64,000 nucleotides of DNA from Hymenobacter aerophilus DSM 13606 (lineage in GTDB: Bacteria; Bacteroidota; Bacteroidia; Cytophagales; Hymenobacteraceae): the NCBI RefSeq assembly GCF_000382225.1, contig NZ_KB907805.1, positions 62,001-126,000 of the forward strand. The letters run 5' to 3'. The notes under the pieces are model-generated. The model saw only the letters and a list, made by a program, of their open reading frames with translations. It searched no databases and had not been told where the DNA came from. The position numbers and the translations under genes are program-made. Shown here in pieces: positions 1-64,000 of this stretch. How positions within the stretch are numbered: the stretch's first letter is position 1; every line of letters begins with the position of its first letter.

Positions 1-449
1 CGCCCCTGGTACTGCACCGGCCGGTACAGAATGGGCACAGCCGACGAGGCCAGCAGCGGCGGCACCAGCGGCCCGCTCGAAAACCGCACCGACTCGCCCG
101 CCTCAATATCGGTAGCCACCAGCGTAACGGGCAACCGCAGCTGCTCGAAGGTGGCCCCCGCGCCCAGGTGTTGCTCGAACAGCCGCCCCACCGCGTCCAT
201 GTGCAGCAGGCCATAGCGGCTGAGCGCCACCCGCGTCAGGCGCGGAATGCTGACGCCCTGCAGCAGCTGCATAATCTCGCGCGGCGGCACCCCGGCGGCG
301 TAAAACGTAGCCGCAATGGCCCCCGACGACACGCCCGCCAGCCGCCCTATCGGCAAGGCCAGCTCATCGAGCGCCGCCAGTACGCCCAGGTGCGCAATGC
401 CCCGCGCCCCGCCCCCGGAAAGCGCTAAACCAAGGACATTTTGCGGCAT
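1..449 (-). CDS. Patatin-like phospholipase, N-terminal part (runs off the window)
   Basis: The reverse strand from the ATG at 449 is open to the window edge and encodes about 149 residues. Residues 12-17 read GGGARG, the oxyanion-hole loop of patatins, and residues 39-43 read GVSSG, the G-x-S-x-G elbow with the presumed nucleophile Ser41. The patatin fold uses a Ser-Asp dyad to hydrolyse acyl esters of lipids; the Asp would lie beyond the edge, so catalytic completeness cannot be judged. No signal peptide is visible, which fits a cytoplasmic RssA-like protein. The gene is followed upstream by a long inverted repeat and then the MBL gene on the same strand. Confidence 0.85.
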   Translation of the reverse strand, partial: MPQNVLGLALSGGGARGIAHLGVLAALDELALPIGRLAGVSSGAIAATFYAAGVPPREIMQLLQGVSIPRLTRVALSRYGLLHMDAVGRLFEQHLGAGATFEQLRLPVTLVATDIEAGESVRFSSGPLVPPLLASSAVPILYRPVQYQG

Positions 450-471
450 GGAATGGTGGAAAACTGGAAGT

Positions 472-574
472 AGAACGTCATTCAGAGCGCAGCGAAGAAT
501 CTCGCGTGCTGGTGTTAGATTACCATTGCAATGTTGGCCCGCGAGATTCTTCGCTGCGCTCTGGATGACGTTCT
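472..574. repeat. Inverted repeat, family 1 copy 1 (35-bp arms)
   Basis: Arms at 472-506 and 540-574 are complementary with one mismatch. The core AGCGCAGCGAAGAATCTCGC is shared with the copy at 29424-29528, and the outer TCATYCTGAGC-like part with six further copies in the window. It lies between the patatin gene start and the stop of the MBL gene. It could form a strong hairpin in DNA or RNA. Confidence 0.9.
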
Positions 575-604
575 TTTCTCTTACCTATACTCTGTCCAGA
601 TTCC

Positions 605-1453
605 CTACAATTCATCCAGCCGGAACCGCTCGGCTACTTTGATGCCGCGCTCGGTTTGCTCGACCGTGATGCACTCGGTCTGGTGGTCGTGTTCCAGCAC
701 CAGCACCCAGTTTTCGGCGGCGGCCTGCTCAAGGATGCGGGCTTTTTCGTCCATCGTTACCAGCGGGCGCACGTCGTAGCTCATCACGTAGGGCAGGCCC
801 ACGTGGTGGGCGCTGGGCAGCAGGTCGGCGGCAAAAACCAGCGTGCGGTCTTTGTAAGCCAGCTGCGGCAGCATCATTTTCTCGGTGTGGCCATCCACGA
901 AAAGCAGGTCCCGGAGGCTGCCAAGCTCTTGCGGGACGCCGGCCTGCGGGTCGATGAAGCGCAGCTGGCCGCTTTCCTGAATGGGCAGGATGTTCTCCTT
1001 CAGAAAGCTGGCTTTCTCGCGCGGGTTGGGGTGGGTGGCCCAGTTCCAGTGGTCCTCGTTGCTCCAGTAGGTGGCGTTGGGGAAAGCGGCCTGCAAGTGG
1101 CCGCCGGCGGTGCGCACCACGGCCCCGCCGCAGTGGTCGAAGTGCAGGTGCGTGAGCAGCACGTCGGTGATATCGGCGGCGGTGTAGCCGTGGCGGCGCA
1201 ACGACTTTTCGAGCGTGTCGTCGCCGTGCAGGTAGAAGTGGCCGCGAAACTTCTCGTCCTGCTTATCGCCGATGCCGGTGTCGATGAGCAGCAGCCGGCC
1301 CGCATATTCCACCAGCAGGCAACGCAGGGCCCAAGTGCACATGTTGTGGTCGTCGGCCGGGTTGAGCTTCTGCCACATGCTTTTGGGCACGACCCCAAAC
1401 ATGGCCCCGCCATCGAGTTTAAACAAGCCGGTATCGAGGGTATGAACAGTCAT
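605..1453 (-). CDS. MBL-fold metallo-hydrolase
   Basis: A 282-residue protein with the metallo-beta-lactamase signature HLHFDH at residues 102-107, preceded by the strand motif LLIDTGIG (55-62) and followed by a VDGHTEKM segment and further His residues (SAHH, EHDH) that fit the remaining zinc ligands. The family hydrolyses lactones, esters, thioesters or other substrates with a dinuclear metal centre; the substrate here is unknown. No signal peptide is seen, so a cytosolic enzyme such as a quorum-quenching lactonase-like or glyoxalase II-like hydrolase is possible. The start lies directly beside an inverted repeat (1451-1578) that occupies the whole upstream spacer. Confidence 0.9.
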   Translation of the reverse strand: MTVHTLDTGLFKLDGGAMFGVVPKSMWQKLNPADDHNMCTWALRCLLVEYAGRLLLIDTGIGDKQDEKFRGHFYLHGDDTLEKSLRRHGYTAADITDVLLTHLHFDHCGGAVVRTAGGHLQAAFPNATYWSNEDHWNWATHPNPREKASFLKENILPIQESGQLRFIDPQAGVPQELGSLRDLLFVDGHTEKMMLPQLAYKDRTLVFAADLLPSAHHVGLPYVMSYDVRPLVTMDEKARILEQAAAENWVLVLEHDHQTECITVEQTERGIKVAERFRLDEL

Positions 1454-1578
1454 ATTTGTAAGCGGTTAGCTTGTGGCTGATAGCTGTTAGCTTTTTTCGT
1501 CTGACATTAGCTGACAGTACTTCCGCTTCGTGGGAGCTATCAGCTAGCAGCTTTAAGCTAACAGCTTGACAAATACTT
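1451..1578. repeat. Inverted repeat, family 2 (AGCTGTTAGC type), copy 1
   Basis: Left part (1451-1492) and right part (1535-1578) are imperfectly complementary. The right arm 1535-1566, read on the minus strand, begins AGCTGTTAGCT and ends TAGCTGATAGCT. The same 32-bp unit recurs at 57131-57162 and, with four mismatches, inside the AddA-like coding sequence at 43761-43792. The right arm reaches the accA stop codon. Confidence 0.8.
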
Positions 1579-2530
1579 ATTCCAGCACCACGCCCATATC
1601 GGAGAACTTGTCGATGCGCTGGCTGATGCGGTCTGCGGGCGAGAGGGCGTCGAGTTCGGCCAGCGTGCGCAGGATGGTATTTTTCAGGGTTTCAATCATG
1701 GCGGGCGCGTCGGTGTGGGCGCCGCCCAGGGGCTCGGCCACGATGCCATCGACGAGCTTGTTGCCCAGCATGTCGGTGGCCGTGAGCTTGAGGGCCTCGG
1801 CGGCCTGCTCCTTGTAATCCCAGGAGCGCCACAGAATGCTGCTGCACGATTCGGGCGAAATCACCGAGTACCAGGTGTTTTCCAGCATCAGCACCCGGTC
1901 GCCGATGGCAATGCCCAGGGCCCCGCCCGAAGCGCCTTCGCCGATGATGACGCAGATAACGGGCACTTTGAGCAGGAACATTTCGCGCAGGTTGCGGGCA
2001 ATGGCCTCGCCCTGCCCCCGCTCCTCGGCCTCGAGGCCCGGAAACGCGCCGGGCGTGTCAATCAGCGTGACGATGGGCACGTTGAACTTCTCGGCCAGCT
2101 TCATCAGGCGCAGGGCCTTGCGGTAGCCCTCGGGGTTGGGCATGCCGAAGTTGCGAAACTGCCGGTCCTTGGTATTGCGGCCCTTCTGCTGGCCGATAAG
2201 CATCACGGTGCGGCCGTCGATTTCGGCGAAACCGCCCACCATGGCCTTGTCGTCGCGCACGGTCCGGTCGCCGTGCAGCTCCACAAACTTCTGGCTCATG
2301 CCCAGAATGTAGTCGAAGGTGTAGGGGCGGCCGGGGTGGCGCGAGAGCTGCACGCGCTGCCAGCGGGTCAGGTTCTTATAGGTGTCTTTCTTGAGGTCAT
2401 TGATTTTGACTTCGAGGGCCGTTACCGCGGCCGATACATCTACCTGGCTGTCGAGGGCCAGTTGTTGCATTTCGCGGAGCTTGCCTTCGAGGGCGGCAAT
2501 GGGTTGTTCAAAATCGAGGAGCTGAGCCAC
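1577..2530 (-). CDS. accA: Acetyl-CoA carboxylase carboxyltransferase subunit alpha
   Basis: About 317 residues with high similarity to AccA throughout: an N-terminal coiled region ([10 protein letters not shown]), the carboxyltransferase core with [24 protein letters not shown] and [10 protein letters not shown], and the end that is usual for the family. AccA with AccD transfers CO2 from carboxybiotin to acetyl-CoA, giving malonyl-CoA for fatty-acid synthesis. I chose the GTG at 2530 because the family starts just before QLLDFEQP; an in-frame ATG at 2578 would add 16 atypical residues. The gene is single here; accD is not in the window. Confidence 0.93.
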
Positions 2531-2704
2531 GGCAAAGGCGGGTTTTGGTAGGTGCGAGAGGAAAACGGAAGATAGCAAAGGTAAGCGACGGGGCCGATTC
2601 CGACCCGCACTATCCTGTGCCGGGCGACAGTAAAATCTTTCTGGCTGACTAACAGGCTACCACGCCGCCCCGGGCACAATTTTTCGGTTTTTTCGCGATG
2701 GTTC

Positions 2705-2735
2705 TTGCGCACGTGCCGGCGGCCAACTACTTTTG
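2705..2735 (+). promoter_or_regulatory. Bacteroidota-type promoter of tRNA-Asp copy 1
   Basis: TTG at 2705-2707 and TACTTTTG at 2728-2735 are 20 nt apart and match the TTG / TAnnTTTG consensus known from Flavobacterium and Bacteroides. The tRNA begins 41 nt downstream. Confidence 0.65.
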
Positions 2736-2776
2736 CACCACTTCAACGCTCCCTGAGCCGCGAAATAGAACAACCT

Positions 2777-2850
2777 GGTTCGGTAGTTCAGTTGGTTAGA
2801 ATGCCGCCCTGTCACGGCGGAGGTCGCGGGTTCGAGTCCCGTCCGGACCG
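2777..2850 (+). tRNA. tRNA-Asp (GTC), copy 1
   Basis: A complete cloverleaf: acceptor GGTTCGG pairs with CCGGACC (one G-T), the anticodon loop CTGTCAC between CCGCC and GGCGG gives anticodon GTC, and the T-arm holds GGTTCGAGTCC. CCA is not encoded. The tRNA is identical to the copy at 3605-3678. Confidence 0.97.
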
Positions 2851-2851
2851 C

Positions 2852-2893
2852 AAAGGCCCTTCAGCTCCACGCTGGAGGGCCTTTTGCTTTTCC
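2852..2893 (+). terminator. Intrinsic terminator of tRNA-Asp copy 1
   Basis: AAAGGCCCTTCAG pairs with CTGGAGGGCCTTTT, followed by TTTTGCTTTT. The same hairpin, differing only in the loop, follows the second tRNA copy. Confidence 0.85.
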
Positions 2894-2909
2894 CGGCTTG
2901 CCCGCTTTA

Positions 2910-3185
2910 TCAGGCTGTCAGCATCGACATGCTTATTACAAAACTCATAAACAGGGTTACCGCCGCTACAAGCGACTTGCGCTGGTTGTCGGGATACAGA
3001 TATGGCGCGGCGTAATAAAGCAGCGCCGGCAACAGCCCATAAATAAACAGCAGGCGTTTATCGGCGTACGCATCGGCTCCATCAGGGCTAAAGTGCACGG
3101 GCACCAGCAGGCAACCGACTGGCAGCAGCACAAGCAGCTGCACCAGCATGGAGTGGCGGGAGGCGATGGGGGCTTTGTTTTGCAT
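2910..3185 (-). CDS. Small three-helix membrane protein, function unknown
   Basis: An ORF of 91 residues from the ATG at 3185, lying between the two tRNA-Asp genes on the opposite strand. It has three hydrophobic segments: LVQLLVLLPVGCLLV near residues 14-28, LLFIYGLLPALLYYAAPY in the middle and a C-terminal SLVAAVTLFMSFVISM. The connecting loops are short. I recognise no family. The in-frame ATG at 3239 would add 18 residues of unlikely composition. Its C-terminal end reaches close to the tRNA terminator, so the assignment rests mainly on the coherent membrane topology. Confidence 0.5.
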   Translation of the reverse strand: MQNKAPIASRHSMLVQLLVLLPVGCLLVPVHFSPDGADAYADKRLLFIYGLLPALLYYAAPYLYPDNQRKSLVAAVTLFMSFVISMSMLTA

Positions 3186-3526
3186 AGTAGCTCTGGTTTG
3201 TAATGAATGGCAAATGCAGCCCGTGGCACTCACTCCCACTGCCGCTGCTTTGCCCGAATGGCGGTCTGGTAAAGGCCTGTAAAGCGTCCTTTAGGATTCG
3301 TAGTAGTTGAATGCATACGGCTGAAACGCCAGGGCCCTACTACCCATAAACGCTGGCGCTACGGCTGCGTCGTTTACCCAACTGTTACGCACCTGCTGGC
3401 GATGCAGTTGGTTTCAGCGCAGCCACGACAAGTTTTTTTTGACGGCTATCCTGTTTACAGACAGAGTTATATCCATCAAAAATCTTCCCTAGCGGCCCTA
3501 GAAGGCAGTTTTTTATTGCCGAGGGC
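3186..3526. other. Geneless spacer before tRNA-Asp copy 2
   Basis: Stop codons interrupt all frames often and no ORF shows protein-like composition. The stretch presumably holds the promoter of the minus-strand membrane protein; I see no clear TAnnTTTG box for it and no RNA motif that I recognise. Confidence 0.4.
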
Positions 3527-3558
3527 TTGCCGGAGTCGAATTCACTCCGCTATATTTG
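3527..3558 (+). promoter_or_regulatory. Bacteroidota-type promoter of tRNA-Asp copy 2
   Basis: TTG at 3527-3529 and TATATTTG at 3551-3558 are 21 nt apart and fit the Bacteroidota sigma-A consensus. The tRNA begins 46 nt downstream, a spacing close to that at copy 1, although the promoter sequences themselves differ. Confidence 0.65.
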
Positions 3559-3604
3559 CATCATCAAAAGGGAAAGGCACACGGCCCGCCCCGGATGGTT
3601 GCCT

Positions 3605-3678
3605 GGTTCGGTAGTTCAGTTGGTTAGAATGCCGCCCTGTCACGGCGGAGGTCGCGGGTTCGAGTCCCGTCCGGACCG
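3605..3678 (+). tRNA. tRNA-Asp (GTC), copy 2
   Basis: Identical over all 74 nt to the copy at 2777-2850, with anticodon GTC and no encoded CCA. Identity continues into the downstream terminator but stops a few bases upstream of the 5' end, so the duplicated unit is tRNA plus terminator without the promoter. Confidence 0.97.
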
Positions 3679-3679
3679 C

Positions 3680-3720
3680 AAAGGCCCTTCAGCAGCACGC
3701 TGGAGGGCCTTTTGCTTTTC
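3680..3720 (+). terminator. Intrinsic terminator of tRNA-Asp copy 2
   Basis: AAAGGCCCTTCAG and CTGGAGGGCCTTTT form the stem; only the loop differs (CAGCAC against CTCCAC in copy 1). After it, 3721-3989 holds no recognisable gene. Confidence 0.85.
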
Positions 3721-3989
3721 CTAGAGCCTCTGTCTGCTAAGCGGCGCGGCCCCGGCTCCGTTACTGCCTGTAGGTTCGGGCACTCCGCTTCTACTTTCCC
3801 CGCCTATCAATAGGCCGTAATTACCCGTACTGCTACTCGCTGCCGCCAGCCGCCCATTCCGTAGCACGGTATTAGAGAAGGGGCCGGGGAACTAAAATTC
3901 GATTTTTGCTGCAGGATTCTGTTTTTGGCTGAATACTTGCCTACGGCCTGCTTACCTTCGTGTGGCTTTTGCGGCTTTACTTTTTTCTT

Positions 3990-4274
3990 ATGACTCGTTT
4001 TCTCCTCTTTTTCATGCTGCTGGTGATGGGCCTGGCCGACATCAGCCCGGCGCTGGCCGCTCCTCCCGGCCCGGCCGCCCGCGCCAAGATGCGCGGCAAG
4101 GTGTACGTGCACCGCCCCAACTACCGCACCTATAAAAAAGGAGGCCGCAAAGCCCGCATGAAACGTACCGTGCGCTACCGTCAGCGCTGGTTCCAGTTCT
4201 GGCGCAAGCGCAAGAAAACCGAGCAAAAGGCCCCGCGCCGCTCGCGCAACACCACTATCGGCGCCAGCAACTAG
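3990..4274 (+). CDS. Small basic exported protein, function unknown
   Basis: A protein of 94 residues from the ATG at 3990. The first 23 residues form a plausible signal peptide (MTRFLLFFMLLVMGLADISP, cleavage likely after ALA). The mature part is strongly basic, rich in Arg, Lys and Tyr (for example KKGGRKARMKRTVRYRQRW), with no acidic stretch. Such proteins may bind nucleic acid or anionic cell-wall polymers outside the inner membrane, but that is guesswork. An in-frame ATG at 3960 would make an 11-residue pre-extension with hydrophobic residues and is less likely. A terminator follows. Confidence 0.65.
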   Translation: MTRFLLFFMLLVMGLADISPALAAPPGPAARAKMRGKVYVHRPNYRTYKKGGRKARMKRTVRYRQRWFQFWRKRKKTEQKAPRRSRNTTIGASN

Positions 4275-4300
4275 CCCCGGATAGTTGGTTTCCGGCATCC

Positions 4301-4348
4301 AAAAAAAGCCGCCCTTTCCGTACCAGCGCGGGAAGGGCGGCTTTTTTG
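4301..4348. terminator. Intrinsic terminator
   Basis: AAAAAAAGCCGCCCTTTCC pairs with GGAAGGGCGGCTTTTTT around a short loop. It ends the small basic protein gene. Confidence 0.85.
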
Positions 4349-4454
4349 GGTCGATCTATCTGATTGCGGTTGCCGACCGTTCGCCCCTTCTGCTCTGGCA
4401 GAATCTGCTTTCCCTCTTTAACTTCCCGACTTCAAAAACCGGCCGACTGCTTTT

Positions 4455-5045
4455 ATGACCAAGGGAAGACTCGAAGCCTTCAGTGATGGGGTGCTGGCCA
4501 TCATCATCACGATTATGGTGCTGGAAATCAAGGTGCCGCACGGCACCGACTGGGCCGCGTTGCGTCCCTTGGTGCCGGTATTTCTGAGCTACGTGCTGAG
4601 CTTCGTGTACGTGGGCATCTACTGGAACAACCACCACCTGATGCTGGGTAGCGCCAACCGCATCAGCGGCAGCGTGCTGTGGGCCAACTCGCACCTGTTG
4701 TTCTGGCTCTCGCTGATTCCTTTTTCTACGGGCTGGATGGGCGAAAACAACTTCGCTCCGCTGCCCATGGCCAGTTACGGCTTCGTGCTGCTGATGGCGG
4801 CGCTGGCGTATTTCCTGCTGAAAACCACTCTCATCCGCGTTCAAGGCCCCGATTCGCGGCTGGCCCGCGCCCTGGGTTCCGACTGGAAGGGAAAAATTTC
4901 GCCCCTGCTCTACGCGCTGGGCATTGGGGCCAGCTTCTGGCACACCTGGCTGGCGGGCCTGATTTACGTGGCGGTGGCGCTGCTGTGGCTGGTGCCCGAT
5001 ACGCGTATTGGGCGCAGCCTGGAGGAAGCCGCAGGTAAGGATTGA
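4455..5045 (+). CDS. TMEM175-family (DUF1211) potassium channel-like membrane protein
   Basis: A 196-residue protein beginning with GRLEAFSDGVLAIIITIMVL; the RxxxFSDG motif in the first helix is the signature of TMEM175 and bacterial DUF1211 proteins. About six transmembrane segments follow, with the conserved NNHHLM region after helix 2-3, which matches the single six-helix repeat of bacterial members that assemble as tetramers and conduct K+. The function here is taken from the family. The stop lies 18 nt before the stop of the convergent OmpA-family gene, without a strong terminator between them. Confidence 0.9.
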   Translation: MTKGRLEAFSDGVLAIIITIMVLEIKVPHGTDWAALRPLVPVFLSYVLSFVYVGIYWNNHHLMLGSANRISGSVLWANSHLLFWLSLIPFSTGWMGENNFAPLPMASYGFVLLMAALAYFLLKTTLIRVQGPDSRLARALGSDWKGKISPLLYALGIGASFWHTWLAGLIYVAVALLWLVPDTRIGRSLEEAAGKD

Positions 5046-5062
5046 CCAGGGGTTGCCCTCGC

Positions 5063-7117
5063 CTACCGCAGCCCCGTTACCCGGAACTCGACGCGGCGGT
5101 TGAGGCGGCGGGTGTTTTCCTGGGCGTTGCTGGCCCGCGGCTCGGCCCCGCCCAGGCCCACGCCGCTGATGCGCTCGGGCGCCACGCCGCGCTTCACCAG
5201 GTAGGCCTTCACGGCGGCCACCCGGCGCTGGCTCAGCTCCACGTTTTTCTGCGGGTCGCCCACGTTATCGGTGTGGCCGCGCAGCTCGATGGTGAGGCCG
5301 GGCGAGGCCAGCAGCAGCGTGGCCAGCGAATCGAGGGCCGGAAACGAGGTGGTGAGCAGCTCGCCCTGGCCGCGCGAGAACTGCACGTTTTCCAGCTCCA
5401 GCGTCGAGCCCACCCCCAGCGGCCGCAGCAGCACATCCTGGGCGTAGGCGCCGGCAGAGGCGGCGGCAAAGGTGGTATCGAGCGGCACGTAGCCGGGCAG
5501 GCGCAGCTGGGTGGCGTACAGGAAGCCGGGGCGGGCCGGGAAAACAAACACGCCGCCGGCCGTGAGGGCCAGGGCCGTATCGGCGCGGGCCGACACCGTA
5601 ACCGGGCGCAGGCGCAGGCCGGCGCGGGGCAGCGGCTCCAGCGTTGTGGCATCGAGCACCCGGCCCCGCCACGGCGCCCGCACCAGGGCCGGGGCCAGCG
5701 GCGGCTCATCGGTAGCGGCCTTGCGGAACAGGTTGCAGCCGGCCAGGTCGGTGTAGACGCCCCGGCGGATGCGGGCCACTTCGCGGGTTTGCAGATCGAC
5801 CTGATATATCGCCTTGGGTCCGGCCAGAAACAGCCGCCGGTTGCCAAATTCGTCGTTCTGCAGCAGAATACCGCTGTAGCCGCCGCGTTCGGGCAGGCCA
5901 TCGAGGGGCAGCATATCGGGGGCCGGCAGGCGGCTGTCTACGTTGATGCGCAGCAGCGAGCCGTCGGTGCTGTACACCTGATAAATGGTGCGGCGGGCAT
6001 CGAAGCAGAAGTTGGCGTGCGTGCCGGCCCCGGCAAAGCCCAGGGCCCTGAAGTAGCTGGCCCGCCGCAACGGGTCCTGGCTCCAGACGGTGCTGACCTT
6101 GCCGCTGGCCGGCTGCACGCGCACCAGCAGGTTGCCATCGGCGGTGCTGAAGTACAGGTCGCCCCGGTCGTCGGTGCCGCCCGAAATCCAGACGCCGCCC
6201 GAACCCTGCGCCGGCAGCTGCCAGCTGGTGTACTCGCCCCGGCGGGTGGCGGGGTTGTAGCGGTACACGAGCTCGGGGGCGTTGGTGGGCGCCTTCGTGA
6301 CGGCGTACAGGCAGTTGTCGAAGCCTTTGGCCAGGGCGTACGACTGGAACGGCAGCACCCGCCGATGGATAACGGGCGGCTGGGCCGGGTCGAGGCTGGA
6401 AAACTCGTGGATTGTGCGGCAGTCGTCTTCCCAGATGTCGTTGTTGATGCGCAGGGCCGCAATGCCGTAGAACTTGTCGTCGCAGCCTTGGGGCGGCGGC
6501 GGGGGCGGGCGGCGGCTGGGCGGGCCGGGGCTCACGAGCCGCAGCGAGGCCAGCAGCTGCTGGGCAGCGGCGCGGTACGGGTCGGCTCCGTCGGGGCCAC
6601 GGTATTCGAGGCGGTACTCGTAGCCCTCGCGCCAGAGCCGCCGGCCCAGCACCCGCGTGCGCGCCGGCCGGCCGTTGGCAACCGGGCTGGCCGCCTCATC
6701 GAAGGCGTAATCGTAGCGCAGCTCCTGAAACCGGTCTTCGTCGCGCTCTTCGAGGCGGTACACCCGGGCGCGGGGCAGGCCGGTTACATAGCGCCACACC
6801 GAGTCGAGCTGGCCAGCCTGCAGCAGGTTCAGGTCTTTGCGGTTGTCGGGCAGCGGGTGCAGGCTGATGGTTGCCCTAGCCGGCGAAGTCTCCCACTCGG
6901 GCCCTACATAGAAGGTGGTGCGGTGGTTTTCGCCGGGCATCACCTGCCAGCCGGCCGGGTAGCCGAGCTGGTAGCCACCGCGGCCGTCGGTGTAAGTCTG
7001 GCCCGCGGCGGCCGGGGTCTGGGCCCGCGCCGGGCCGGGCGCGGCCGCCAGTAGCAACAGCAACGGTAGCAGCGGCAGCCAAATCTTTCCCCAAGTCGAA
7101 AACCCGAACCACGTCAT
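5063..7117 (-). CDS. OmpA-family protein with central propeller-like region
   Basis: A protein of 684 residues from the ATG at 7117. It has an N-terminal signal peptide (hydrophobic LPLLPLLLLLAAA, end near ARAQ). Residues about 35-160 resemble a PsbP/lipid-binding-like fold (GYQLGYPAGWQVMPG). The middle holds repeated blocks of the kind seen in beta-propellers (GVWISGGTDDRGDLYFSTAD, TIYQVYSTDGSLLRI). A short carboxypeptidase-regulatory-like segment (GRVLDATTLEPLPRAGLRL) precedes a C-terminal OmpA domain with IELRGHTDNVGDPQKN and LSQRRVAAVKAYL, which in the family binds peptidoglycan diaminopimelate. It probably anchors an outer-membrane or periplasmic assembly to the wall. A -7 box sits 4 nt upstream of the start. 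Confidence 0.85.
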   Translation of the reverse strand: MTWFGFSTWGKIWLPLLPLLLLLAAAPGPARAQTPAAAGQTYTDGRGGYQLGYPAGWQVMPGENHRTTFYVGPEWETSPARATISLHPLPDNRKDLNLLQAGQLDSVWRYVTGLPRARVYRLEERDEDRFQELRYDYAFDEAASPVANGRPARTRVLGRRLWREGYEYRLEYRGPDGADPYRAAAQQLLASLRLVSPGPPSRRPPPPPPQGCDDKFYGIAALRINNDIWEDDCRTIHEFSSLDPAQPPVIHRRVLPFQSYALAKGFDNCLYAVTKAPTNAPELVYRYNPATRRGEYTSWQLPAQGSGGVWISGGTDDRGDLYFSTADGNLLVRVQPASGKVSTVWSQDPLRRASYFRALGFAGAGTHANFCFDARRTIYQVYSTDGSLLRINVDSRLPAPDMLPLDGLPERGGYSGILLQNDEFGNRRLFLAGPKAIYQVDLQTREVARIRRGVYTDLAGCNLFRKAATDEPPLAPALVRAPWRGRVLDATTLEPLPRAGLRLRPVTVSARADTALALTAGGVFVFPARPGFLYATQLRLPGYVPLDTTFAAASAGAYAQDVLLRPLGVGSTLELENVQFSRGQGELLTTSFPALDSLATLLLASPGLTIELRGHTDNVGDPQKNVELSQRRVAAVKAYLVKRGVAPERISGVGLGGAEPRASNAQENTRRLNRRVEFRVTGLR

Positions 7118-7121
7118 TGCC

Positions 7122-7129
7122 CAAAAATA
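7122..7129 (-). promoter_or_regulatory. -7 box (TATTTTTG) 4 nt upstream of the OmpA-family gene
   Basis: On the minus strand TATTTTTG is followed by GGCA and then the ATG. With the usual distance between this box and the transcription start, the mRNA would begin at or next to the start codon. No matching TTG is visible at the usual distance. Confidence 0.45.
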
Positions 7130-7273
7130 GGCAGCCCAAACCGATGTTGCTTTCCACGCCGACGTGGCGCTGGCTGCCAAAGCCCGCAATGAAGAATTCA
7201 GAACGTTTCGGGAAGATGCGGGCGGGCAGGTTCAATGGCCTGATCGGGCCCGGCCGGGGGCGTGTTTATTGGT

Positions 7274-7281
7274 TATCTTTG
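7274..7281 (+). promoter_or_regulatory. -7 box (TATCTTTG) of the 7324 gene
   Basis: A perfect TAnnTTTG match lies 42 nt before the ATG at 7324. There is no clear TTG about 20 nt further upstream. Confidence 0.5.
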
Positions 7282-7323
7282 CGGGCAGACTCACCGAATA
7301 GTTGCATTTCCACGTTTACCCAT

Positions 7324-7884
7324 ATGAAAAAATATTTTCTCCTCTCTCTCCTGCTTACCAGCACGCTGGCGGCCTCGGCGCAGTACATGGCCGGCAAGCC
7401 TCGTAAGAAGTATACGTTTCCGAAAAAAGACGATGAGAGCACCTACGTATTCAATGTTACCAAAAATACCGACGAAGATGCCGAGGTAGATGCCTGCGTG
7501 ACCCGCGTAGCTTACCTACCCTACACCGACCTGTTGGCCCAGATCAACGAGCTCAAGCGCATCAACAGCTGGGCCGACACCACCTACCAGCGCCGCCTGA
7601 CGCAACTGCCGGCCGGGGGCCAACTAACGGTTACAATGTACCGCCGGGGCGCCAAAAACGCCGACCCCGCCTACCTGAGCTTACTGGCCAAAAACAAAGC
7701 CGGCGAGGAGCTGCTCAACCTGCCCGAGCTGACCGGCGGCCAGGGCCGTTTCTGGAACCGCGACCTGTACATGAGCACCCGCACTATCCCATTTGTTAAA
7801 GTAGCCGGCGAGCAGGATGTCTTCCTGACCATCAACGACGCCAAAACCCGGCAGAACTTCGAATACATCATCAAGGCACAGTAA
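7324..7884 (+). CDS. Exported protein, function unknown
   Basis: 186 residues starting with a typical signal peptide (MKKYFLLSLLLTSTLAASAQ, cleavage after ASA). The mature protein is hydrophilic and mixed alpha/beta in appearance, with segments such as YVFNVTKNTDEDAEVDACV and LTVTMYRRGAKNADPAYL; it contains a single Cys and no motif I recognise. It has no lipobox, so it is likely periplasmic or secreted. It stands alone with its own promoter and ends at a strong hairpin shared with the convergent NUDIX gene. Confidence 0.75.
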   Translation: MKKYFLLSLLLTSTLAASAQYMAGKPRKKYTFPKKDDESTYVFNVTKNTDEDAEVDACVTRVAYLPYTDLLAQINELKRINSWADTTYQRRLTQLPAGGQLTVTMYRRGAKNADPAYLSLLAKNKAGEELLNLPELTGGQGRFWNRDLYMSTRTIPFVKVAGEQDVFLTINDAKTRQNFEYIIKAQ

Positions 7885-7899
7885 ACTAAATACTTCATC

Positions 7900-7947
7900 A
7901 AATGTATAAAGCCCGTAATTTGATTGAATTACGAGCTTTATACATTT
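7900..7947. terminator. Bidirectional terminator between convergent genes
   Basis: AAATGTATAAAGC and GCTTTATACATTT flank an inner CGTAATT/AATTACG stem. It serves both the 7324 gene and the NUDIX gene. Confidence 0.8.
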
Positions 7948-7966
7948 GGCACAGGTTGAAATAGCT

Positions 7967-8479
7967 CTATTTGCGCAGCCGGGCCCACTGCACGGCAATA
8001 AGGGTTTTGGCGTCTTCAAAATCGGCGGCAAATAATTCGTCGGCCGAAAATTTCACCGTCTCAATCCGCTCGTCTTCCGAAGCCAGCCCCCCACCGGGAC
8101 CCGATTGCCGGCTGACTTCGGCATAGAAGACGGTAATAATTTCGGCGCTGTTGCCGGGCGAGGGAAACACGCGCGCAATCTGCTCCAGGTGGTCGACCTC
8201 GTAGCCCAGCTCCTCCTGGATTTCGCGGCGCATGGCCGTAGCCGGCTCCTCGCCCTCGTCTACCATGCCGGCGGCCAGCTCCAGCAGTTCTTTTTCGGCG
8301 CCCACCCGGTACTGCCGGGCCAGCAGGTACTGCCCGCTGCCAGTATGGCGCACCAGCGCCGCTACGGCCGTGCCCGGCTCGAATCGTTCGCGCTTAAGCA
8401 CCTTCTCACCGTCCTGGACCTGTAATTGGCTGAGTTTGTAGTGGCCGTCGTAGGCAGTTTTGCGGTAGATAATGCGCAT
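7967..8479 (-). CDS. NUDIX hydrolase, ADP-ribose pyrophosphatase type
   Basis: 170 residues containing a complete Nudix box, G-x5-E-x7-REUxEExGU, in the stretch from GMVDEGEE to REIQEELGY (about residues 71-92). The preceding beta strands with LLARQYRVGAEKELLELAAG are typical of ADP-ribose/NDP-sugar pyrophosphatases, which cleave the diphosphate link and give AMP plus a sugar phosphate with Mg2+. The conserved Glu residues of the box are present. Substrate specificity cannot be told from the sequence. It is a single gene, convergent with the 7324 gene. Confidence 0.92.
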   Translation of the reverse strand: MRIIYRKTAYDGHYKLSQLQVQDGEKVLKRERFEPGTAVAALVRHTGSGQYLLARQYRVGAEKELLELAAGMVDEGEEPATAMRREIQEELGYEVDHLEQIARVFPSPGNSAEIITVFYAEVSRQSGPGGGLASEDERIETVKFSADELFAADFEDAKTLIAVQWARLRK

Positions 8480-8586
8480 GAGTTACGTTGAATCAAAGGG
8501 TTAAGAAAAGGTGGCCGGTTATTTGCGGCGAGCCGGCGCAGCGGCCGGACGCCCGATGCCGCGCCGGCTCGCCTGCTTATGGCCTA

Positions 8587-8622
8587 TTATACGCCTTTAT
8601 CGGCTTATACGCCTTTATCGGC
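8587..8622. repeat. Two tandem 18-bp repeats
   Basis: TTATACGCCTTTATCGGC occurs twice without a gap in the spacer between the NUDIX start and the RhlE-type helicase start. It may be a binding site pair or a slippage product. Confidence 0.85.
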
Positions 8623-8709
8623 GCTGTAAGTTAAAAAGCCCGACCTTTGCCGGCGGATATATTCCCGAGTCATTTTCGCCGCCGGCTGGCGGCTGCTTTT
8701 TTTTACTAG

Positions 8710-10125
8710 ATGTCGTTCGACGAACTCAACCTGATTGAGCCTATCCTCCGTGCCCTGCACGAGGAAGGTTACACTACCCCTACCCCGATTCAGGAGCAGG
8801 CCATTCCGCAGGTGCTGGAAGGCCACGACCTGCTGGGCATTGCCCAGACCGGCACCGGCAAAACGGCCGCCTTTACCGTTCCCATTCTTCAGATTCTGCA
8901 CCAGACGGCCCAGGTGGAGCGCCACGCGCCCGGCCGCATTCGTTGCCTGGTGCTCACGCCTACCCGCGAGCTGGCCATCCAGATCGGGGAAAGCTTTAAA
9001 TCGTACGGCCGGCATCTGCCCAAGCTGCGCTCCACCGTTATTTTCGGCGGCGTGGGCCAGCATCCGCAGGTGCAGGTGCTCAAGCGGGGCGTTGAGGTAC
9101 TGATTGCCACGCCCGGCCGCCTGCTCGACCTGATGAACCAGGGCTTTATTGACCTGCGCCAGATTGAGGTTTTCGTGCTTGATGAGGCCGACCGTATGCT
9201 CGACATGGGCTTCATCCACGACATCAAGCGCATTCTGCCCAAGCTGCCCGCCAGCCGCCAGACGCTGTTCTTCTCGGCTACCATGCCGGGCCAGATTCAG
9301 GAGCTGGCCGGCAGCATTCTGCGGCCCAACCCCGTGAAGGTGGCCGTAACGCCCGTTTCGAGCACCGCCGAAACCGTTACGCAGGCCGTGTACATGGTCG
9401 AGAAAAACGACAAGGCCGACCTGCTCGAACACGTGCTGCAGGACAAGAATATCCGGCGGGTGCTGGTGTTCACGCGCACCAAGCATGGCGCCGATAAGGT
9501 GGTGAAAACGCTGGCCAAGGCCAACATTCCGGCCGAAGCCATTCACGGCAACAAGAGCCAGAACCACCGCCAACGGGCCCTTTCCAACTTCAAGGCCGGC
9601 TCGACCCGCGTGCTGGTGGCCACCGATATTGCCGCCCGCGGCATCGACGTGGACGAGCTGACGCACGTCATCAACTACGAAATTCCGAACGAGCCCGAAA
9701 CCTACGTGCACCGCATCGGCCGCACCGGCCGCGCCGGCGCCGACGGCACGGCTTTGTCCTTCTGCGAGGATGAGGAGCGCGCTTATTTGCAGGATATTCA
9801 GAAGCTCATCCGCCGGCAGGTGCCGGTGGTGCAGAGCCACCCCTACGCCACGGCCGCCGTGCAGCCGGTTCCGCTGACCGGCGGGCCGCCCATCAAGCGC
9901 CCCAAGGGTCCGGCCGGGCGGCCGGCCCGGCCGGGTCGGGAAGGCGGTCAGGCAGGTGGCGGCCGGGGCCGCGAGGGCCAGCGCTCGGGCGGTGGCCGCA
10001 CCGAGAGCAGCCCGCGCAGCCAGACCAGCAGCCAGGCCGGCCGCGGCGAAAGCCAGCGTAACCCCGCCAGCGGCGGCGGTTCGTCGCGCGGTGGTGGCGG
10101 TCGGGGCCGGGGTGGCAGCCGGTAG
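8710..10125 (+). CDS. DEAD-box RNA helicase, RhlE type
   Basis: 471 residues with all helicase motifs: Q motif ([11 protein letters not shown]), Walker A AQTGTGKT at 45-52, [12 protein letters not shown] at 158-161, SAT, ARGID, and [10 protein letters not shown] near residue 334. The core matches RhlE-like ATP-dependent RNA helicases that act in ribosome assembly and RNA turnover. The last ~75 residues form a disordered Gly/Arg/Ser/Gln-rich tail ending in repeated GGGGR-type patches, likely to bind RNA non-specifically. It stands alone; a 237-nt spacer with some palindromes follows. A second DEAD helicase with a different tail is at 37648-39564. Confidence 0.95.
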
Positions 10126-10362
10126 GCTCGGCACCGCTGCAGCTGTTACGGCTTCGGCCCGGCAGCTGCCCAGCTTTTAATATCGAATCCCCATCGTTTC
10201 CCGCCTGGCGGGTGGCGGTGGGGTTTTGTGCGTAGTAGCGGTTCGCGGCCGGTTGGCGCGGCCAGGCATTTTATGCGAAGGGTTGGCAAACAAAACGGCT
10301 GGCTGGCAGCTTACTAATGCGTCTATCACCCGCCTTCGGGCCCTTTTACTCTGGTTTCGATT

Positions 10363-10842
10363 ATGGCTCAACGCACTCTTCCCGTCATTCAGGCCCTGCG
10401 CGACACGGCCCAGCGCCTCGCCACCCAGGCCCCCTACCAGTGGGGCCACATGGGCAGCTGCAACTGCGGCCACCTGGCCCAGACCGTTACCCGGCTCACG
10501 AAAGCCGAAATCCATACCCGGGCCATGCAGCGCTACGGCGACTGGGAGCGGCAGCTGATTGACTACTGCCCCACCAGCGGCCTGCCCATCGACGCGACCA
10601 TCGACGAGATGCTGGCTCTGGGCTTCAGCCGCGCCGACCTCACGCATCTGGAGCGCCTCTCCGACCCGGTTATCCGGGGGGCCATTCCGTTTGAGCGTCG
10701 CAATGCCCTGCGCCATAATCAGCGCGACGATGTGGTACTTTACCTGCGTACCTGGGCCGGACTGCTGGAGGCCGAACTGCTGGCCACTATTGAGCTGCCC
10801 AGCCTGGTACCGAGTGCGGCGCTGGTAACGGCCGAAGCTTAG
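10363..10842 (+). CDS. Conserved hypothetical protein with CNCGH motif
   Basis: 159 residues, no signal peptide, no membrane segments. A CNCGH motif lies near residue 34, followed by LAQTVTRLTKAEIH; two Cys and a His could bind metal. The rest is alpha-helical with acidic patches (IDATIDEMLALGFSRADLTH). I do not recognise a named family, though proteins of this look occur in Hymenobacter. The gene stands alone and ends at a strong hairpin. Confidence 0.7.
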   Translation: MAQRTLPVIQALRDTAQRLATQAPYQWGHMGSCNCGHLAQTVTRLTKAEIHTRAMQRYGDWERQLIDYCPTSGLPIDATIDEMLALGFSRADLTHLERLSDPVIRGAIPFERRNALRHNQRDDVVLYLRTWAGLLEAELLATIELPSLVPSAALVTAEA

Positions 10843-10867
10843 CGGCGGCTGGCACCAGCAGAAGCAC

Positions 10868-10900
10868 AAAAGCCCCGCCGGCAACTGCCGGCGGGGCTTT
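10868..10900. terminator. Bidirectional terminator
   Basis: AAAGCCCCGCCGGC pairs perfectly with GCCGGCGGGGCTTT around AACT. It separates the convergent genes ending at 10842 and 10937. Confidence 0.9.
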
Positions 10901-10936
10901 CATTTTAACCTGATTTCCGCCGCAACGGAAGGTGTA

Positions 10937-11107
10937 TTAGTAGTTGACGTTGCTACGCTGCGCCTCGCGATACTCCTGCGGCCGGTGGCTGCGCTTGTAG
11001 GCGGCATCAGCATTAGGGTCTTCTTTGGCATCGGGTGCCTGGGTGCAAGATGACAGGATCAGGGAAGCGCCAGCGGCGAGGAGAACGAGCAGACGTAGGT
11101 TTTTCAT
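10937..11107 (-). CDS. Small lipoprotein (56 residues)
   Basis: From the ATG at 11107 the protein has a lipoprotein signal (MKNLRLLVLLAAGASLILSSC) with the lipobox Cys at residue 21, followed by a short hydrophilic mature part rich in Asp, Arg and Asn. A longer reading from 11182 lacks sense because it would bury the signal. The size and lack of a domain suggest a small surface or periplasmic lipoprotein of unknown role. A TACCTTTG box lies exactly 4 nt before the ATG. Confidence 0.75.
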   Translation of the reverse strand: MKNLRLLVLLAAGASLILSSCTQAPDAKEDPNADAAYKRSHRPQEYREAQRSNVNY

Positions 11108-11111
11108 AGCC

Positions 11112-11119
11112 CAAAGGTA
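11112..11119 (-). promoter_or_regulatory. -7 box (TACCTTTG) 4 nt upstream of the small lipoprotein gene
   Basis: On the minus strand TACCTTTG is followed by GGCT and then ATG, the same spacing as at 7122-7129. It suggests a leaderless transcript. Confidence 0.5.
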
Positions 11120-11209
11120 CGCACCAGCGCCAAACCGGGCAAGTCCATCCATACGTCTGCTTTCCGCAACATACTTCAGCAACCCACTGCACCTTTCGGA
11201 AGCCCGCCG

Positions 11210-12020
11210 ACCCTTTTAACGGATGTAAACCGAGCCGTTGTCATACCCGGGCGTTGGAGGAAGACACGGATCAATTTACAATTAGCAACAGCTTCTGAGC
11301 CCAGCGTGGACGCTCAGCCAGTACTTATTTACTCTGTAACCGGTCATCAGGTGGCAGTAGCGCGGCCAATATTGGCGGCGCGTGTGGCGGAGCCGGATAA
11401 GTACTGCTTCGCTAAGTTCATTAGCGCCGGCCGATGGGACGGCAGTGGTACTTTGCACCCGTCAGCATCCGACAACTCTATTAGCAACTTGGGGCTAAAA
11501 CGTACAATAGCTAAGAAGCAGTCTGGCCGGTTGTCGAGATGTAGCAATAAGCATACAGAGAAGCCAGCCTGCCAATGCCACAAACCTCTATTAGCAATTT
11601 ATACATCATGCCATAAAATACTGAATAACAAACCGTATTGCAGCTCATCAAGCACGTCCTAGTAATTATGTTAGCAGCCCTCATGATAAAACTTTTCTAA
11701 TATTCCAGAGCATTTACCCGCACTGCTATAAGCAATCAATCAGCGGCCGCTTATAATAGGGTACGCAGGCAAGATATGCTTACTGACAAATTGCATTAGC
11801 GCCAGAAGTATGGGTTGGCGAACCTGTTAGCAGGACCACTTAGTGAGGTGCCTCTCTGGAAGAGTACTTACTAGCTCCAGGCCCCTAAGGGTTGTGTTGC
11901 GCGCATATTCACCCATCAGTAACCTGCTGTAGAGTAGCCGGTTCCATAGCCTGCTCTTGAGGCTAATTGGGGCTCAACAAAGGCGTTGGGCTACTGTTGC
12001 CAAAGAAGCCGTGCCGGCCG
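11210..12020. other. AT-richer geneless stretch
   Basis: By eye the GC content is well below the flanks. No ORF looks like protein: the longest (11306-11662) has a random composition. ATTAGC or GTTAGC hexamers recur about seven times (for example near 11282, 11420, 11480, 11589, 11671, 11796). I find no RNase P, SRP, tmRNA or 6S signature. It could be a decayed gene, an unrecognised ncRNA or an old insertion. Confidence 0.5.
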
Positions 12021-12599
12021 CTACAAACCGGACTCGGGCTGGAAATCGGAGAAGGTCCCGTCCTGATAAAAGAGCACGATGCGGCGGATGCGCTTGCCGG
12101 GTTCCGCCAGCGCATAGGCCATCTCGGCCCCCGCGGGCGCCGGAGCAGGCGAAGTTGCCGGGGTAGACGACTCTGGGCGGGGCTGGCTGGCCGGTTTAGG
12201 TGCCTCTACGGGCAGATCAGCCGGCGCCGTAGGCTGTGGAGTGGCCACGGGGGCAACGGGAGCTACAACGGGCGCCGGCGTGGCTACCGGGGCTACTGAG
12301 GCTGGCTGGCTAACCGATTGCACAGGCTGTATGGGCAGAGCCGCTGGCTTGGGAGCAGCAGGCGCATTTTCAGCGGCTGGCGCTGCCGGACGATCCAGCA
12401 TTGGGCCGGTTCCATTCAGCAGCCAGTTTAGCGAGAGGTCGGGAAAGGCGGCAATAATCTTCTGCACCACTTCCAGGCTGGGCTTGTTGCGGCCACTCAG
12501 GATATGGCTCACTACGGGCCGGGACACGCCAATAGCATCGGCAAACTGCGAGGCGCTGATTTCCCGTACGCGTAACAACTCCTGAATTCGGTCGAGCAT
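12021..12599 (-). CDS. XRE-family HTH regulator with long Pro/Ala linker
   Basis: 192 residues. Residues 1-62 are a Cro/C1-type helix-turn-helix (RIQELLRVREISASQFADAI, then SRPVVSHILSGRNKPSLEVV). Residues about 70-160 are a disordered Pro/Ala/Val-rich linker. The last 30 residues form a small conserved-looking end with KRIRRIVLFYQDGTFSDFQP. The layout suggests a DNA-binding repressor with a tethered C-terminal module. Upstream it has a -7 box and several GTTTACAAA / TGTTAAC motifs that could be operators for autoregulation. Confidence 0.88.
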   Translation of the reverse strand: MLDRIQELLRVREISASQFADAIGVSRPVVSHILSGRNKPSLEVVQKIIAAFPDLSLNWLLNGTGPMLDRPAAPAAENAPAAPKPAALPIQPVQSVSQPASVAPVATPAPVVAPVAPVATPQPTAPADLPVEAPKPASQPRPESSTPATSPAPAPAGAEMAYALAEPGKRIRRIVLFYQDGTFSDFQPESGL

Positions 12600-12603
12600 A
12601 GAT

Positions 12604-12760
12604 CATTTAGCTGGTTTACAAATGTAGGGAAACAATACAACCTATCGGGGGCACACTACCCACAGTAAGACCCCTCGACACTTGTTAACAGAATGCATAG
12701 CTGATTGTCTTTTGTAAACATCGTGAATTACTTTACTGTAAATGTTAACATGTGTTACCA
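12604..12760. promoter_or_regulatory. Promoter and putative operator cluster of the XRE regulator
   Basis: On the minus strand TACATTTG (12619-12626) is a -7 box about 20 nt before the ATG. Around it and upstream lie related palindromic motifs: GGTTTACAAATG near 12611, TTGTTAACAG near 12682, TTTGTAAACAT near 12711 and TGTAAATGTTAACATG near 12738. The spacing suggests two or three operator sites. That the neighbouring regulator binds them is inference. Confidence 0.45.
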
Positions 12761-12935
12761 ATCCACATCCGACCCTTTATCGCCCCGCGGAAGTAATCAG
12801 TGAGGGCAACGCACAGTTGTGCTGATAGCTGAATGGAGCAGAGACTGGCTTGATCAAGACGCCGACCTCTGCTCTCTGATTGATTCCACCCTTCTAACCA
12901 GTAGTCAGCACACGCATACTCACTATCCTGGCAAC

Positions 12936-12982
12936 GCAAAAGCCCCCACCCTACGCATAACGCGTGAGGCGGGGGCCTTTGC
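12936..12982. terminator. Intrinsic terminator
   Basis: GCAAAAGCCCCCACC pairs with GGCGGGGGCCTTTGC. It lies 39 nt past the stop of the L,D-transpeptidase gene on the minus strand. The remainder of 12761-13020 shows no gene. Confidence 0.7.
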
Positions 12983-13020
12983 TTTATCAGCCTATTGGAA
13001 ATGGCTGGGTTATCGGATGG

Positions 13021-14796
13021 CTAGTTGAAGTACTCTTTGGCCAGCGCTTTGTCGTGGCCGTAGATATCGTCGCGGAAATGCAACTTGCCGGCGTCATCAA
13101 CCCAGGTGGTGAAGTAAACCAAGTACACGGGTAGCTTCTCGGGCAGCGTCACGTACTTCTCCTGGCGGGTAGCAATGGCGTCGTTGATAGCTTGTGCATC
13201 CCAGCCCGCCTTGTCGCGCAGCAGGTATTCGGCCAAGCGCAGCGGCTCGGCCACGCGCACGCAACCGTGGCTGAAGCCCCGCTTGGTCTGGCTGAAGAGC
13301 TGGTCGTTGGGCGTATCGTGGAGGTAGATATCGTTGGAGTTGGGGAAGATGAACTTCACGTTGCCCAGGTCATTTTTGGGGCCGGGGCGGCGGCGCAGCG
13401 TGTACTTCCAGTCCTTCTGCTGCAGGTTGGCCCAGTCGATGCTGCTGGCATTAACGGGCGTGGCCTTGGCGCCCCAGCCCTTCACCACTTCCATATCGAG
13501 GCGGTCGAGGGTGGCCTGGGGGTTGGCGGCCAGCTTCGGGCGTAGCTCCTTATCGATGATACTCCAGGGCACGTTCCAGTAAGGGGCCAGCACCACAAAC
13601 TCCACTTTGTCGGAGAAGATGGGCGTTGCGTTCAGTTTCTTGCCCACAATAACCGGCATCTTGAAGGCTTCCTTGCCGTCCTCCACAATGTGCAGGGTGT
13701 ACTCCGGAATGTTTACCAGCAGATAGTCGGGTTCGAATTTCTTCGGAATCCAGCGCCAGCGCTCCATGTTCATCATGATTTGCTGGATGCGCTGCCCCAG
13801 CGGCACGTTGAGCTCGCGCAGGGTTTCGCCGCCCACTACCCCATCGGGCTTCAGGCCATTAAGCTGCTGAAATTCCTTCACGGCGGCCACCAGCTGCGGG
13901 TCGTAGACCTGGGCAGCAGGGGCCGGGCTGGCGGGTTGGCCGGGCTTGTTGCTCACGGCAACGGCCGGCGTTTCGGCGGGGGCCGGAGCGGCAGCGTCGG
14001 GGCCCAGCAGGCGGCCGCGCAACGCGGCGACGGCCGGCGAGCTGGCGCCGGGCCTGAGGCTGGTGCCGGCTGGAATAGTGGGCCAGCCGCCCTTGCGCTC
14101 CAGCTCCCGGTAATCGGCCAGGGCCTTTTTCAGCCGGTCGTACTCGGGGTGCAGGGGCTCGAAATCGTAGTAGCCGTAGGTGCTTTCGCGCTCCTTCAGG
14201 ATGGTCATCAGGGCCTTGTGCAGCTTCACCTTGTTGCGCTTCACGTCCCAGTCGATGGACTTAATGGCCCGCGGGTCGACGGTGCCCCGGTAGAAATCGG
14301 AGGCGTAGTTGAAGTACGTGGCCGACAGGGCGACGTCAATCTTCTTTTCCAGCGCGTTGCGGCGGGTGGTGTCGTTTTTGGCGGCCTCCAGCTCCTTCAA
14401 CAAGGGAGCGAAGTCAACTACCTGATAATCTTTGGGATTGAGGCCTTCGTCGGCGGCTTTGCCGATGACGCCGAGCATGGTTTCGGCCTGCGGCACCAAC
14501 TCGTGGTTGCGGAACCAGCCCAGCCGGAAGTCGCGGGCCTTATAGAACTTCTTGGCCCAGTCGATCTGGGTTTTGAAGCGGGGCTCGGTGCTCATGTAGC
14601 GCACCACGTACACGCTGTCGAGCGTGGGCTGGGGGCCGCCGGCCTTGGTCAGCGCATCGGGCAGGGCCGCCTGCACGCCGTCCTTCACCCGGGCCTGCTG
14701 GTCCTGGCTGCACGACACGGTGGCCGTGAGCACGAAAAAGCTCAGCAGCCAGAAGCCGAAAGAGGTTCGAAAGAAAGTATGGGAGAATGGAATCAT
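13021..14796 (-). CDS. Murein L,D-transpeptidase (YcbB/LdtD type), lipoprotein
   Basis: 591 residues with a lipoprotein signal (lipobox TVSC, Cys29). The N-terminal half is a scaffold domain of YcbB-like enzymes. A peptidoglycan-binding domain (YDPQLVAAVKEFQQLNGL through GGETLRELNVPLGQR) follows an inserted Pro/Ala-rich linker (about 260-290). The YkuD catalytic domain has the HDTPNDQLF and SHGCVR motifs with nucleophile Cys512. Such enzymes make 3-3 cross-links or attach proteins to peptidoglycan, in the periplasm. The full set of catalytic residues appears present. The gene is divergent from the M1 aminopeptidase. Confidence 0.93.
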   Translation of the reverse strand: MIPFSHTFFRTSFGFWLLSFFVLTATVSCSQDQQARVKDGVQAALPDALTKAGGPQPTLDSVYVVRYMSTEPRFKTQIDWAKKFYKARDFRLGWFRNHELVPQAETMLGVIGKAADEGLNPKDYQVVDFAPLLKELEAAKNDTTRRNALEKKIDVALSATYFNYASDFYRGTVDPRAIKSIDWDVKRNKVKLHKALMTILKERESTYGYYDFEPLHPEYDRLKKALADYRELERKGGWPTIPAGTSLRPGASSPAVAALRGRLLGPDAAAPAPAETPAVAVSNKPGQPASPAPAAQVYDPQLVAAVKEFQQLNGLKPDGVVGGETLRELNVPLGQRIQQIMMNMERWRWIPKKFEPDYLLVNIPEYTLHIVEDGKEAFKMPVIVGKKLNATPIFSDKVEFVVLAPYWNVPWSIIDKELRPKLAANPQATLDRLDMEVVKGWGAKATPVNASSIDWANLQQKDWKYTLRRRPGPKNDLGNVKFIFPNSNDIYLHDTPNDQLFSQTKRGFSHGCVRVAEPLRLAEYLLRDKAGWDAQAINDAIATRQEKYVTLPEKLPVYLVYFTTWVDDAGKLHFRDDIYGHDKALAKEYFN

Positions 14797-15208
14797 GAGA
14801 GGAAATAATCGGGAAAGAAACAGAAGTCAGCCTACTGCTACCTGCCCAACGCAGGGACGGCGGCAGCGGTTCGGGCTTTCTACTGCGTTCGGCACGGAGG
14901 AGTTGCCGCACGTTTCTTTCCGCAGGCAGCAAGTTAGCAGATTTCGCCTGACTGCGCCCCCGGCTAAAGGCGTGGTTCGGCCCGGCCGCGGCATCAATTC
15001 GGGCGCGACGGGCGTAGTAGCTAGCAGCGGGGCCGGCGCCCGGCTCCGACCGGTTGCCGAATGTTTGCCGAACAGCGGCTCTGAACAGGATGGCGTTCGG
15101 TGCGGCTCCCTGCTTCGGCTTCGGGCTGGCTTTGAGTACGCCCCCGGCCGCGCTTCATCTACTTGACTTTCCGTTTTACTTCCCCGCTCAATTTCATCTT
15201 CCCGCTCT
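14797..15208. other. Divergent spacer without gene
   Basis: GC-rich spacer between divergent genes. ORFs here are shadows without protein-like composition. Two short inverted motifs (GTTGCCGAATGTTTGCCGAAC region near 15051) are present; I see no clear -7 box. Confidence 0.4.
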
Positions 15209-17020
15209 ATGAATCCATCTTCCGGCCCAACCGACCCGCACAGCCACGCCCGCCCCGCCGAGGTCAGCGTCCGGCACCTGCAGCTGCAGCTCACCGTCGA
15301 CTTCGCCACCCAAACGCTGGCCGGCCACGCCACCTGGCAGCTGCACCGGTCGGCCACCACGGCTTCCGAGTTGCTGCTCGACGCGCGCGACCTGCTCATT
15401 GAAGAGGTGCTGCTTGGCGAGGCCGACGCCGGAACGCCCGCCGAGTTCGAGCTGGGCCCCGCCGACCTGGTGCTGGGCCAGGCCCTGCGCATACCGCTCG
15501 AAGCCGACACCACGACCGTTACGGTGCGCTACCGCACCGGGCCCGGCGCGGCGGCGCTGCAGTGGCTGCAGCCCGCGCAGACGGCCGGCACCAGCCCGTT
15601 TTTGTTCACGCAGTCGCAGGCTATTCTGGCCCGCACCTGGCTGCCCTGCCAGGATTCGCCGGGCGTGCGCTTCACCTACGAAGCCCGGATTACGGTGCCC
15701 GCCGAGCTGCTGGCGCTGATGAGCGCCAGCAATCCGCAGCAGCTCAGCGCCAGCGGCCAGTACGAGTTTCGGATGGAGCAGCCCATTCCGGCCTACCTGA
15801 TGGCGCTGGCCGTGGGCGATTTGCAGTTTGCGCCGCTGAGTGCGCGCACCGGTGTGTACGCCGAGCCGGCCACGCTGCCCGGCGCCGTCGACGAGTTTGC
15901 CGACCTGGAGCAGATGGTGGCCGCCGCCGAGCAGCTGTACGGCCCCTACCGCTGGGAACGGTACGATTTGCTGGTACTGCCGCCCTCCTTCCCGTTTGGA
16001 GGCATGGAAAACCCGCGCCTCACGTTTGTCACGCCCACCATCCTGGCCGGCGACCGAAGCCTGACCAGCCTCGTGGCGCACGAGCTGGCGCACTCCTGGA
16101 GCGGCAACCTCGTGACGAATGCCACCTGGAACGACTTCTGGCTGAATGAGGGCTTCACCGTGTATTTTGAGCGCCGCATTATGGAGCGCCTCTACGGCCG
16201 GCCCTACGCCGAGATGCTCCAGGCCCTGGGCCACGCCGAGCTGCTGCACACGCTGGCCGACCTCGGCCCCGAAAGCCCCGACACCCACCTGCACCTGAAC
16301 CTGGCCGGCCGCGACCCCGACGAGGGCCTCACCGACATTGCCTACGAGAAAGGCGATTATTTCCTGCTGACGCTGGAGCAGCTGGTGGGCCGCGCCGCCC
16401 TCGACTCCTTTATAAAGGAGTACTTCGCCCGCCACGCCTTCCAGAGCATGGACACGGCCTCATTCCTGCGCTACCTGCGCCGCGAGTTGCTCGACCAGCA
16501 CCCCGGCCTCGAAGCCCGGCTCCGGCCCGAGCAGTGGATTTACGGTCCCGGCATTCCCGACAACGCCCCGCCGGTGGCCTCCGCGCGGTTTGCGGCCGTC
16601 GATGCGGCCAGCCAGAACTGGCAGAACGGCACGCCCGCCAGCCGCCTGCCCACCGCCGACTGGAGCAGCCACGAGTGGGTGCGCTTCCTGCACAACCTGC
16701 CCGCCGGCGCGACGACGGCGCAGCTGGGCGAGCTGGACGCGGCTTTCGGCTTCACCAATTCGGGCAACTCCGAGATACTGGCCGCCTGGCTGCCGCGCAC
16801 CATTGCCACCGGCTACGCCCCGGCCGAGGCGGCGTTGCACCGCTTCCTTACGCGGGTGGGCCGCCGCAAATTCCTCACCCCGCTCTATAAAGCCCTGCTG
16901 GCTTCCCCCAACAATGGCCCCGCCCGGGCCCGCCAGCTGTACGCCGAGGCCCGGCCCAACTACCACGCCGTGGCCACCAGCACGCTCGATGCCCTGCTGG
17001 GCCGCCCGGCCGTGGGCTAG
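15209..17020 (+). CDS. M1-family aminopeptidase, leukotriene A4 hydrolase-like
   Basis: 603 residues. The substrate-binding GGMEN motif is at 264-268, the zinc motif HELAH at 291-295 and the third ligand Glu314 in NEGF. After the catalytic domain comes a helical C-terminal domain with YEKGDYFL and an armadillo-like end (GRRKFLTPLYKALL), the layout of LTA4 hydrolase-like aminopeptidases. No signal peptide is visible, so it is likely cytosolic and trims N-terminal residues from peptides. It precedes the cyanophycinase gene by a spacer of about 195 nt if that gene starts at 17215. Confidence 0.93.
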   Translation: MNPSSGPTDPHSHARPAEVSVRHLQLQLTVDFATQTLAGHATWQLHRSATTASELLLDARDLLIEEVLLGEADAGTPAEFELGPADLVLGQALRIPLEADTTTVTVRYRTGPGAAALQWLQPAQTAGTSPFLFTQSQAILARTWLPCQDSPGVRFTYEARITVPAELLALMSASNPQQLSASGQYEFRMEQPIPAYLMALAVGDLQFAPLSARTGVYAEPATLPGAVDEFADLEQMVAAAEQLYGPYRWERYDLLVLPPSFPFGGMENPRLTFVTPTILAGDRSLTSLVAHELAHSWSGNLVTNATWNDFWLNEGFTVYFERRIMERLYGRPYAEMLQALGHAELLHTLADLGPESPDTHLHLNLAGRDPDEGLTDIAYEKGDYFLLTLEQLVGRAALDSFIKEYFARHAFQSMDTASFLRYLRRELLDQHPGLEARLRPEQWIYGPGIPDNAPPVASARFAAVDAASQNWQNGTPASRLPTADWSSHEWVRFLHNLPAGATTAQLGELDAAFGFTNSGNSEILAAWLPRTIATGYAPAEAALHRFLTRVGRRKFLTPLYKALLASPNNGPARARQLYAEARPNYHAVATSTLDALLGRPAVG

Positions 17021-17214
17021 TAGTTTTTTTGGTTGGAAGCGGACCCTTTTCGGCGCTTTTTTGTTTATTACCCCTTTGCCGCGCCCCGGCCGGCTGCCTT
17101 CGGGCGCTGCCAGACGGGGCGCGGGCTTGTTCTTTTGTTTTCGCGGAAGTGGCCCGAGTGGCCCGAACCTTGCACGGTTTGGGCCGCGGGTACCGTTTTG
17201 TTCCGCCGTTTAAA

Positions 17215-18165
17215 GTGCTTTCTGTTTTGAAAAACGTCAGACCGCTCGGCAAGCTCATTGCCATTGGTGGCAACGAGGATAAGGGTACTTACCCCAATCC
17301 GCGCACCAAGAAGAAATACTACCTCAACTTTTTTGAGCTGGGTATCCTCAAGCGCGTAGTGCTCGAATCGGGAAAAGAAGACCCGCGCATTGAGGTTATC
17401 ACCACCGCTTCCATGATTCCCGACGAGGTGGCCCGCGTTTATATTTCCTCGTTCACGATGCTCAACTGCAACAACGTGAACGTGCTCGACATCCGCACCC
17501 GCGAAGATGCGTTGCGCCCCGATTACGTGGAGCGCATCCGCCAGGCCGATATCGTGATGATGTCGGGCGGCAATCAGTCGCGGCTGGTGCAGATTTTTGG
17601 CGGCACCGAGTTTCTGGCCGCCCTCAAGCACCGCTACCAGACGACGGCCAACTTTGTGGTGGCCGGCACCTCGGCCGGGGCCATGGGCATGTCGAAAACC
17701 ATGATTAAAGGCGGCAGCGTGCCCGATGCTCTGATGAAGGGCGCCGTGAAAATGGGCAGCGGCCTGGGGTTGATCGACAACGTTATTATCGACTCGCACT
17801 TCGTGAAGCGCGGGCGCTTCGGCCGACTCATTGAGGCCGTGGCTTTGCACCCCAAGCTTATCGGCATCGGGCTGGGCGAGGATACGGGCATGCTCATCAC
17901 CGGGGGCAACCAGCTCGAAACCATCGGCTCGAACATGGTGGTGATTATGGACGGGCACCAGCTGGAGCATAGCAATGCCGCCGCCGCCCAGAAGGGCGAG
18001 GGCATTTCGGTAGAAAACATGCTGCTGCACGTGCTGGTGCAGGGCAACCTCTACGACGTGGCGCAGCGCCGCTTCTTCCCCGACCTGAAGCTGCAGCAGC
18101 AGGCCGCCGAATCGGCCCGGATTGAGGCCACCCAGCCCGCCAACGCCCCCGCTATAGCCGGATAA
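17215..18165 (+). CDS. cphB: Cyanophycinase-like serine peptidase (S51)
   Basis: About 316 residues. Features of the S51 family: KLIAIGGNEDKG at the start, MMSGGNQSRLV, the nucleophile elbow GTSAGA with Ser153, and the conserved IIDSHFVKRGRFGRL. Cyanophycinase cuts multi-L-arginyl-poly-L-aspartate to beta-Asp-Arg dipeptides. Start choice is uncertain: the frame is open from a TTG at 17029, but similarity begins only at NVRPLGK; I chose GTG 17215, and TTG 17227 is also possible. It is convergent with an isoaspartyl peptidase, which would finish the breakdown. No cyanophycin synthetase is in the window. Confidence 0.88.
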   Translation: MLSVLKNVRPLGKLIAIGGNEDKGTYPNPRTKKKYYLNFFELGILKRVVLESGKEDPRIEVITTASMIPDEVARVYISSFTMLNCNNVNVLDIRTREDALRPDYVERIRQADIVMMSGGNQSRLVQIFGGTEFLAALKHRYQTTANFVVAGTSAGAMGMSKTMIKGGSVPDALMKGAVKMGSGLGLIDNVIIDSHFVKRGRFGRLIEAVALHPKLIGIGLGEDTGMLITGGNQLETIGSNMVVIMDGHQLEHSNAAAAQKGEGISVENMLLHVLVQGNLYDVAQRRFFPDLKLQQQAAESARIEATQPANAPAIAG

Positions 18166-18185
18166 CTCACCTTACCCATATGTAT

Positions 18186-18227
18186 AAAAACTCTGTTTCC
18201 TGTTAGGAAACAGGGTTTTTATTTTTC
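18186..18227. terminator. Intrinsic terminator
   Basis: AAAAACTCTGTTTCC pairs with GGAAACAGGGTTTTT, followed by a T run. It ends the cyanophycinase gene and could work in both directions. Confidence 0.85.
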
Positions 18228-18337
18228 CATTTCCTGCCAAGGGCACAAATCCAGCAGTTGGCAAGAAAGGTCATTAAAGGTGCCGGTAAGCCGGTGCGGC
18301 TACTCCTTATATATAGGGCGCAGAAAAACGGCGCGGC

Positions 18338-19303
18338 TCAACCCTTGTAAATGGCCACGAACGGAGCCGCGTCGCGGGAGGTCTGGCTGGCGCGGTACAT
18401 GCCCTCGGAGTTGAAGGGCAGCGCCACATTGCCGGCCGCATCCACGGCCACCAGCCCGCCCTCGCCCCCGATGGGCGCCAGCTTGTCGTGCACTACTATG
18501 CGGCAGGCTTCGGCCAGGCTCAGGCCCCGGTACTCCATCAGGCAGCTGATGTCGTGGGCCACTACGGCCCGCAGGAAAAACTCGCCGTGCCCGGTGCAGC
18601 TGATGGCGCAGGTGCGGTCGTCGGCGAAGGTGCCGCTGCCGATGATGGGCGAGTCGCCGATGCGCGAGTAGCGCTTGTTGGTCATGCCGCCGGTGCTGGT
18701 GGCGGCGGCCAGGTGGCCGTGCTGGTCGCGAGCCACCGCGCCTACCGTGCCCATTTTCTTTTTCGGGTCCTCGCTCCCACCGCTGCCGGCCTGGGCCTGC
18801 GAGTGGTCGAGGCGCATGCGGCCCTCCTGCAGCGCCTCCTGCAACTGGTCGTAGCGGTGCTGGGTGAAAAAGTAGTCGGCCGGCTGCATGGCCAGGCCGT
18901 GCTCGCGGGCCAGCTCGTCGGCGCCGGGCCAGGCCAGCAGCACGTGCTCGGTCTGCTCCATCACGAGGCGGGCGGCCCGGATGGGGTTCTGCACCTGCCG
19001 GGCGCCGGCCACGGCCCCGGCCGCCCGGTTGCGGCCGTCCATGATGGCGGCGTCCATTTCGTGGTGGCCGTCGTGGGTGAACACCGCGCCCCGGCCGGCA
19101 TTGAACAGCGGGCAGTCTTCGAGGCGGAGCACGGCCTGCTCTACGGCGTCGAGGGCGGAGCCGCCGCCGGCCAGCACCGCGTAGCCGCTGCGCAGGGCTT
19201 CGTGCAGGGCGGCCTGGTAGGCCTGCTCTTTTTCGGGCGTCATCTGGGCGGGCGAAATGGTGCCGGCACCACCGTGCAGGGCCAGGGCGAAAGTTGGAGT
19301 CAT
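18338..19303 (-). CDS. iaaA: Isoaspartyl peptidase / L-asparaginase (Ntn hydrolase)
   Basis: 321 residues with the family start ALHGGAGTI, the pattern FNAGRGAVFTHDG HHEMDA, and the autoprocessing site MG-T-VGAVA; Thr186 would become the N-terminal nucleophile after self-cleavage. TSTGGMTNK and GDSPIIGSGT complete the active site. It hydrolyses isoaspartyl dipeptides (including beta-Asp-Arg from cyanophycin) and asparagine. It faces the cyanophycinase gene. A TACCTTTG box on the minus strand at 19344-19351 gives a leader of about 35-40 nt. Confidence 0.93.
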   Translation of the reverse strand: MTPTFALALHGGAGTISPAQMTPEKEQAYQAALHEALRSGYAVLAGGGSALDAVEQAVLRLEDCPLFNAGRGAVFTHDGHHEMDAAIMDGRNRAAGAVAGARQVQNPIRAARLVMEQTEHVLLAWPGADELAREHGLAMQPADYFFTQHRYDQLQEALQEGRMRLDHSQAQAGSGGSEDPKKKMGTVGAVARDQHGHLAAATSTGGMTNKRYSRIGDSPIIGSGTFADDRTCAISCTGHGEFFLRAVVAHDISCLMEYRGLSLAEACRIVVHDKLAPIGGEGGLVAVDAAGNVALPFNSEGMYRASQTSRDAAPFVAIYKG

Positions 19304-19343
19304 GGGGCAAAAAAGATTTGGGTGGATGCGGGAAAGCGCAAGG

Positions 19344-19351
19344 CAAAGGTA
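19344..19351 (-). promoter_or_regulatory. -7 box (TACCTTTG) of the isoaspartyl peptidase gene
   Basis: A perfect TAnnTTTG on the minus strand, 40 nt before the ATG at 19303. Confidence 0.55.
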
Positions 19352-19420
19352 GGCAGCCCGATGGGGCCGGCGGCCGGACTAACGCCCGAAACGGGCCCGA
19401 ACCAACCGCATTTTTTTTCG

Positions 19421-19428
19421 TAGGTTTG
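19421..19428 (+). promoter_or_regulatory. -7 box (TAGGTTTG) of the DUF3127 gene
   Basis: A perfect TAnnTTTG on the plus strand 43 nt before the ATG at 19472. It is divergent from the box at 19344-19351. Confidence 0.5.
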
Positions 19429-19471
19429 GTTTACTGTTTCAACATCCCCAACACCCCCTAGACTTACTACT

Positions 19472-19897
19472 ATGGCTTACGAAGCTACCGGCCGCCTGCA
19501 CGAAATTTTCGACGAACAGCAGGTGAGCGAAAAATTCCGCAAGCGTGAATTTGTATTGGAAGTTATCGACGGCCAGTACCCCGAGCATATCAAGTTCCAG
19601 ACGGTGCAGGACAAGACGGCCCTCATCGACCCGTTTAAAGTGGGCGACGAAGTGAAGGTGTCGTTCAACCTGCGCGGCCGCGGTTTCAACAAGAACGGCC
19701 AGATGCTGTACTTCACCAACCTCGAAGCCTGGCGCATCGAGAACTCCGCGGGTGGCGCTGCTGCTCCCCAGCAGGGCGGTGGTGGCTACCAGCAGGCCGC
19801 CCCGCGCGCTGCTGCTCCCGCCCAAAACCAGAACCCCAACCTGCGCGCCTCGGCCGCCCCGATTGCCTCGGACGACGACAACGACCTGCCCTTCTAA
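19472..19897 (+). CDS. DUF3127 OB-fold-like protein with SSB-like acidic C-terminus
   Basis: 141 residues. Residues 1-92 match DUF3127, a small beta-rich domain found in Bacteroidota (ATGRLHEIF, FRKREFVLEV, FNLRGRGFNKNGQML). A Gly/Gln/Ala/Pro-rich linker follows, and the last residues are DDDNDLPF, very like the acidic amphipathic tip of single-stranded DNA-binding proteins (DxDIPF) that recruits repair and replication proteins. The build, OB-like domain plus disordered linker plus tip, copies that of SSB. Binding to single-stranded nucleic acid is inferred. The gene stands alone, with its own promoter and a terminator after a repeat. Confidence 0.88.
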   Translation: MAYEATGRLHEIFDEQQVSEKFRKREFVLEVIDGQYPEHIKFQTVQDKTALIDPFKVGDEVKVSFNLRGRGFNKNGQMLYFTNLEAWRIENSAGGAAAPQQGGGGYQQAAPRAAAPAQNQNPNLRASAAPIASDDDNDLPF

Positions 19898-19901
19898 GAG
19901 A

Positions 19902-19988
19902 AGTCAGGAGATAGAAGCTAGGAGCTAGAATATATTCTGCAGTATGCTGGCTCCATTCTAGCTTCGAGCTACTGACTTCCAACTCCTA
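19902..19988. repeat. Inverted repeat, family 3 (AGGAGCTAGAA type)
   Basis: AGTCAGGAGATAGAAGCTAG with GGAGCTAGAA is imperfectly complementary to TTCTAGCTTCGAGCTACTGA and onward. A related fragment (GGCTCCTGACTCCTAGCTCC) lies at 54176-54195 before the MscS gene. Confidence 0.65.
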
Positions 19989-19991
19989 AAT

Positions 19992-20026
19992 AAAAAGCCG
20001 CTGCCGCAACTGGCAGCGGCTTTTTC
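19992..20026. terminator. Intrinsic terminator
   Basis: AAAAAGCCGCTGCC pairs with GGCAGCGGCTTTTT around a GCAACT loop. Confidence 0.9.
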
Positions 20027-20084
20027 GTGCCTTGCGGCTGCTGGCGCCTGCGTGCGCCTCGGCCCCTTCCACCCCACTCAACCT

Positions 20085-21422
20085 ATGCATACGCTTGCAC
20101 AATTACGGGCCGGCGAGCTGGCCGGCGCTACCCGGCTGGATCTGGCCGAGGGCTTGACCGAGTTTCCGCCGGAGATATTTACGCTGGCCGATACGCTCGA
20201 AGTGCTCAACCTTTCGGGCAACGCGTTGCGTGAACTGCCGGCCGAGCTGCCCCGGCTGCACCGGCTGCGGGTGCTGTTCGCCTCCGACAACCAGTTCGAG
20301 CGCGTGCCCGAAGTGCTGGGTCAGTGCCCGAACCTGGAAATGGTGGGCTTCAAGGCCAACCGCATCCAGGAGCTACCGGGTGCCGCGCTGCCGCCGCGGC
20401 TACGCTGGCTTATCCTGACTGATAATGCCCTGGAAGCTCTGCCCGCGGAAATTGGCAACTGCCCGCGCCTGCAGAAGCTGATGCTGGCCGGCAACCGGCT
20501 GCGGACCCTGCCGCCTGAGCTGGCCCGCTGCCTCAACCTGGAGCTGCTGCGCCTGGCTGCCAACGCGCTGACCGAGCTGCCAACCTGGCTGCTGAACATG
20601 CCACGGCTGAGCTGGCTGGCCTTTGCCGGCAACCCGCTAACCGCCGAAGCCGAGGCCGCCGCCGAAGCGCATCCGGCCCGCCCGGCTATTGCCTGGGATG
20701 AGCTGCAGCCGGGGGCTATGCTGGGCGAAGGGGCGTCGGGCCTGATTTACCGCGCCCACTGGCAGCCCGCTTCGGCGGCTTCGCAGCAGGTGGCGCTCAA
20801 GCTGTTTAAGGGCGCCGTAACGAGCGACGGGCTGCCGCACTGCGAAATGCTGGCCTGCCTGCGTGCCGGCCTTCACCCCAACCTGATTGCCGTGGAAGGC
20901 CGCCTGACCGGCCACCCGGCCGGCACCGAGGGCCTGGTGCTGGAGTTGATTGGGCCGGAGTTTACGAATCTGGCCGGCCCGCCCACCCTGGCCAGCTGCA
21001 CCCGCGACGAGTACGCGCCCGCCACCCGGTTCGAGCTGCCCGCGCTGCTACAGTTGGCCGGTGGTATTGCCGCGGCGGCAGCCCAGCTGCACGGCCGCGG
21101 TATTGTACACGGCGACCTGTACGCCCACAACATCCTGGCCACCAACACGGGCGCGGCTTTGCTCGGCGACTTTGGGGCAGCCGGCTTCATACCCCCGACC
21201 AGCCCCGAAGCCACCGAACTGTTGCCACTCCTCGAAAGCCGGGCCTTTGGTAATCTGCTGGAAGAGCTGCTCGACCGTTGCCCGGTCCGGCCCGAAACTG
21301 CCGCCACCCTGGCCGAGCTGCGCGACTGGCAGGCCCGCTGCCAGCAGCCGCAGGTAGCGGCGCGTCCCCGGCTGGCCGAGGTCAGCCAGCGGCTGCGGGA
21401 GTTGCAGCAGCTGGCCGGCTGA
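20085..21422 (+). CDS. Leucine-rich-repeat protein kinase
   Basis: 445 residues from the ATG at 20085. Residues about 15-190 contain six to seven leucine-rich repeats (LEVLNLSGNALRELPAEL, LRWLILTDNALEALPAEI, LEMVGFKANRIQELP). A Ser/Thr/Tyr kinase-like domain follows: glycine loop LGEGASG from 213, VALKLF with the ATP-binding Lys, HGDLYAHN with catalytic Asp344, and DFG from Asp362. The HRD motif is HGD, as in aminoglycoside-kinase-like or atypical kinases, but the other residues needed for phosphotransfer are present. No membrane segment. Substrates are unknown; the LRR part presumably binds a protein partner. Confidence 0.9.
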   Translation: MHTLAQLRAGELAGATRLDLAEGLTEFPPEIFTLADTLEVLNLSGNALRELPAELPRLHRLRVLFASDNQFERVPEVLGQCPNLEMVGFKANRIQELPGAALPPRLRWLILTDNALEALPAEIGNCPRLQKLMLAGNRLRTLPPELARCLNLELLRLAANALTELPTWLLNMPRLSWLAFAGNPLTAEAEAAAEAHPARPAIAWDELQPGAMLGEGASGLIYRAHWQPASAASQQVALKLFKGAVTSDGLPHCEMLACLRAGLHPNLIAVEGRLTGHPAGTEGLVLELIGPEFTNLAGPPTLASCTRDEYAPATRFELPALLQLAGGIAAAAAQLHGRGIVHGDLYAHNILATNTGAALLGDFGAAGFIPPTSPEATELLPLLESRAFGNLLEELLDRCPVRPETAATLAELRDWQARCQQPQVAARPRLAEVSQRLRELQQLAG

Positions 21423-21595
21423 AACCCCGGACCAAGGTTTCTACGTTGTAGCCTCACTGGCGCAGTTGTTGATAGCGGCGGGCAACCGGCATGAGTTTTA
21501 TCGGGCTGCTGCGGCAGTTTATCGCCCGCCTGGTCCACTGGCAAAGCCGGCAAACCGCCCTGGCTGCTTCCTGAGTATTTTAGCATAATTTCCGT

Positions 21596-22471
21596 ATGAG
21601 TTCAGATTCCTTGCGGCCGCTGGCGGGCCAGACGGCCCTGGTAACCGGCGCTACCAGCGGCATTGGCCTGGTAACGGCCCGCGAACTAGCCCGCCGTGGC
21701 GCCGCCGTGGTGCTGGTGGGTCGCGACGCCGAAAAGGCCGGCCGGGCGCAGGAGGCCATTCGGCAGGCCGCGGGGCCCGAGGCGGAAGTGCACGTCAAGT
21801 GCTTCGATTTGTCGCTGCTGCGCAACGTGCGCACGCTGGCCGAGCAGATGCAGCAGGAATTCAGCCAATTGGATATTCTGGTGAACAACGCTGGCATCAT
21901 GCCCGGCCGCTTCACCCTTACCGATGAGGGGCACGAGTTAAGCTGGGCCACCAACCACCTGGCCCCCTATGCCCTCACCAACCTGCTGCTGCCGCTGCTT
22001 GAAGCCGCCGAGCGGGCCCGGGTGGTCACGGTGTCGTCGGTGGCGCACTGGGTGGGCGAGATTGAGCCCGAGCAGGAAGTGCGCAACTCGCCCGAAAAAT
22101 ATAGCTGGCTGACGGCCTACGCCGATTCCAAGCTGGCCAACATCCTGTTCACCAAAGAGCTGGCCCACCGCCTCGACCTTACCAACATCACCGCCAACTG
22201 CCTGCATCCGGGCATGGTGGATACGGCCCTGATGCGTCCCGACACTTCGGCCGTGATGAAGGCCCTGTGGTGGCTGGCGCGGCCGCTGATGGTGACGCCC
22301 GAGAAAGGCGCCGAAACCACGCTCTTTCTGGCCGCCGCGCCCGAGGCTGCCCGCCTGAACGGGCAGTACTTTGCCGGCCGCCGGGTGGCGCGCTGCTCCG
22401 ACCGCGCCTGCAGTCCTACCGAAGCCAGCCGCCTCTGGAAGATTTCGGCCGAGGAAACCGGCATCGAGTAG
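21596..22471 (+). CDS. SDR-family oxidoreductase, retinol dehydrogenase-like
   Basis: 291 residues: cofactor motif TGATSGIG, NNAG, catalytic SSVAH(W) with Ser, and YADSK(LAN) for Tyr and Lys, which is the YxxxK of classical SDRs. The length and the LSWATNHLAPYALTNLLLP helix are typical of retinol-dehydrogenase/WW-domain oxidoreductase-like enzymes. NADP(H) is likely since an Arg follows the second strand (VGRDAEK). The natural substrate is unknown. It starts 173 nt after the LRR kinase. Confidence 0.92.
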   Translation: MSSDSLRPLAGQTALVTGATSGIGLVTARELARRGAAVVLVGRDAEKAGRAQEAIRQAAGPEAEVHVKCFDLSLLRNVRTLAEQMQQEFSQLDILVNNAGIMPGRFTLTDEGHELSWATNHLAPYALTNLLLPLLEAAERARVVTVSSVAHWVGEIEPEQEVRNSPEKYSWLTAYADSKLANILFTKELAHRLDLTNITANCLHPGMVDTALMRPDTSAVMKALWWLARPLMVTPEKGAETTLFLAAAPEAARLNGQYFAGRRVARCSDRACSPTEASRLWKISAEETGIE

Positions 22472-22554
22472 CCGCGCCGTCGGGCCCGGCGCCGGCACCA
22501 CAGTTGGCGCACGAAAACTTCGGACATTTTAGCCCCTGAAGCTGTTGGTTGGCT

Positions 22555-23193
22555 ATGGATTTACTCGAACTTATCCGGCAGGGCGAGGGCGAGCGGCTGG
22601 AATTCAAGCAGCGCACCACCCGTCCCAACCGCATTGCCCGCACGCTGGCTTCGCTGGCCAACACCCGCGGCGGCCGGGTGCTGGTGGGCGTCGATGACAA
22701 AGGCCGGGTAACGGGCGTGCGCGACGTGGAGGAGGAACTCTACCAGTTGCGCGAAGCCGCCCGTCACTACATCGACCCGCCCCTGGATGAGCAGCTGCAG
22801 TTTCGGGCCGTGGAAGACCATGAGGGCCGGACCGTGCTGATAGTTACCGTGCCCGAAAGCGCCGCCAAGCCCCACCGCGCCCAGGTAGCCGACGGCGACT
22901 GGCGGGCCTATGTGCGGGTACGCGACCAGAGCGTGCAAACCAGCCAGCTCACCGAGAAAGTGCTGGAGCGCGAAGCCGCCCCCGAAACCGGCCGCTTCGA
23001 GCGAATTCCACTCAACCGCGAAGAGCTGGCCGTACTGGAGTATCTGCGTCAGCACCCGCGTATCACGCTGGCCCAGTACCAGAAGCTGCTCAACATTGGG
23101 CAGCGCCGCGCCCACCGCACCCTCATCAAGCTCACGCTGCACGGCTACATCAAGCACCACGACAAGCAGAAGGAAGTGTATTACACTTTCTGA
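22555..23193 (+). CDS. AlbA_2 (Schlafen-type) domain protein with winged helix
   Basis: 212 residues from the ATG at 22555. Residues 1-115 match the AlbA_2 / Schlafen-like putative ATP- or nucleic-acid-binding domain (GERLEFKQ, ANTRGGRVLVGVDDKG, AYVRVRDQSV). The C-terminal 70 residues are a likely winged helix (AVLEYLRQHPRITLAQYQKL, RAHRTLIKLTLHGYIKHH). Such proteins are usually transcription regulators or nucleases; the full-length fusion suggests a DNA-binding regulator. A terminator hairpin follows. Confidence 0.88.
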   Translation: MDLLELIRQGEGERLEFKQRTTRPNRIARTLASLANTRGGRVLVGVDDKGRVTGVRDVEEELYQLREAARHYIDPPLDEQLQFRAVEDHEGRTVLIVTVPESAAKPHRAQVADGDWRAYVRVRDQSVQTSQLTEKVLEREAAPETGRFERIPLNREELAVLEYLRQHPRITLAQYQKLLNIGQRRAHRTLIKLTLHGYIKHHDKQKEVYYTF

Positions 23194-23210
23194 AAACCCC
23201 GCTTCAAAAC

Positions 23211-23249
23211 CAAAAAGGCGCGGCAACCGAAGTTACCGCGCCTTTTTGG
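23211..23249. terminator. Bidirectional terminator
   Basis: CAAAAAGGCGCGG and CCGCGCCTTTTTG pair around a short loop. It serves the AlbA_2 gene and the small basic gene on the other strand. Confidence 0.85.
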
Positions 23250-23270
23250 TGCGTTCTTTAAATGCACGGA

Positions 23271-23387
23271 TTAGTCCTGCTGACGGGACTTGAGGGCCTT
23301 TTTCTCGTCTTTGGCGGCTTTTTTCTCCTTGGTGGTTTTGGCCGGCTCCTTCTTTTTTTCTTTGCGGGCGTCCTGGGCTTTAGCCAT
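23271..23387 (-). CDS. Small lysine-rich protein (38 residues)
   Basis: From the ATG at 23387 the ORF encodes 38 residues dominated by Lys, Ala, Glu and Asp (MAKAQDARKEKKKEPAKTTK and so on), highly charged, probably helical or disordered, with no hydrophobic core. A longer reading upstream has no sensible composition. It resembles small Lys/Ala-rich histone H1-tail-like proteins known from other Bacteroidota, but similarity over such biased sequence is weak evidence. It sits between convergent AlbA_2 and the DinB gene. Confidence 0.6.
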   Translation of the reverse strand: MAKAQDARKEKKKEPAKTTKEKKAAKDEKKALKSRQQD

Positions 23388-23482
23388 AGTGGTAGGGTTT
23401 AGGGGTGAATTCGTCCAAGATAACGCTTGGCGTTGAAACGTGTTGCATTGGCACGCCCCGCCTGGCCGGGCGTAGCGGGCGG

Positions 23483-24013
23483 CTACGCCAGCTGGGGCAG
23501 GTAGCGTTCCTGCAGTAGCTGCAGATGGTGCGCCTCGTGGCCGGCCAGCATATACACCAGAGCGCGCACGCTCACCGGGTGGCCGCTGGCCGTTCCGCAC
23601 CGCTCGGCGGCCACGGCCCCCAACGACTCGAACAGGCAGAGTGTGGCAGCCCGCACGGCCGTATATTCGGCCAGAATATCGGCTAGCGGGCGGGCGTCGG
23701 CATCCGAGAGGGGCACGTAATCATCCTGCTCGTAGCCGGCCAGCGGCGTAGCGTCGCCGCGGGCAATGCGCAGGGCGCGGTAGGCGAAAATGCGCTCCGT
23801 ATCCACCATATGCACCAGTTTTTCCTTGATGCTCCACTTGCCCGGCGCGTACCGAAACCGCGCCTGCTCGTCGGTGAGGCCCGCCAGCAGCCGCTCTAGC
23901 TCCAGGGGCTGGGCACGCAGAGCCTGCAGCGGGTCGGCGCCGGCCAGGCGCACGTAGTGGGCGTAGAATGGGGCGTACTCGGTGGCAGCAGGCGGAGTCA
24001 GGAAGGAGCTCAT
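23483..24013 (-). CDS. DinB-family (YfiT-like) protein
   Basis: 176 residues from the ATG at 24013; an earlier in-frame start at 24073 would add 20 residues. The four-helix DinB/YfiT layout is recognised by KWSIKEKLVHMVDTERIFAY with the first metal His and HEAHHLQLLQERYLP at the end with two more. The family binds a divalent metal with three His and often transfers bacillithiol or other thiols in detoxification; Bacteroidota are known to hold bacillithiol. The -7-like TATCTTCG box lies 4 nt before the ATG. Confidence 0.9.
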   Translation of the reverse strand: MSSFLTPPAATEYAPFYAHYVRLAGADPLQALRAQPLELERLLAGLTDEQARFRYAPGKWSIKEKLVHMVDTERIFAYRALRIARGDATPLAGYEQDDYVPLSDADARPLADILAEYTAVRAATLCLFESLGAVAAERCGTASGHPVSVRALVYMLAGHEAHHLQLLQERYLPQLA

Positions 24014-24017
24014 GGCC

Positions 24018-24025
24018 CGAAGATA
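24018..24025 (-). promoter_or_regulatory. -7-like box (TATCTTCG) 4 nt upstream of the DinB gene
   Basis: It departs from TAnnTTTG at one base and has the same 4-nt distance to ATG as three other genes in the window. Confidence 0.35.
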
Positions 24026-24170
24026 GGGCATTAGGGTTTCCCGCAACATAGCACACGCTGGTACTGGCGGCAAACCTAGCCCGCACTGACTTAGGCCCGG
24101 AACAGCCTCTCATTCCAGACCCGCTTCCAGGTTTTTCACGTTATAGAACAGGGTTTATTCCATTGAGAAT

Positions 24171-24683
24171 ATGATACTACGACAAGAAATAGAACCGAAG
24201 GTTGAAATCGCCAGAATGTTGTATCCAGAAATTCTACGTCTCATTCTGAAATATGCTGACGACTGCGAGAAGAATGGGGATGAAAACAACACCCAATATA
24301 CAGGCCTCGCAAGCGCCTTGCATCAACTCACCGGGAAGGATATGTCGGAATTTAATCTTTGGGAATGGTGGGAGGAAGAAGGAGCAGAAACGCTGGCCTA
24401 TAGAATCGCTCTGCCATACCCCATTAAAATTGAAAATATTACGCGGGCTGAATTAACTGAAATCATTAACAGATTAAAGCATAACGTGGATTCTGCTAAT
24501 CCAGAAGCGCACAAAACAGCTGATAGCCATTTCAATCATTGCATTCATGAATACTACTTCAGTTTTCTAAAAATAAATTTCAAAAAGTATAAATACAGCT
24601 TCTTCAATCGACAACAGGATAGCCATGGCAAGTATTTTGAATTATCAACTGATGATATAGCAAATATAATATGGAACAAATAA
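24171..24683 (+). CDS. AT-rich orphan gene, function unknown
   Basis: 170 residues, no signal peptide and no membrane segment. The composition is rich in Lys, Asn, Ile, Tyr and Glu, and codons are AT-rich throughout, unlike any other gene in the window. Acidic patches (EWWEEEGAETL) near residue 65 and a basic aromatic region near the end are visible. I do not recognise the family. Compact soluble acidic proteins of this kind are often toxin-immunity proteins, but no toxin gene is adjacent. The base use suggests recent transfer. AT-rich DNA continues to about 24720. Confidence 0.7.
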   Translation: MILRQEIEPKVEIARMLYPEILRLILKYADDCEKNGDENNTQYTGLASALHQLTGKDMSEFNLWEWWEEEGAETLAYRIALPYPIKIENITRAELTEIINRLKHNVDSANPEAHKTADSHFNHCIHEYYFSFLKINFKKYKYSFFNRQQDSHGKYFELSTDDIANIIWNK

Positions 24684-24828
24684 AATGCATTAGGAGTATC
24701 AAATTCATTAAATAAACTACTAACCACTATATCCCTTCTGGCACTTTCCAAAAACCCTTCCCACCTTTTCAATCCCCACAACAACCCCCAATCCCCCGCC
24801 CCCGTAAGTCCGACTTAAAAATCACTCT

Positions 24829-25347
24829 ATGTCTTCACTTATCGGGAAAGGACTTGCCATTTCCAAAAACGCGCTGTTCAGCGTCTTCATCAACAAAGCC
24901 GGCAAGCTGCTGGGCCGCCCGTTCAAGGTCATCCTCGTGCTCAACGAAACGGCCGACAAGCTTGCCAGTAAGGAAAGCGGCGACAACAAGTTCAAGCAGC
25001 TTTTCTCGGTAGCCTACACGCTTATCCGGCTGGTGCGCAACTACGTGAGCGGCGACTACCGGCAGGTGGAAACCAGCACCATCGTTTCGGGCCTGGGCGT
25101 GCTGCTGTACGTGCTCAGCCCCATTGATCTGGTACCTGATTTTATTCCGGTAGTAGGCTTTCTGGATGATCTGGCCCTGATCAGTTGGTTCGTTGACAAG
25201 TTTCAGGACGAGTTGGAGAAGTTCCGAGAGTGGGAAGGCACCCACGCCACCGAGGCTTCGGCTGCGGCGTCAGCTGCCAGCCAGCTCAACGAGTCGTACA
25301 CCAAGGCCGAGCAACTGCCCGCCGTAGCCGAAATAGGTCATTCCTGA
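24829..25347 (+). CDS. YkvA-family (DUF1232) protein
   Basis: 172 residues. The DUF1232 core lies about residues 75-125: the segment LLYVLSPIDLVPDFIPVVGF followed by LDDLALISW is the family signature. Its two hydrophobic segments suggest a membrane-associated protein. The N-terminal 70 residues are helical and the last 30 residues are an Ala/Ser-rich tail. The role of the family is not established. Two kinds of simple repeats and a hairpin follow it. Confidence 0.9.
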   Translation: MSSLIGKGLAISKNALFSVFINKAGKLLGRPFKVILVLNETADKLASKESGDNKFKQLFSVAYTLIRLVRNYVSGDYRQVETSTIVSGLGVLLYVLSPIDLVPDFIPVVGFLDDLALISWFVDKFQDELEKFREWEGTHATEASAAASAASQLNESYTKAEQLPAVAEIGHS

Positions 25348-25563
25348 ATCACTGATTGGCGCTGATTGGCCTGATTGCGCTGATTTTTTGACGCCCGCCC
25401 GATTTTCGGGTGGGCGTTTTCGTTGCCTCTGCGCCCTCTGCAAAAACCTCTGCGCACCTCTGCGGGAAAGCTATTCGCCGGGTTAAAGAAACCTATTCGC
25501 CCGGCCCGGAAGCAGCTAAAGGCGTAAATTAGCGTCCTGATCTTTCCACCCATTTCCGTTTTC
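25348..25563. repeat. Spacer made of short direct repeats with a terminator
   Basis: 25347-25385 repeats CTGATTGGC/CTGATTGCG-type units related to the inverted repeat at 37410-37650. A hairpin at 25391-25420 (ACGCCCGCCCGA with TCGGGTGGGCGT, then TTTT) acts as terminator. 25427-25470 repeats CCTCTGCG units four times. Confidence 0.7.
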
Positions 25564-27813
25564 ATGACCTTACGCTCCCGGCTGGCGCTGCTGGCCCTCA
25601 CCCTTCTCACCACCCTTTCGGCCCGCGCCGACGAAGGCATGTGGCTGCCGCTGCTGCTCAAGCAGCTCAACGAGGCCGACATGCAGAAAAAAGGCCTCAA
25701 GCTGACGGCCGAGCAGATTTACTCCATCAACCAGGGCAGCCTCAAAGATGCCATTGTGCAGTTTGGCGGCGGCTGCACCGGCGAAGTTATTTCCGACCAG
25801 GGCCTGCTGCTCACCAACCACCACTGCGGCTACGGCCAGATTCAGAGCCACTCGTCGGTCGAAAACGACTACCTGACCAAGGGCTACTGGGCCATGACGC
25901 CCGGCCAGGAGTTGCCCAACCCGGGCCTCACGGCCACCTTTATCGTGCGCATGGAGGACGTTACGGGCCAGGTGCTGGCCGGTATTCCGGCTACCGGTAT
26001 TGCCGAGGCCCAGCGCGAGCAGCTGGTGCTGCAGAACAGCCAGCGCGTGGCCCAGGCCGCCGTGCAGGGAACCGGCTACCAGGCCTTCGTGCGGCCCATG
26101 TTCAATGGCAACGAGTACTATATGTTCGTGACGGAGGTGTTCCAGGACATCCGGCTGGTGGGCGCGCCGCCGAGCAGCATCGGCAAGTTTGGGGGCGACA
26201 CCGACAACTGGGCCTGGCCCCGCCACACCGGCGACTTCAGCCTGTTCCGCATTTATGCCGGCCCCGACAACAAGCCGGCCCCCTACTCGCCCACCAACAA
26301 GCCTTTCAAGCCCCGCTACCACCTGCCCATTTCGCTGGCCGGCGTGCAGCCCGGCGACTTCACGATGGTGTTCGGCTTCCCCGGCCGCACCAACGAGTAC
26401 CTCACCAGCTGGGGCGTCGATGAGGTGTATTCGCTCTCGAACCCGGCCAAAATTGCCGTGCGCGACGCCAAGCTCAAGCAGCTCGACATTGATATGAAGG
26501 CGTCGGATAAAATCCGGATTCAGTACGCCGCCAAGTATGCCAGCCTGGCCAACTACTGGAAAAAGTGGATTGGCGAAAACCGCGGCCTGCGCAAGCTCGA
26601 CGCCGTGCGCGTGAAGCAAGAGCGCGAAGCCGAGTTTCAGCGCTGGGCCGAGTCGGGCGATGCGGCCCGCCGCGCCACCTTCGCCGGCCTGCTGCCCGAA
26701 TTGCAGCAGCAGTACGCCACCGTGCGCGACTACACCCTGGCCCGCGACTACGTGAGCGAGGCGGCCCTGGGCGTGGAGCTGCTGGCCTACGCCAACAGCC
26801 TGCTGCCGGTGTACGAGCTGACCACCAGCGGCGCCAAAGTACCCGCCGCCGAGCTAACCGCCGCCGTGGAAAAAGCCAAAAATGGCTCCGTGCGGTTCTT
26901 CAAGAACTACAGCGCCCCCACCGACCAGAAAGTAGCCGCCCAGCTGCTGCCGCTCTATGCCAACGGCACCCCGGCCGCGCTGCTGCCTGCCTACGTGAAG
27001 GAGTTGCAGAAGCAGTACGCCACCACCGGCTGGAATTCCTACGTAGCCCAACTCTACGGCAAGTCGCGCCTCACCTCGGAGGCCAGCGCCTACGCGGTGC
27101 TCGATGAGGTAGCGGCCGGCAAGTACGATGCGCTGCGCCAGGACCCCGCCATGAAGCTCGCCGCGGCCATTGTGAATAACTACCGCACGGCCATCCTGCC
27201 CACCTACAACGTGGCCACCGACCAGATTGCCCTGCTCCAGCGGACCTACGTAGCCGGCCTGCGCCTCCAGCAGCCCGAGCGCAAGTTCTACCCCGATGCC
27301 AACTCCACCCTGCGCCTCGCCTACGGCCAGGTGGCCGGCTACGAGCCCGCCGACGGCGTGCAGTACGATTTCTACACGACCCTCGACGGCATCATGGAGA
27401 AGGCCGACCCCACCAACCCGGACTTTGAAGTACCGGCCCGCCTCGCAGAATTGTACAAGAGCAAGGACTACGGTCCGTACGCTTACAAAGGCTCGGTGCC
27501 GGTATGCTTCATCGCCACCAACCACACCACCGGCGGCAACTCCGGCTCGCCCGTCATCAACGGCCGCGGCGAGCTGATTGGCACCAACTTCGACCGCAAC
27601 TGGGAAGGCACCATGTCCGACATCATGTTCGACCCCGACCGCGTGCGCAACATCACCCTCGACGTGCGCTACATGCTGTTCGTGGTAGATAAATACGCCG
27701 GCGCCGGCCACCTGGTGAAGGAAATGATCCTCGTCGGCGCCCCCGATTCGGCCACCGAAGCGACGCCCGACAAGAAGCTGAAGAAGGTGAAAGTGAAGCG
27801 CAAAAAAGCGTAA
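25564..27813 (+). CDS. S46-family dipeptidyl-peptidase, DPP11-like
   Basis: 749 residues with signal peptide (cleavage near ARADEG). The S46 hallmarks are GGCTGEVIS and TNHHCGYG (His86/87 region), GGDTDNWAWPRHTGDF for the Asp, and GNSGSP with the nucleophile Ser660. Arg678 in the segment NFDR follows the Ser by 18 residues, the same distance as Ser655-Arg673 in the Porphyromonas gingivalis DPP11, which prefers Asp/Glu in P1; DPP7 enzymes have Gly there. The enzyme removes dipeptides from peptide N-termini in the periplasm. A long Lys/Val tail (KKLKKVKVKRKK) ends the protein. Confidence 0.93.
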   Translation: MTLRSRLALLALTLLTTLSARADEGMWLPLLLKQLNEADMQKKGLKLTAEQIYSINQGSLKDAIVQFGGGCTGEVISDQGLLLTNHHCGYGQIQSHSSVENDYLTKGYWAMTPGQELPNPGLTATFIVRMEDVTGQVLAGIPATGIAEAQREQLVLQNSQRVAQAAVQGTGYQAFVRPMFNGNEYYMFVTEVFQDIRLVGAPPSSIGKFGGDTDNWAWPRHTGDFSLFRIYAGPDNKPAPYSPTNKPFKPRYHLPISLAGVQPGDFTMVFGFPGRTNEYLTSWGVDEVYSLSNPAKIAVRDAKLKQLDIDMKASDKIRIQYAAKYASLANYWKKWIGENRGLRKLDAVRVKQEREAEFQRWAESGDAARRATFAGLLPELQQQYATVRDYTLARDYVSEAALGVELLAYANSLLPVYELTTSGAKVPAAELTAAVEKAKNGSVRFFKNYSAPTDQKVAAQLLPLYANGTPAALLPAYVKELQKQYATTGWNSYVAQLYGKSRLTSEASAYAVLDEVAAGKYDALRQDPAMKLAAAIVNNYRTAILPTYNVATDQIALLQRTYVAGLRLQQPERKFYPDANSTLRLAYGQVAGYEPADGVQYDFYTTLDGIMEKADPTNPDFEVPARLAELYKSKDYGPYAYKGSVPVCFIATNHTTGGNSGSPVINGRGELIGTNFDRNWEGTMSDIMFDPDRVRNITLDVRYMLFVVDKYAGAGHLVKEMILVGAPDSATEATPDKKLKKVKVKRKKA

Positions 27814-27819
27814 CAGTCG

Positions 27820-27875
27820 TTTTCAATTTGGTAGGTTATTTTTTCTCTCAGAAGAATAACCTACCAAATTGAAAA
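27820..27875. terminator. Intrinsic terminator with long stem
   Basis: TTTTCAATTTGGTAGGTTAT pairs with ATAACCTACCAAATTGAAAA over about 20 bp. It ends the S46 peptidase gene. Confidence 0.8.
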
Positions 27876-27900
27876 GGCCAGTCTTCCCCATTTATCGACA

Positions 27901-28066
27901 TTTCAGCCCCAGCGGGGCGATATATCGGTAGTGAAGAAGCTATAAGAACAGCAGAGCCCCGGCGGGGCGACACCAATCGTTGAACCGGTTGTGTCGCCCC
28001 GCCGGGGCTTTGCTGTGCAGGGCTGATTTACCAGCTACCGATTTGTCGCCCCGCTGGGGCTGGAAA
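27901..28066. repeat. Nested double palindrome (GCCCCGCCGGGGC type), family 4
   Basis: An outer pair (27901-27931 with 28035-28066) holds an inner pair (about 27946-27985 with 27989-28017). Each arm carries an AGCCCC-N-GCGGGGCGA unit, so the unit occurs four times, alternately oriented. The region can fold as nested or as four separate hairpins. It lies in the leader region of the amidohydrolase gene. Confidence 0.85.
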
Positions 28067-28139
28067 GTAGCGCCAGCCACACCACAAACTCCGGCGAGTA
28101 TTGTAGCTTTAGGCACCACCCCAATTCCTCCCGCTGCCC

Positions 28140-29417
28140 GTGCGCCCGTTTCTGCTTGCTGCCTTTGTCCTGCTGACTGCCGGCCCGTTGCGGGCTCAGC
28201 CAACCACCCCCGCCCCGCCTACTGCGCTGCTGTTGCGCCCCGCCGCCGTGTTCGATGGCCAGACGCTGCACGCCGGCTGGGCTGTACTGACGGAGGGCGA
28301 CAAGGTAAAGGCCGTTGGACCGGCGGCCAAACTGGTTGCCCTGGCCGGCGTGCGGGTGCTGGAGCTGCCGGGCCTCACGCTGCTGCCCGGCCTCATCGAA
28401 GGCCATAGCCACCTGCTGCTGCACCCCTACAACGAAACGCCCTGGAACGACCAGGTGCTGCTCGAATCGGAGGCGCTGCGCGTGGCGCGGGCCACGGCGC
28501 ACGCCCGCGCCACGCTGGCCGCCGGCTTCACCACCGCCCGCGACCTGGGCACCGAGGGGGCCGGTTACGCCGATGTGGGCCTCAAGCAGGCCATAGCCCA
28601 GGGCCTGATTCCGGGGCCGCGGCTGCTGGTGGCCACCCGCGCGCTGGTAGCTACCGGCTCGTATGGCCCCAAGCTTTCCGCTGATATTGAGGTGCCCCAG
28701 GGGGCTCAGGAAGCCGACGGTACCGACAGCCTCATCCGGGCCGTGCGCGAGCAAATCGGCAAGGGCGCCGACATTATCAAGGTGTACGCCGACTACCGCT
28801 GGGGGCCCAACGAGCCCAGCCGGCCCACGTTTTCGCAGGACGAGCTGAACCTGATTGTGCAGACCGCCCGTAGTGCCGGCCGGCCCGTGGTGGCCCACGC
28901 CTGCACGCCCGAAGGGATGCGGCGTGCCACGCTGGCCGGCGTGCAAACCATCGAGCACGGCGACGGCGGCACGCTGGAAATTTTCAAGCTGATGAAGCAG
29001 CGCGGCGTGGCCCTCTGCCCCACCGTGGCCGCCGGCGACGCCGTGGCCCAGTACCGCGGCTGGCAGAAAGGAACCGGCCCCGAGCCCGAACGCATCCAGC
29101 AAAAACGCCTGAGCATGAAAGCCGCCCTGCAAAGCGGCGTGGAACTAGCCATCGGCGGCGACGTGGGCGTATTCTCGCACGGCGACAACCTGCGCGAAGC
29201 CGAGCTGCTGGTCCGCGAGTACGGCCTGACGAGCCTGCAGGCCCTGCGCGGCCTCACCAGCACCAACGCCCGCCTCTTCCAGCTCCCCGACCGCGGCCAG
29301 CTAAAGCCCGGCCTATTGGCCGATATGGTCGCCGTTTCCGGCGACCCGACTCAGGACATCAGCGCGTTGCGGCAGGTGCGGCTGGTGGTAAAGGGCGGGG
29401 TGGTGGTTGGGAAGTAG
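28140..29417 (+). CDS. Exported metal-dependent amidohydrolase
   Basis: 425 residues starting with GTG at 28140; the next residues form a signal peptide (FLLAAFVLLTAGPLRAQ). The amidohydrolase fold shows the metal HSH motif at 89-91, IIKVYAD with the likely carboxylated Lys, VVAHACTPEG, TIEHGDGG and the late Asp in IGGDVGVFSHG. These are the imidazolonepropionase/prolidase-like amidohydrolases that are common in Bacteroidota; the substrate may be a proline dipeptide or other amide. It would act in the periplasm. A TAGCTTTA box at 28104-28111 is a candidate promoter. Confidence 0.9.
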   Translation: MRPFLLAAFVLLTAGPLRAQPTTPAPPTALLLRPAAVFDGQTLHAGWAVLTEGDKVKAVGPAAKLVALAGVRVLELPGLTLLPGLIEGHSHLLLHPYNETPWNDQVLLESEALRVARATAHARATLAAGFTTARDLGTEGAGYADVGLKQAIAQGLIPGPRLLVATRALVATGSYGPKLSADIEVPQGAQEADGTDSLIRAVREQIGKGADIIKVYADYRWGPNEPSRPTFSQDELNLIVQTARSAGRPVVAHACTPEGMRRATLAGVQTIEHGDGGTLEIFKLMKQRGVALCPTVAAGDAVAQYRGWQKGTGPEPERIQQKRLSMKAALQSGVELAIGGDVGVFSHGDNLREAELLVREYGLTSLQALRGLTSTNARLFQLPDRGQLKPGLLADMVAVSGDPTQDISALRQVRLVVKGGVVVGK

Positions 29418-29423
29418 CACTAA

Positions 29424-29528
29424 AACTGTCATTCTGAGTGGAGCGAAGAATCTCGCGTGCATTGCTAACTCTGCTATCAGGAATTACTTTGGCACGCGAG
29501 ATTCTTCGCTCCGCTCAGAATGACAGTT
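29424..29528. repeat. Inverted repeat, family 1 copy 2 (37-bp arms)
   Basis: Arms 29424-29460 and 29492-29528 match with one mismatch and share the GCGAAGAATCTCGCG core with copy 1. It lies between convergent genes, 7 nt from the amidohydrolase stop and 23 nt from the glycosyltransferase stop. Confidence 0.92.
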
Positions 29529-29550
29529 CTATTTTACACATACGCCTGAT

Positions 29551-30309
29551 TTACGGCCGCTCAATTCCCATCTTTCCTAACTGCCCGGCGTACTTGTCGT
29601 AAATAACCCGCAAATCCTGAGCGTGCTTGTCGGCATCGACGCCGATGCTGACGTTGCTGTCGTGGAAGCGGTGCAGGTGGCTGATGTGGGGGCAGATGAC
29701 GGGCAGGTGGCCGGCCAGTAGAAAGCGCACGTACAGGTCGAGGTCCTCGGCCATGGCTATATCCTCATCGTAGCCGCCGACCTCATCAAACAGCTCACGA
29801 CTGTAGCAGACGTTGCCCTGGATGAAGTGCTCGGCCCGGAAAATGGCCCGCAGCATATCCTGGGGCGAGTCGAACTGCCAGGCGTAGTAGTCGTCGGCGG
29901 GCAGGTAGCGGCGGTTCTGGTCGACGCGCAGGAAATCGGCTACCAGCCAGGGGCGGATGGGGTGCTGCTCGATTTGCTGGCCGTAGTGAAACAGGGTGCG
30001 CTGGAGCAGCAGGTCGTCGTCGTCGAGCGGGACAATCCAAGCGTTGGTGGGCGCATCGTGCTTGATTAGCAGGTTGCGGGCGGGGCCGGCGCGCAGCAGC
30101 TCGGGCTGGAGGCGCACCCGCAGCGGCGCACCGGGCTGCTGGGCGGCTTCGTGCAGGTAGGCGGCCGTATCGTCGGAGCAGGCGTTTTCGCAGACCAGGT
30201 GCTCAAACGTGAAATAAAGCGGGGCCGAAACGGTGGCCCGGACGCTGGCTACGGCTTCGGGCAGGTAGGCCAGGCGATTGTGCGTGGGGGTGATGACGGA
30301 GAAGTGCAT
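29551..30309 (-). CDS. Family 2 glycosyltransferase
   Basis: 252 residues with the GT-A start SVITPTHNRLAYLPEAVAS, ENACSDDTAAYL, the metal-binding run VPLDDDDLLL and GGYDEDIAMAEDLDLYVRFL as the likely acceptor/base region. The protein is soluble, with no membrane segments. It transfers a sugar from a nucleotide sugar to an unknown acceptor, for example in surface polysaccharide synthesis. It is a single gene with no neighbouring glycan cluster. Confidence 0.92.
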   Translation of the reverse strand: MHFSVITPTHNRLAYLPEAVASVRATVSAPLYFTFEHLVCENACSDDTAAYLHEAAQQPGAPLRVRLQPELLRAGPARNLLIKHDAPTNAWIVPLDDDDLLLQRTLFHYGQQIEQHPIRPWLVADFLRVDQNRRYLPADDYYAWQFDSPQDMLRAIFRAEHFIQGNVCYSRELFDEVGGYDEDIAMAEDLDLYVRFLLAGHLPVICPHISHLHRFHDSNVSIGVDADKHAQDLRVIYDKYAGQLGKMGIERP

Positions 30310-30527
30310 GGGCTTCTATTCCGGCAAACTCCGAAAAAAGTTGCGCCGCAGTGCTTCTCGCCAACTTTGACGCGGCCCGCCCCGTTAGCCGGGCAGCCAC
30401 CGCAACAGCAGTCGCCCGGTTCGCGCCGGATGGGCTACCAGGCGCTGGAGCCGGCCCCGTAAATGGCGCGGTTTGTGCCTGCGGCCAGGTCCTTAACCCC
30501 TGCTTTTTGCCTACTCGTACCCCCTTT

Positions 30528-31379
30528 ATGCTTCGTCGATTTCACTACCTGCCGATGCTGGCACTGACGGGCCTGCTTTGCAGCAGCGCTCCGGTGGCAG
30601 CCCCTGCTATTTCCACCGAAACGCTTATCAGCCGCCTGAGCAGCGCCATTGAAAACCTAAAAACCCTGCGCTGCAACGTGCGGGCCCAGGAGCGCATTGC
30701 GGGCAAATACCAGCAGGCGCGCACCGCCATGAAAATGAGCTTCAGCCCTTACAAAGTGTACCTGCGCAACGACCAGGGCATTGAGGTGCTCTACGTAACG
30801 GGCCAGAACGGCGGCGACGCCTGGGTGTATCCCAACAGCTTCCCCTACGTCACGCTCAGCCTCGACCCCAACGGCTCCATCATGCGCAAAAGCCAGCACC
30901 ACAGCGCGCTGGAAGCGGGTTACGGCACCATTTCCGAACTGCTCGACGGCTCGGGCCAGCGGGTAACGCCCGGCTTCGAGAAAACCTTCCGCTACACCGG
31001 CGACACCACCGTAGTGGGCCGCCCGGCCTACGTGCTACGCTCCGTATACCCGCAGTTTCGCTACGTGAGCTACAAGCCTACCAAGGCCGAAACCACCAAA
31101 ACCATCGCCGCGAAGTTCGGCTGCGGCGAATACCGGATTCTGGAGCGCAACGGCCTGAGCGTCGGGGCCACCGTGCCGGCCGGCAAAACCATTCAGGTGC
31201 CCAACGCCTACGGCAGCCGCATCACCATCTGCGTCGACCAGAAGCTGTACCTGCCGCTCGTGGTGCAGGTAAACGACGATAAAGGCCTGTTCGAGAAGTT
31301 CGAATTCTCCGACGTCGTCGCCAACCAGCCCATCCCCGCCGCCGAGTTCACCAAAGGCTACAAGGGGTACAAACTTTAA
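30528..31379 (+). CDS. Exported DUF1571-family protein
   Basis: 283 residues from the ATG at 30528 with a signal peptide (cleavage near PVAAPA). The mature part resembles DUF1571/LolA-like beta barrels: KTLRCNVRAQERIAGKYQQA, GRPAYVLRSVYP, and the final LPLVVQVNDDKGLFEKFEF. It probably sits in the periplasm and may bind a lipid, which is inference from fold similarity. The stop codon TAA overlaps the first base pairs of a 49-bp inverted-repeat arm. Confidence 0.85.
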   Translation: MLRRFHYLPMLALTGLLCSSAPVAAPAISTETLISRLSSAIENLKTLRCNVRAQERIAGKYQQARTAMKMSFSPYKVYLRNDQGIEVLYVTGQNGGDAWVYPNSFPYVTLSLDPNGSIMRKSQHHSALEAGYGTISELLDGSGQRVTPGFEKTFRYTGDTTVVGRPAYVLRSVYPQFRYVSYKPTKAETTKTIAAKFGCGEYRILERNGLSVGATVPAGKTIQVPNAYGSRITICVDQKLYLPLVVQVNDDKGLFEKFEFSDVVANQPIPAAEFTKGYKGYKL

Positions 31380-31552
31380 TCACAGATGTTGCAGATGAAG
31401 CCGCAGATAACGCAGATTCGTTCTGATAAGGGATAAAGTTGATATTCGATTAGCGCCAGGATGACTCTACGGACGGCATCACTATCATCTTCATTATTTG
31501 CTGTCAGAACGAATCTGCGTTATCTACGGCTTCATCTGCAACATCTGTGATT
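31378..31552. repeat. Inverted repeat, family 5 (49-bp arms) spanning two stop codons
   Basis: Arms 31378-31426 and 31504-31552 are complementary with one mismatch. Read with the TAA of the DUF1571 gene (31377-31379) and the TGA of the convergent SDR gene (31552-31554), both stop codons overlap the arm ends. The unit consists of GCAGAT-type repeats. Confidence 0.93.
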
Positions 31553-32433
31553 CAGCGGCGCATGGTTTTTTCGATGTGGTCCCACATATCGGGGGTGAGC
31601 AGTTCGAGCTTGTTGAACTCGCCGGCGCCGTTGAGCCACTCGCCGCCGTCGAGCGTTACCACTTCGCCGTTCATATAGGCCGCGAAGTCCGACACCATGT
31701 AGGCGGCCAGGTTGGCCAGTTCCTGGTGGTCGCCCACGCGCTTGAGGGGCACGTTGGCGGCCGGGTCGAGTTTGGAGGCCAGCGGCTCGGGGAACAAACG
31801 GCTCCAGGCGCCTTCGGTCGGGAACGGACCGGGCGCAATGGCGTTGGCCCGGATGCCGTACTTGGCCCACTCCACGGCCAAAGAGCGCGTCATGGCCAGC
31901 ACACCGGCTTTGGCGGCCGCCGAGGGCACCACGTAGGCCGAGCCCACCGAGGCGTAGGTGGTAACGATGCTGAGGATGGTGCCGGGCTTTTTGTCGGCAA
32001 TCCAGCGCTTGCCAAACGCCAGCGTGCAGTTGTAGGAGCCCTTGAGCACAATGTCCACAATCACATCGAAAGCCTTGTGGCTCAGGCGCTCGGTGGGGCT
32101 GATAAAGTTGCCGGCCGCGTTGTTGAGCAGCACATCGACGCCGCCGAAAGTGCTGATGGTTTTTTCGAGCAGCGCCTCTACTTCATCGTATTTGCGCACG
32201 TCGCACTGCACGGCCAGGATGTTGGCGTTGTTGGTTTGCTCGCGCAGTTCGGCGGCCGTTTTTTCGAGCACCTCCAGCTTGCGGGAGCTGATAACCACGT
32301 TGGCGCCCAGTTGCAGAAAGTAGGTGGTCATGGCGCGGCCGAGGCCGGTGCCGCCGCCCGTCACGACGATGGTTTTGCCCTGCAGGGCGTTGTCGCGGAG
32401 CATGGGCTGGGCGTAGGGATGGGCAGAGGCCAT
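31552..32433 (-). CDS. SDR oxidoreductase, 2,4-dienoyl-CoA reductase-like
   Basis: 293 residues from the ATG at 32433; the frame is open further upstream without protein-like sequence. Motifs: TGGGTGLG cofactor loop, NNAAGNF, and after TYAS no canonical YxxxK but SAAAKAG at the catalytic position: here Ser/Ala replaces Tyr, as in DECR-type SDRs that use Lys and water. APGPFPTEGAWSRLFPE is the typical flexible loop. It likely reduces 2,4-dienoyl-CoA in fatty-acid breakdown. The N-terminal MASAHPYAQP extension is unusual but small. Confidence 0.9.
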   Translation of the reverse strand: MASAHPYAQPMLRDNALQGKTIVVTGGGTGLGRAMTTYFLQLGANVVISSRKLEVLEKTAAELREQTNNANILAVQCDVRKYDEVEALLEKTISTFGGVDVLLNNAAGNFISPTERLSHKAFDVIVDIVLKGSYNCTLAFGKRWIADKKPGTILSIVTTYASVGSAYVVPSAAAKAGVLAMTRSLAVEWAKYGIRANAIAPGPFPTEGAWSRLFPEPLASKLDPAANVPLKRVGDHQELANLAAYMVSDFAAYMNGEVVTLDGGEWLNGAGEFNKLELLTPDMWDHIEKTMRR

Positions 32434-32606
32434 AGGCGGGGGAAGCAGGAAATAGAAAATTGAGAAGGAGAACGGCCGGCCGAAAGGGGACCGACTTTCA
32501 CAAGAACGCCATTTCTTCCGTTTTTTGGGCGGCCGTTGCGCTTTTCGGGGCCGGTTGCGGCTGGTGGCGCTTGCCTGCGTCGGTTTTTTTGCCACCTTTA
32601 GCCCAC

Positions 32607-33455
32607 ATGACGCTACCTGTTTCCTCCGCTGCTGTCTTCCCAACCGTAGCCGTACTGGGCTGCGGCTGGCTGGGCCTGCCCCTAGCCCGCGCTCTGATGG
32701 CCGCCGGCTACCCCGTGCGCGGCACCACCACCACGCCCAGCCAGCTCCTGACGCTGCGCGACGCCGGCATCCAGCCCTTTCTGCTGCGCCTCGCCCCCAC
32801 CCTCTCGGCCACCGACGCTGATACGCTGCGCGTACTACTTCAGGGCGTGGAAGTGCTTGTTCTGAACGTACCGCCCGGCCGCGGCCCCGGCCAGCCCGAG
32901 GCCTACCCGATTATCCTGAGCCAGGTGGCCGAAGCTGCCACCGCGGCCGGCGTGGCCCGGGTGCTGCTGGTCAGCTCCACGGGCGTGTACCCTGATGAGG
33001 CCCGCACCATGCACGAAACCGACGCCCACGCTTCGGCCGACGCCGACTCGCACCTGCTGCGGGCCGAGGCACTGTTTCAGGGCGCCATAAATACCGTGGT
33101 GCGGATGGCCGGGCTGATGGGGCCGGGCCGGCCGCCGGGCCGCTTTCTGGCCGGCCGTACCGGCGTGGCCCACGGCGAGGCCCCGGTGAATATGATTCAT
33201 CTGCACGACTGCATCGGACTGCTGCTGAAGGTGCTGGAATCGGGCTTGTGGGGCCATACGTTTAATGGCTGCGCGGCCACCCACCCCAGCCGCCGCACGT
33301 TTTTTACGGCCGCGGCCACCCAACTGGGCCTGGAGCCGCCCACTTTCGCCGAAGGTACCAGCGGCGGCAAACAGGTCGATTCATCGCCCATTCGCCAGCT
33401 AACCCACTACCAGTTCCGGCACGACGACGTGGTGGCCGCCCTCTCGTTCTGCTAA
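32607..33455 (+). CDS. NAD-dependent epimerase/dehydratase-like protein
   Basis: 282 residues with an N-terminal Rossmann motif VAVLGCGWLGLPLARAL, a form typical of the YeeZ/extended atypical SDR group, then VLLVSSTGVYPD with the Ser/Thr and Tyr of that group, and NMIHLHDCIGLLLKVLE. The usual YxxxK is replaced, so activity is uncertain. The protein is soluble. The start at 32607 is favoured because similarity begins at TVAVLG. It stands divergent from the SDR at 31552-32433 and upstream of the YhiN-type flavoprotein. Confidence 0.88.
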   Translation: MTLPVSSAAVFPTVAVLGCGWLGLPLARALMAAGYPVRGTTTTPSQLLTLRDAGIQPFLLRLAPTLSATDADTLRVLLQGVEVLVLNVPPGRGPGQPEAYPIILSQVAEAATAAGVARVLLVSSTGVYPDEARTMHETDAHASADADSHLLRAEALFQGAINTVVRMAGLMGPGRPPGRFLAGRTGVAHGEAPVNMIHLHDCIGLLLKVLESGLWGHTFNGCAATHPSRRTFFTAAATQLGLEPPTFAEGTSGGKQVDSSPIRQLTHYQFRHDDVVAALSFC

Positions 33456-33480
33456 GCGGCCATAAGTGCTCGGCGGTGGT

Positions 33481-33488
33481 TAATTTTG
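33481..33488 (+). promoter_or_regulatory. -7 box (TAATTTTG) 4 nt upstream of the YhiN-like gene
   Basis: TAATTTTG is followed by CCCC and the GTG start. It lies within the spacer after the epimerase-like gene. No TTG is visible at about 20 nt upstream. Confidence 0.45.
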
Positions 33489-33492
33489 CCCC

Positions 33493-40905: not shown

Positions 40906-43900
40906 ATGCCCCACCCCGACAAGCCCACTTTCCGCATTTACTCTTCCTCGGCCGGCTCGGGCAAAACCTACCAGCTCACCAAGGAATACCTGAAGCTGGC
41001 GCTGGGCTCGGAGGAGGCGGGCTACTTCAAGCGGATTCTGGCCATCACGTTCACCAACGATGCGGCGGGCGAGATGAAGCAGCGGATTCTGGAGGCGCTG
41101 CGGCGGTTTGCGCGCCTGCCCGAAGGTGAGCACGACCCATTGCTGGGCGATATTGCGGCGGAACTGGCCGCTGAGGGGCCGCTGGCCCACCTGGCCACAG
41201 TTGAAGAGCGGGAGAAAGTGCTGCGCGAGCGGGCGGCCGCCACGTTCCGGCTGGCGCTCTACCACTACGCCGATTTCGCGGTGAGCACCATCGACTCGTT
41301 CGTACAGCGCATCGTCACGGCCTTTACCCGCGAGTTGGGGCTGCCCGCCACGTTTGAGGTGGAGCTGGACAGCGCCCTGGTGCTGCAAAGCGCGGTGGCC
41401 CTGACGCTGGACCGGGTGAACCGCGACCCGAACGCGGAGCTGCTCTCGCGCACGATTTCCGATTTCGCACTCAACAAGGCCGAGGAGGGCAAGAGCTGGA
41501 ACAACCTGTCGGAAGAGCTGGTGGAGTTCGGGAAGTTTCTGCTTAGCGAGCCGGTGCACGAGGCCATGCAGCAGTTGCAGGTGCTGAGCCTGGCCGACTA
41601 CCGGCGGCTGCACGAAGGCCTGCGGGCCCGACAGCGCGAGATTGAGGACCTGGTGCACCAAACCGCCGCCGTGGCCCTCGACACGCTGGCCACGGCCGGA
41701 CTGGAGGCCGGCGACCTGGCCAACGGCACCAACGGCATCTACGGCCACTTCAGCAACTGGCGCCGCTGGCTCGAAGTGCCCGCCGCCGGGGCCAGCTTCC
41801 CCACGGCCACCGCCCTCAAAACCCTGGAAACCGGCAAATGGGCCAGCGGCGCCGCCAAAAAGCAGGGCCGCGAAGCTGCCGTGGACGCCGCCGCGCCGGC
41901 GCTGACCGAGATATTCGGGCAGTTGCAGGACATCCGGGCCCGGCTGCTGCCCGACTACCTGCTGGCCGCCGGCATGCTGCCCTACGTGTTTCAGGTGAGT
42001 TTGCTGAGCGAGCTAAGCAAGGCCGTGGAGCAGCTCAGCCGCGACCGGAACGTGGTGCTGATTGCCGAATTCAACCGCCGCATTGCCCAGATTGTGCTGC
42101 ACGAGCCGGTGCCGTTTCTGTACGAGCGCATGGGCGACCGGTACCAGCACCTGCTGATTGATGAGTTTCAGGATACCTCGGTGCTGCAGTGGAACAACCT
42201 GCTGCCGCTGGTGGAAAACGCGCTGGCTAGCAACCACCTCAACCTGGCTGTGGGCGACGCCAAGCAGGCCATTTACCGCTGGCGGGGTGGCGAGATGGAG
42301 CAGATTCTGCGCCTCTATAAGAAGGAAACCCGCCAGCTCTACGACCGGGTGCCCGACCCCGAAACCCGCCAGCGCCTGGCCGACCGCTACCAGACCATCG
42401 CCCCCGCCCTGGAGGCCCGTAACCTGAACGTAAACTACCGCTCGGGGCGCGACATCATCGAGTTCAACAACGCCTTTTTCGGCCACGTCAGCGCCACCCA
42501 CGGGGCCCTGCCGCTGGTGCAGAGCCTGTTCGATGCGGGGTTTACCCAGCAGAGTCCGGCCGGCGCGGAGGCGGCGCGGGCCCACGTGGAGCTGCTGTTT
42601 ACCGACGACGACGCGCCCGCCACCCGCTACGACGCGGCGGCCGGCACCTTCACGCCCGACGTGCTGCCCGGCTACCTGCCCGGCCAGACCCTGGACTACG
42701 CCGAAAGCACGCTCTACCTGACGCTGCAACTGGTGCAGCAGGCGCTGGCCGACGGCTACCGGCTCCAGGATGTGGCCGTGCTCTGCCGCACCCGCGGCAA
42801 CAGCCGCCGCACCGCCAAATTCCTGAAAGAGCGGGGCTACGATATTATTTCGGCCGATTCGCTGTCGTTGGAGTTTGCCGAGGTGGTGAACCTGCTGATA
42901 GCGGTGTTCCGGGTGCTTAACCGGCCCGCCGACACGCTGGCCCGCGCCGAAGCCCTGCTGCTGGTCGACCGGGTGGTGCGCGGCCACGCCCCCACCCCCG
43001 ACCGGGCCCGGCGCTGGGCCGAGCTGGCCAACGACAAGTCGGCTGAGCCGTTTTTCGACGAGTTCCGGGCCCTGGGCTACGACCTCAAGGAAAAGGAAAC
43101 CGGCAACCTGGGCCTCTACGAGCTGACCGAGCGGCTGCTGGGCCTGTTCGGGCTGCTCGATAGAGCTTCGGAGCGCGAGTACCTGTTCCGGTTTCTGGAT
43201 TTGACGCTCGAATACAGCCTGCGCTACGGCAACAACCTCAACAACTTCCTGGCCTATTGGGACCAGAAGAAGAGCAGCCTGAGCATCAACGCCCCGGCGG
43301 GCCGCGACGCCCTCACCATCACCACCGTGCATAAGGCCAAGGGCCTGGCCTACGGCGTAGTCATCGTGCCGTTTGCCGACTGGAGCCTGCGGCCGTTTAT
43401 GGGTACGTTGCTCTGGGGCCAACTGCCCGCGGTGGCCGACCGGCCGGTAGCCGACATGCCCGGCGTGGCCGTGCTTAGCCAGAAGCAGGACTTGCTGCTC
43501 ACGCCCTTGGCCACGCAGTACACCGAAGAGCTGGAAAAGACGTTTCTGGAGGGCCTGAACATGCTTTACGTAGCCTTCACCCGCCCGAAGCACCGCCTCT
43601 ACGTCATCACCAAAAAGCCCAAACCCGCCAAAGCCAACAGCAAAGCCGACGGCGAAACCACCCCCGAAAAAACGGCCGGCACGGTAGCCGAACTGCTGCA
43701 CCGCTACCTCATCAGCACCGGCCAGTGGGACGACGAGCAGATGGCCTACACGCTGAGTGAAGCTGTTAGCTCAGAGCTGTCAGCTGATAGCTCTCCGGCC
43801 AACGAATTCAAAAACCAAAAACCAGAAACCAACAACGAAAAACCAAACACCAACAACCAAAAACCAGAAACCAACAACCAGCTCCTGCTAACCAACCTGA

Positions 43901-44430
43901 CCAGTACGCCCTGGGAGAAGCGTTTGAAGCTGCGGCGGCACGCCAATACGGTGTTCGATTTTGATGAGCAGCAGGAGCAGCGCGAGTGGAACCGCCGCCT
44001 GCACTACGCTTTGCGTCGCGTGAAACAGGCCGCCGACGTGGAGCGCGTGGCCGCCCAGCTGGCCGCCGAGGGCCTCATCAGCCTGCAGGAGCGGCCCGAA
44101 CTGCTGGCCAAGCTGCGCGAGGTAACCGACGACCCGCGGCTGGCGCACTACTTCAGCCCCCAGGTAGCGGCCGAAACCGAGCGCGAGATTCTGGTGGGCG
44201 GCACCCGCAAACAGGACTACAAGCCCGACCGCATCGTGTTTGAGGCGGCCGGCAGCGGCTCGGGCCGCCGCGTGGCGCTGCTCGATTTCAAGCTCCCCCC
44301 CGCCGAATACCGCCACCGCGTGCCACTGCAGCAGTACGCCGCCCTGTTCCGGCAGCTGGGCTACGAGCAAGTGCGTTGCGTGCTGTACTACTTTGAAACC
44401 CGGGAAGTGGTAGAGTGGGTGGTGGAGTGA
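40906..44430 (+). CDS. AddA/RecB-like UvrD-family helicase-nuclease
   Basis: 1174 residues. SF1A helicase motifs: SAGSGKT at 15-21, TFTNDAAGEM, DEFQDTS from 419, GDAKQAIYRWRGG, NYRSGRDI, TVHKAKGLAYGVVI and LYVAFTRPKHRLYV. The C-terminus carries a RecB-type nuclease: LLDFK at 1126-1129 (Asp1127, Lys1129) and QQYAALF. With the AddB-like protein at 49485 it likely forms a double-strand-break resection enzyme. Odd feature: residues about 953-992 (43761-43881) are an insert made of a family 2 repeat plus three 21-nt repeats encoding KPETNNE/Q, in frame. The start was chosen at 40906 because similarity begins near TFRIYSSSAG. Confidence 0.9.
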   Translation: MPHPDKPTFRIYSSSAGSGKTYQLTKEYLKLALGSEEAGYFKRILAITFTNDAAGEMKQRILEALRRFARLPEGEHDPLLGDIAAELAAEGPLAHLATVEEREKVLRERAAATFRLALYHYADFAVSTIDSFVQRIVTAFTRELGLPATFEVELDSALVLQSAVALTLDRVNRDPNAELLSRTISDFALNKAEEGKSWNNLSEELVEFGKFLLSEPVHEAMQQLQVLSLADYRRLHEGLRARQREIEDLVHQTAAVALDTLATAGLEAGDLANGTNGIYGHFSNWRRWLEVPAAGASFPTATALKTLETGKWASGAAKKQGREAAVDAAAPALTEIFGQLQDIRARLLPDYLLAAGMLPYVFQVSLLSELSKAVEQLSRDRNVVLIAEFNRRIAQIVLHEPVPFLYERMGDRYQHLLIDEFQDTSVLQWNNLLPLVENALASNHLNLAVGDAKQAIYRWRGGEMEQILRLYKKETRQLYDRVPDPETRQRLADRYQTIAPALEARNLNVNYRSGRDIIEFNNAFFGHVSATHGALPLVQSLFDAGFTQQSPAGAEAARAHVELLFTDDDAPATRYDAAAGTFTPDVLPGYLPGQTLDYAESTLYLTLQLVQQALADGYRLQDVAVLCRTRGNSRRTAKFLKERGYDIISADSLSLEFAEVVNLLIAVFRVLNRPADTLARAEALLLVDRVVRGHAPTPDRARRWAELANDKSAEPFFDEFRALGYDLKEKETGNLGLYELTERLLGLFGLLDRASEREYLFRFLDLTLEYSLRYGNNLNNFLAYWDQKKSSLSINAPAGRDALTITTVHKAKGLAYGVVIVPFADWSLRPFMGTLLWGQLPAVADRPVADMPGVAVLSQKQDLLLTPLATQYTEELEKTFLEGLNMLYVAFTRPKHRLYVITKKPKPAKANSKADGETTPEKTAGTVAELLHRYLISTGQWDDEQMAYTLSEAVSSELSADSSPANEFKNQKPETNNEKPNTNNQKPETNNQLLLTNLTSTPWEKRLKLRRHANTVFDFDEQQEQREWNRRLHYALRRVKQAADVERVAAQLAAEGLISLQERPELLAKLREVTDDPRLAHYFSPQVAAETEREILVGGTRKQDYKPDRIVFEAAGSGSGRRVALLDFKLPPAEYRHRVPLQQYAALFRQLGYEQVRCVLYYFETREVVEWVVE
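43761..43881 (+). repeat. In-frame repeat insert in the AddA-like gene
   Basis: 43761-43792 matches the family 2 unit of 1535-1566 with four mismatches out of 32. 43819-43881 holds three tandem 21-nt units (KPETNNE, KPNTNNQ, KPETNNQ). The insert is low-complexity and lies between the last helicase motif and the nuclease domain. Confidence 0.85.
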
Positions 44431-44445
44431 GTTTGGGTGAGGAGA

Positions 44446-44570
44446 TGATGGGGTGAAAAGAACTGTCATCCTGAGCAAAGCGAAGGACCTATACGGAGGC
44501 TAACATCAGATAATAGCTTCTGTATAGGTCCTTCACTTTGCTCAGGATGACAGTTCTTTTCACCCCATCA
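44446..44570. repeat. Inverted repeat, family 1 copy 4 (about 50-bp arms)
   Basis: Left part from 44446 (TGATGGGGTGAAAAGAACTG and on) and right part to 44570 are complementary over about 50 bp with few mismatches. The core is CATCCTGAGCAAAGCGAAGG. The right arm ends 3 nt before the stop of the M48 peptidase on the minus strand. Confidence 0.92.
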
Positions 44571-44572
44571 CC

Positions 44573-45367
44573 TTACTTCGTCGGCTGGGTGAAACCGTCC
44601 TTTTTAGCCTTCTCCATCACGATGGTCATGCGCTTTTCGCTGTCGGGGTGGGAGGAGAAGAGTTGGGCACCTTTGCTGGCTTTGGCGCCGCCCGAGAGGT
44701 CGTTGAGCTTGCCGAAGGCCGAGGCCATGTAGAACGGGTTCACCTTTTTGGCCTTGAGCAAATCGTAGCCATAGGCGTCGGCGCTGCTTTCCTGGGCGCG
44801 CGAGAACGAAGCGTTGGCTATGGCCTGGCCCAGGTCGCCGAGCTGCGAGTCACTCAGGGCGCCGGCGGCGCCGCCCTGCGAGCTGGCGCCTTCCTTCAGG
44901 GCCGAGGCCATGAGGGCCGTGCGCATGGCATCCTTGGAATCCTTGTGCTTGACGTGGCCGATTTCGTGGCCGATAACGCCCAGGATTTCCTCGTCGCTCA
45001 TCAAATCCATGAGGCCCGCAAACACGCGCACGCTACCGTCGGCGCAGGCGAAGGCGTTGATGTCCTTCACCAGGTACACCTTGTAGTTCATGCTCATGCC
45101 GTCGTAGCTGTCGAGGCCGGCCACGATTTTCTTCAGGCGCTGGGCGTAGGGCGAGCTGGCGGGCGCAACGGGGTTGTTTTCGTCGCTCCACTTCACAAAT
45201 TCCTTGGTGTGCTCGATTACTTCGGCATCGGACACGGTGGCCGCTTTGGCCGCTTTCAGGCCCGCGCCAATGGTTTTGGTGTTGAGCTTAATCTGGGCCT
45301 GGGCCGACAGGCCGGTGCCGAGCAGCAGGCCGGAGGCCAGCAGCAGGACGGGTAATTGCTTGCGCAT
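44573..45367 (-). CDS. M48-family exported metallopeptidase
   Basis: 264 residues from the ATG at 45367 with a signal peptide (VLLLASGLLLGTGLSAQAQ). The zinc motif HEIGH is at 134-138 and the third ligand lies in QESSADAYGYD. The layout is that of LoiP/BepA-like periplasmic M48 peptidases, which degrade misfolded outer-membrane proteins; a Ser/Ala/Gly-rich loop (GASSQGGAAGALSDSQ) is inserted after the first zinc helix. An N-terminal extension to 45472 is without sense. It is convergent with the AddA-like gene across a family 1 repeat. Confidence 0.92.
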   Translation of the reverse strand: MRKQLPVLLLASGLLLGTGLSAQAQIKLNTKTIGAGLKAAKAATVSDAEVIEHTKEFVKWSDENNPVAPASSPYAQRLKKIVAGLDSYDGMSMNYKVYLVKDINAFACADGSVRVFAGLMDLMSDEEILGVIGHEIGHVKHKDSKDAMRTALMASALKEGASSQGGAAGALSDSQLGDLGQAIANASFSRAQESSADAYGYDLLKAKKVNPFYMASAFGKLNDLSGGAKASKGAQLFSSHPDSEKRMTIVMEKAKKDGFTQPTK

Positions 45368-45423
45368 GAGAAGGAAAATATGGTGGAGATTGGTGGAAGA
45401 AGCTTCAAAAATAAACGGGCTGG

Positions 45424-46074
45424 CTATTTGATACGCCTCATCCCGACGGCGCCCTCCATCAGCTGAGCCCACATTTCGCGCGGATAGGGCACGCGCGAAC
45501 CGGCCGCCGACACGGAGTCGCGCAGGGCAATGGTGGCGCTGGCGGGCGTGAGCGGGCCGCGCAAAATGCTGGTTCCCTTAAAATAAACGGTATCGGGCGT
45601 GAGCCGGGTGATTTCTACCAGCGCGTAAGTGCCGTCATCTTTACCCGCCTTACTTTGGTAGCGGGCGCCTACTTCCAGCTCGGCACCGGCCAGTGCCTGT
45701 TCGGCGGCCGTGTACGCCGCGGGCTCTTTGGGGCCGCTACACCAGGCGAGGCCAAAAATACCGGCCAGCACCAGCCCGAACAGAATCAGGGCGGCAAAGT
45801 TGGTGAGCGGGTAGCGCGCCTGCTCCTGCAATTGCCGCACCGGCGGGCGGTAGCTTTCGGGCATCTGCTTGAGCTTGGCAATGGTTTGCTGGCAGTGCCC
45901 GCAGACGGTAACGCTCATTTTGCCAAACGGGAAAATGGGCGTCCAGAACAGGCTGACGTAGCGGGAGAAAACCGTGGCACTGAGCTGGCCGGTGATGCCG
46001 CAATGCGTGCAGGCAGTGGCGGGCAGGGGCGCGGTGAGCAGGCGCGAGGAGCCGGTACCGTAGAAAAACAGCAT
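45424..46074 (-). CDS. Zinc-ribbon single-pass membrane protein, function unknown
   Basis: 216 residues from the ATG at 46074; a TTG at 46098 is the only earlier start. The N-terminal part has two CxxC pairs (CTHC and CGHC, about residues 22-60) that can form a zinc ribbon, as in other small Bacteroidota membrane proteins beginning LFFYGTGSSRL. A transmembrane segment (FAALILFGLVLAGIFGLAW) is near residue 100, and a soluble C-terminal domain follows (ELEVGARYQSK, TRLTPDTVYFKG). The role is unknown. It is divergent from the MFS transporter gene. Confidence 0.78.
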   Translation of the reverse strand: MLFFYGTGSSRLLTAPLPATACTHCGITGQLSATVFSRYVSLFWTPIFPFGKMSVTVCGHCQQTIAKLKQMPESYRPPVRQLQEQARYPLTNFAALILFGLVLAGIFGLAWCSGPKEPAAYTAAEQALAGAELEVGARYQSKAGKDDGTYALVEITRLTPDTVYFKGTSILRGPLTPASATIALRDSVSAAGSRVPYPREMWAQLMEGAVGMRRIK

Positions 46075-46210
46075 CTGATAGGGAATACGATAAGTCAATT
46101 ATTCTTCCCTCCTGCCCGGGCAACCGACCGAGTAACGGCAAACCCAAGCCCTTGGTTACGGCCGGCCCGCGCAACGGCCCGGCCGCCGCGCGGCGGGGCC
46201 CGAAACCCCG

Positions 46211-46218
46211 TAGCTTTG
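46211..46218 (+). promoter_or_regulatory. -7 box (TAGCTTTG) of the MFS transporter gene
   Basis: A perfect TAnnTTTG 22 nt before the ATG at 46241. Confidence 0.55.
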
Positions 46219-46240
46219 CGGCCCGCTTTTCGGCTATTTC

Positions 46241-47491
46241 ATGGAACCTACCGCTGCGCCGGCGCCCCGCTCGGCCCTCACCTTTATTTTCATCACGCTG
46301 CTGCTCGACGTGACGGGCATCGGCATCATCATCCCTGTTATTCCGAAGCTGATTCAGCATCTGAACGGCGGCTCGGTGAGTGAGGCGGCGCAGGTAGGCG
46401 GCTGGCTGGTGTTTGCCTACGCGGCCATGCAGTTCCTGTTTTCGCCGGTGCTGGGCAACCTCTCCGACCAGTTCGGGCGGCGGCCGGTGCTGCTGTTCTC
46501 GCTGCTTGGCTTCGGCATCGACTACCTGTTTCTGGCCTTTGCCCCCACCATCGGCTGGCTGTTTGTGGGGCGGGCGGTGGCGGGCATCACCGGGGCCAGC
46601 GTCACCACCGCCTCGGCCTATATTGCCGACGTATCGACGCCCGAAAAGCGGGCCCAGAACTTCGGGCTGATTGGGGCGGCGTTTGGGCTGGGCTTCGTGG
46701 TGGGGCCGCTGCTGGGCGGCGTTCTGGGCAAATACAACCACCAGTGGCCGTTTCTGGCCGCCGCCGGCCTCACGCTGCTCAATGTGGTGTATGGCTACTT
46801 CGTGCTGCCCGAGTCGTTGCCCGCCGAGCGGCGCCGGCCCTTTGCCTGGGCGCGGGCCAACCCCGTGGGCAGCCTGCAGATGCTGGCCCGCTACCCCGTT
46901 ATTCTGGGGCTGGTGGCCTCGCTGGTCTTCATCTATATTGCCGGCCACGCCACCCAAACCACCTGGACGTACTTCGTTATCGAGAAATTCAGCTGGGGCG
47001 AAGATTGGGTGGGCTACTCGCTGGCCACGGTGGGCCTGCTGGTGGCGCTGGTACAGGGCGTGCTCATCCGGCGCATCAACCCGGCCCTGGGGCCTAAGCG
47101 GGCCATTTTCTTCGGCATGCTGCTCTACGCGGTGGGCTTCGTGCTGTTTGCGTTTGCCACGCAGGGCTGGATGATGTTCGCCTTTTTGGTGCCTTACTGC
47201 CTGGGGGGCATTGCCGGCCCGGCGTTGCAGGGCATCATTTCGGGCCAGGTGCCGGCCAACGAGCAGGGCGAGTTGCAGGGCGCCCTCACCAGTTTGGTCG
47301 GCCTCACGTCCATTGTAGGTCCGGTTTTGATGACGAGCCTGTTCCGCTACTTTACCCGGCCCGCGGCCCCGGTGTACTTTCCCGGCGCGCCCTTCCTGCT
47401 GGCCGCCGGCCTCACGCTCATTAGCCTGGCCCTGGCCACTCGCGCCCTGGCCAGCTATGTGGCACCGGCGAGTGAGGCGGTGAATGAGTGA
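46241..47491 (+). CDS. MFS transporter, TCR/Tet family
   Basis: 416 residues with 12 transmembrane segments. Motif A is [14 protein letters not shown] between helices 2 and 3, and the start [17 protein letters not shown] with the second-half repeat is typical of the tetracycline-resistance/multidrug proton antiporters (TCR/Tet). Real substrates cannot be deduced. The C-terminal codons AVNE and the stop are encoded by the left arm of a long inverted repeat, so the very end of the protein is repeat-derived. Confidence 0.9.
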
Positions 47492-47687
47492 ATGCGTGAA
47501 GAACGTGTAATTGCAAGCGGAGCGAAGCAATCCGTGGAAACAACGCGCTAAGCCCTGAGAAGCAGCAAACCCCTGACGACCGTACTGGCGTCAGGGGCTT
47601 GTCGCTTAAAAAGAAGTGTCACATTGTACTGCTGGATTGCTTCGCTCCGCTCGCAATGACACGTTCTTCACGCATTCACCGAGTCAC
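47480..47687. repeat. Inverted repeat, family 1-like copy 5 (54-bp arms) around a terminator
   Basis: Arms 47480-47533 and 47634-47687 are complementary over about 54 bp with several mismatches. The core differs from other copies (AAGCGGAGCGAAGCAATCC). The left arm contains the stop codon of the MFS gene and the right arm ends 4 nt before the stop of the convergent VKOR-like gene. A separate terminator hairpin sits in the loop. Confidence 0.9.
47568..47600. terminator. Terminator in the loop of the repeat at 47480-47687
   Basis: AACCCCTGACG pairs with CGTCAGGGGCTT, giving a terminator usable by both convergent genes. Confidence 0.75.
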
Positions 47688-47691
47688 AAAC

Positions 47692-48195
47692 TTACCCCTT
47701 CCCCAGTAGCTTCTTCAGGCCTTTCACCGCCTCCGGAATAGCCAAGGCCAGCGAGGCGAAGGAGGCCACGGTAGCTACCTGGCAATAGAAACACAGGGCC
47801 TTGTTTTCCTGCCATTCCTCCTGGCCCAGCTTTACGGTGTTCAGCACGTCGAACAGGGTTTTGGCGCCCATGGCCACCGGCAGCAACGGCTTGTCGGTAG
47901 CGCGGTGCAGGCCGCCGGCCCCGGCCAGCGTGGCCGTGAGGCCGTAGGTGACAATCATGGGCAGCGCGTCGGGCGTGTCGAGGCGCTTGTAGCCGTAGTC
48001 GGAGGCGTCGACTTTATCGGAGTTGAAGGGGCCGATGGGCGGGTCGGGCAGGTGGTGGATGATGCCGGTCTGGTACATGCTCACAATCTGGCCGGCCGCC
48101 ACGCCCACCAGCGAAAGGCCGATTATCCAGCGGCGGCGGGTCATGTCGGGGCTCTGGCCCTCGCGGAGTTCGTGGCTAAGTTGGGTAGGGTTCAT
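47692..48195 (-). CDS. VKOR-like membrane protein (vitamin K epoxide reductase family)
   Basis: 167 residues from the ATG at 48195. Four or so membrane segments: RRRWIIGLSLVGVAAGQIV, MIVTYGLTATLAGAG, a segment after that, and FASLALAIPEAV. CFYC near residue 137 sits in the place of the VKOR active-site CxxC. A YDR-like loop with a variant of the usual cysteine pair is not evident, so a complete electron relay is not proven. The family oxidises thiols for DsbA-like proteins. No thioredoxin-like partner gene is near. Confidence 0.6.
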   Translation of the reverse strand: MNPTQLSHELREGQSPDMTRRRWIIGLSLVGVAAGQIVSMYQTGIIHHLPDPPIGPFNSDKVDASDYGYKRLDTPDALPMIVTYGLTATLAGAGGLHRATDKPLLPVAMGAKTLFDVLNTVKLGQEEWQENKALCFYCQVATVASFASLALAIPEAVKGLKKLLGKG

Positions 48196-48354
48196 AGGTT
48201 TCAAGTCAGCGGAAAGAAGTCAACCGGGAAAGCCCCGGCCCAAAACCGGCCCGTGCTTTCTCGCTGAAACCTACGCGCCCCTGCAGGTTGGGGTTCCGGT
48301 CGCGCTTGCCAAAATCCCTAGCCCTCCGAATATCAAACTCACCACCTCACCACC

Positions 48355-49278
48355 TCACCGCGTGAGCCAGCCGTTGGCATCGAGCCAGTTGCGGAGGCGC
48401 TCCATCCAGTCGTCGGGGGTGGTGGGGTTGCGCAGGCCGAAACCGTGGCCGCCCTTGGCGTAGAGGTGCATTTCGGTGGGCACGCGGTGGTGCAGGCAGG
48501 CCTGGTAAAACAGCAGGCTGTTCTGCACCGGCACCGATTTATCGTCCTGAGCGTGTACCAGGAAAGTGGGCGGCGTGCGGTCTGATACCTGCAGCTCGGC
48601 CGAGTACTGCCGCAGCTGCTCGGCCGATGGCGTGGGGCCCAGCAGCCGGGTGCGCGAGCCGGCGTGGGTGAGGCTGTCGGTGAGCGTGATGACCGGGTAG
48701 ATGAGCATCAGAAAATCGGGCCGCACCGAGGTGTTGCCGGGATTGGGGCCCAGCGGGTCGATAAAGTGGGTGCCGGCCGAAGCTGCCAGGTGGCCGCCGG
48801 CCGAGAAGCCCAGCATCCCAATCCGGTTGGGCTGCACGTTGAACTTGGCAGCCTGTTCGCGCACCAGCCGCACGGCCTGCTGGGCATCGAGCAGCGGGGC
48901 CTGGGTTTTGTCGGGCTGGGCGGCGTCGTTGGGCAGGCGGTACTTGAGCACGAAGGCCGTGATGCCCATTTCGTTGAGTCGCTCGGCCACCTGGTAGCCC
49001 TCTTTAGTTATCGACAGCGACTCGTAGCCGCCGCCGGGGCAGATGATGACGGCCGTGCCGTTGGCTTTATCGAGCGGGGCGCGGTACACCACCAGTTCGG
49101 GCTGCACCACCTGCCGCACCCGCTCGTTGCCGTCGGAACCCTTTTCGGTGATTTCCTGCACGGCGCTGGGCGTGGCATTCGGGATGACGCCCGAGTAAAG
49201 CGGCAGCCGGCGCTGGGCCTGGGCGGTAGCCGCAGCCAGGAGCGCGGCCGCCAGCAAAGAAAGCAGCAGAATTTTCAT
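48355..49278 (-). CDS. Exported alpha/beta-hydrolase (esterase, BD-FAE/AXE-like)
   Basis: 307 residues from the ATG at 49278 with a signal peptide (LLLSLLAAALLAAATAQAQ). The oxyanion segment CPGGGYESLS and the nucleophile elbow GFSAGGH (Ser in G-x-S-x-G) are typical of bacterial feruloyl/acetyl-xylan-type esterases; Asp lies in HAQDDKSVPV and His in GGHGFGLR near the end. It likely deacylates sugar polymers or other esters in the periplasm. The stop codon lies in tandem CACCTCACCAC-type repeats near 48340-48357. Confidence 0.92.
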   Translation of the reverse strand: MKILLLSLLAAALLAAATAQAQRRLPLYSGVIPNATPSAVQEITEKGSDGNERVRQVVQPELVVYRAPLDKANGTAVIICPGGGYESLSITKEGYQVAERLNEMGITAFVLKYRLPNDAAQPDKTQAPLLDAQQAVRLVREQAAKFNVQPNRIGMLGFSAGGHLAASAGTHFIDPLGPNPGNTSVRPDFLMLIYPVITLTDSLTHAGSRTRLLGPTPSAEQLRQYSAELQVSDRTPPTFLVHAQDDKSVPVQNSLLFYQACLHHRVPTEMHLYAKGGHGFGLRNPTTPDDWMERLRNWLDANGWLTR

Positions 49279-49470
49279 GGCATCAAGTAGCTGGTAGTTG
49301 AAGAATGAGTTGTACGCCGGTGGAAACAATCGGCCGCCGCCGATACTATCCGTGTTCCGGGCGCACCGGGCTACCCAATACGCAGAACTATTATCCGGCG
49401 TAGGGCCTTGGTCATAAAGTACATGTAAACCGCGAAAATTACTGCCTACCCGAAGTAGACAGCGGCATGG

Positions 49471-49478
49471 TATCTTTA
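49471..49478 (+). promoter_or_regulatory. -7-like box (TATCTTTA) 6 nt upstream of the AddB-like gene
   Basis: TATCTTTA differs from TAnnTTTG at one base, and the ATG at 49485 follows after 6 nt. It makes the ATG at 49467, which would lie upstream of the box, unlikely. Confidence 0.4.
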
Positions 49479-49484
49479 CTGAAC

Positions 49485-52400
49485 ATGAAAACCCAAGCTG
49501 CCGCGCCCCTCCCCGACCTGTCCCTGTTCGCTGCCCGCCCCGCCTCGGCCCCCGCTCCTGCCACCCCAACCGGCCCCGACGCCACGCCCTTCCTGACCCG
49601 CGTGGCCCGCGACCTGGTGGCCCAGTACGGGCCCACCGGCGAGCTTTCGGATCTGGTGGTGGTGGTGCCCACGCGGCGGGCGGTGGTGTATCTGCAGAAC
49701 GAGTTGAGCCTGGCCGCCGAGGCCGGGCAGGCCGTGTGGAGCCCGCGGGTGGCGGCCATGGAAGACTACATGGTGGAGCTGGCCGGCGTGCGCGTCGAGG
49801 AACCCATTGCCCTGCAGCTGCTGCTGTTCGAGATTCTGCAAGACATCGACCCGGCGCTGGATTTCGACCAGTTCGTGGGCTGGTCGAACTTGCTGCTCCA
49901 GGATTTTTCGAGCCTCGACCAGAACCTGGCCTCGCCCCGCAAGGTGTTCGAGTACCTGAGCCAGGCCAAGGCGCTGGAGCGCTGGGACCTCGGGGCCGAA
50001 TACCAGCCGCTGGCGTCCACTTCGGCTTATTTTCGGTTCTGGGACGACCTGGACAAAGTGTATTTCCGGCTCAAAAAACTAATGCGGCGCGACCGGCTGG
50101 CCTACCCCGGCCTGGCCTACCGGCTGGCCCAGCGCCGGGTGCGCGAGCAGCTCGAAGCCGGCGAAACGCTGCCCCGGCACGTGTTTGTGGGCCTAGGCTT
50201 TTTATCCAAGGCCGAAGAGCGGCTCATCCGCCACCTGCGCAAGGCCCGCCTAGCCGAGGTGCTGTTCGATGGCGACGCGTTCTACCTGGAGCCCGGCTCG
50301 CCCAACCGCGCCGGCCAGCACCTGCGCCAGTACAAGGAGCGCCTCGATTTGCCCTGGGACAACTTCGGCGGGCCGGCCGAGCTGCTGCGCCAGCTGCCGC
50401 GCACCGTGCGCATGGTGGGCGTAGCCAACTCCTCGATGCAGGGCAAAGTAGCGGGTCAGCTGCTGGCCGCCGCCCGCCAGGCCAACCCCGCCGCCCGCGT
50501 GGCCGTGGTGCTGCCCGACGAAACCCTGCTGCTGCCGGTGCTCCACGGCCTGCCCCTGCGCGAGGTGCCCGAGTACAACGTTACGATGGGCCTCAATTTC
50601 CAGAGCACGCCGCTGTTCAATCTGGTGGATTTGCTGTTTGAGGTGCACCTGACCGGCGTGCGCGAGGGTTCGGCCGAAACCGGCTACGGCGTGCCCCGCT
50701 ACCACCACCTGGCCGTGAGCAAGCTGCTGCAACACCCGTTTCTGCGCCGCTACCAAACCTGGCTCGACAAGCAGGAGGGCACGCCCGAGAACCAGCAGGG
50801 CCTGCTCGATAAGGTGTGCCGCGCCATTGTGCAGCGCCACGCGGTGCTGCTGCCCGCCGAGGAGCTGGTGGAGCTGGGCCAGGGCCACCCGCTGCTGACG
50901 GCCCTGTTTGCCACCTGGAACAACTGCGACGACATCATCGGGGCCTGCCACACGCTCATCGACCTGCTCAAAAAGGCTTACCAGGACCAGCACTCCGCTA
51001 TCGAAGCCGAGTACCTGTACCTGTTCTACACGCTTATCAAGCGGCTGCACTCGGTGTTCGACTGCCGCGAGCAGCGGCTGTCGGTGCGCTCGTTCCGGCG
51101 GTTTTTGTACGAGCAGATGCGCAACACCCGTCTGCCGTTCAGCGGCGAGCCCATTGCAGACGTGCAGGTGATGGGTCTGCTCGAAACCCGGGCCCTCGAC
51201 TTCGACCACGTCATCATCCTGAGCTGCAACGAGAACGTGCTGCCGGCCCCCAAGCGCCACAGCTCCCTGTTTCCGTACGACGTGCTGACCACCTTCGGTC
51301 TGCCCACCTACGCCGACCACGAGGCCGCCACCGCCCACCAGTTCTGGCGCCTGCTCCAGCGCGCCCGCCAGGTCGATTTGCTGCACATCCTGCCCGGCGC
51401 CGAGGGCACCCGCACCGGCGAGCGGAGCCGCTTTCTGCTCCAGCTCGAAAACGACTTGGCCATCCAGAACCCCGATTTGGAGCTGCTGGATTTGACGGTC
51501 ACGGCCGACACCTCACCCCCTAGCCCCCTCTCCTCCGGAGAGGGGGAACTAGCCTTTAATTCTAGCATAGAAGCTAGTATAGAAAGACTAGAGCTAGTCC
51601 CCCCTCTCCCCGAGGAGAGGGGGCTAGGGGGTGAGGTAGCCATCAGCACGGATTTAATCCTCGAAAAAGACGCCGGGATGCTGGCGGCGCTGCGGGCGCT
51701 GCTGCAAAAGGGCCTCTCGCCCACCGCCCTCAACCAGTACCTGGGCTGCTCGCTGCAATTTTATTTCCAGCGGATTGCCCGCTTCCGCGAGAACGAGGAG
51801 GTGGAGGAAGCCCTGGGGCCCGACGGCTTCGGCACGGCCGTGCACGAGGCGCTGGAGGAGCTGCTGACGCCGTTTTCGCAGCAGCAGACGCCCCGCGCAC
51901 CGGCCCTGACGGCCGCCGATATTCCGGGCTTGCTGGCGTTGGCTCCGATTATGGTGGCCAAGGCCCTGCGCAAGGAGGAAGCCGGCCGCCATGCCCGCGC
52001 CGACGAGGGCCTCAACCACGTGCTGGGCCAGGTGGCCAAGCAGCTCGTGCGCCGCTACCTCGAAAGCCTGCTCGATACCCCCGAGGCCCTGCCCCTGCAC
52101 ATCCAGAGCCTCGAAGAGCCGCTGCAAACCACCGTGTACGTAACCCTGGAAGGCGGCGAGAAGCTGCCCGTGAGCCTGCTCGGTCTGGCCGACCGCGTGG
52201 ACCAGCTGGCCAACGGCGACCTGCGGGTGGTCGACTACAAATCGGGCCTCGTGGAGAAGTCACACCTGCAGCTGCTCAAGCGCAACGAAGCGCCCGAAGC
52301 AGCTGTGGAGCGCCTGCTCACCGATACGTCCTCTTCGGCCGACAAAGTGCGGCAGCTCTGGCTCTACCGCTTCCTGCTGGCCCAGCAGGGCCGCCCCGCC

Positions 52401-52619
52401 GCCGACGCGGCCATCATCTCGCTGCGCAACCTGGCCGCCGGCCCCATGTCGGCCGACATGAGCTTCCTGACGGCCGAGGGCCAGGATTTCGGGCGCCACA
52501 GCGAAGAGCTGCTGGGCCAGCTGGTGCGCCGCATCCTCGACCCCGCCGAGCCCATCCGCAAAACCGACGACCTGGATAAGTGCCAGTACTGCCCCTACCG
52601 GGGCATTTGCGCGCGGTGA
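49485..52619 (+). CDS. AddB-like PD-(D/E)XK nuclease subunit with iron-sulfur cysteines
   Basis: 1044 residues. The N-terminal part is the inactivated helicase-like region typical of AddB (LVVVVPTRRAVVYLQNEL). The C-terminal nuclease has DYKSG from Asp917 and Lys919. Cys755 with Cys1033, Cys1036 and Cys1042 (spacing x2 and x5) matches the iron-sulfur staple of AddB, Cas4-like and similar nucleases. It would pair with the AddA-like protein at 40906 to resect DNA ends. Residues about 676-717 (51511-51636) are an in-frame palindromic repeat insert absent from known relatives as far as I can judge. The gene lies 5 kb from its partner. Confidence 0.88.
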   Translation: MKTQAAAPLPDLSLFAARPASAPAPATPTGPDATPFLTRVARDLVAQYGPTGELSDLVVVVPTRRAVVYLQNELSLAAEAGQAVWSPRVAAMEDYMVELAGVRVEEPIALQLLLFEILQDIDPALDFDQFVGWSNLLLQDFSSLDQNLASPRKVFEYLSQAKALERWDLGAEYQPLASTSAYFRFWDDLDKVYFRLKKLMRRDRLAYPGLAYRLAQRRVREQLEAGETLPRHVFVGLGFLSKAEERLIRHLRKARLAEVLFDGDAFYLEPGSPNRAGQHLRQYKERLDLPWDNFGGPAELLRQLPRTVRMVGVANSSMQGKVAGQLLAAARQANPAARVAVVLPDETLLLPVLHGLPLREVPEYNVTMGLNFQSTPLFNLVDLLFEVHLTGVREGSAETGYGVPRYHHLAVSKLLQHPFLRRYQTWLDKQEGTPENQQGLLDKVCRAIVQRHAVLLPAEELVELGQGHPLLTALFATWNNCDDIIGACHTLIDLLKKAYQDQHSAIEAEYLYLFYTLIKRLHSVFDCREQRLSVRSFRRFLYEQMRNTRLPFSGEPIADVQVMGLLETRALDFDHVIILSCNENVLPAPKRHSSLFPYDVLTTFGLPTYADHEAATAHQFWRLLQRARQVDLLHILPGAEGTRTGERSRFLLQLENDLAIQNPDLELLDLTVTADTSPPSPLSSGEGELAFNSSIEASIERLELVPPLPEERGLGGEVAISTDLILEKDAGMLAALRALLQKGLSPTALNQYLGCSLQFYFQRIARFRENEEVEEALGPDGFGTAVHEALEELLTPFSQQQTPRAPALTAADIPGLLALAPIMVAKALRKEEAGRHARADEGLNHVLGQVAKQLVRRYLESLLDTPEALPLHIQSLEEPLQTTVYVTLEGGEKLPVSLLGLADRVDQLANGDLRVVDYKSGLVEKSHLQLLKRNEAPEAAVERLLTDTSSSADKVRQLWLYRFLLAQQGRPAADAAIISLRNLAAGPMSADMSFLTAEGQDFGRHSEELLGQLVRRILDPAEPIRKTDDLDKCQYCPYRGICAR
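51511..51636. repeat. In-frame 126-bp inverted repeat inside the AddB-like gene
   Basis: Arms (51511-51553 and the end at 51636) read CCTCACCCCCTAGCCCCCTC and its complement, with a middle of ACTAG-type small repeats. The length, 126 bp, is exactly 42 codons. It encodes a Ser/Pro/Glu-rich segment, and codon use differs from the surroundings. Confidence 0.9.
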
Positions 52620-52626
52620 GCCTTCC

Positions 52627-52716
52627 TGTCATCCTGAGCTTGCGAAGGATCTATACAGCAAGCATTTCTTCTTAATGTTGGCATCTGTATAGGTCCTTCG
52701 CAAGCTCAGGAGGACA
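52627..52716. repeat. Inverted repeat, family 1 copy 6
   Basis: TGTCATCCTGAGCTTGCGAA with GGATCTATACAG pairs with the right arm ending AGGAGGACA, three or so mismatches. It directly follows the AddB-like gene and precedes the deaminase. Confidence 0.9.
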
Positions 52717-52755
52717 ATTACCCTTTCTAACTACAAACTTCTAACATCTAACAAA

Positions 52756-53190
52756 ATGGACGAATTCATGCAGGCCGCCATCGATGAGGCGCGCCAGGGC
52801 CGCCGGGAAGGCGGTATTCCGATTGGCTCGGTGCTGGTGCGCAACGGCCAGCTCGTGAGCCGCGGGCGCAACAAGCGCGTGCAGGAGGGCAACGCCATCA
52901 AGCACGGCGAAATGGACGCGCTGATGAACGCCGGCCGCCAGCGCACCTACCGCGACACGGTGCTTTATACCACCCTGATGCCCTGCTTTATGTGCGCCGG
53001 CACCATCGTGCAGTTCAAAATCCCGAAAGTGGTGGTGGGCGAGTCGCGCACCTTTGGCGAGTCGAAGGCCTTCCTGGAAAGCCACGGCGTGGAAGTGGAA
53101 ATCCTCGACCTTGATGAGTGCGTGCAGCTGATGGAAAGCTTCATTGCCGAAGAGCCCGAGCTCTGGAACGAGGACATTATGGAGCTGTAG
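52756..53190 (+). CDS. Cytosine deaminase-like nucleoside/nucleobase deaminase (yeast FCY1 type)
   Basis: 144 residues. Zinc site: His50 and Glu52 in HGEMDAL, and Cys77, Cys80 in PCFMC. The wider pattern HGEMDALMNAGR, YTTLMPCFMC and the end ELWNEDI follow yeast cytosine deaminase much more closely than TadA or bacterial CodA, which is a different (amidohydrolase) fold. It likely deaminates cytosine to uracil in pyrimidine salvage. It stands between two family 1 repeats. Confidence 0.88.
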   Translation: MDEFMQAAIDEARQGRREGGIPIGSVLVRNGQLVSRGRNKRVQEGNAIKHGEMDALMNAGRQRTYRDTVLYTTLMPCFMCAGTIVQFKIPKVVVGESRTFGESKAFLESHGVEVEILDLDECVQLMESFIAEEPELWNEDIMEL

Positions 53191-53194
53191 AGGA

Positions 53195-53357
53195 AATGTG
53201 GAGGAATGCGCGGAATGTGACCGTTCTGTCATCCTGAACGCAGCGAAGGACCTTCCTGTACTTGCCCGACTGCAACGACGATCTGTGCAAACGTAATAAG
53301 GTCCTTCGCTGCGCTCAGGATGACAGAACGGTCACATTCCGCATATTCCCCTACATT
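53195..53357. repeat. Inverted repeat, family 1 copy 7 (60-bp arms)
   Basis: Arms 53195-53254 and 53298-53357 are complementary over 60 bp with about four mismatches. The inner core GCAGCGAAGGACC is extended outward by GGAATGTGACCGTTCTGTCA-type sequence. It begins 5 nt after the deaminase stop codon and ends 16 nt before the next start. Confidence 0.93.
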
Positions 53358-53372
53358 CCGCACATTATATCC

Positions 53373-53687
53373 ATGCCCGACCCCAACGCCCCCTTTTCCG
53401 CCACCAAAAAGTGCCCCCACTGCGGGCGCTGGACCGAGTGGCAGCAACAACCCACCGACCGTTGCCAGCACTGCGGGCAGGTGCTCGAACCCCGCCGGGC
53501 CGCCGCCGACGAGCACCGCCAGCAGCAGGCCGACGCGCCGCTGTCGGAGGGCCTGCTGCTCATTGAAATCAACCCCGACGAAAACCCGATTGTCAAGTTC
53601 TTCAAGTACATTATCCGGGGCGGTCAGTTGGCGTTTGGGGCGTTCATGGCCTTTATGATGTGGCTGCTGGCCGCCGTGGCCGGATGA
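53373..53687 (+). CDS. Zinc-ribbon membrane protein, function unknown
   Basis: 104 residues from the ATG at 53373. CPHC and CQHC, 17 residues apart in the first 40 residues, form a probable zinc ribbon; a charged Gln/Arg stretch follows, then a conserved-looking LLLIEINPDENPIVKFFKYI and one membrane segment (FGAFMAFMMWLLAAVA). Its stop overlaps the start of the next gene by the ATGA arrangement, so the two are probably translated together. The family is unknown to me. Confidence 0.78.
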   Translation: MPDPNAPFSATKKCPHCGRWTEWQQQPTDRCQHCGQVLEPRRAAADEHRQQQADAPLSEGLLLIEINPDENPIVKFFKYIIRGGQLAFGAFMAFMMWLLAAVAG

Positions 53688-54082
53688 AGCGGCTGCCGGC
53701 CGAGCTGCGCCACCCTGTGTTTGTGGTCGGGGTCCTGACTTATCTGGCCCTCATTTTATACAAGCAGAACAGCCCGCTGGTAGCGGGCTGGCCGCGGCCG
53801 CCGGCCCTGCTGCGCGCCCATCTGGCCGATGCGCTGGCCCTGCCCCTGCTGCTCACGCTGGCGCTGTGGGGGCTGCGGCGCTATTACTTCCGCCGGCCGG
53901 CCTTCGTGCTGCCCCGCTCCTGGATTTTTAGCACCTGGCTGGTCTTCAGCCTGTGGTTTGAGTGGCTGCTGCCCCGCCTGGATGCCCACGCCACCGCCGA
54001 CTGGCGCGACGTGCTGGCCTACGCGCTGGGCGGGCTGGTATTTGCCCGCTTCATGAACCGCCCGGCCAGCCCGGTTGCTTAA
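53684..54082 (+). CDS. Polytopic membrane protein, function unknown
   Basis: 132 residues starting at the ATG overlapping the previous stop (ATGA). About four hydrophobic segments (PVFVVGVLTYLALILY, LALPLLLTLALWGLR, FSTWLVFSLWFEWLLP, AYALGGLVFARF). The charge pattern fits a small integral protein. It is in one operon with the zinc-ribbon protein. The family is not recognised. Confidence 0.75.
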   Translation: MKRLPAELRHPVFVVGVLTYLALILYKQNSPLVAGWPRPPALLRAHLADALALPLLLTLALWGLRRYYFRRPAFVLPRSWIFSTWLVFSLWFEWLLPRLDAHATADWRDVLAYALGGLVFARFMNRPASPVA

Positions 54083-54201
54083 CCCCGCAAGCCTTTCTAA
54101 GCGTATAGCCCCGTATTCAGGCCCCGCCGGCAGCCCGCCAGCGGGGCCTCGCGCTGCCCCAACAAAATTATTCTGGCTCCTGACTCCTAGCTCCTCTAGA
54201 A

Positions 54202-55026
54202 ATGACCACCGATTTTCACCACGTGCTGCTCGATTACTGGGAGCGGTTTCTGTTTGTGCTGCCCAAGCTGCTGATTGCCCTGGTGCTGCTGGCTATCGGC
54301 CTGTACGTGGCCGGCCGGCTTAGCGCCCTGCTCAGCCGCCGCCTGCACCGCCGCTCGGCCGACCCGCTGCTGGCCGACTTCCTGACTCAGATAAGCAAGT
54401 GGGTGCTGGCCCTGATTGCGCTGCTGATTGCCCTCAACGTACTGGGCTTTACGGGCGTGGTGGGCAGCTTGCTGGGCGCGGCGGGCGTGTCGGCGTTTAT
54501 TGTGGGCTTTGCCTTCAAGGATATTGCCGAGAACTTCCTGGCCGGCGTGATTCTGGCCTTCAACCGCCCCTTCCACATCAACGACACGGTGCAGATCAAC
54601 GACATGGTGGGCCACGTGGTGGCCCTTAACCTGCGCACTACGCTTATGCGCACCTTCGATGGCAAGCACATTTCCCTGCCCAACTCCATGGTGCTCAAGC
54701 AGCCGCTCACCAACTACACCCGCGACGGCGACCTGCGCTCCGACTTTCTGCTGACCATCGAGCTGGGCCCCGACGACACGCCCGACGAGGCCAGCCGCAT
54801 CATCATCGACCACCTCCAAGCCGTGCCCCAGGTGCAAACCGGCGCCAAAGCCCCCTACGTGAACCTCGAAAAAGCCAGCGCCACCACCGTCGATTTGCGG
54901 GTGTATTTCTGGGGCGACTCGGACGATTACCGCCGCGGCGTGCTACAGCTCAAAAGCCGCCTGATGCAGGAGGTGAAACAGGCCCTGGTGGCGGCCGGCT
55001 TCAGCGTGCCGGGCCTGGCGGGCTAA
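54202..55026 (+). CDS. Mechanosensitive ion channel, MscS family
   Basis: 274 residues: three N-terminal membrane helices (VLPKLLIALVLLAIGLYVAG, then two more), the pore-lining TM3 with LLGAAGVSAFIVGFAFKDIAEN, the upper beta domain FNRPFHINDTVQI and LPNSMVLKQPLTNY, and a C-terminal alpha/beta domain. The family opens on membrane tension and protects from hypo-osmotic shock. The start was chosen at 54202; a repeat-like fragment (CTCCTGACTCCTAGCTCC) precedes it. Confidence 0.95.
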   Translation: MTTDFHHVLLDYWERFLFVLPKLLIALVLLAIGLYVAGRLSALLSRRLHRRSADPLLADFLTQISKWVLALIALLIALNVLGFTGVVGSLLGAAGVSAFIVGFAFKDIAENFLAGVILAFNRPFHINDTVQINDMVGHVVALNLRTTLMRTFDGKHISLPNSMVLKQPLTNYTRDGDLRSDFLLTIELGPDDTPDEASRIIIDHLQAVPQVQTGAKAPYVNLEKASATTVDLRVYFWGDSDDYRRGVLQLKSRLMQEVKQALVAAGFSVPGLAG

Positions 55027-55125
55027 CGCCCCAACCCACTATACTTGCGGTCCGATACGCGAACCGAGCGCGCTTTTCGTTAGGTTGCAGTTTCCTGCCG
55101 GGCGGCTTTGCTGCCTTCGCTGCTT

Positions 55126-56913
55126 ATGTCCCAGAACTCCATCCACCGGCTGTTGCTGCCGCTGCTGCTGTGGCGCGTGCGTCACGTCAGCGACCGGGCC
55201 TACCTGATTCTGGTCAGCATTCTGATTGGCCTGCTGGCGGGTTTGGCGGCGGTGGTGCTCAAAACGCTGGTGCACGACACCCAGGGCCTGCTCAACGCCT
55301 GGGTGCCGCCCGAGTACCAGGTGTTCAGCAGCTCGCTCTACCCCATCATCGGCATTGCCCTCACGGTGCTGTTTACGCGCTACTTTCTGGGCGGCGACCT
55401 GGGCCGGGGCATCGGTCCGGTGATTTACAACGTGGCCCGGCAGGGCAGCATCGTGCCGCGCAGCAAGCTGTACTCGCAGCTGGTGTCGTCGTTTCTGACG
55501 GTGACGTTTGGCGGTTCGGCGGGTCTGGAGGCCCCTATTTCGGTTACCGGCGCGGCCATCGGCTCCAACACGGCTCGGGTGCTGCGCATCGGGCGGCGGC
55601 AGCGGCGGCTGCTTACGGGCTGCGGGGCGGCGGCGGGCATTGCGGCCATCTTCAACTCGCCCATCGCGGGGGTGCTGTTCGCCGTCGAGGTGGTGCTTTC
55701 CGAGCTGTCGGCGGCGTATTTCGTGCCGCTGCTCATCTCCTCAGCCACGGCCACGGTCGTTTCGAAAGCCCTGTACGCGGGCCAGCCCTTCGTGCTCATC
55801 ACCACCAGCTGGCCCGTCGATGCCGTGCCGCTGTACCTGATGCTGGCCCTGTTTACAGCCCTGCTGTCGGTGTACATGATTCGGGTGTACTTCTGGGCCG
55901 ACCGACAATTCAGCCATTTTTCGGGCATTTTCTGGAAGGTTTTGCTGGGCGGACTGGCGCTGGGCGGGCTGGTTTTTCTGTTTCCGCCGCTGTATGGTGA
56001 AGGCTACAACATTGTGCAGCTGCTGCTGGGCGGCCACTCCGAGCAGCTCGTCAACGGCTCGCTCTTCGATGTTTTTAAAGACCAGAGCGTGTGGCTGGTG
56101 CTGCTGGTGGCGGCGGGCAGTATGCTGCTGAAAGTGGTGGCCACCACCATCACCATCGGCTCGGGCGGCAACGGCGGCATGTTCGGCTCGTCGTTGTTTG
56201 CCGGCGCGCTCTGCGGCTTCGTGTTTGCCCGCCTCATCAACCTGAGCGGTCTGTACCCGATTTCCGAAGTGCACTTTATCGTGCTGGGCATGGCCGGCAC
56301 GCTGGCCGGCGTGGTGCACGCCCCGCTCACCGCCATCTTCCTGATTGCCGAAATCACCGGCGGCTACGCCCTGTTTGTGCCCCTGATGCTGGTCACGTCG
56401 GGCTCCTACCTGATTACGCGCTACTTCGAGCCCTACTCGGTGTACACCCGCAAGCTGGTGCAGAAGGGCGTGTACGTCAACCACGACCGCGACCGCGGCC
56501 TGCTGGCGCTGCTCGACGTAACGAGCCTGCTGCAAACCGATTTCGAGCCCGTACGCCCCAACGATACGCTGGGCGAGCTGGTGCACACCTTCCGCCACGC
56601 TTCGCGCAACCTGTTTCCAGTGGTTGATGGCGCCGACGGCCGGCTGCTGGGCGTCGTCAGCCTCGATGCCGTGCGCCACGCCCTCTTCGACGACACCCGC
56701 TACACCACCACCCGCGTGCGCGACCTGATGGACGAGCCGCTGGCTATCGTGCGCCCCGACGATACGCTGCTCGACACGCTGCGCTGCATGGAGCAGCTCG
56801 ACGCCTGGGCCCTGCCAGTAGTAGATGCCGACGACCGGTACTTAGGGTTCCTGCTCAAATCCACCATCCTGGCCAACTACCGCCGCCAGCTCATCAAAGA
56901 CAGCGGAGACTGA
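55126..56913 (+). CDS. ClC-family chloride channel/antiporter with CBS domains
   Basis: 595 residues from the ATG at 55126. Ion-path motifs: GGSAGLEAP at 129-137 with Glu135 at the position of the gating glutamate, FNSPIAGVLFAVE, and GSGGNGGMFGSSLF. About 10-12 membrane helices are followed by two CBS domains (FRHASRNLFPVVDG, MEQLDAWALPVVDA) that usually bind nucleotides and regulate. Whether it is a channel or H+/Cl- exchanger is unclear. It follows the MscS gene by 99 nt, which suggests an ion-homeostasis group. Confidence 0.95.
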   Translation: MSQNSIHRLLLPLLLWRVRHVSDRAYLILVSILIGLLAGLAAVVLKTLVHDTQGLLNAWVPPEYQVFSSSLYPIIGIALTVLFTRYFLGGDLGRGIGPVIYNVARQGSIVPRSKLYSQLVSSFLTVTFGGSAGLEAPISVTGAAIGSNTARVLRIGRRQRRLLTGCGAAAGIAAIFNSPIAGVLFAVEVVLSELSAAYFVPLLISSATATVVSKALYAGQPFVLITTSWPVDAVPLYLMLALFTALLSVYMIRVYFWADRQFSHFSGIFWKVLLGGLALGGLVFLFPPLYGEGYNIVQLLLGGHSEQLVNGSLFDVFKDQSVWLVLLVAAGSMLLKVVATTITIGSGGNGGMFGSSLFAGALCGFVFARLINLSGLYPISEVHFIVLGMAGTLAGVVHAPLTAIFLIAEITGGYALFVPLMLVTSGSYLITRYFEPYSVYTRKLVQKGVYVNHDRDRGLLALLDVTSLLQTDFEPVRPNDTLGELVHTFRHASRNLFPVVDGADGRLLGVVSLDAVRHALFDDTRYTTTRVRDLMDEPLAIVRPDDTLLDTLRCMEQLDAWALPVVDADDRYLGFLLKSTILANYRRQLIKDSGD

Positions 56914-56919
56914 TTTTTA

Positions 56920-57165
56920 AGCTGTTAGCGGAGAGCTGTTAGCTATTAGCTTGTTCTCAGGATGCTATTTTGTGCTGCCTGAGAGGAAACGGGCGTGAGC
57001 ACCGGTAGCTTCAAATTTGAGACGTTTCCTGCCTTGTAAGATGCGGCAACCGGGTTGCGACCGTACCTTGTAGCCTTTTACTGCTGGCTGGCTGCAGTCT
57101 GGGCTTATAAAACAGTGCTTTTGGCACGAAAGCTAATAGCCAGCAGCTATAAGCTAACAGCTCAA
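56920..57165. repeat. Inverted repeat, family 2 copy 2, with large loop
   Basis: The left part (AAGCTGTTAGCGGAGAGCTG and on from 56920) is complementary to AGCTAATAGC...AAGCTAACAGCT at 57131-57162. The loop is about 180 nt. The right arm ends 7 nt before the TTG start of RNase HI. Confidence 0.85.
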
Positions 57166-57169
57166 AATC

Positions 57170-57625
57170 TTGATTTACCTGTTTACCGACGGCTCCTCGC
57201 GGGGCAACCCCGGCCCGGGCGGCTACGGCGCCATTTTGCGCTTCGGCGCCCACGAGAAGGAGCTGACCGAGGGCTTCCGCCTGACGACCAACAACCGCAT
57301 GGAGCTGCTGGCCGTGATTGTGGGCCTCGAAGCCATCAACCGCCCCGAGCTGCCCATCACCGTTGTAACCGACTCGCGCTACGTAGTGGATGCCGTGGAA
57401 AAGAAGTGGGTGTTCGGCTGGGCCAACAAGGCCGATTTCGGCAAGAAGGCCAATGAGGACTTATGGCGGCGCTTCATCAAGATATACAAGCAGCGCACCG
57501 TGCAGTTCCGCTGGGTGCGCGGCCACAACGGCCACCCCGAAAACGAGCGGTGCGACCAGCTGGCCGTGCGCAGCGCCACCCGCGGCCCCCTGCTGATTGA
57601 CGTCGGCTACGAGGCCCTCGCCTAA
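57170..57625 (+). CDS. rnhA: Ribonuclease HI
   Basis: 151 residues, starting with a TTG at 57170. RNase HI catalytic residues are in place: Asp7 (FTDGSSRGNPGPGG), Glu45 (NNRMEL), Asp68 (VTDSRYV) and the late Asp in ENERCDQLA; the His loop RGHNGHPEN is present. The enzyme degrades RNA in RNA-DNA hybrids. No ATG lies in the upstream 50 nt, where a repeat arm ends 7 nt before the start codon, so the upstream control region is repeat-derived. The TAA stop shares its last base with the next ATG. Confidence 0.93.
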   Translation: MIYLFTDGSSRGNPGPGGYGAILRFGAHEKELTEGFRLTTNNRMELLAVIVGLEAINRPELPITVVTDSRYVVDAVEKKWVFGWANKADFGKKANEDLWRRFIKIYKQRTVQFRWVRGHNGHPENERCDQLAVRSATRGPLLIDVGYEALA

Positions 57626-58347
57626 TGGCTAACTCTTACTTCCAGTTCAAGCAGTTCCGCATTGAGCAAGGAGCCTGCGCCATGAAGGTGTGCACCGACG
57701 CCTGCGTGCTGGGCGCGGTGGCGGCCGTGGAGGGGGCGGCGCGCATCCTGGACATCGGCACCGGCACCGGCCTGCTGGCCCTGATGGCCGCTCAGCGCAA
57801 CCCCACGGCCACCATCGAAGCCGTAGAACTGGATGAAGCGGCTGCGGCCCAGGCAGCTGCTAACTTCGCGGCCAGCCCCTGGGCCGCCCGGCTGCGGCTG
57901 CACGCCCAGCCGCTGGCTGCGCTGGCGGCCAACCGCCCCGGGCCTTTCGACCATATCATCTGCAACCCGCCGTTTTTCCGCCACGCGCTTCGCTCGCCCG
58001 ACGCCCGCCGCACCACCGCCCGCCACGCCGCCGAAGACACGCTGAGCTTTGCCGAGCTAACCCGCTTCGCCGCCGACTTTCTAACCACCGAAGGCCGCCT
58101 CACAGTGCTGCTGCCGCCGCCTGAGATGCGCGATTTTGAGCGCGAAGCGGCCGCCACCGGGCTGTTTCCGACAACCCGGCAGGTACTCCGCCACCGCGCC
58201 AGCAGCAAGCCGCTACGCCAAATCGTGGAGTTCGGCCGGCAGCCCACGGTGGTGCAGGAGCAGGAGTTGCCGCTGCACGAGCCTGATTCCGAAGACTACA
58301 CCGCCTGGTTTCAGGAGCGACTGGGGCCGTTTTATCTGGCATTGTAA
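57625..58347 (+). CDS. trmN: tRNA1(Val) (adenine(37)-N6)-methyltransferase-like protein
   Basis: 240 residues, starting at the last base of the rnhA stop. The methyltransferase motif I is LDIGTGTGLLALMAA, and NPPFF is the substrate-adenine motif (NPPY/F). The start NSYFQFKQFRIEQGACAMKV is typical of YfiC/TrmN6, which methylates A37 of tRNA-Val. The overlap with rnhA makes an operon. Other class I N6-adenine methyltransferases are an alternative. Confidence 0.9.
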   Translation: MANSYFQFKQFRIEQGACAMKVCTDACVLGAVAAVEGAARILDIGTGTGLLALMAAQRNPTATIEAVELDEAAAAQAAANFAASPWAARLRLHAQPLAALAANRPGPFDHIICNPPFFRHALRSPDARRTTARHAAEDTLSFAELTRFAADFLTTEGRLTVLLPPPEMRDFEREAAATGLFPTTRQVLRHRASSKPLRQIVEFGRQPTVVQEQELPLHEPDSEDYTAWFQERLGPFYLAL

Positions 58348-58393
58348 GGGTACTTGCGTTTGACAATACTATTGCTGCGGCCGTCCGGCGGGC

Positions 58394-59095
58394 TTAGGCC
58401 AGCGGCAACAGGGCCATCAGCGCCGTCAGCTTCTGCTGATGCAGCTGGCCAAGCAGGTCGGTAGGCAGGCGGGCGAAGTCGGTGGCGGGGTAATGGCGCA
58501 GCACGCGACCCTCGGCCAGCACCGTAATTTCGTCGCATAGCTCGGTGAGGGAGCCCAGCAGGTGCGAGGTCAGCAGGATGCCGGTGCCTTGTTGGCGCAG
58601 GCGGCGCAGCACTTCCATCAGCAGCAGGTTAGCGCTGAGGTCGAGGCCGTTGAAGGGCTCGTCGAGCACTAGGTACCGAAAGTCCTGGACCAGTAGCGAC
58701 AGCAGGGCCAGCTTTTTCTTCATGCCGGCCGAGTAATCTTCGGCGTACTGATCGAGGGGCAGCTCCAGCAGCTCATTCCAGCCCGCGAGGCTGGGCACCG
58801 GCCGGCCCCGGGCCTGCAGGCAGAATTCCACGTATTCGCGGCCGGTGATGCGCGGGTAGAAGTAGGGCTCGTAGGGTAGCAGGCCGGTACACGCCCGAAT
58901 ACTCTGCCCACTGGTTTCGCGCACCGTGCCCCGGTAATCGGCGTGCAGACCGTAGATGCAGTGTAGCAGCGTGGTTTTGCCCGCTCCGTTGGCCCCCACC
59001 AGCCCGTGCAACGTGCCCGGCTGCAGGGCTAAATCAACGTGGTGCAGCACCGTATGAGAGCCAAAATCCTTACCCAGGCCTTCGATTGATACCAT
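58394..59095 (-). CDS. ABC transporter ATP-binding protein
   Basis: 233 residues: Walker A GANGAGKT at 34-41, a variant signature YSAGMKKKL, Walker B YLVLDEPFNGLDL and an H-loop TSHLL. The size and build are those of an ABC2-type exporter ATPase. It lies 55 nt downstream of a polytopic membrane protein on the same strand that is the likely permease. The substrate is unknown. Confidence 0.93.
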   Translation of the reverse strand: MVSIEGLGKDFGSHTVLHHVDLALQPGTLHGLVGANGAGKTTLLHCIYGLHADYRGTVRETSGQSIRACTGLLPYEPYFYPRITGREYVEFCLQARGRPVPSLAGWNELLELPLDQYAEDYSAGMKKKLALLSLLVQDFRYLVLDEPFNGLDLSANLLLMEVLRRLRQQGTGILLTSHLLGSLTELCDEITVLAEGRVLRHYPATDFARLPTDLLGQLHQQKLTALMALLPLA

Positions 59096-59150
59096 ATTCG
59101 TTTACAGACAAAAGACTCTGATTGAACAGCCAAGCCAGCTAATAGGCAGG

Positions 59151-60098
59151 CTACTCGCGCCGGTATTGCGCCAGCCGGCTTCTGCTTTTCAGTAATAAGC
59201 TCAGAAAGCAGGCCAGCAACAACGCCAGATACGCTGGGTTGCTGCCCAGCACCGACAGGCCCACCACTACAGCTCCGGCTTGGGCAAGGCGACTCAGGGT
59301 AGCGTGTGGGTAGAAGGCGTATTTGGCCATAATGACCATTGACAGAACTATGGCGCACCAGCCCAGCACCAGCGCCATGCCACCCAACCCGGCGGGTCCC
59401 AGGGCCAGCACCACCGCCAACGGGGCAGTCGTGAGGCCAAAGTACAGCAGCCCCCATCCTATCCGGGCCCGCAACCAGGCGCCGGGCGTACGCAAAGCCG
59501 GCAGCAGCCAGTTCCAGGGCTCGGGCGTACCGTAAGTGTCCAACGTGAGCAGCAACCAAGCCAGCACGGCCAGCGCCGGACCGGTACTATTGGCGCGGGT
59601 GCTGATGGCTGCCCCCAGCAATGCCAGCCACGCCAGCCCCAGCACCGGCCGATGGCCCGCACTCACCCACTCAAAGGCTACGCTTCGGAACCAAGTTGGC
59701 CGGTGCATCCGGCTGGTGGAGGCAGCGGCGGCCGGCCCCAATGCCACCACTGCGGCCCCTGCAACGGCTAACATCGCCGGCCCAAAACGGCCCCAGCCCA
59801 GCAGCACCAGCGCCACGGGAAGGCTGCCCAGCGCGTATTCTGCGGCTAGCCAGCCCCGAAACCGGGGCGCGGTTAATTGCAGGAAAACCAGGTCGGCCCG
59901 GCGGCGGTGCAGGCTGAGCGTGAACACCAGCACGGCCAGCGGCACGACCCAAACCAGCACAGGGTGCGCGGCGGCCGTGACCAGCGCCCGGACCGTTACC
60001 AGCCCCAGCAGCGCCCCCAGCACCAACAGCCGCCACCAGCCTAATTCGCGGAGTTGCCGGCCCAGCAGCCGGGCTCGTAAGTGCAGGTAATATTGCAT
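59151..60098 (-). CDS. Polytopic membrane protein, probable ABC permease
   Basis: 315 residues with about eight or nine hydrophobic segments (LLVLGALLGLVTVRALV, VWVVPLAVLVFTLSLH, LLLTLDTY region, AVVVGLSVLGSNPAYLALLLACFL). The gene lies immediately upstream of the ABC ATPase on the same strand with 55 nt between, which fits an ATPase/permease operon. Similarity to a specific permease family is not obvious. Ends with basic sequence KSRSRLAQYRRE. Confidence 0.8.
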   Translation of the reverse strand: MQYYLHLRARLLGRQLRELGWWRLLVLGALLGLVTVRALVTAAAHPVLVWVVPLAVLVFTLSLHRRRADLVFLQLTAPRFRGWLAAEYALGSLPVALVLLGWGRFGPAMLAVAGAAVVALGPAAAASTSRMHRPTWFRSVAFEWVSAGHRPVLGLAWLALLGAAISTRANSTGPALAVLAWLLLTLDTYGTPEPWNWLLPALRTPGAWLRARIGWGLLYFGLTTAPLAVVLALGPAGLGGMALVLGWCAIVLSMVIMAKYAFYPHATLSRLAQAGAVVVGLSVLGSNPAYLALLLACFLSLLLKSRSRLAQYRRE

Positions 60099-60140
60099 AA
60101 GCGGTGGCAGTCAGGCAGCTACAACTTGCCGGACGGGAGC

Positions 60141-61505
60141 TTATTGTAGCGCGGCCAGCACTCCCAACTCCTGCTCCACGAACTCAATCCCGTAATCGGC
60201 CGCCAGCTCATCGAGAATGGGGTTGTAGAGCTCGGGCAGGGTTGGGATGACGACGCCGCGCTGCTGGAGCTGCCCGGTAGCGAGCCGGCGCACAGCCATG
60301 CCCAGCGGCAGGCCCACGGTTTTGGCCATGGCCGTGTGGGTGGCATCGTCGCCCAACACCACCACCGACGAGTTGCGGCCGTGGCGCTGCCCGTCGAGCT
60401 CGTACTCAAACTGGTGCTGCATCACAATCATGTCGTGGTCGGTGGGTGCCAGGGCCCACTTTCGGGTGAGCAGCTTTTCCAGCAGTTGGGCCGGCGTAGC
60501 GTTGGCCTGGCCCACCGGCAGCTCCTCAAACAGCCCCAGCCAGCTTAGCTGCCGCATTTCCACCGAATCGGGGGCCAGGCCCAGATGCGCGGCTACGCGG
60601 GCGGCCAGCGGCTGGCCGGTGATGGCAGGCAGGGGCAGGTAGGCAGCTACCAGCTCGGCCCAGGTCAGGTCGGCGGGGTTGTCGAGCTGCACGGTGTCGT
60701 CGGTGAAACCCAGGCGCACCAGCTGCTGCCAGGCGGCGCAGTAGCCCGGCCGGCGCAGGGTACCGCGCAGCATGGTGTGCACGTGCGCGAGGCCGTAGGG
60801 GGCGCGGTAGCTCAGCGAGTCGCGGTTGGCGTAGCCTTCAAACTCGCCAAAGCCGGGCACGGCCACGGTTTCGAGGCGGGTAAATAGCTGCTGGTACGGG
60901 ATGAAGCGCAGCCGGCCCTGCTCCAGATACTTGGCCGTACCCTGGCCCGCCAGCACCACGTTGCGCGGGTTCCAGGTGAACTTGTAGCGCCAGGGGTTGC
61001 CGGCTTCGGCCTCGGGCGCCAGCAGCCCGCCGCAGTACGATTTGAACGAGGTTACCTGCCCGCCCTGCTGCCGGATATCGGCCAGCACGCGCATGGCCGA
61101 CATGTGGTCGAGGCCGGGGTCGAGGCCGCACTCCATGAGCAGCGTAACACCCGCCGCCTCGGCCGCCGGCCCCAGCGCCCGGATTTCGTCGCTCACGTAG
61201 CTGGCCGTGGCCAGGTGCCGCCCGTGCCGCACGCAGGCCCGCGCCACCGGCGCATGAAACAGGGCCGGCAGCATCGACACCACCACGTCGGCATCGGCTA
61301 CGAGCTCTTCCAGCCGGCTTGCATCGTGCACATCAAACGCTACCGCCCGGGCATACGCGGCGTGGGCGGCCAGCACCGGGGCCAGGTGGACCGGCTGCAC
61401 GTCGGCTACGGTCAGCTGCCAGCCCTCGGCGGGGGCGTGGCGCAGCAGATATTGAATAAGCGAGGAAGCCGAACGACCGGCGCCCAGCAGCAGAATACGC
61501 GACAT
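60141..61505 (-). CDS. Saccharopine dehydrogenase-like protein
   Basis: 454 residues from the ATG at 61505. An N-terminal Rossmann loop ILLLGAGRSASSLIQYL, SMLPALFHAPVARACVRHG and the dimer/substrate portion CGLDPGLDHMSAM with GGLLAPEAEAGNPWRYKFTW are typical of saccharopine/homospermidine-type dehydrogenases. In lysine breakdown the enzyme makes glutamate and aminoadipate semialdehyde; a related role, for example in other amine linkages, is possible. It is upstream of the ABC pair on the same strand, 42 nt apart. Confidence 0.92.
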   Translation of the reverse strand: MSRILLLGAGRSASSLIQYLLRHAPAEGWQLTVADVQPVHLAPVLAAHAAYARAVAFDVHDASRLEELVADADVVVSMLPALFHAPVARACVRHGRHLATASYVSDEIRALGPAAEAAGVTLLMECGLDPGLDHMSAMRVLADIRQQGGQVTSFKSYCGGLLAPEAEAGNPWRYKFTWNPRNVVLAGQGTAKYLEQGRLRFIPYQQLFTRLETVAVPGFGEFEGYANRDSLSYRAPYGLAHVHTMLRGTLRRPGYCAAWQQLVRLGFTDDTVQLDNPADLTWAELVAAYLPLPAITGQPLAARVAAHLGLAPDSVEMRQLSWLGLFEELPVGQANATPAQLLEKLLTRKWALAPTDHDMIVMQHQFEYELDGQRHGRNSSVVVLGDDATHTAMAKTVGLPLGMAVRRLATGQLQQRGVVIPTLPELYNPILDELAADYGIEFVEQELGVLAALQ

Positions 61506-61578
61506 AGATGGGTGAGTGGGTGGAGCGGCAAGATAGGGAAACGGGTGATGGGGTGAGGACGTGAGGACGTGAGCCCAC

Positions 61579-61675
61579 CTGTCATCCTGAGCTTGCGAAG
61601 GACCTATCCAGAGGCCAATCAATAGATGCCTTCTGTATAGGTCCTTCGCAAGCTCAGGATGACAGTACCTCTCTC
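61579..61675. repeat. Inverted repeat, family 1 copy 8
   Basis: CTGTCATCCTGAGCTTGCGA with AGGACCTAT pairs with the right arm ending ...AGGATGACAG, two or three mismatches. It lies between the divergent saccharopine dehydrogenase-like and cytidine deaminase genes. Confidence 0.92.
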
Positions 61676-61770
61676 AATCACTCATTCACCTCATTCACCA
61701 AAAAACCGTACATTCGTCGCCCCTTTTCACTTTCCCGGGGCCGCTTGCGGTACCCACCCCTTTGCCCCGC

Positions 61771-62265
61771 ATGGCCAACACCCTTAACCTGACCATCACG
61801 GCCGACGTGCTGGCCTCCGAAGCCGACCTGACGCCCGCCGAAGCTGCCACCTGGCAGGCTGCCCAGGCCGCTACCGAAACCTCCCATTCGCCCTACTCCC
61901 ACTTTCAGGTGGGCGCGGCTCTGCTGTTCGACGATGGCACCGTATTTCAGGGGTCCAACCAGGAAAACGCCGCTTATCCTTCGGGCCTTTGCGCCGAACG
62001 CACGGCCCTTTTTGGCGCGGCCGTAGCGCGGCCGGGGCGCCGCATTGTGGGCATGGCCGTGGCCGCCCGCCCCGCCGGCGGGGCCTTCGGGCCAGCCAAC
62101 CCATGTGGGGCCTGCCGCCAGGTCATGGCCGAGTACGAGCAGCGCCAGCAGCAGGCGATTCCGCTGCTGCTGCCTGGCCCCGATGGCAGCATCTACCGCT
62201 TCGGCGCCCTCTCCGACCTGCTGCCCTTCGGCTTCGATGCCAAGGATCTGCCGAAGGTGAGATAG
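61771..62265 (+). CDS. cdd: Cytidine deaminase
   Basis: 164 residues from the ATG at 61771. Zinc site CAERTALFGA and PCGACRQVM, plus FQVGAALLFDDG, NQENAAYPSGL, are typical of CDA. It deaminates cytidine and deoxycytidine to uridine in salvage. The protein is soluble and slightly longer than usual at the N-terminus. A repeat starts 3 nt after its stop. Confidence 0.95.
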   Translation: MANTLNLTITADVLASEADLTPAEAATWQAAQAATETSHSPYSHFQVGAALLFDDGTVFQGSNQENAAYPSGLCAERTALFGAAVARPGRRIVGMAVAARPAGGAFGPANPCGACRQVMAEYEQRQQQAIPLLLPGPDGSIYRFGALSDLLPFGFDAKDLPKVR

Positions 62266-62268
62266 TTC

Positions 62269-62392
62269 AAGGTGAAATAGTGAGATAGTGAAATGGTGAG
62301 TTTTATGTTCGGGCGGCCCTGATTGTCCTATTTTGCGCCGCCAGGGGCCCGAAACTTCAACTCACCATTTCACCATCTCACTATTTCACCTT
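62269..62392. repeat. Inverted repeat, family 7 (34-bp arms) touching the next start codon
   Basis: Arms 62269-62302 and 62359-62392 are complementary with one mismatch and consist of GTGAAATAGTGAGAT-type short units. The right arm ends at the base before the ATG at 62393 and the left arm begins 3 nt after the cdd stop, so the whole spacer is repeat. Confidence 0.92.
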
Positions 62393-63037
62393 ATGGAACA
62401 TCAGCTCAGCGTTGCGCGCACGGCCCGTTATCAGCAGTTGGGCGAATTGTCGGCCCATACGCAGCGGGTGTGGTTTGTGGCGCATGGCTACGGGCAGCTG
62501 GCGGCGTACTTCGTGCGGCATTTTGCCCACCTGGTAGCCGCCGACCCGCAGTTGGTGGTGGTGGCGCCCGAGGGCCTGTCGCGCTTCTACCTCAACGGCA
62601 CCGGCGGCCGCGTGGGCGCCACCTGGATGACCAAGGAGGACCGGCTGGCCGAAATTGACGACTACGTAGCCTACCTCAACCAGCTGGCCGCGAGGATTCT
62701 GCCGCAGGCCGCGCCCGAGGCCGCCATTACGGTGCTGGGCTTCTCGCAGGGCGCGGCCACCGTCAGCCGCTGGCTGGCCCGCGCCAACTTCCGGCCGGCG
62801 CGGCTTATCCTGTGGGCCGGCGCTTTCCCGCCCGACATGGATTTTACCGTGGCCTCCCGCCTGCTGGAGCAATTGCCCGTCACGCTCGTCTGCGGCACCG
62901 ACGATGAGTTTATCAAGGAAGAGGACCTGCGGAAGCAGCAGGAATTTCTGCGCCGCCTGGGTGTGGCGCCGAAGCTGGTGCGCTTCAGTGGCACGCACAC
63001 TCTAGACCGGGAAACGCTGACGAAGCTGGCCGAATAG
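62393..63037 (+). CDS. Alpha/beta-hydrolase (phospholipase/carboxylesterase family)
   Basis: 214 residues with the nucleophile elbow GFSQGAA and a late catalytic Asp (CGTDDEFI) and His (SGTHTLD), typical of the serine esterase family of EstB/YpfH type. VVVAPEGLSRFYLNG follows a first strand VWFVAHGYGQL with the oxyanion HG. No signal peptide, so a cytosolic esterase. An in-frame reading upstream to 62333 lies inside the repeat and is not credible. Confidence 0.9.
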   Translation: MEHQLSVARTARYQQLGELSAHTQRVWFVAHGYGQLAAYFVRHFAHLVAADPQLVVVAPEGLSRFYLNGTGGRVGATWMTKEDRLAEIDDYVAYLNQLAARILPQAAPEAAITVLGFSQGAATVSRWLARANFRPARLILWAGAFPPDMDFTVASRLLEQLPVTLVCGTDDEFIKEEDLRKQQEFLRRLGVAPKLVRFSGTHTLDRETLTKLAE

Positions 63038-63044
63038 GCCTGCT

Positions 63045-63794
63045 CTACTCCTTGCGGATAACCGTGGCCGCGCCCTGGGCGGCGGGCAGAATCAGGACTT
63101 CGGCAATGTTGACGTGGGGCGGGCGCGTGACCATGAAGGCCAGCAGGTCGGCCACGTCTTCGGCCCGTAGCGCCTCGTAGCCCTGGTACACGCTGGCGGC
63201 GCGCTGGGTGTCGCCCTTGAAACGCACCTCCGAAAACTCGGTTTCCACGGCGCCCGGGTTCACCTCGGCCACCCGAATGTGGTGGGGCAGCAAATCGAGG
63301 CGCATGCCTTTGGTGAGGGCCGCCACGGCCGCTTTCGAAGCGCAGTACACGTTGCCGTTGGCGTAGGTTTCGTGGCCGGCAATAGAGCCAATGTTGATGA
63401 TATGGCCGGAGTTGCGGCGCGTCATGGCCGGCAGCACGGCCCGGCTCACATACAGCAGGCCCTTCACGTTGCCGTCGAGCATGGCGTCCCAGTCGGCGGG
63501 GTCGCCCTGCTGAATGGGCGCCAGACCGTGGGCGTTGCCGGCGTTGTTGATGAGCACGTCCACGTCGGCGAATTCGGCCGGCAAGCTGGCCACAGCGGCC
63601 TCCACGGCGGCCCGGTCGCGCACATCAAACGTGAGCAGGTGGGTGGGCACTTCGGCGCCCAGCTCGCGGGCCAGCTCCTCCAGCCGCTCGCGCCGCCGCC
63701 CCGCCAGTACCAGTCGGAAGCCGGCGCGGCCCAGCGCCACGGCCGCCGCCCAGCCAATACCCGATGAAGCGCCGGTAATAAATGCAGTTTTCAT
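63045..63794 (-). CDS. SDR-family oxidoreductase (YdfG-like)
   Basis: 249 residues from the ATG at 63794: cofactor motif TGASSGIG, LAGRRRERLEEL with an Arg for NADP(H), NNAGNAHG, catalytic SIAGHETYANGNVYCASK with Tyr and Lys. The C-terminal EVNPGAVETEFSEVRF and FKGD fit the NADP-dependent 3-hydroxy acid dehydrogenase YdfG group. The gene is convergent with the esterase gene, 7 nt between stops. A longer reading upstream would come from the repeat next to it. Confidence 0.93.
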   Translation of the reverse strand: MKTAFITGASSGIGWAAAVALGRAGFRLVLAGRRRERLEELARELGAEVPTHLLTFDVRDRAAVEAAVASLPAEFADVDVLINNAGNAHGLAPIQQGDPADWDAMLDGNVKGLLYVSRAVLPAMTRRNSGHIINIGSIAGHETYANGNVYCASKAAVAALTKGMRLDLLPHHIRVAEVNPGAVETEFSEVRFKGDTQRAASVYQGYEALRAEDVADLLAFMVTRPPHVNIAEVLILPAAQGAATVIRKE

Positions 63795-63821
63795 TCTTGA
63801 AGAAGCTAGAAGTTGGGAGCG

Positions 63822-63894
63822 GCAAGCTACAGGCTGCAAGCTACAAGCTTTCTTTAGCCAGGTTGCCAGCAAAAGCTTGCAGCCTGTAGCTTGC
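63822..63894. repeat. Inverted repeat, family 8 (21-bp perfect arms)
   Basis: GCAAGCTACAGGCTGCAAGC (63822-63842 incl. T) is exactly complementary to 63874-63894, then CTTGCGG units repeat to 63912. It stands between the SDR start and the partial gene at the window edge. Confidence 0.9.
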
Positions 63895-63917
63895 GGCTTG
63901 CGGCTTGCAGCACTAGA

Positions 63918-64000
63918 CTACCGTCCCGACCAGATGTTGAGGTAGAGCGTGACGGTGTTGCTGGTCATGCGCTGCAGGCTGCGGCTGTACACGTCGTTGG
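63918..64000 (-). CDS. C-terminal end of an unknown protein (cut by window)
   Basis: The minus strand is open from the edge to a TAG at 63918-63920, encoding 26 residues, ending with NTVTLYLNIWSGR. The amphipathic strand-like end would fit an outer-membrane beta-barrel or periplasmic protein, but the stretch is too short to name. The reading frame is chosen because other frames have stops. Confidence 0.5.
   Translation of the reverse strand, partial: NDVYSRSLQRMTSNTVTLYLNIWSGR

What the first reader, a model, noticed from the sequence alone, without database searches (positions are those of the whole stretch)
19472..19897. DUF3127 protein ending with an SSB-like tip
OB-like domain, disordered linker and DDDNDLPF end recreate the layout of single-stranded DNA-binding proteins, which recruit partners by the acidic tip. 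DUF3127 has no established function, so this is a hypothesis for it.
Basis: inference. Interest (0 to 1): 0.55.

Follow-up and report, generated by a model that had tools for sequence, protein, structure and literature searches.

The report
Second SSB with conserved acidic tip
This small protein of unknown function looks like a second single-stranded-DNA-binding protein found in many Bacteroidota, and its last two residues, part of the likely docking tip for repair and replication partners, are among its most conserved.

Summary
Window 19472-19897 (+) encodes a 141-aa DUF3127 protein with an OB domain (1-91), a disordered linker and the tip SDDDNDLPF. The OB domain alone matches solved SSBs and a Bacteroidota SSB profile, but scores far below the SSB family cut-off: a divergent SSB relative that probably works like an SSB. 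In the window's genome, of the frames ending in [K/N/Q/H/D/E]-LPF, only this protein and one SSB are gene-sized. In six other genomes no detected SSB ends in PF, yet DUF3127 ends DDLPF. PHROGs and phage records already call phage relatives SSB, so the label is not new; the tip constraint, the bacterial spread and the tip-less-SSB genomes go beyond it. ssDNA binding and partner binding are inferred, not shown.

The parts
19472..19897 (+). DUF3127 protein gene, 141 aa plus stop, SSB-like layout
   Evidence: single PF11325 match in the genome at E<=0.001
19472..19744 (+). OB domain, residues 1-91 (E3-12 E23-33 E36-45 H46-52 E60-74 E77-91)
   Evidence: AlphaFold2 model; SSB matches in the PDB
19745..19867 (+). 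disordered G/Q/A/P-rich linker, residues 92-132
   Evidence: low pLDDT, high column entropy
19868..19894 (+). acidic tip SDDDNDLPF, residues 133-141
20003..20020 (+). terminator-like hairpin downstream (weak: 2 sites found in the region, 1.4 expected by shuffling)

Best explanation
The protein is an auxiliary single-stranded-DNA-binding protein. Its OB domain (an SSB-type fold shortened by about 20 residues) binds ssDNA, probably as an oligomer. Its flexible linker presents an acidic ...DNDLPF tip that docks into the same pockets (PriA, RecO, RecQ and similar) that read the tip of the housekeeping SSB. So it works beside SSB as a second recruiting platform. In some lineages whose SSB has lost its tip, it could be the only SSB-type protein left that can recruit partners. 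Shown: presence, fold prediction, relation to SSB, tip constraint, wide distribution, genomes with tip-less SSB. Inferred: ssDNA binding, oligomer, docking to partners.
For: A profile of the OB domain without tip or linker hits SSBs in the PDB: best 1se8 at E=3e-8; 24 of the 28 sequences listed at E<=1 are SSBs, though only the first is below 0.001. HHalign against 9 Bacteroidota SSB OB domains: probability 92.6%, E=4.7e-7. Foldseek: ranks 1-39 of the PDB list are SSBs, best E=3.4e-6; VIA Z about 11-12 to SSBs, mitochondrial SSBs and PriB. phrog_4932 'single strand DNA binding protein' covers residues 4-141, tip included, E=5.6e-24. Tip: 89 of 91 bacterial proteins end PF, with D or E at -4 in 84 of 91; 79 of 80 named and 66 of 80 viral relatives end PF. 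The column aligned by eye with E. coli SSB Trp-88 (F72 here) is aromatic in 86 of 91, and column 70 is basic in 85 of 91. In three annotated phages the gene lies near endonuclease, helicase, primase or NinG genes. In the window's genome and two congeners (G072, G166) both DUF3127 and SSB end in LPF. Six genomes (G012, G210, G265, G281, G007, G099) in which no detected SSB ends in PF have DUF3127 ending DDLPF and have PriA and RecO matches (the RecO of G281 is below the curated cut-off).
Against: No biochemical data. The score against the SSB family model is far below its cut-off (13.9 against 53.95 bits, E=0.05), and no Pfam family other than DUF3127 reached E<=1. Two proteins of family f12 (L042, L045) lack PF although acidic residues remain; the SSBs of those genomes keep DDDLPF, so the DUF3127 tip is not required everywhere. 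14 of 80 viral relatives do not end PF (one of them is cut off by the contig end). No repair or replication gene is conserved beside it in bacteria: in 21 loci with 5-kb flanks only two neighbour families recur in three or more loci, each in 4 (greedy ORF picking may miss genes). DUF3127 gave no match in 125 of 296 sampled Bacteroidota genomes. The published tip pocket of PriA is itself not conserved in S. aureus PriA (PMC5531588, passages), so docking cannot be assumed. An OB fold alone does not prove ssDNA binding.
Confidence: 0.8

Rival explanations
1. PriB-like replication-restart factor: the OB domain works mainly in the primosome, binding ssDNA and PriA, and the tip holds PriA; not a general ssDNA-coating protein.
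For: PriB structures are ranks 1, 2, 4 and 5 of the VIA list (Z 12.1-12.3), tied with SSBs. PriA is present in 9 of 9 genomes checked. Trp82, Tyr86 and Lys370 of the published tip pocket (PMC5531588, passages) match W, Y and K in the PriA of G012 when read by hand off the alignment.
Against: Sequence profiles list SSBs and no PriB. Foldseek ranks SSBs first and PriB at 40. PriB lacks an SSB-like tip (recalled). The alignment ends at about residue 697-698, so Arg697/Gln701 could not be judged, and one PriA only was aligned.
Confidence: 0.15
2. Tip decoy or regulator: the OB domain no longer binds ssDNA (or binds RNA), and the tip competes with SSB for partners such as RecO or PriA.
For: PF tip kept in 89 of 91; OB folds also serve RNA and protein binding (recalled); no conserved DNA-repair neighbours in bacteria.
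Against: Aromatic and basic residues of the OB domain are kept (W87 in 87 of 91, column 70 basic in 85, column 72 aromatic in 86, column 36 aromatic in 87 of 91). The three annotated phages examined carry it near replication or recombination genes.
Confidence: 0.08
3. Tip conservation is mere relatedness or composition, without function.
For: Many sampled proteins are close relatives, and the 80 named loci are nearly all Hymenobacter.
Against: The bacterial set reaches down to about 30% identity to the window protein, and the linker just before the tip varies widely while the tip does not.
Confidence: 0.02

Closest known systems
Bacterial SSB (TIGR00621; E. coli SSB, B. subtilis SsbA)
   Same: OB fold order, disordered linker, acidic PF tip, aromatic residue at the Trp-88-like position
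   Different: OB domain about 91 residues instead of about 110; 13.9 bits against a cut-off of 53.95; found beside, not instead of, an SSB in all 62 DUF3127-bearing genomes that were searched with TIGR00621
Phage DUF3127 proteins (phrog_4932; Flavobacterium phage mymlan6-1 gp36, Tenacibaculum phage Gundel_1 gp117)
   Same: Same domain, linker and, in 66 of 80 viral relatives, a PF end; annotated SSB
   Different: Phage-borne, near primase/helicase or NinG genes; the window gene is chromosomal, with no such neighbours
PriB
   Same: Small SSB-type OB protein, Z about 12
   Different: No linker or acidic tip (recalled)
Anabaena All4779 with tail-less Alr0088/Alr7579 (PMC3976300, abstract read)
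   Same: A 'hypothetical' tailed OB protein beside tail-less annotated SSBs was proposed as the major typical SSB
   Different: Cyanobacterial; relation of All4779 to DUF3127 not tested
S. aureus SsbC (PMC5945547, listing and start of abstract only)
   Same: A further SSB-like protein beside SsbA and SsbB in one genome
   Different: Not compared here

Membership tests
PF11325 DUF3127 | score above gathering cut-off over the full domain | tested here: met
   94.2 bits against 27, profile 1-85 of 85
phrog_4932 phage single strand DNA binding protein | full-length profile match | tested here: met
   E=5.6e-24, residues 4-141, profile 2-117 of 117; the label itself is an annotation
Bacterial SSB sensu stricto (TIGR00621) | score above curated cut-off | tested here: not met
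   13.9 against 53.95 bits; no Pfam family other than DUF3127 at E<=1
Bacterial SSB (as a working design) | SSB-type OB fold | tested here: met
   predicted model and fold searches; profile relation
Bacterial SSB (as a working design) | disordered linker and acidic tip ending PF, conserved | tested here: met
Bacterial SSB (as a working design) | base-stacking aromatic residues | tested here: inconclusive
   aromatic at the Trp-88-like column in 86 of 91 (position matched by eye, residue list from PMC3991886 passages); equivalents of Trp-40, Trp-54 and Phe-60 not settled
Bacterial SSB (as a working design) | ssDNA binding; oligomer of OB domains; tip docking on partners | not testable with these tools
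   needs purified protein
PriB | SSB-type OB protein without a tip (recalled) | tested here: not met
   fold similar, but a PF tip is present and conserved
PriB | acts in the primosome | not testable with these tools
   needs genetics or biochemistry

The most novel reading that the evidence does not exclude
Division of labour: in some Bacteroidota (four of the six sampled genomes of family f6, probably Weeksellaceae, plus G007 and G099) every detected SSB is a tip-less or tip-eroded ssDNA coat, and DUF3127 carries the recruiting tip for the replication and repair network, so the single SSB hub known from E. coli is split over two proteins. With the DnaB helicase of the same phylum also ending in a PF tail, several replication proteins may share the same docking pockets.
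Probability: 0.35. Interest if true: 0.72.

Novelty: new variant of a known kind. Interest (0 to 1): 0.5.

Why it matters
DUF3127 was found in 171 of 296 sampled Bacteroidota genomes. By hand count 72 of these are of the window's own class, and one class member appears among the non-matches that were listed (105 further non-matches are not listed; the rows look sorted by kinship). If it is a second SSB with a working tip, a widespread group of bacteria has a two-protein SSB hub that the E. coli picture does not contain, and a 'domain of unknown function' becomes a directly testable replication/repair factor. Genomes whose SSB lacks a tip are natural settings in which the DUF3127 tip can be tested.

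Tried and rejected
Gene context: in 21 loci with 5-kb flanks (20 genomes plus the window) only two neighbour families recur in three or more loci, each in 4 (they look like aat and a flavin-reductase-like gene, names recalled); nothing points to a pathway. Inside the named close relatives the block with asparaginase and AlbA genes is conserved (78 and 77 of 80 loci), which reflects synteny within the group, not function. Mutual avoidance of tip loss: no genome of the 50 paired lacks both PF ends, but with 2 DUF3127 and 7 SSB losses the expected overlap is only about 0.3, and losses cluster by family, so this is no evidence of coupling. The idea that family f12 lost both tips together is wrong: its SSBs keep DDDLPF or DDLPF (4 of 4 read; DUF3127 read in 2 of these 4). 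Literature: full-text search for DUF3127 gave 1 paper, PF11325 none; the listings of the combined searches show no study of a bacterial DUF3127 protein; most subscription papers are not held. The terminator-like hairpin is no better than chance.

Rows dropped: the 93 frames (L001, L004-L095) come from 89 of the 171 genomes with a match, chosen as the 30 best-scoring places plus about one per genus; L052/L056 (two pieces of one frameshifted gene, G077) were left out of the 91. L168 (H. amundsenii) is the one non-PF of the 80 named loci and reads out of frame near its end. Viral locus L258 runs off its contig and counts among the 14 that do not end PF. The pairing used 50 of the 62 DUF3127-bearing genomes searched for SSB: G198 was left out because its long SSB was not fetched, and 11 others because their DUF3127 proteins were not in the 91 (among them G095, G210, G265 and G277 of f6). 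Where a genome has several SSBs I used as a rule the long one; for G196 this was the best-scoring one, which lacks PF although another SSB of that genome (L412) ends PF.

Full report
What is there. Window 19472-19897 on the + strand is a 141-aa ORF, the only PF11325/DUF3127 match in its genome. The genome is probably a Hymenobacter (named Hymenobacter loci match at up to 99% over the best segment). Residues 4-90 match DUF3127 at E=5.7e-27.

Fold. With 65 aligned sequences AlphaFold2 gives E3-12 E23-33 E36-45 H46-52 E60-74 E77-91, block means of pLDDT above 90 up to residue 90, and low confidence afterwards. Foldseek against the PDB ranks SSBs at places 1-39 (best 6bhw, B. subtilis SsbA, E=3.4e-6) and PriB at 40. 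VIA puts PriB, yeast and human mitochondrial SSB and bacterial SSBs together at Z about 11-12. Sequence agrees: a profile of 13 OB domains without linker or tip finds the SSB 1se8 at E=3e-8; 24 of its 28 hits at E<=1 are SSBs, though only the first is below 0.001. HHalign with nine Bacteroidota SSB domains gives probability 92.6%, E=4.7e-7. Against the curated SSB model the protein stays far below cut-off, so it is a divergent relative, not a TIGR00621 member.

Tip. I read 93 DUF3127 frames from 89 Bacteroidota genomes: 90 end in PF. Leaving out the two halves of one frameshifted gene, 89 of 91 end PF; D or E stands at -4 in 84 of 91 and L or V at -3 in 80 of 91; entropy falls from 3.5-3.8 bits (positions -12 to -9) to 0.17 bits for the last two. 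P140 and F141 (89 of 91 each) are kept as well as W87 (87) and G7 (86). The exceptions L042 and L045 (family f12) keep acids but not PF. Of 80 named close relatives (mostly Hymenobacter) 79 end PF; of 80 viral loci 66 do.

Own genome. Two SSB genes match TIGR00621. One ends ELDQLPF and follows a mutY-like gene (name recalled). The other lies before a recombinase-like gene (name recalled) and has no PF end. A scan of the whole genome for [K/N/Q/H/D/E]-LPF-stop gives four DNA matches (control 14); only DUF3127 and the first SSB are gene-sized frames that end there.

Comparison with SSB tips in the same genomes. SSB searches covered 67 distinct genomes (32, 16 new, 19 new), 62 of them with DUF3127; each has at least one SSB match. 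For 50 genomes I paired one DUF3127 and one SSB end: DUF3127 ends PF in 48, SSB in 43. All six sampled genomes of family f6 have a tip-less SSB of 109-110 aa; in four (G012, G210, G265, G281) it is the only SSB match at E<=0.1, and in two (G095, G277) a further, weaker SSB with a PF tip exists. G007 has one SSB, ending PEDNE; G099 has two, neither ending PF (E<=0.001). All six genomes in which no detected SSB ends in PF carry DUF3127 ending DDLPF and have PriA and RecO (9 of 9 genomes checked for each; RecO over cut-off in 8, not in G281). In family f7, by contrast, both a tipped and a tip-less SSB were read in 11 of 12 genomes; in the twelfth, G198, the long SSB was not fetched. In G214, G269 and G033 the main SSB end is altered but other matches were not read. 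A scan for [D/E][D/E]-x-PF-stop in six f6 and four f7 genomes gave 47 DNA matches against 18 for the reversed control. In f6 the gene-sized frames among them are DUF3127 (6 of 6 genomes), DnaB (5 of 6) and the two extra SSBs; in f7 also a few others. That pattern needs acids at both -4 and -5, so a tip such as NDLPF would escape it. The name Weeksellaceae for f6 is inference: the plasmid relative of its SSB with the highest identity is from Elizabethkingia anophelis, 71% over 70% of the query (a search that hit its 5000-record limit).

Phages. 113 phage records match. In three annotated records the gene lies near an endonuclease, helicase and primase (mymlan6-1), NinG (Gundel_1) or primase/helicase and NinG (filifjonk9-1). 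All three call it single strand DNA binding protein; two of them cite PF11325 as part of the ground. Pantoea phage AAS23 gp25 is described as an SSB with a DUF3127 domain (PMC8004638, passages).

Mechanism. Best reading: an auxiliary SSB whose OB domain holds ssDNA and whose tip recruits the SSB partner set. Steps shown: homology, fold prediction, tip constraint, distribution. Steps inferred: DNA binding, oligomer, partners. F. psychrophilum SSB, a normal flavobacterial SSB of 140 aa ending DLPF, is reported as a homotetramer (PMC3991886, passages), so the tip is a regular part of SSB in this phylum. A precedent for a hypothetical tailed OB protein being proposed as the major SSB beside tail-less ones is Anabaena All4779 (PMC3976300, abstract).

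Limits.

Noticed in passing
L438-L455 (whole genomes); window's own genome G000:C6:142360-144708, outside the window: The best-scoring DnaB helicase of Bacteroidota has a C-terminal tail that ends in PF in 17 of 18 genomes read (for example DDDDDFPF, DDEDDVPF, FDDGPPPF; exception G281 ending DDFEY), much like an SSB tip. E. coli DnaB lacks it (recalled). One text search listed nothing on it.
   Followed up: partly
L448 (G000) and L450 (G166): DnaB frames of the window's genome and a congener are 883 and 879 aa instead of 460-546 in the other 16 genomes read, so they carry an insertion of roughly 350 aa, probably an intein.
   Followed up: no
families f6 and f7, loci L122, L124-L152: A tip-less SSB of about 110 aa stands beside the tipped one in f7 genomes and is the main or only SSB in the six f6 genomes.
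   Followed up: partly
window 17200-18162 (+) and 18341-19303 (-): A peptidase S51 (cyanophycinase-like) gene and an Asparaginase_2 gene converge just upstream, a possible cyanophycin or peptide breakdown pair; both are found in most loci of the named close relatives (70 and 78 of 80).
   Followed up: partly
window 20052-21419 (+): Leucine-rich repeats fused to a protein kinase domain; detected in 11 of the 80 named relatives' loci.
   Followed up: no
L052/L056 (G077) and L168: Frameshifted DUF3127 copies, either real decay or assembly errors.
   Followed up: no
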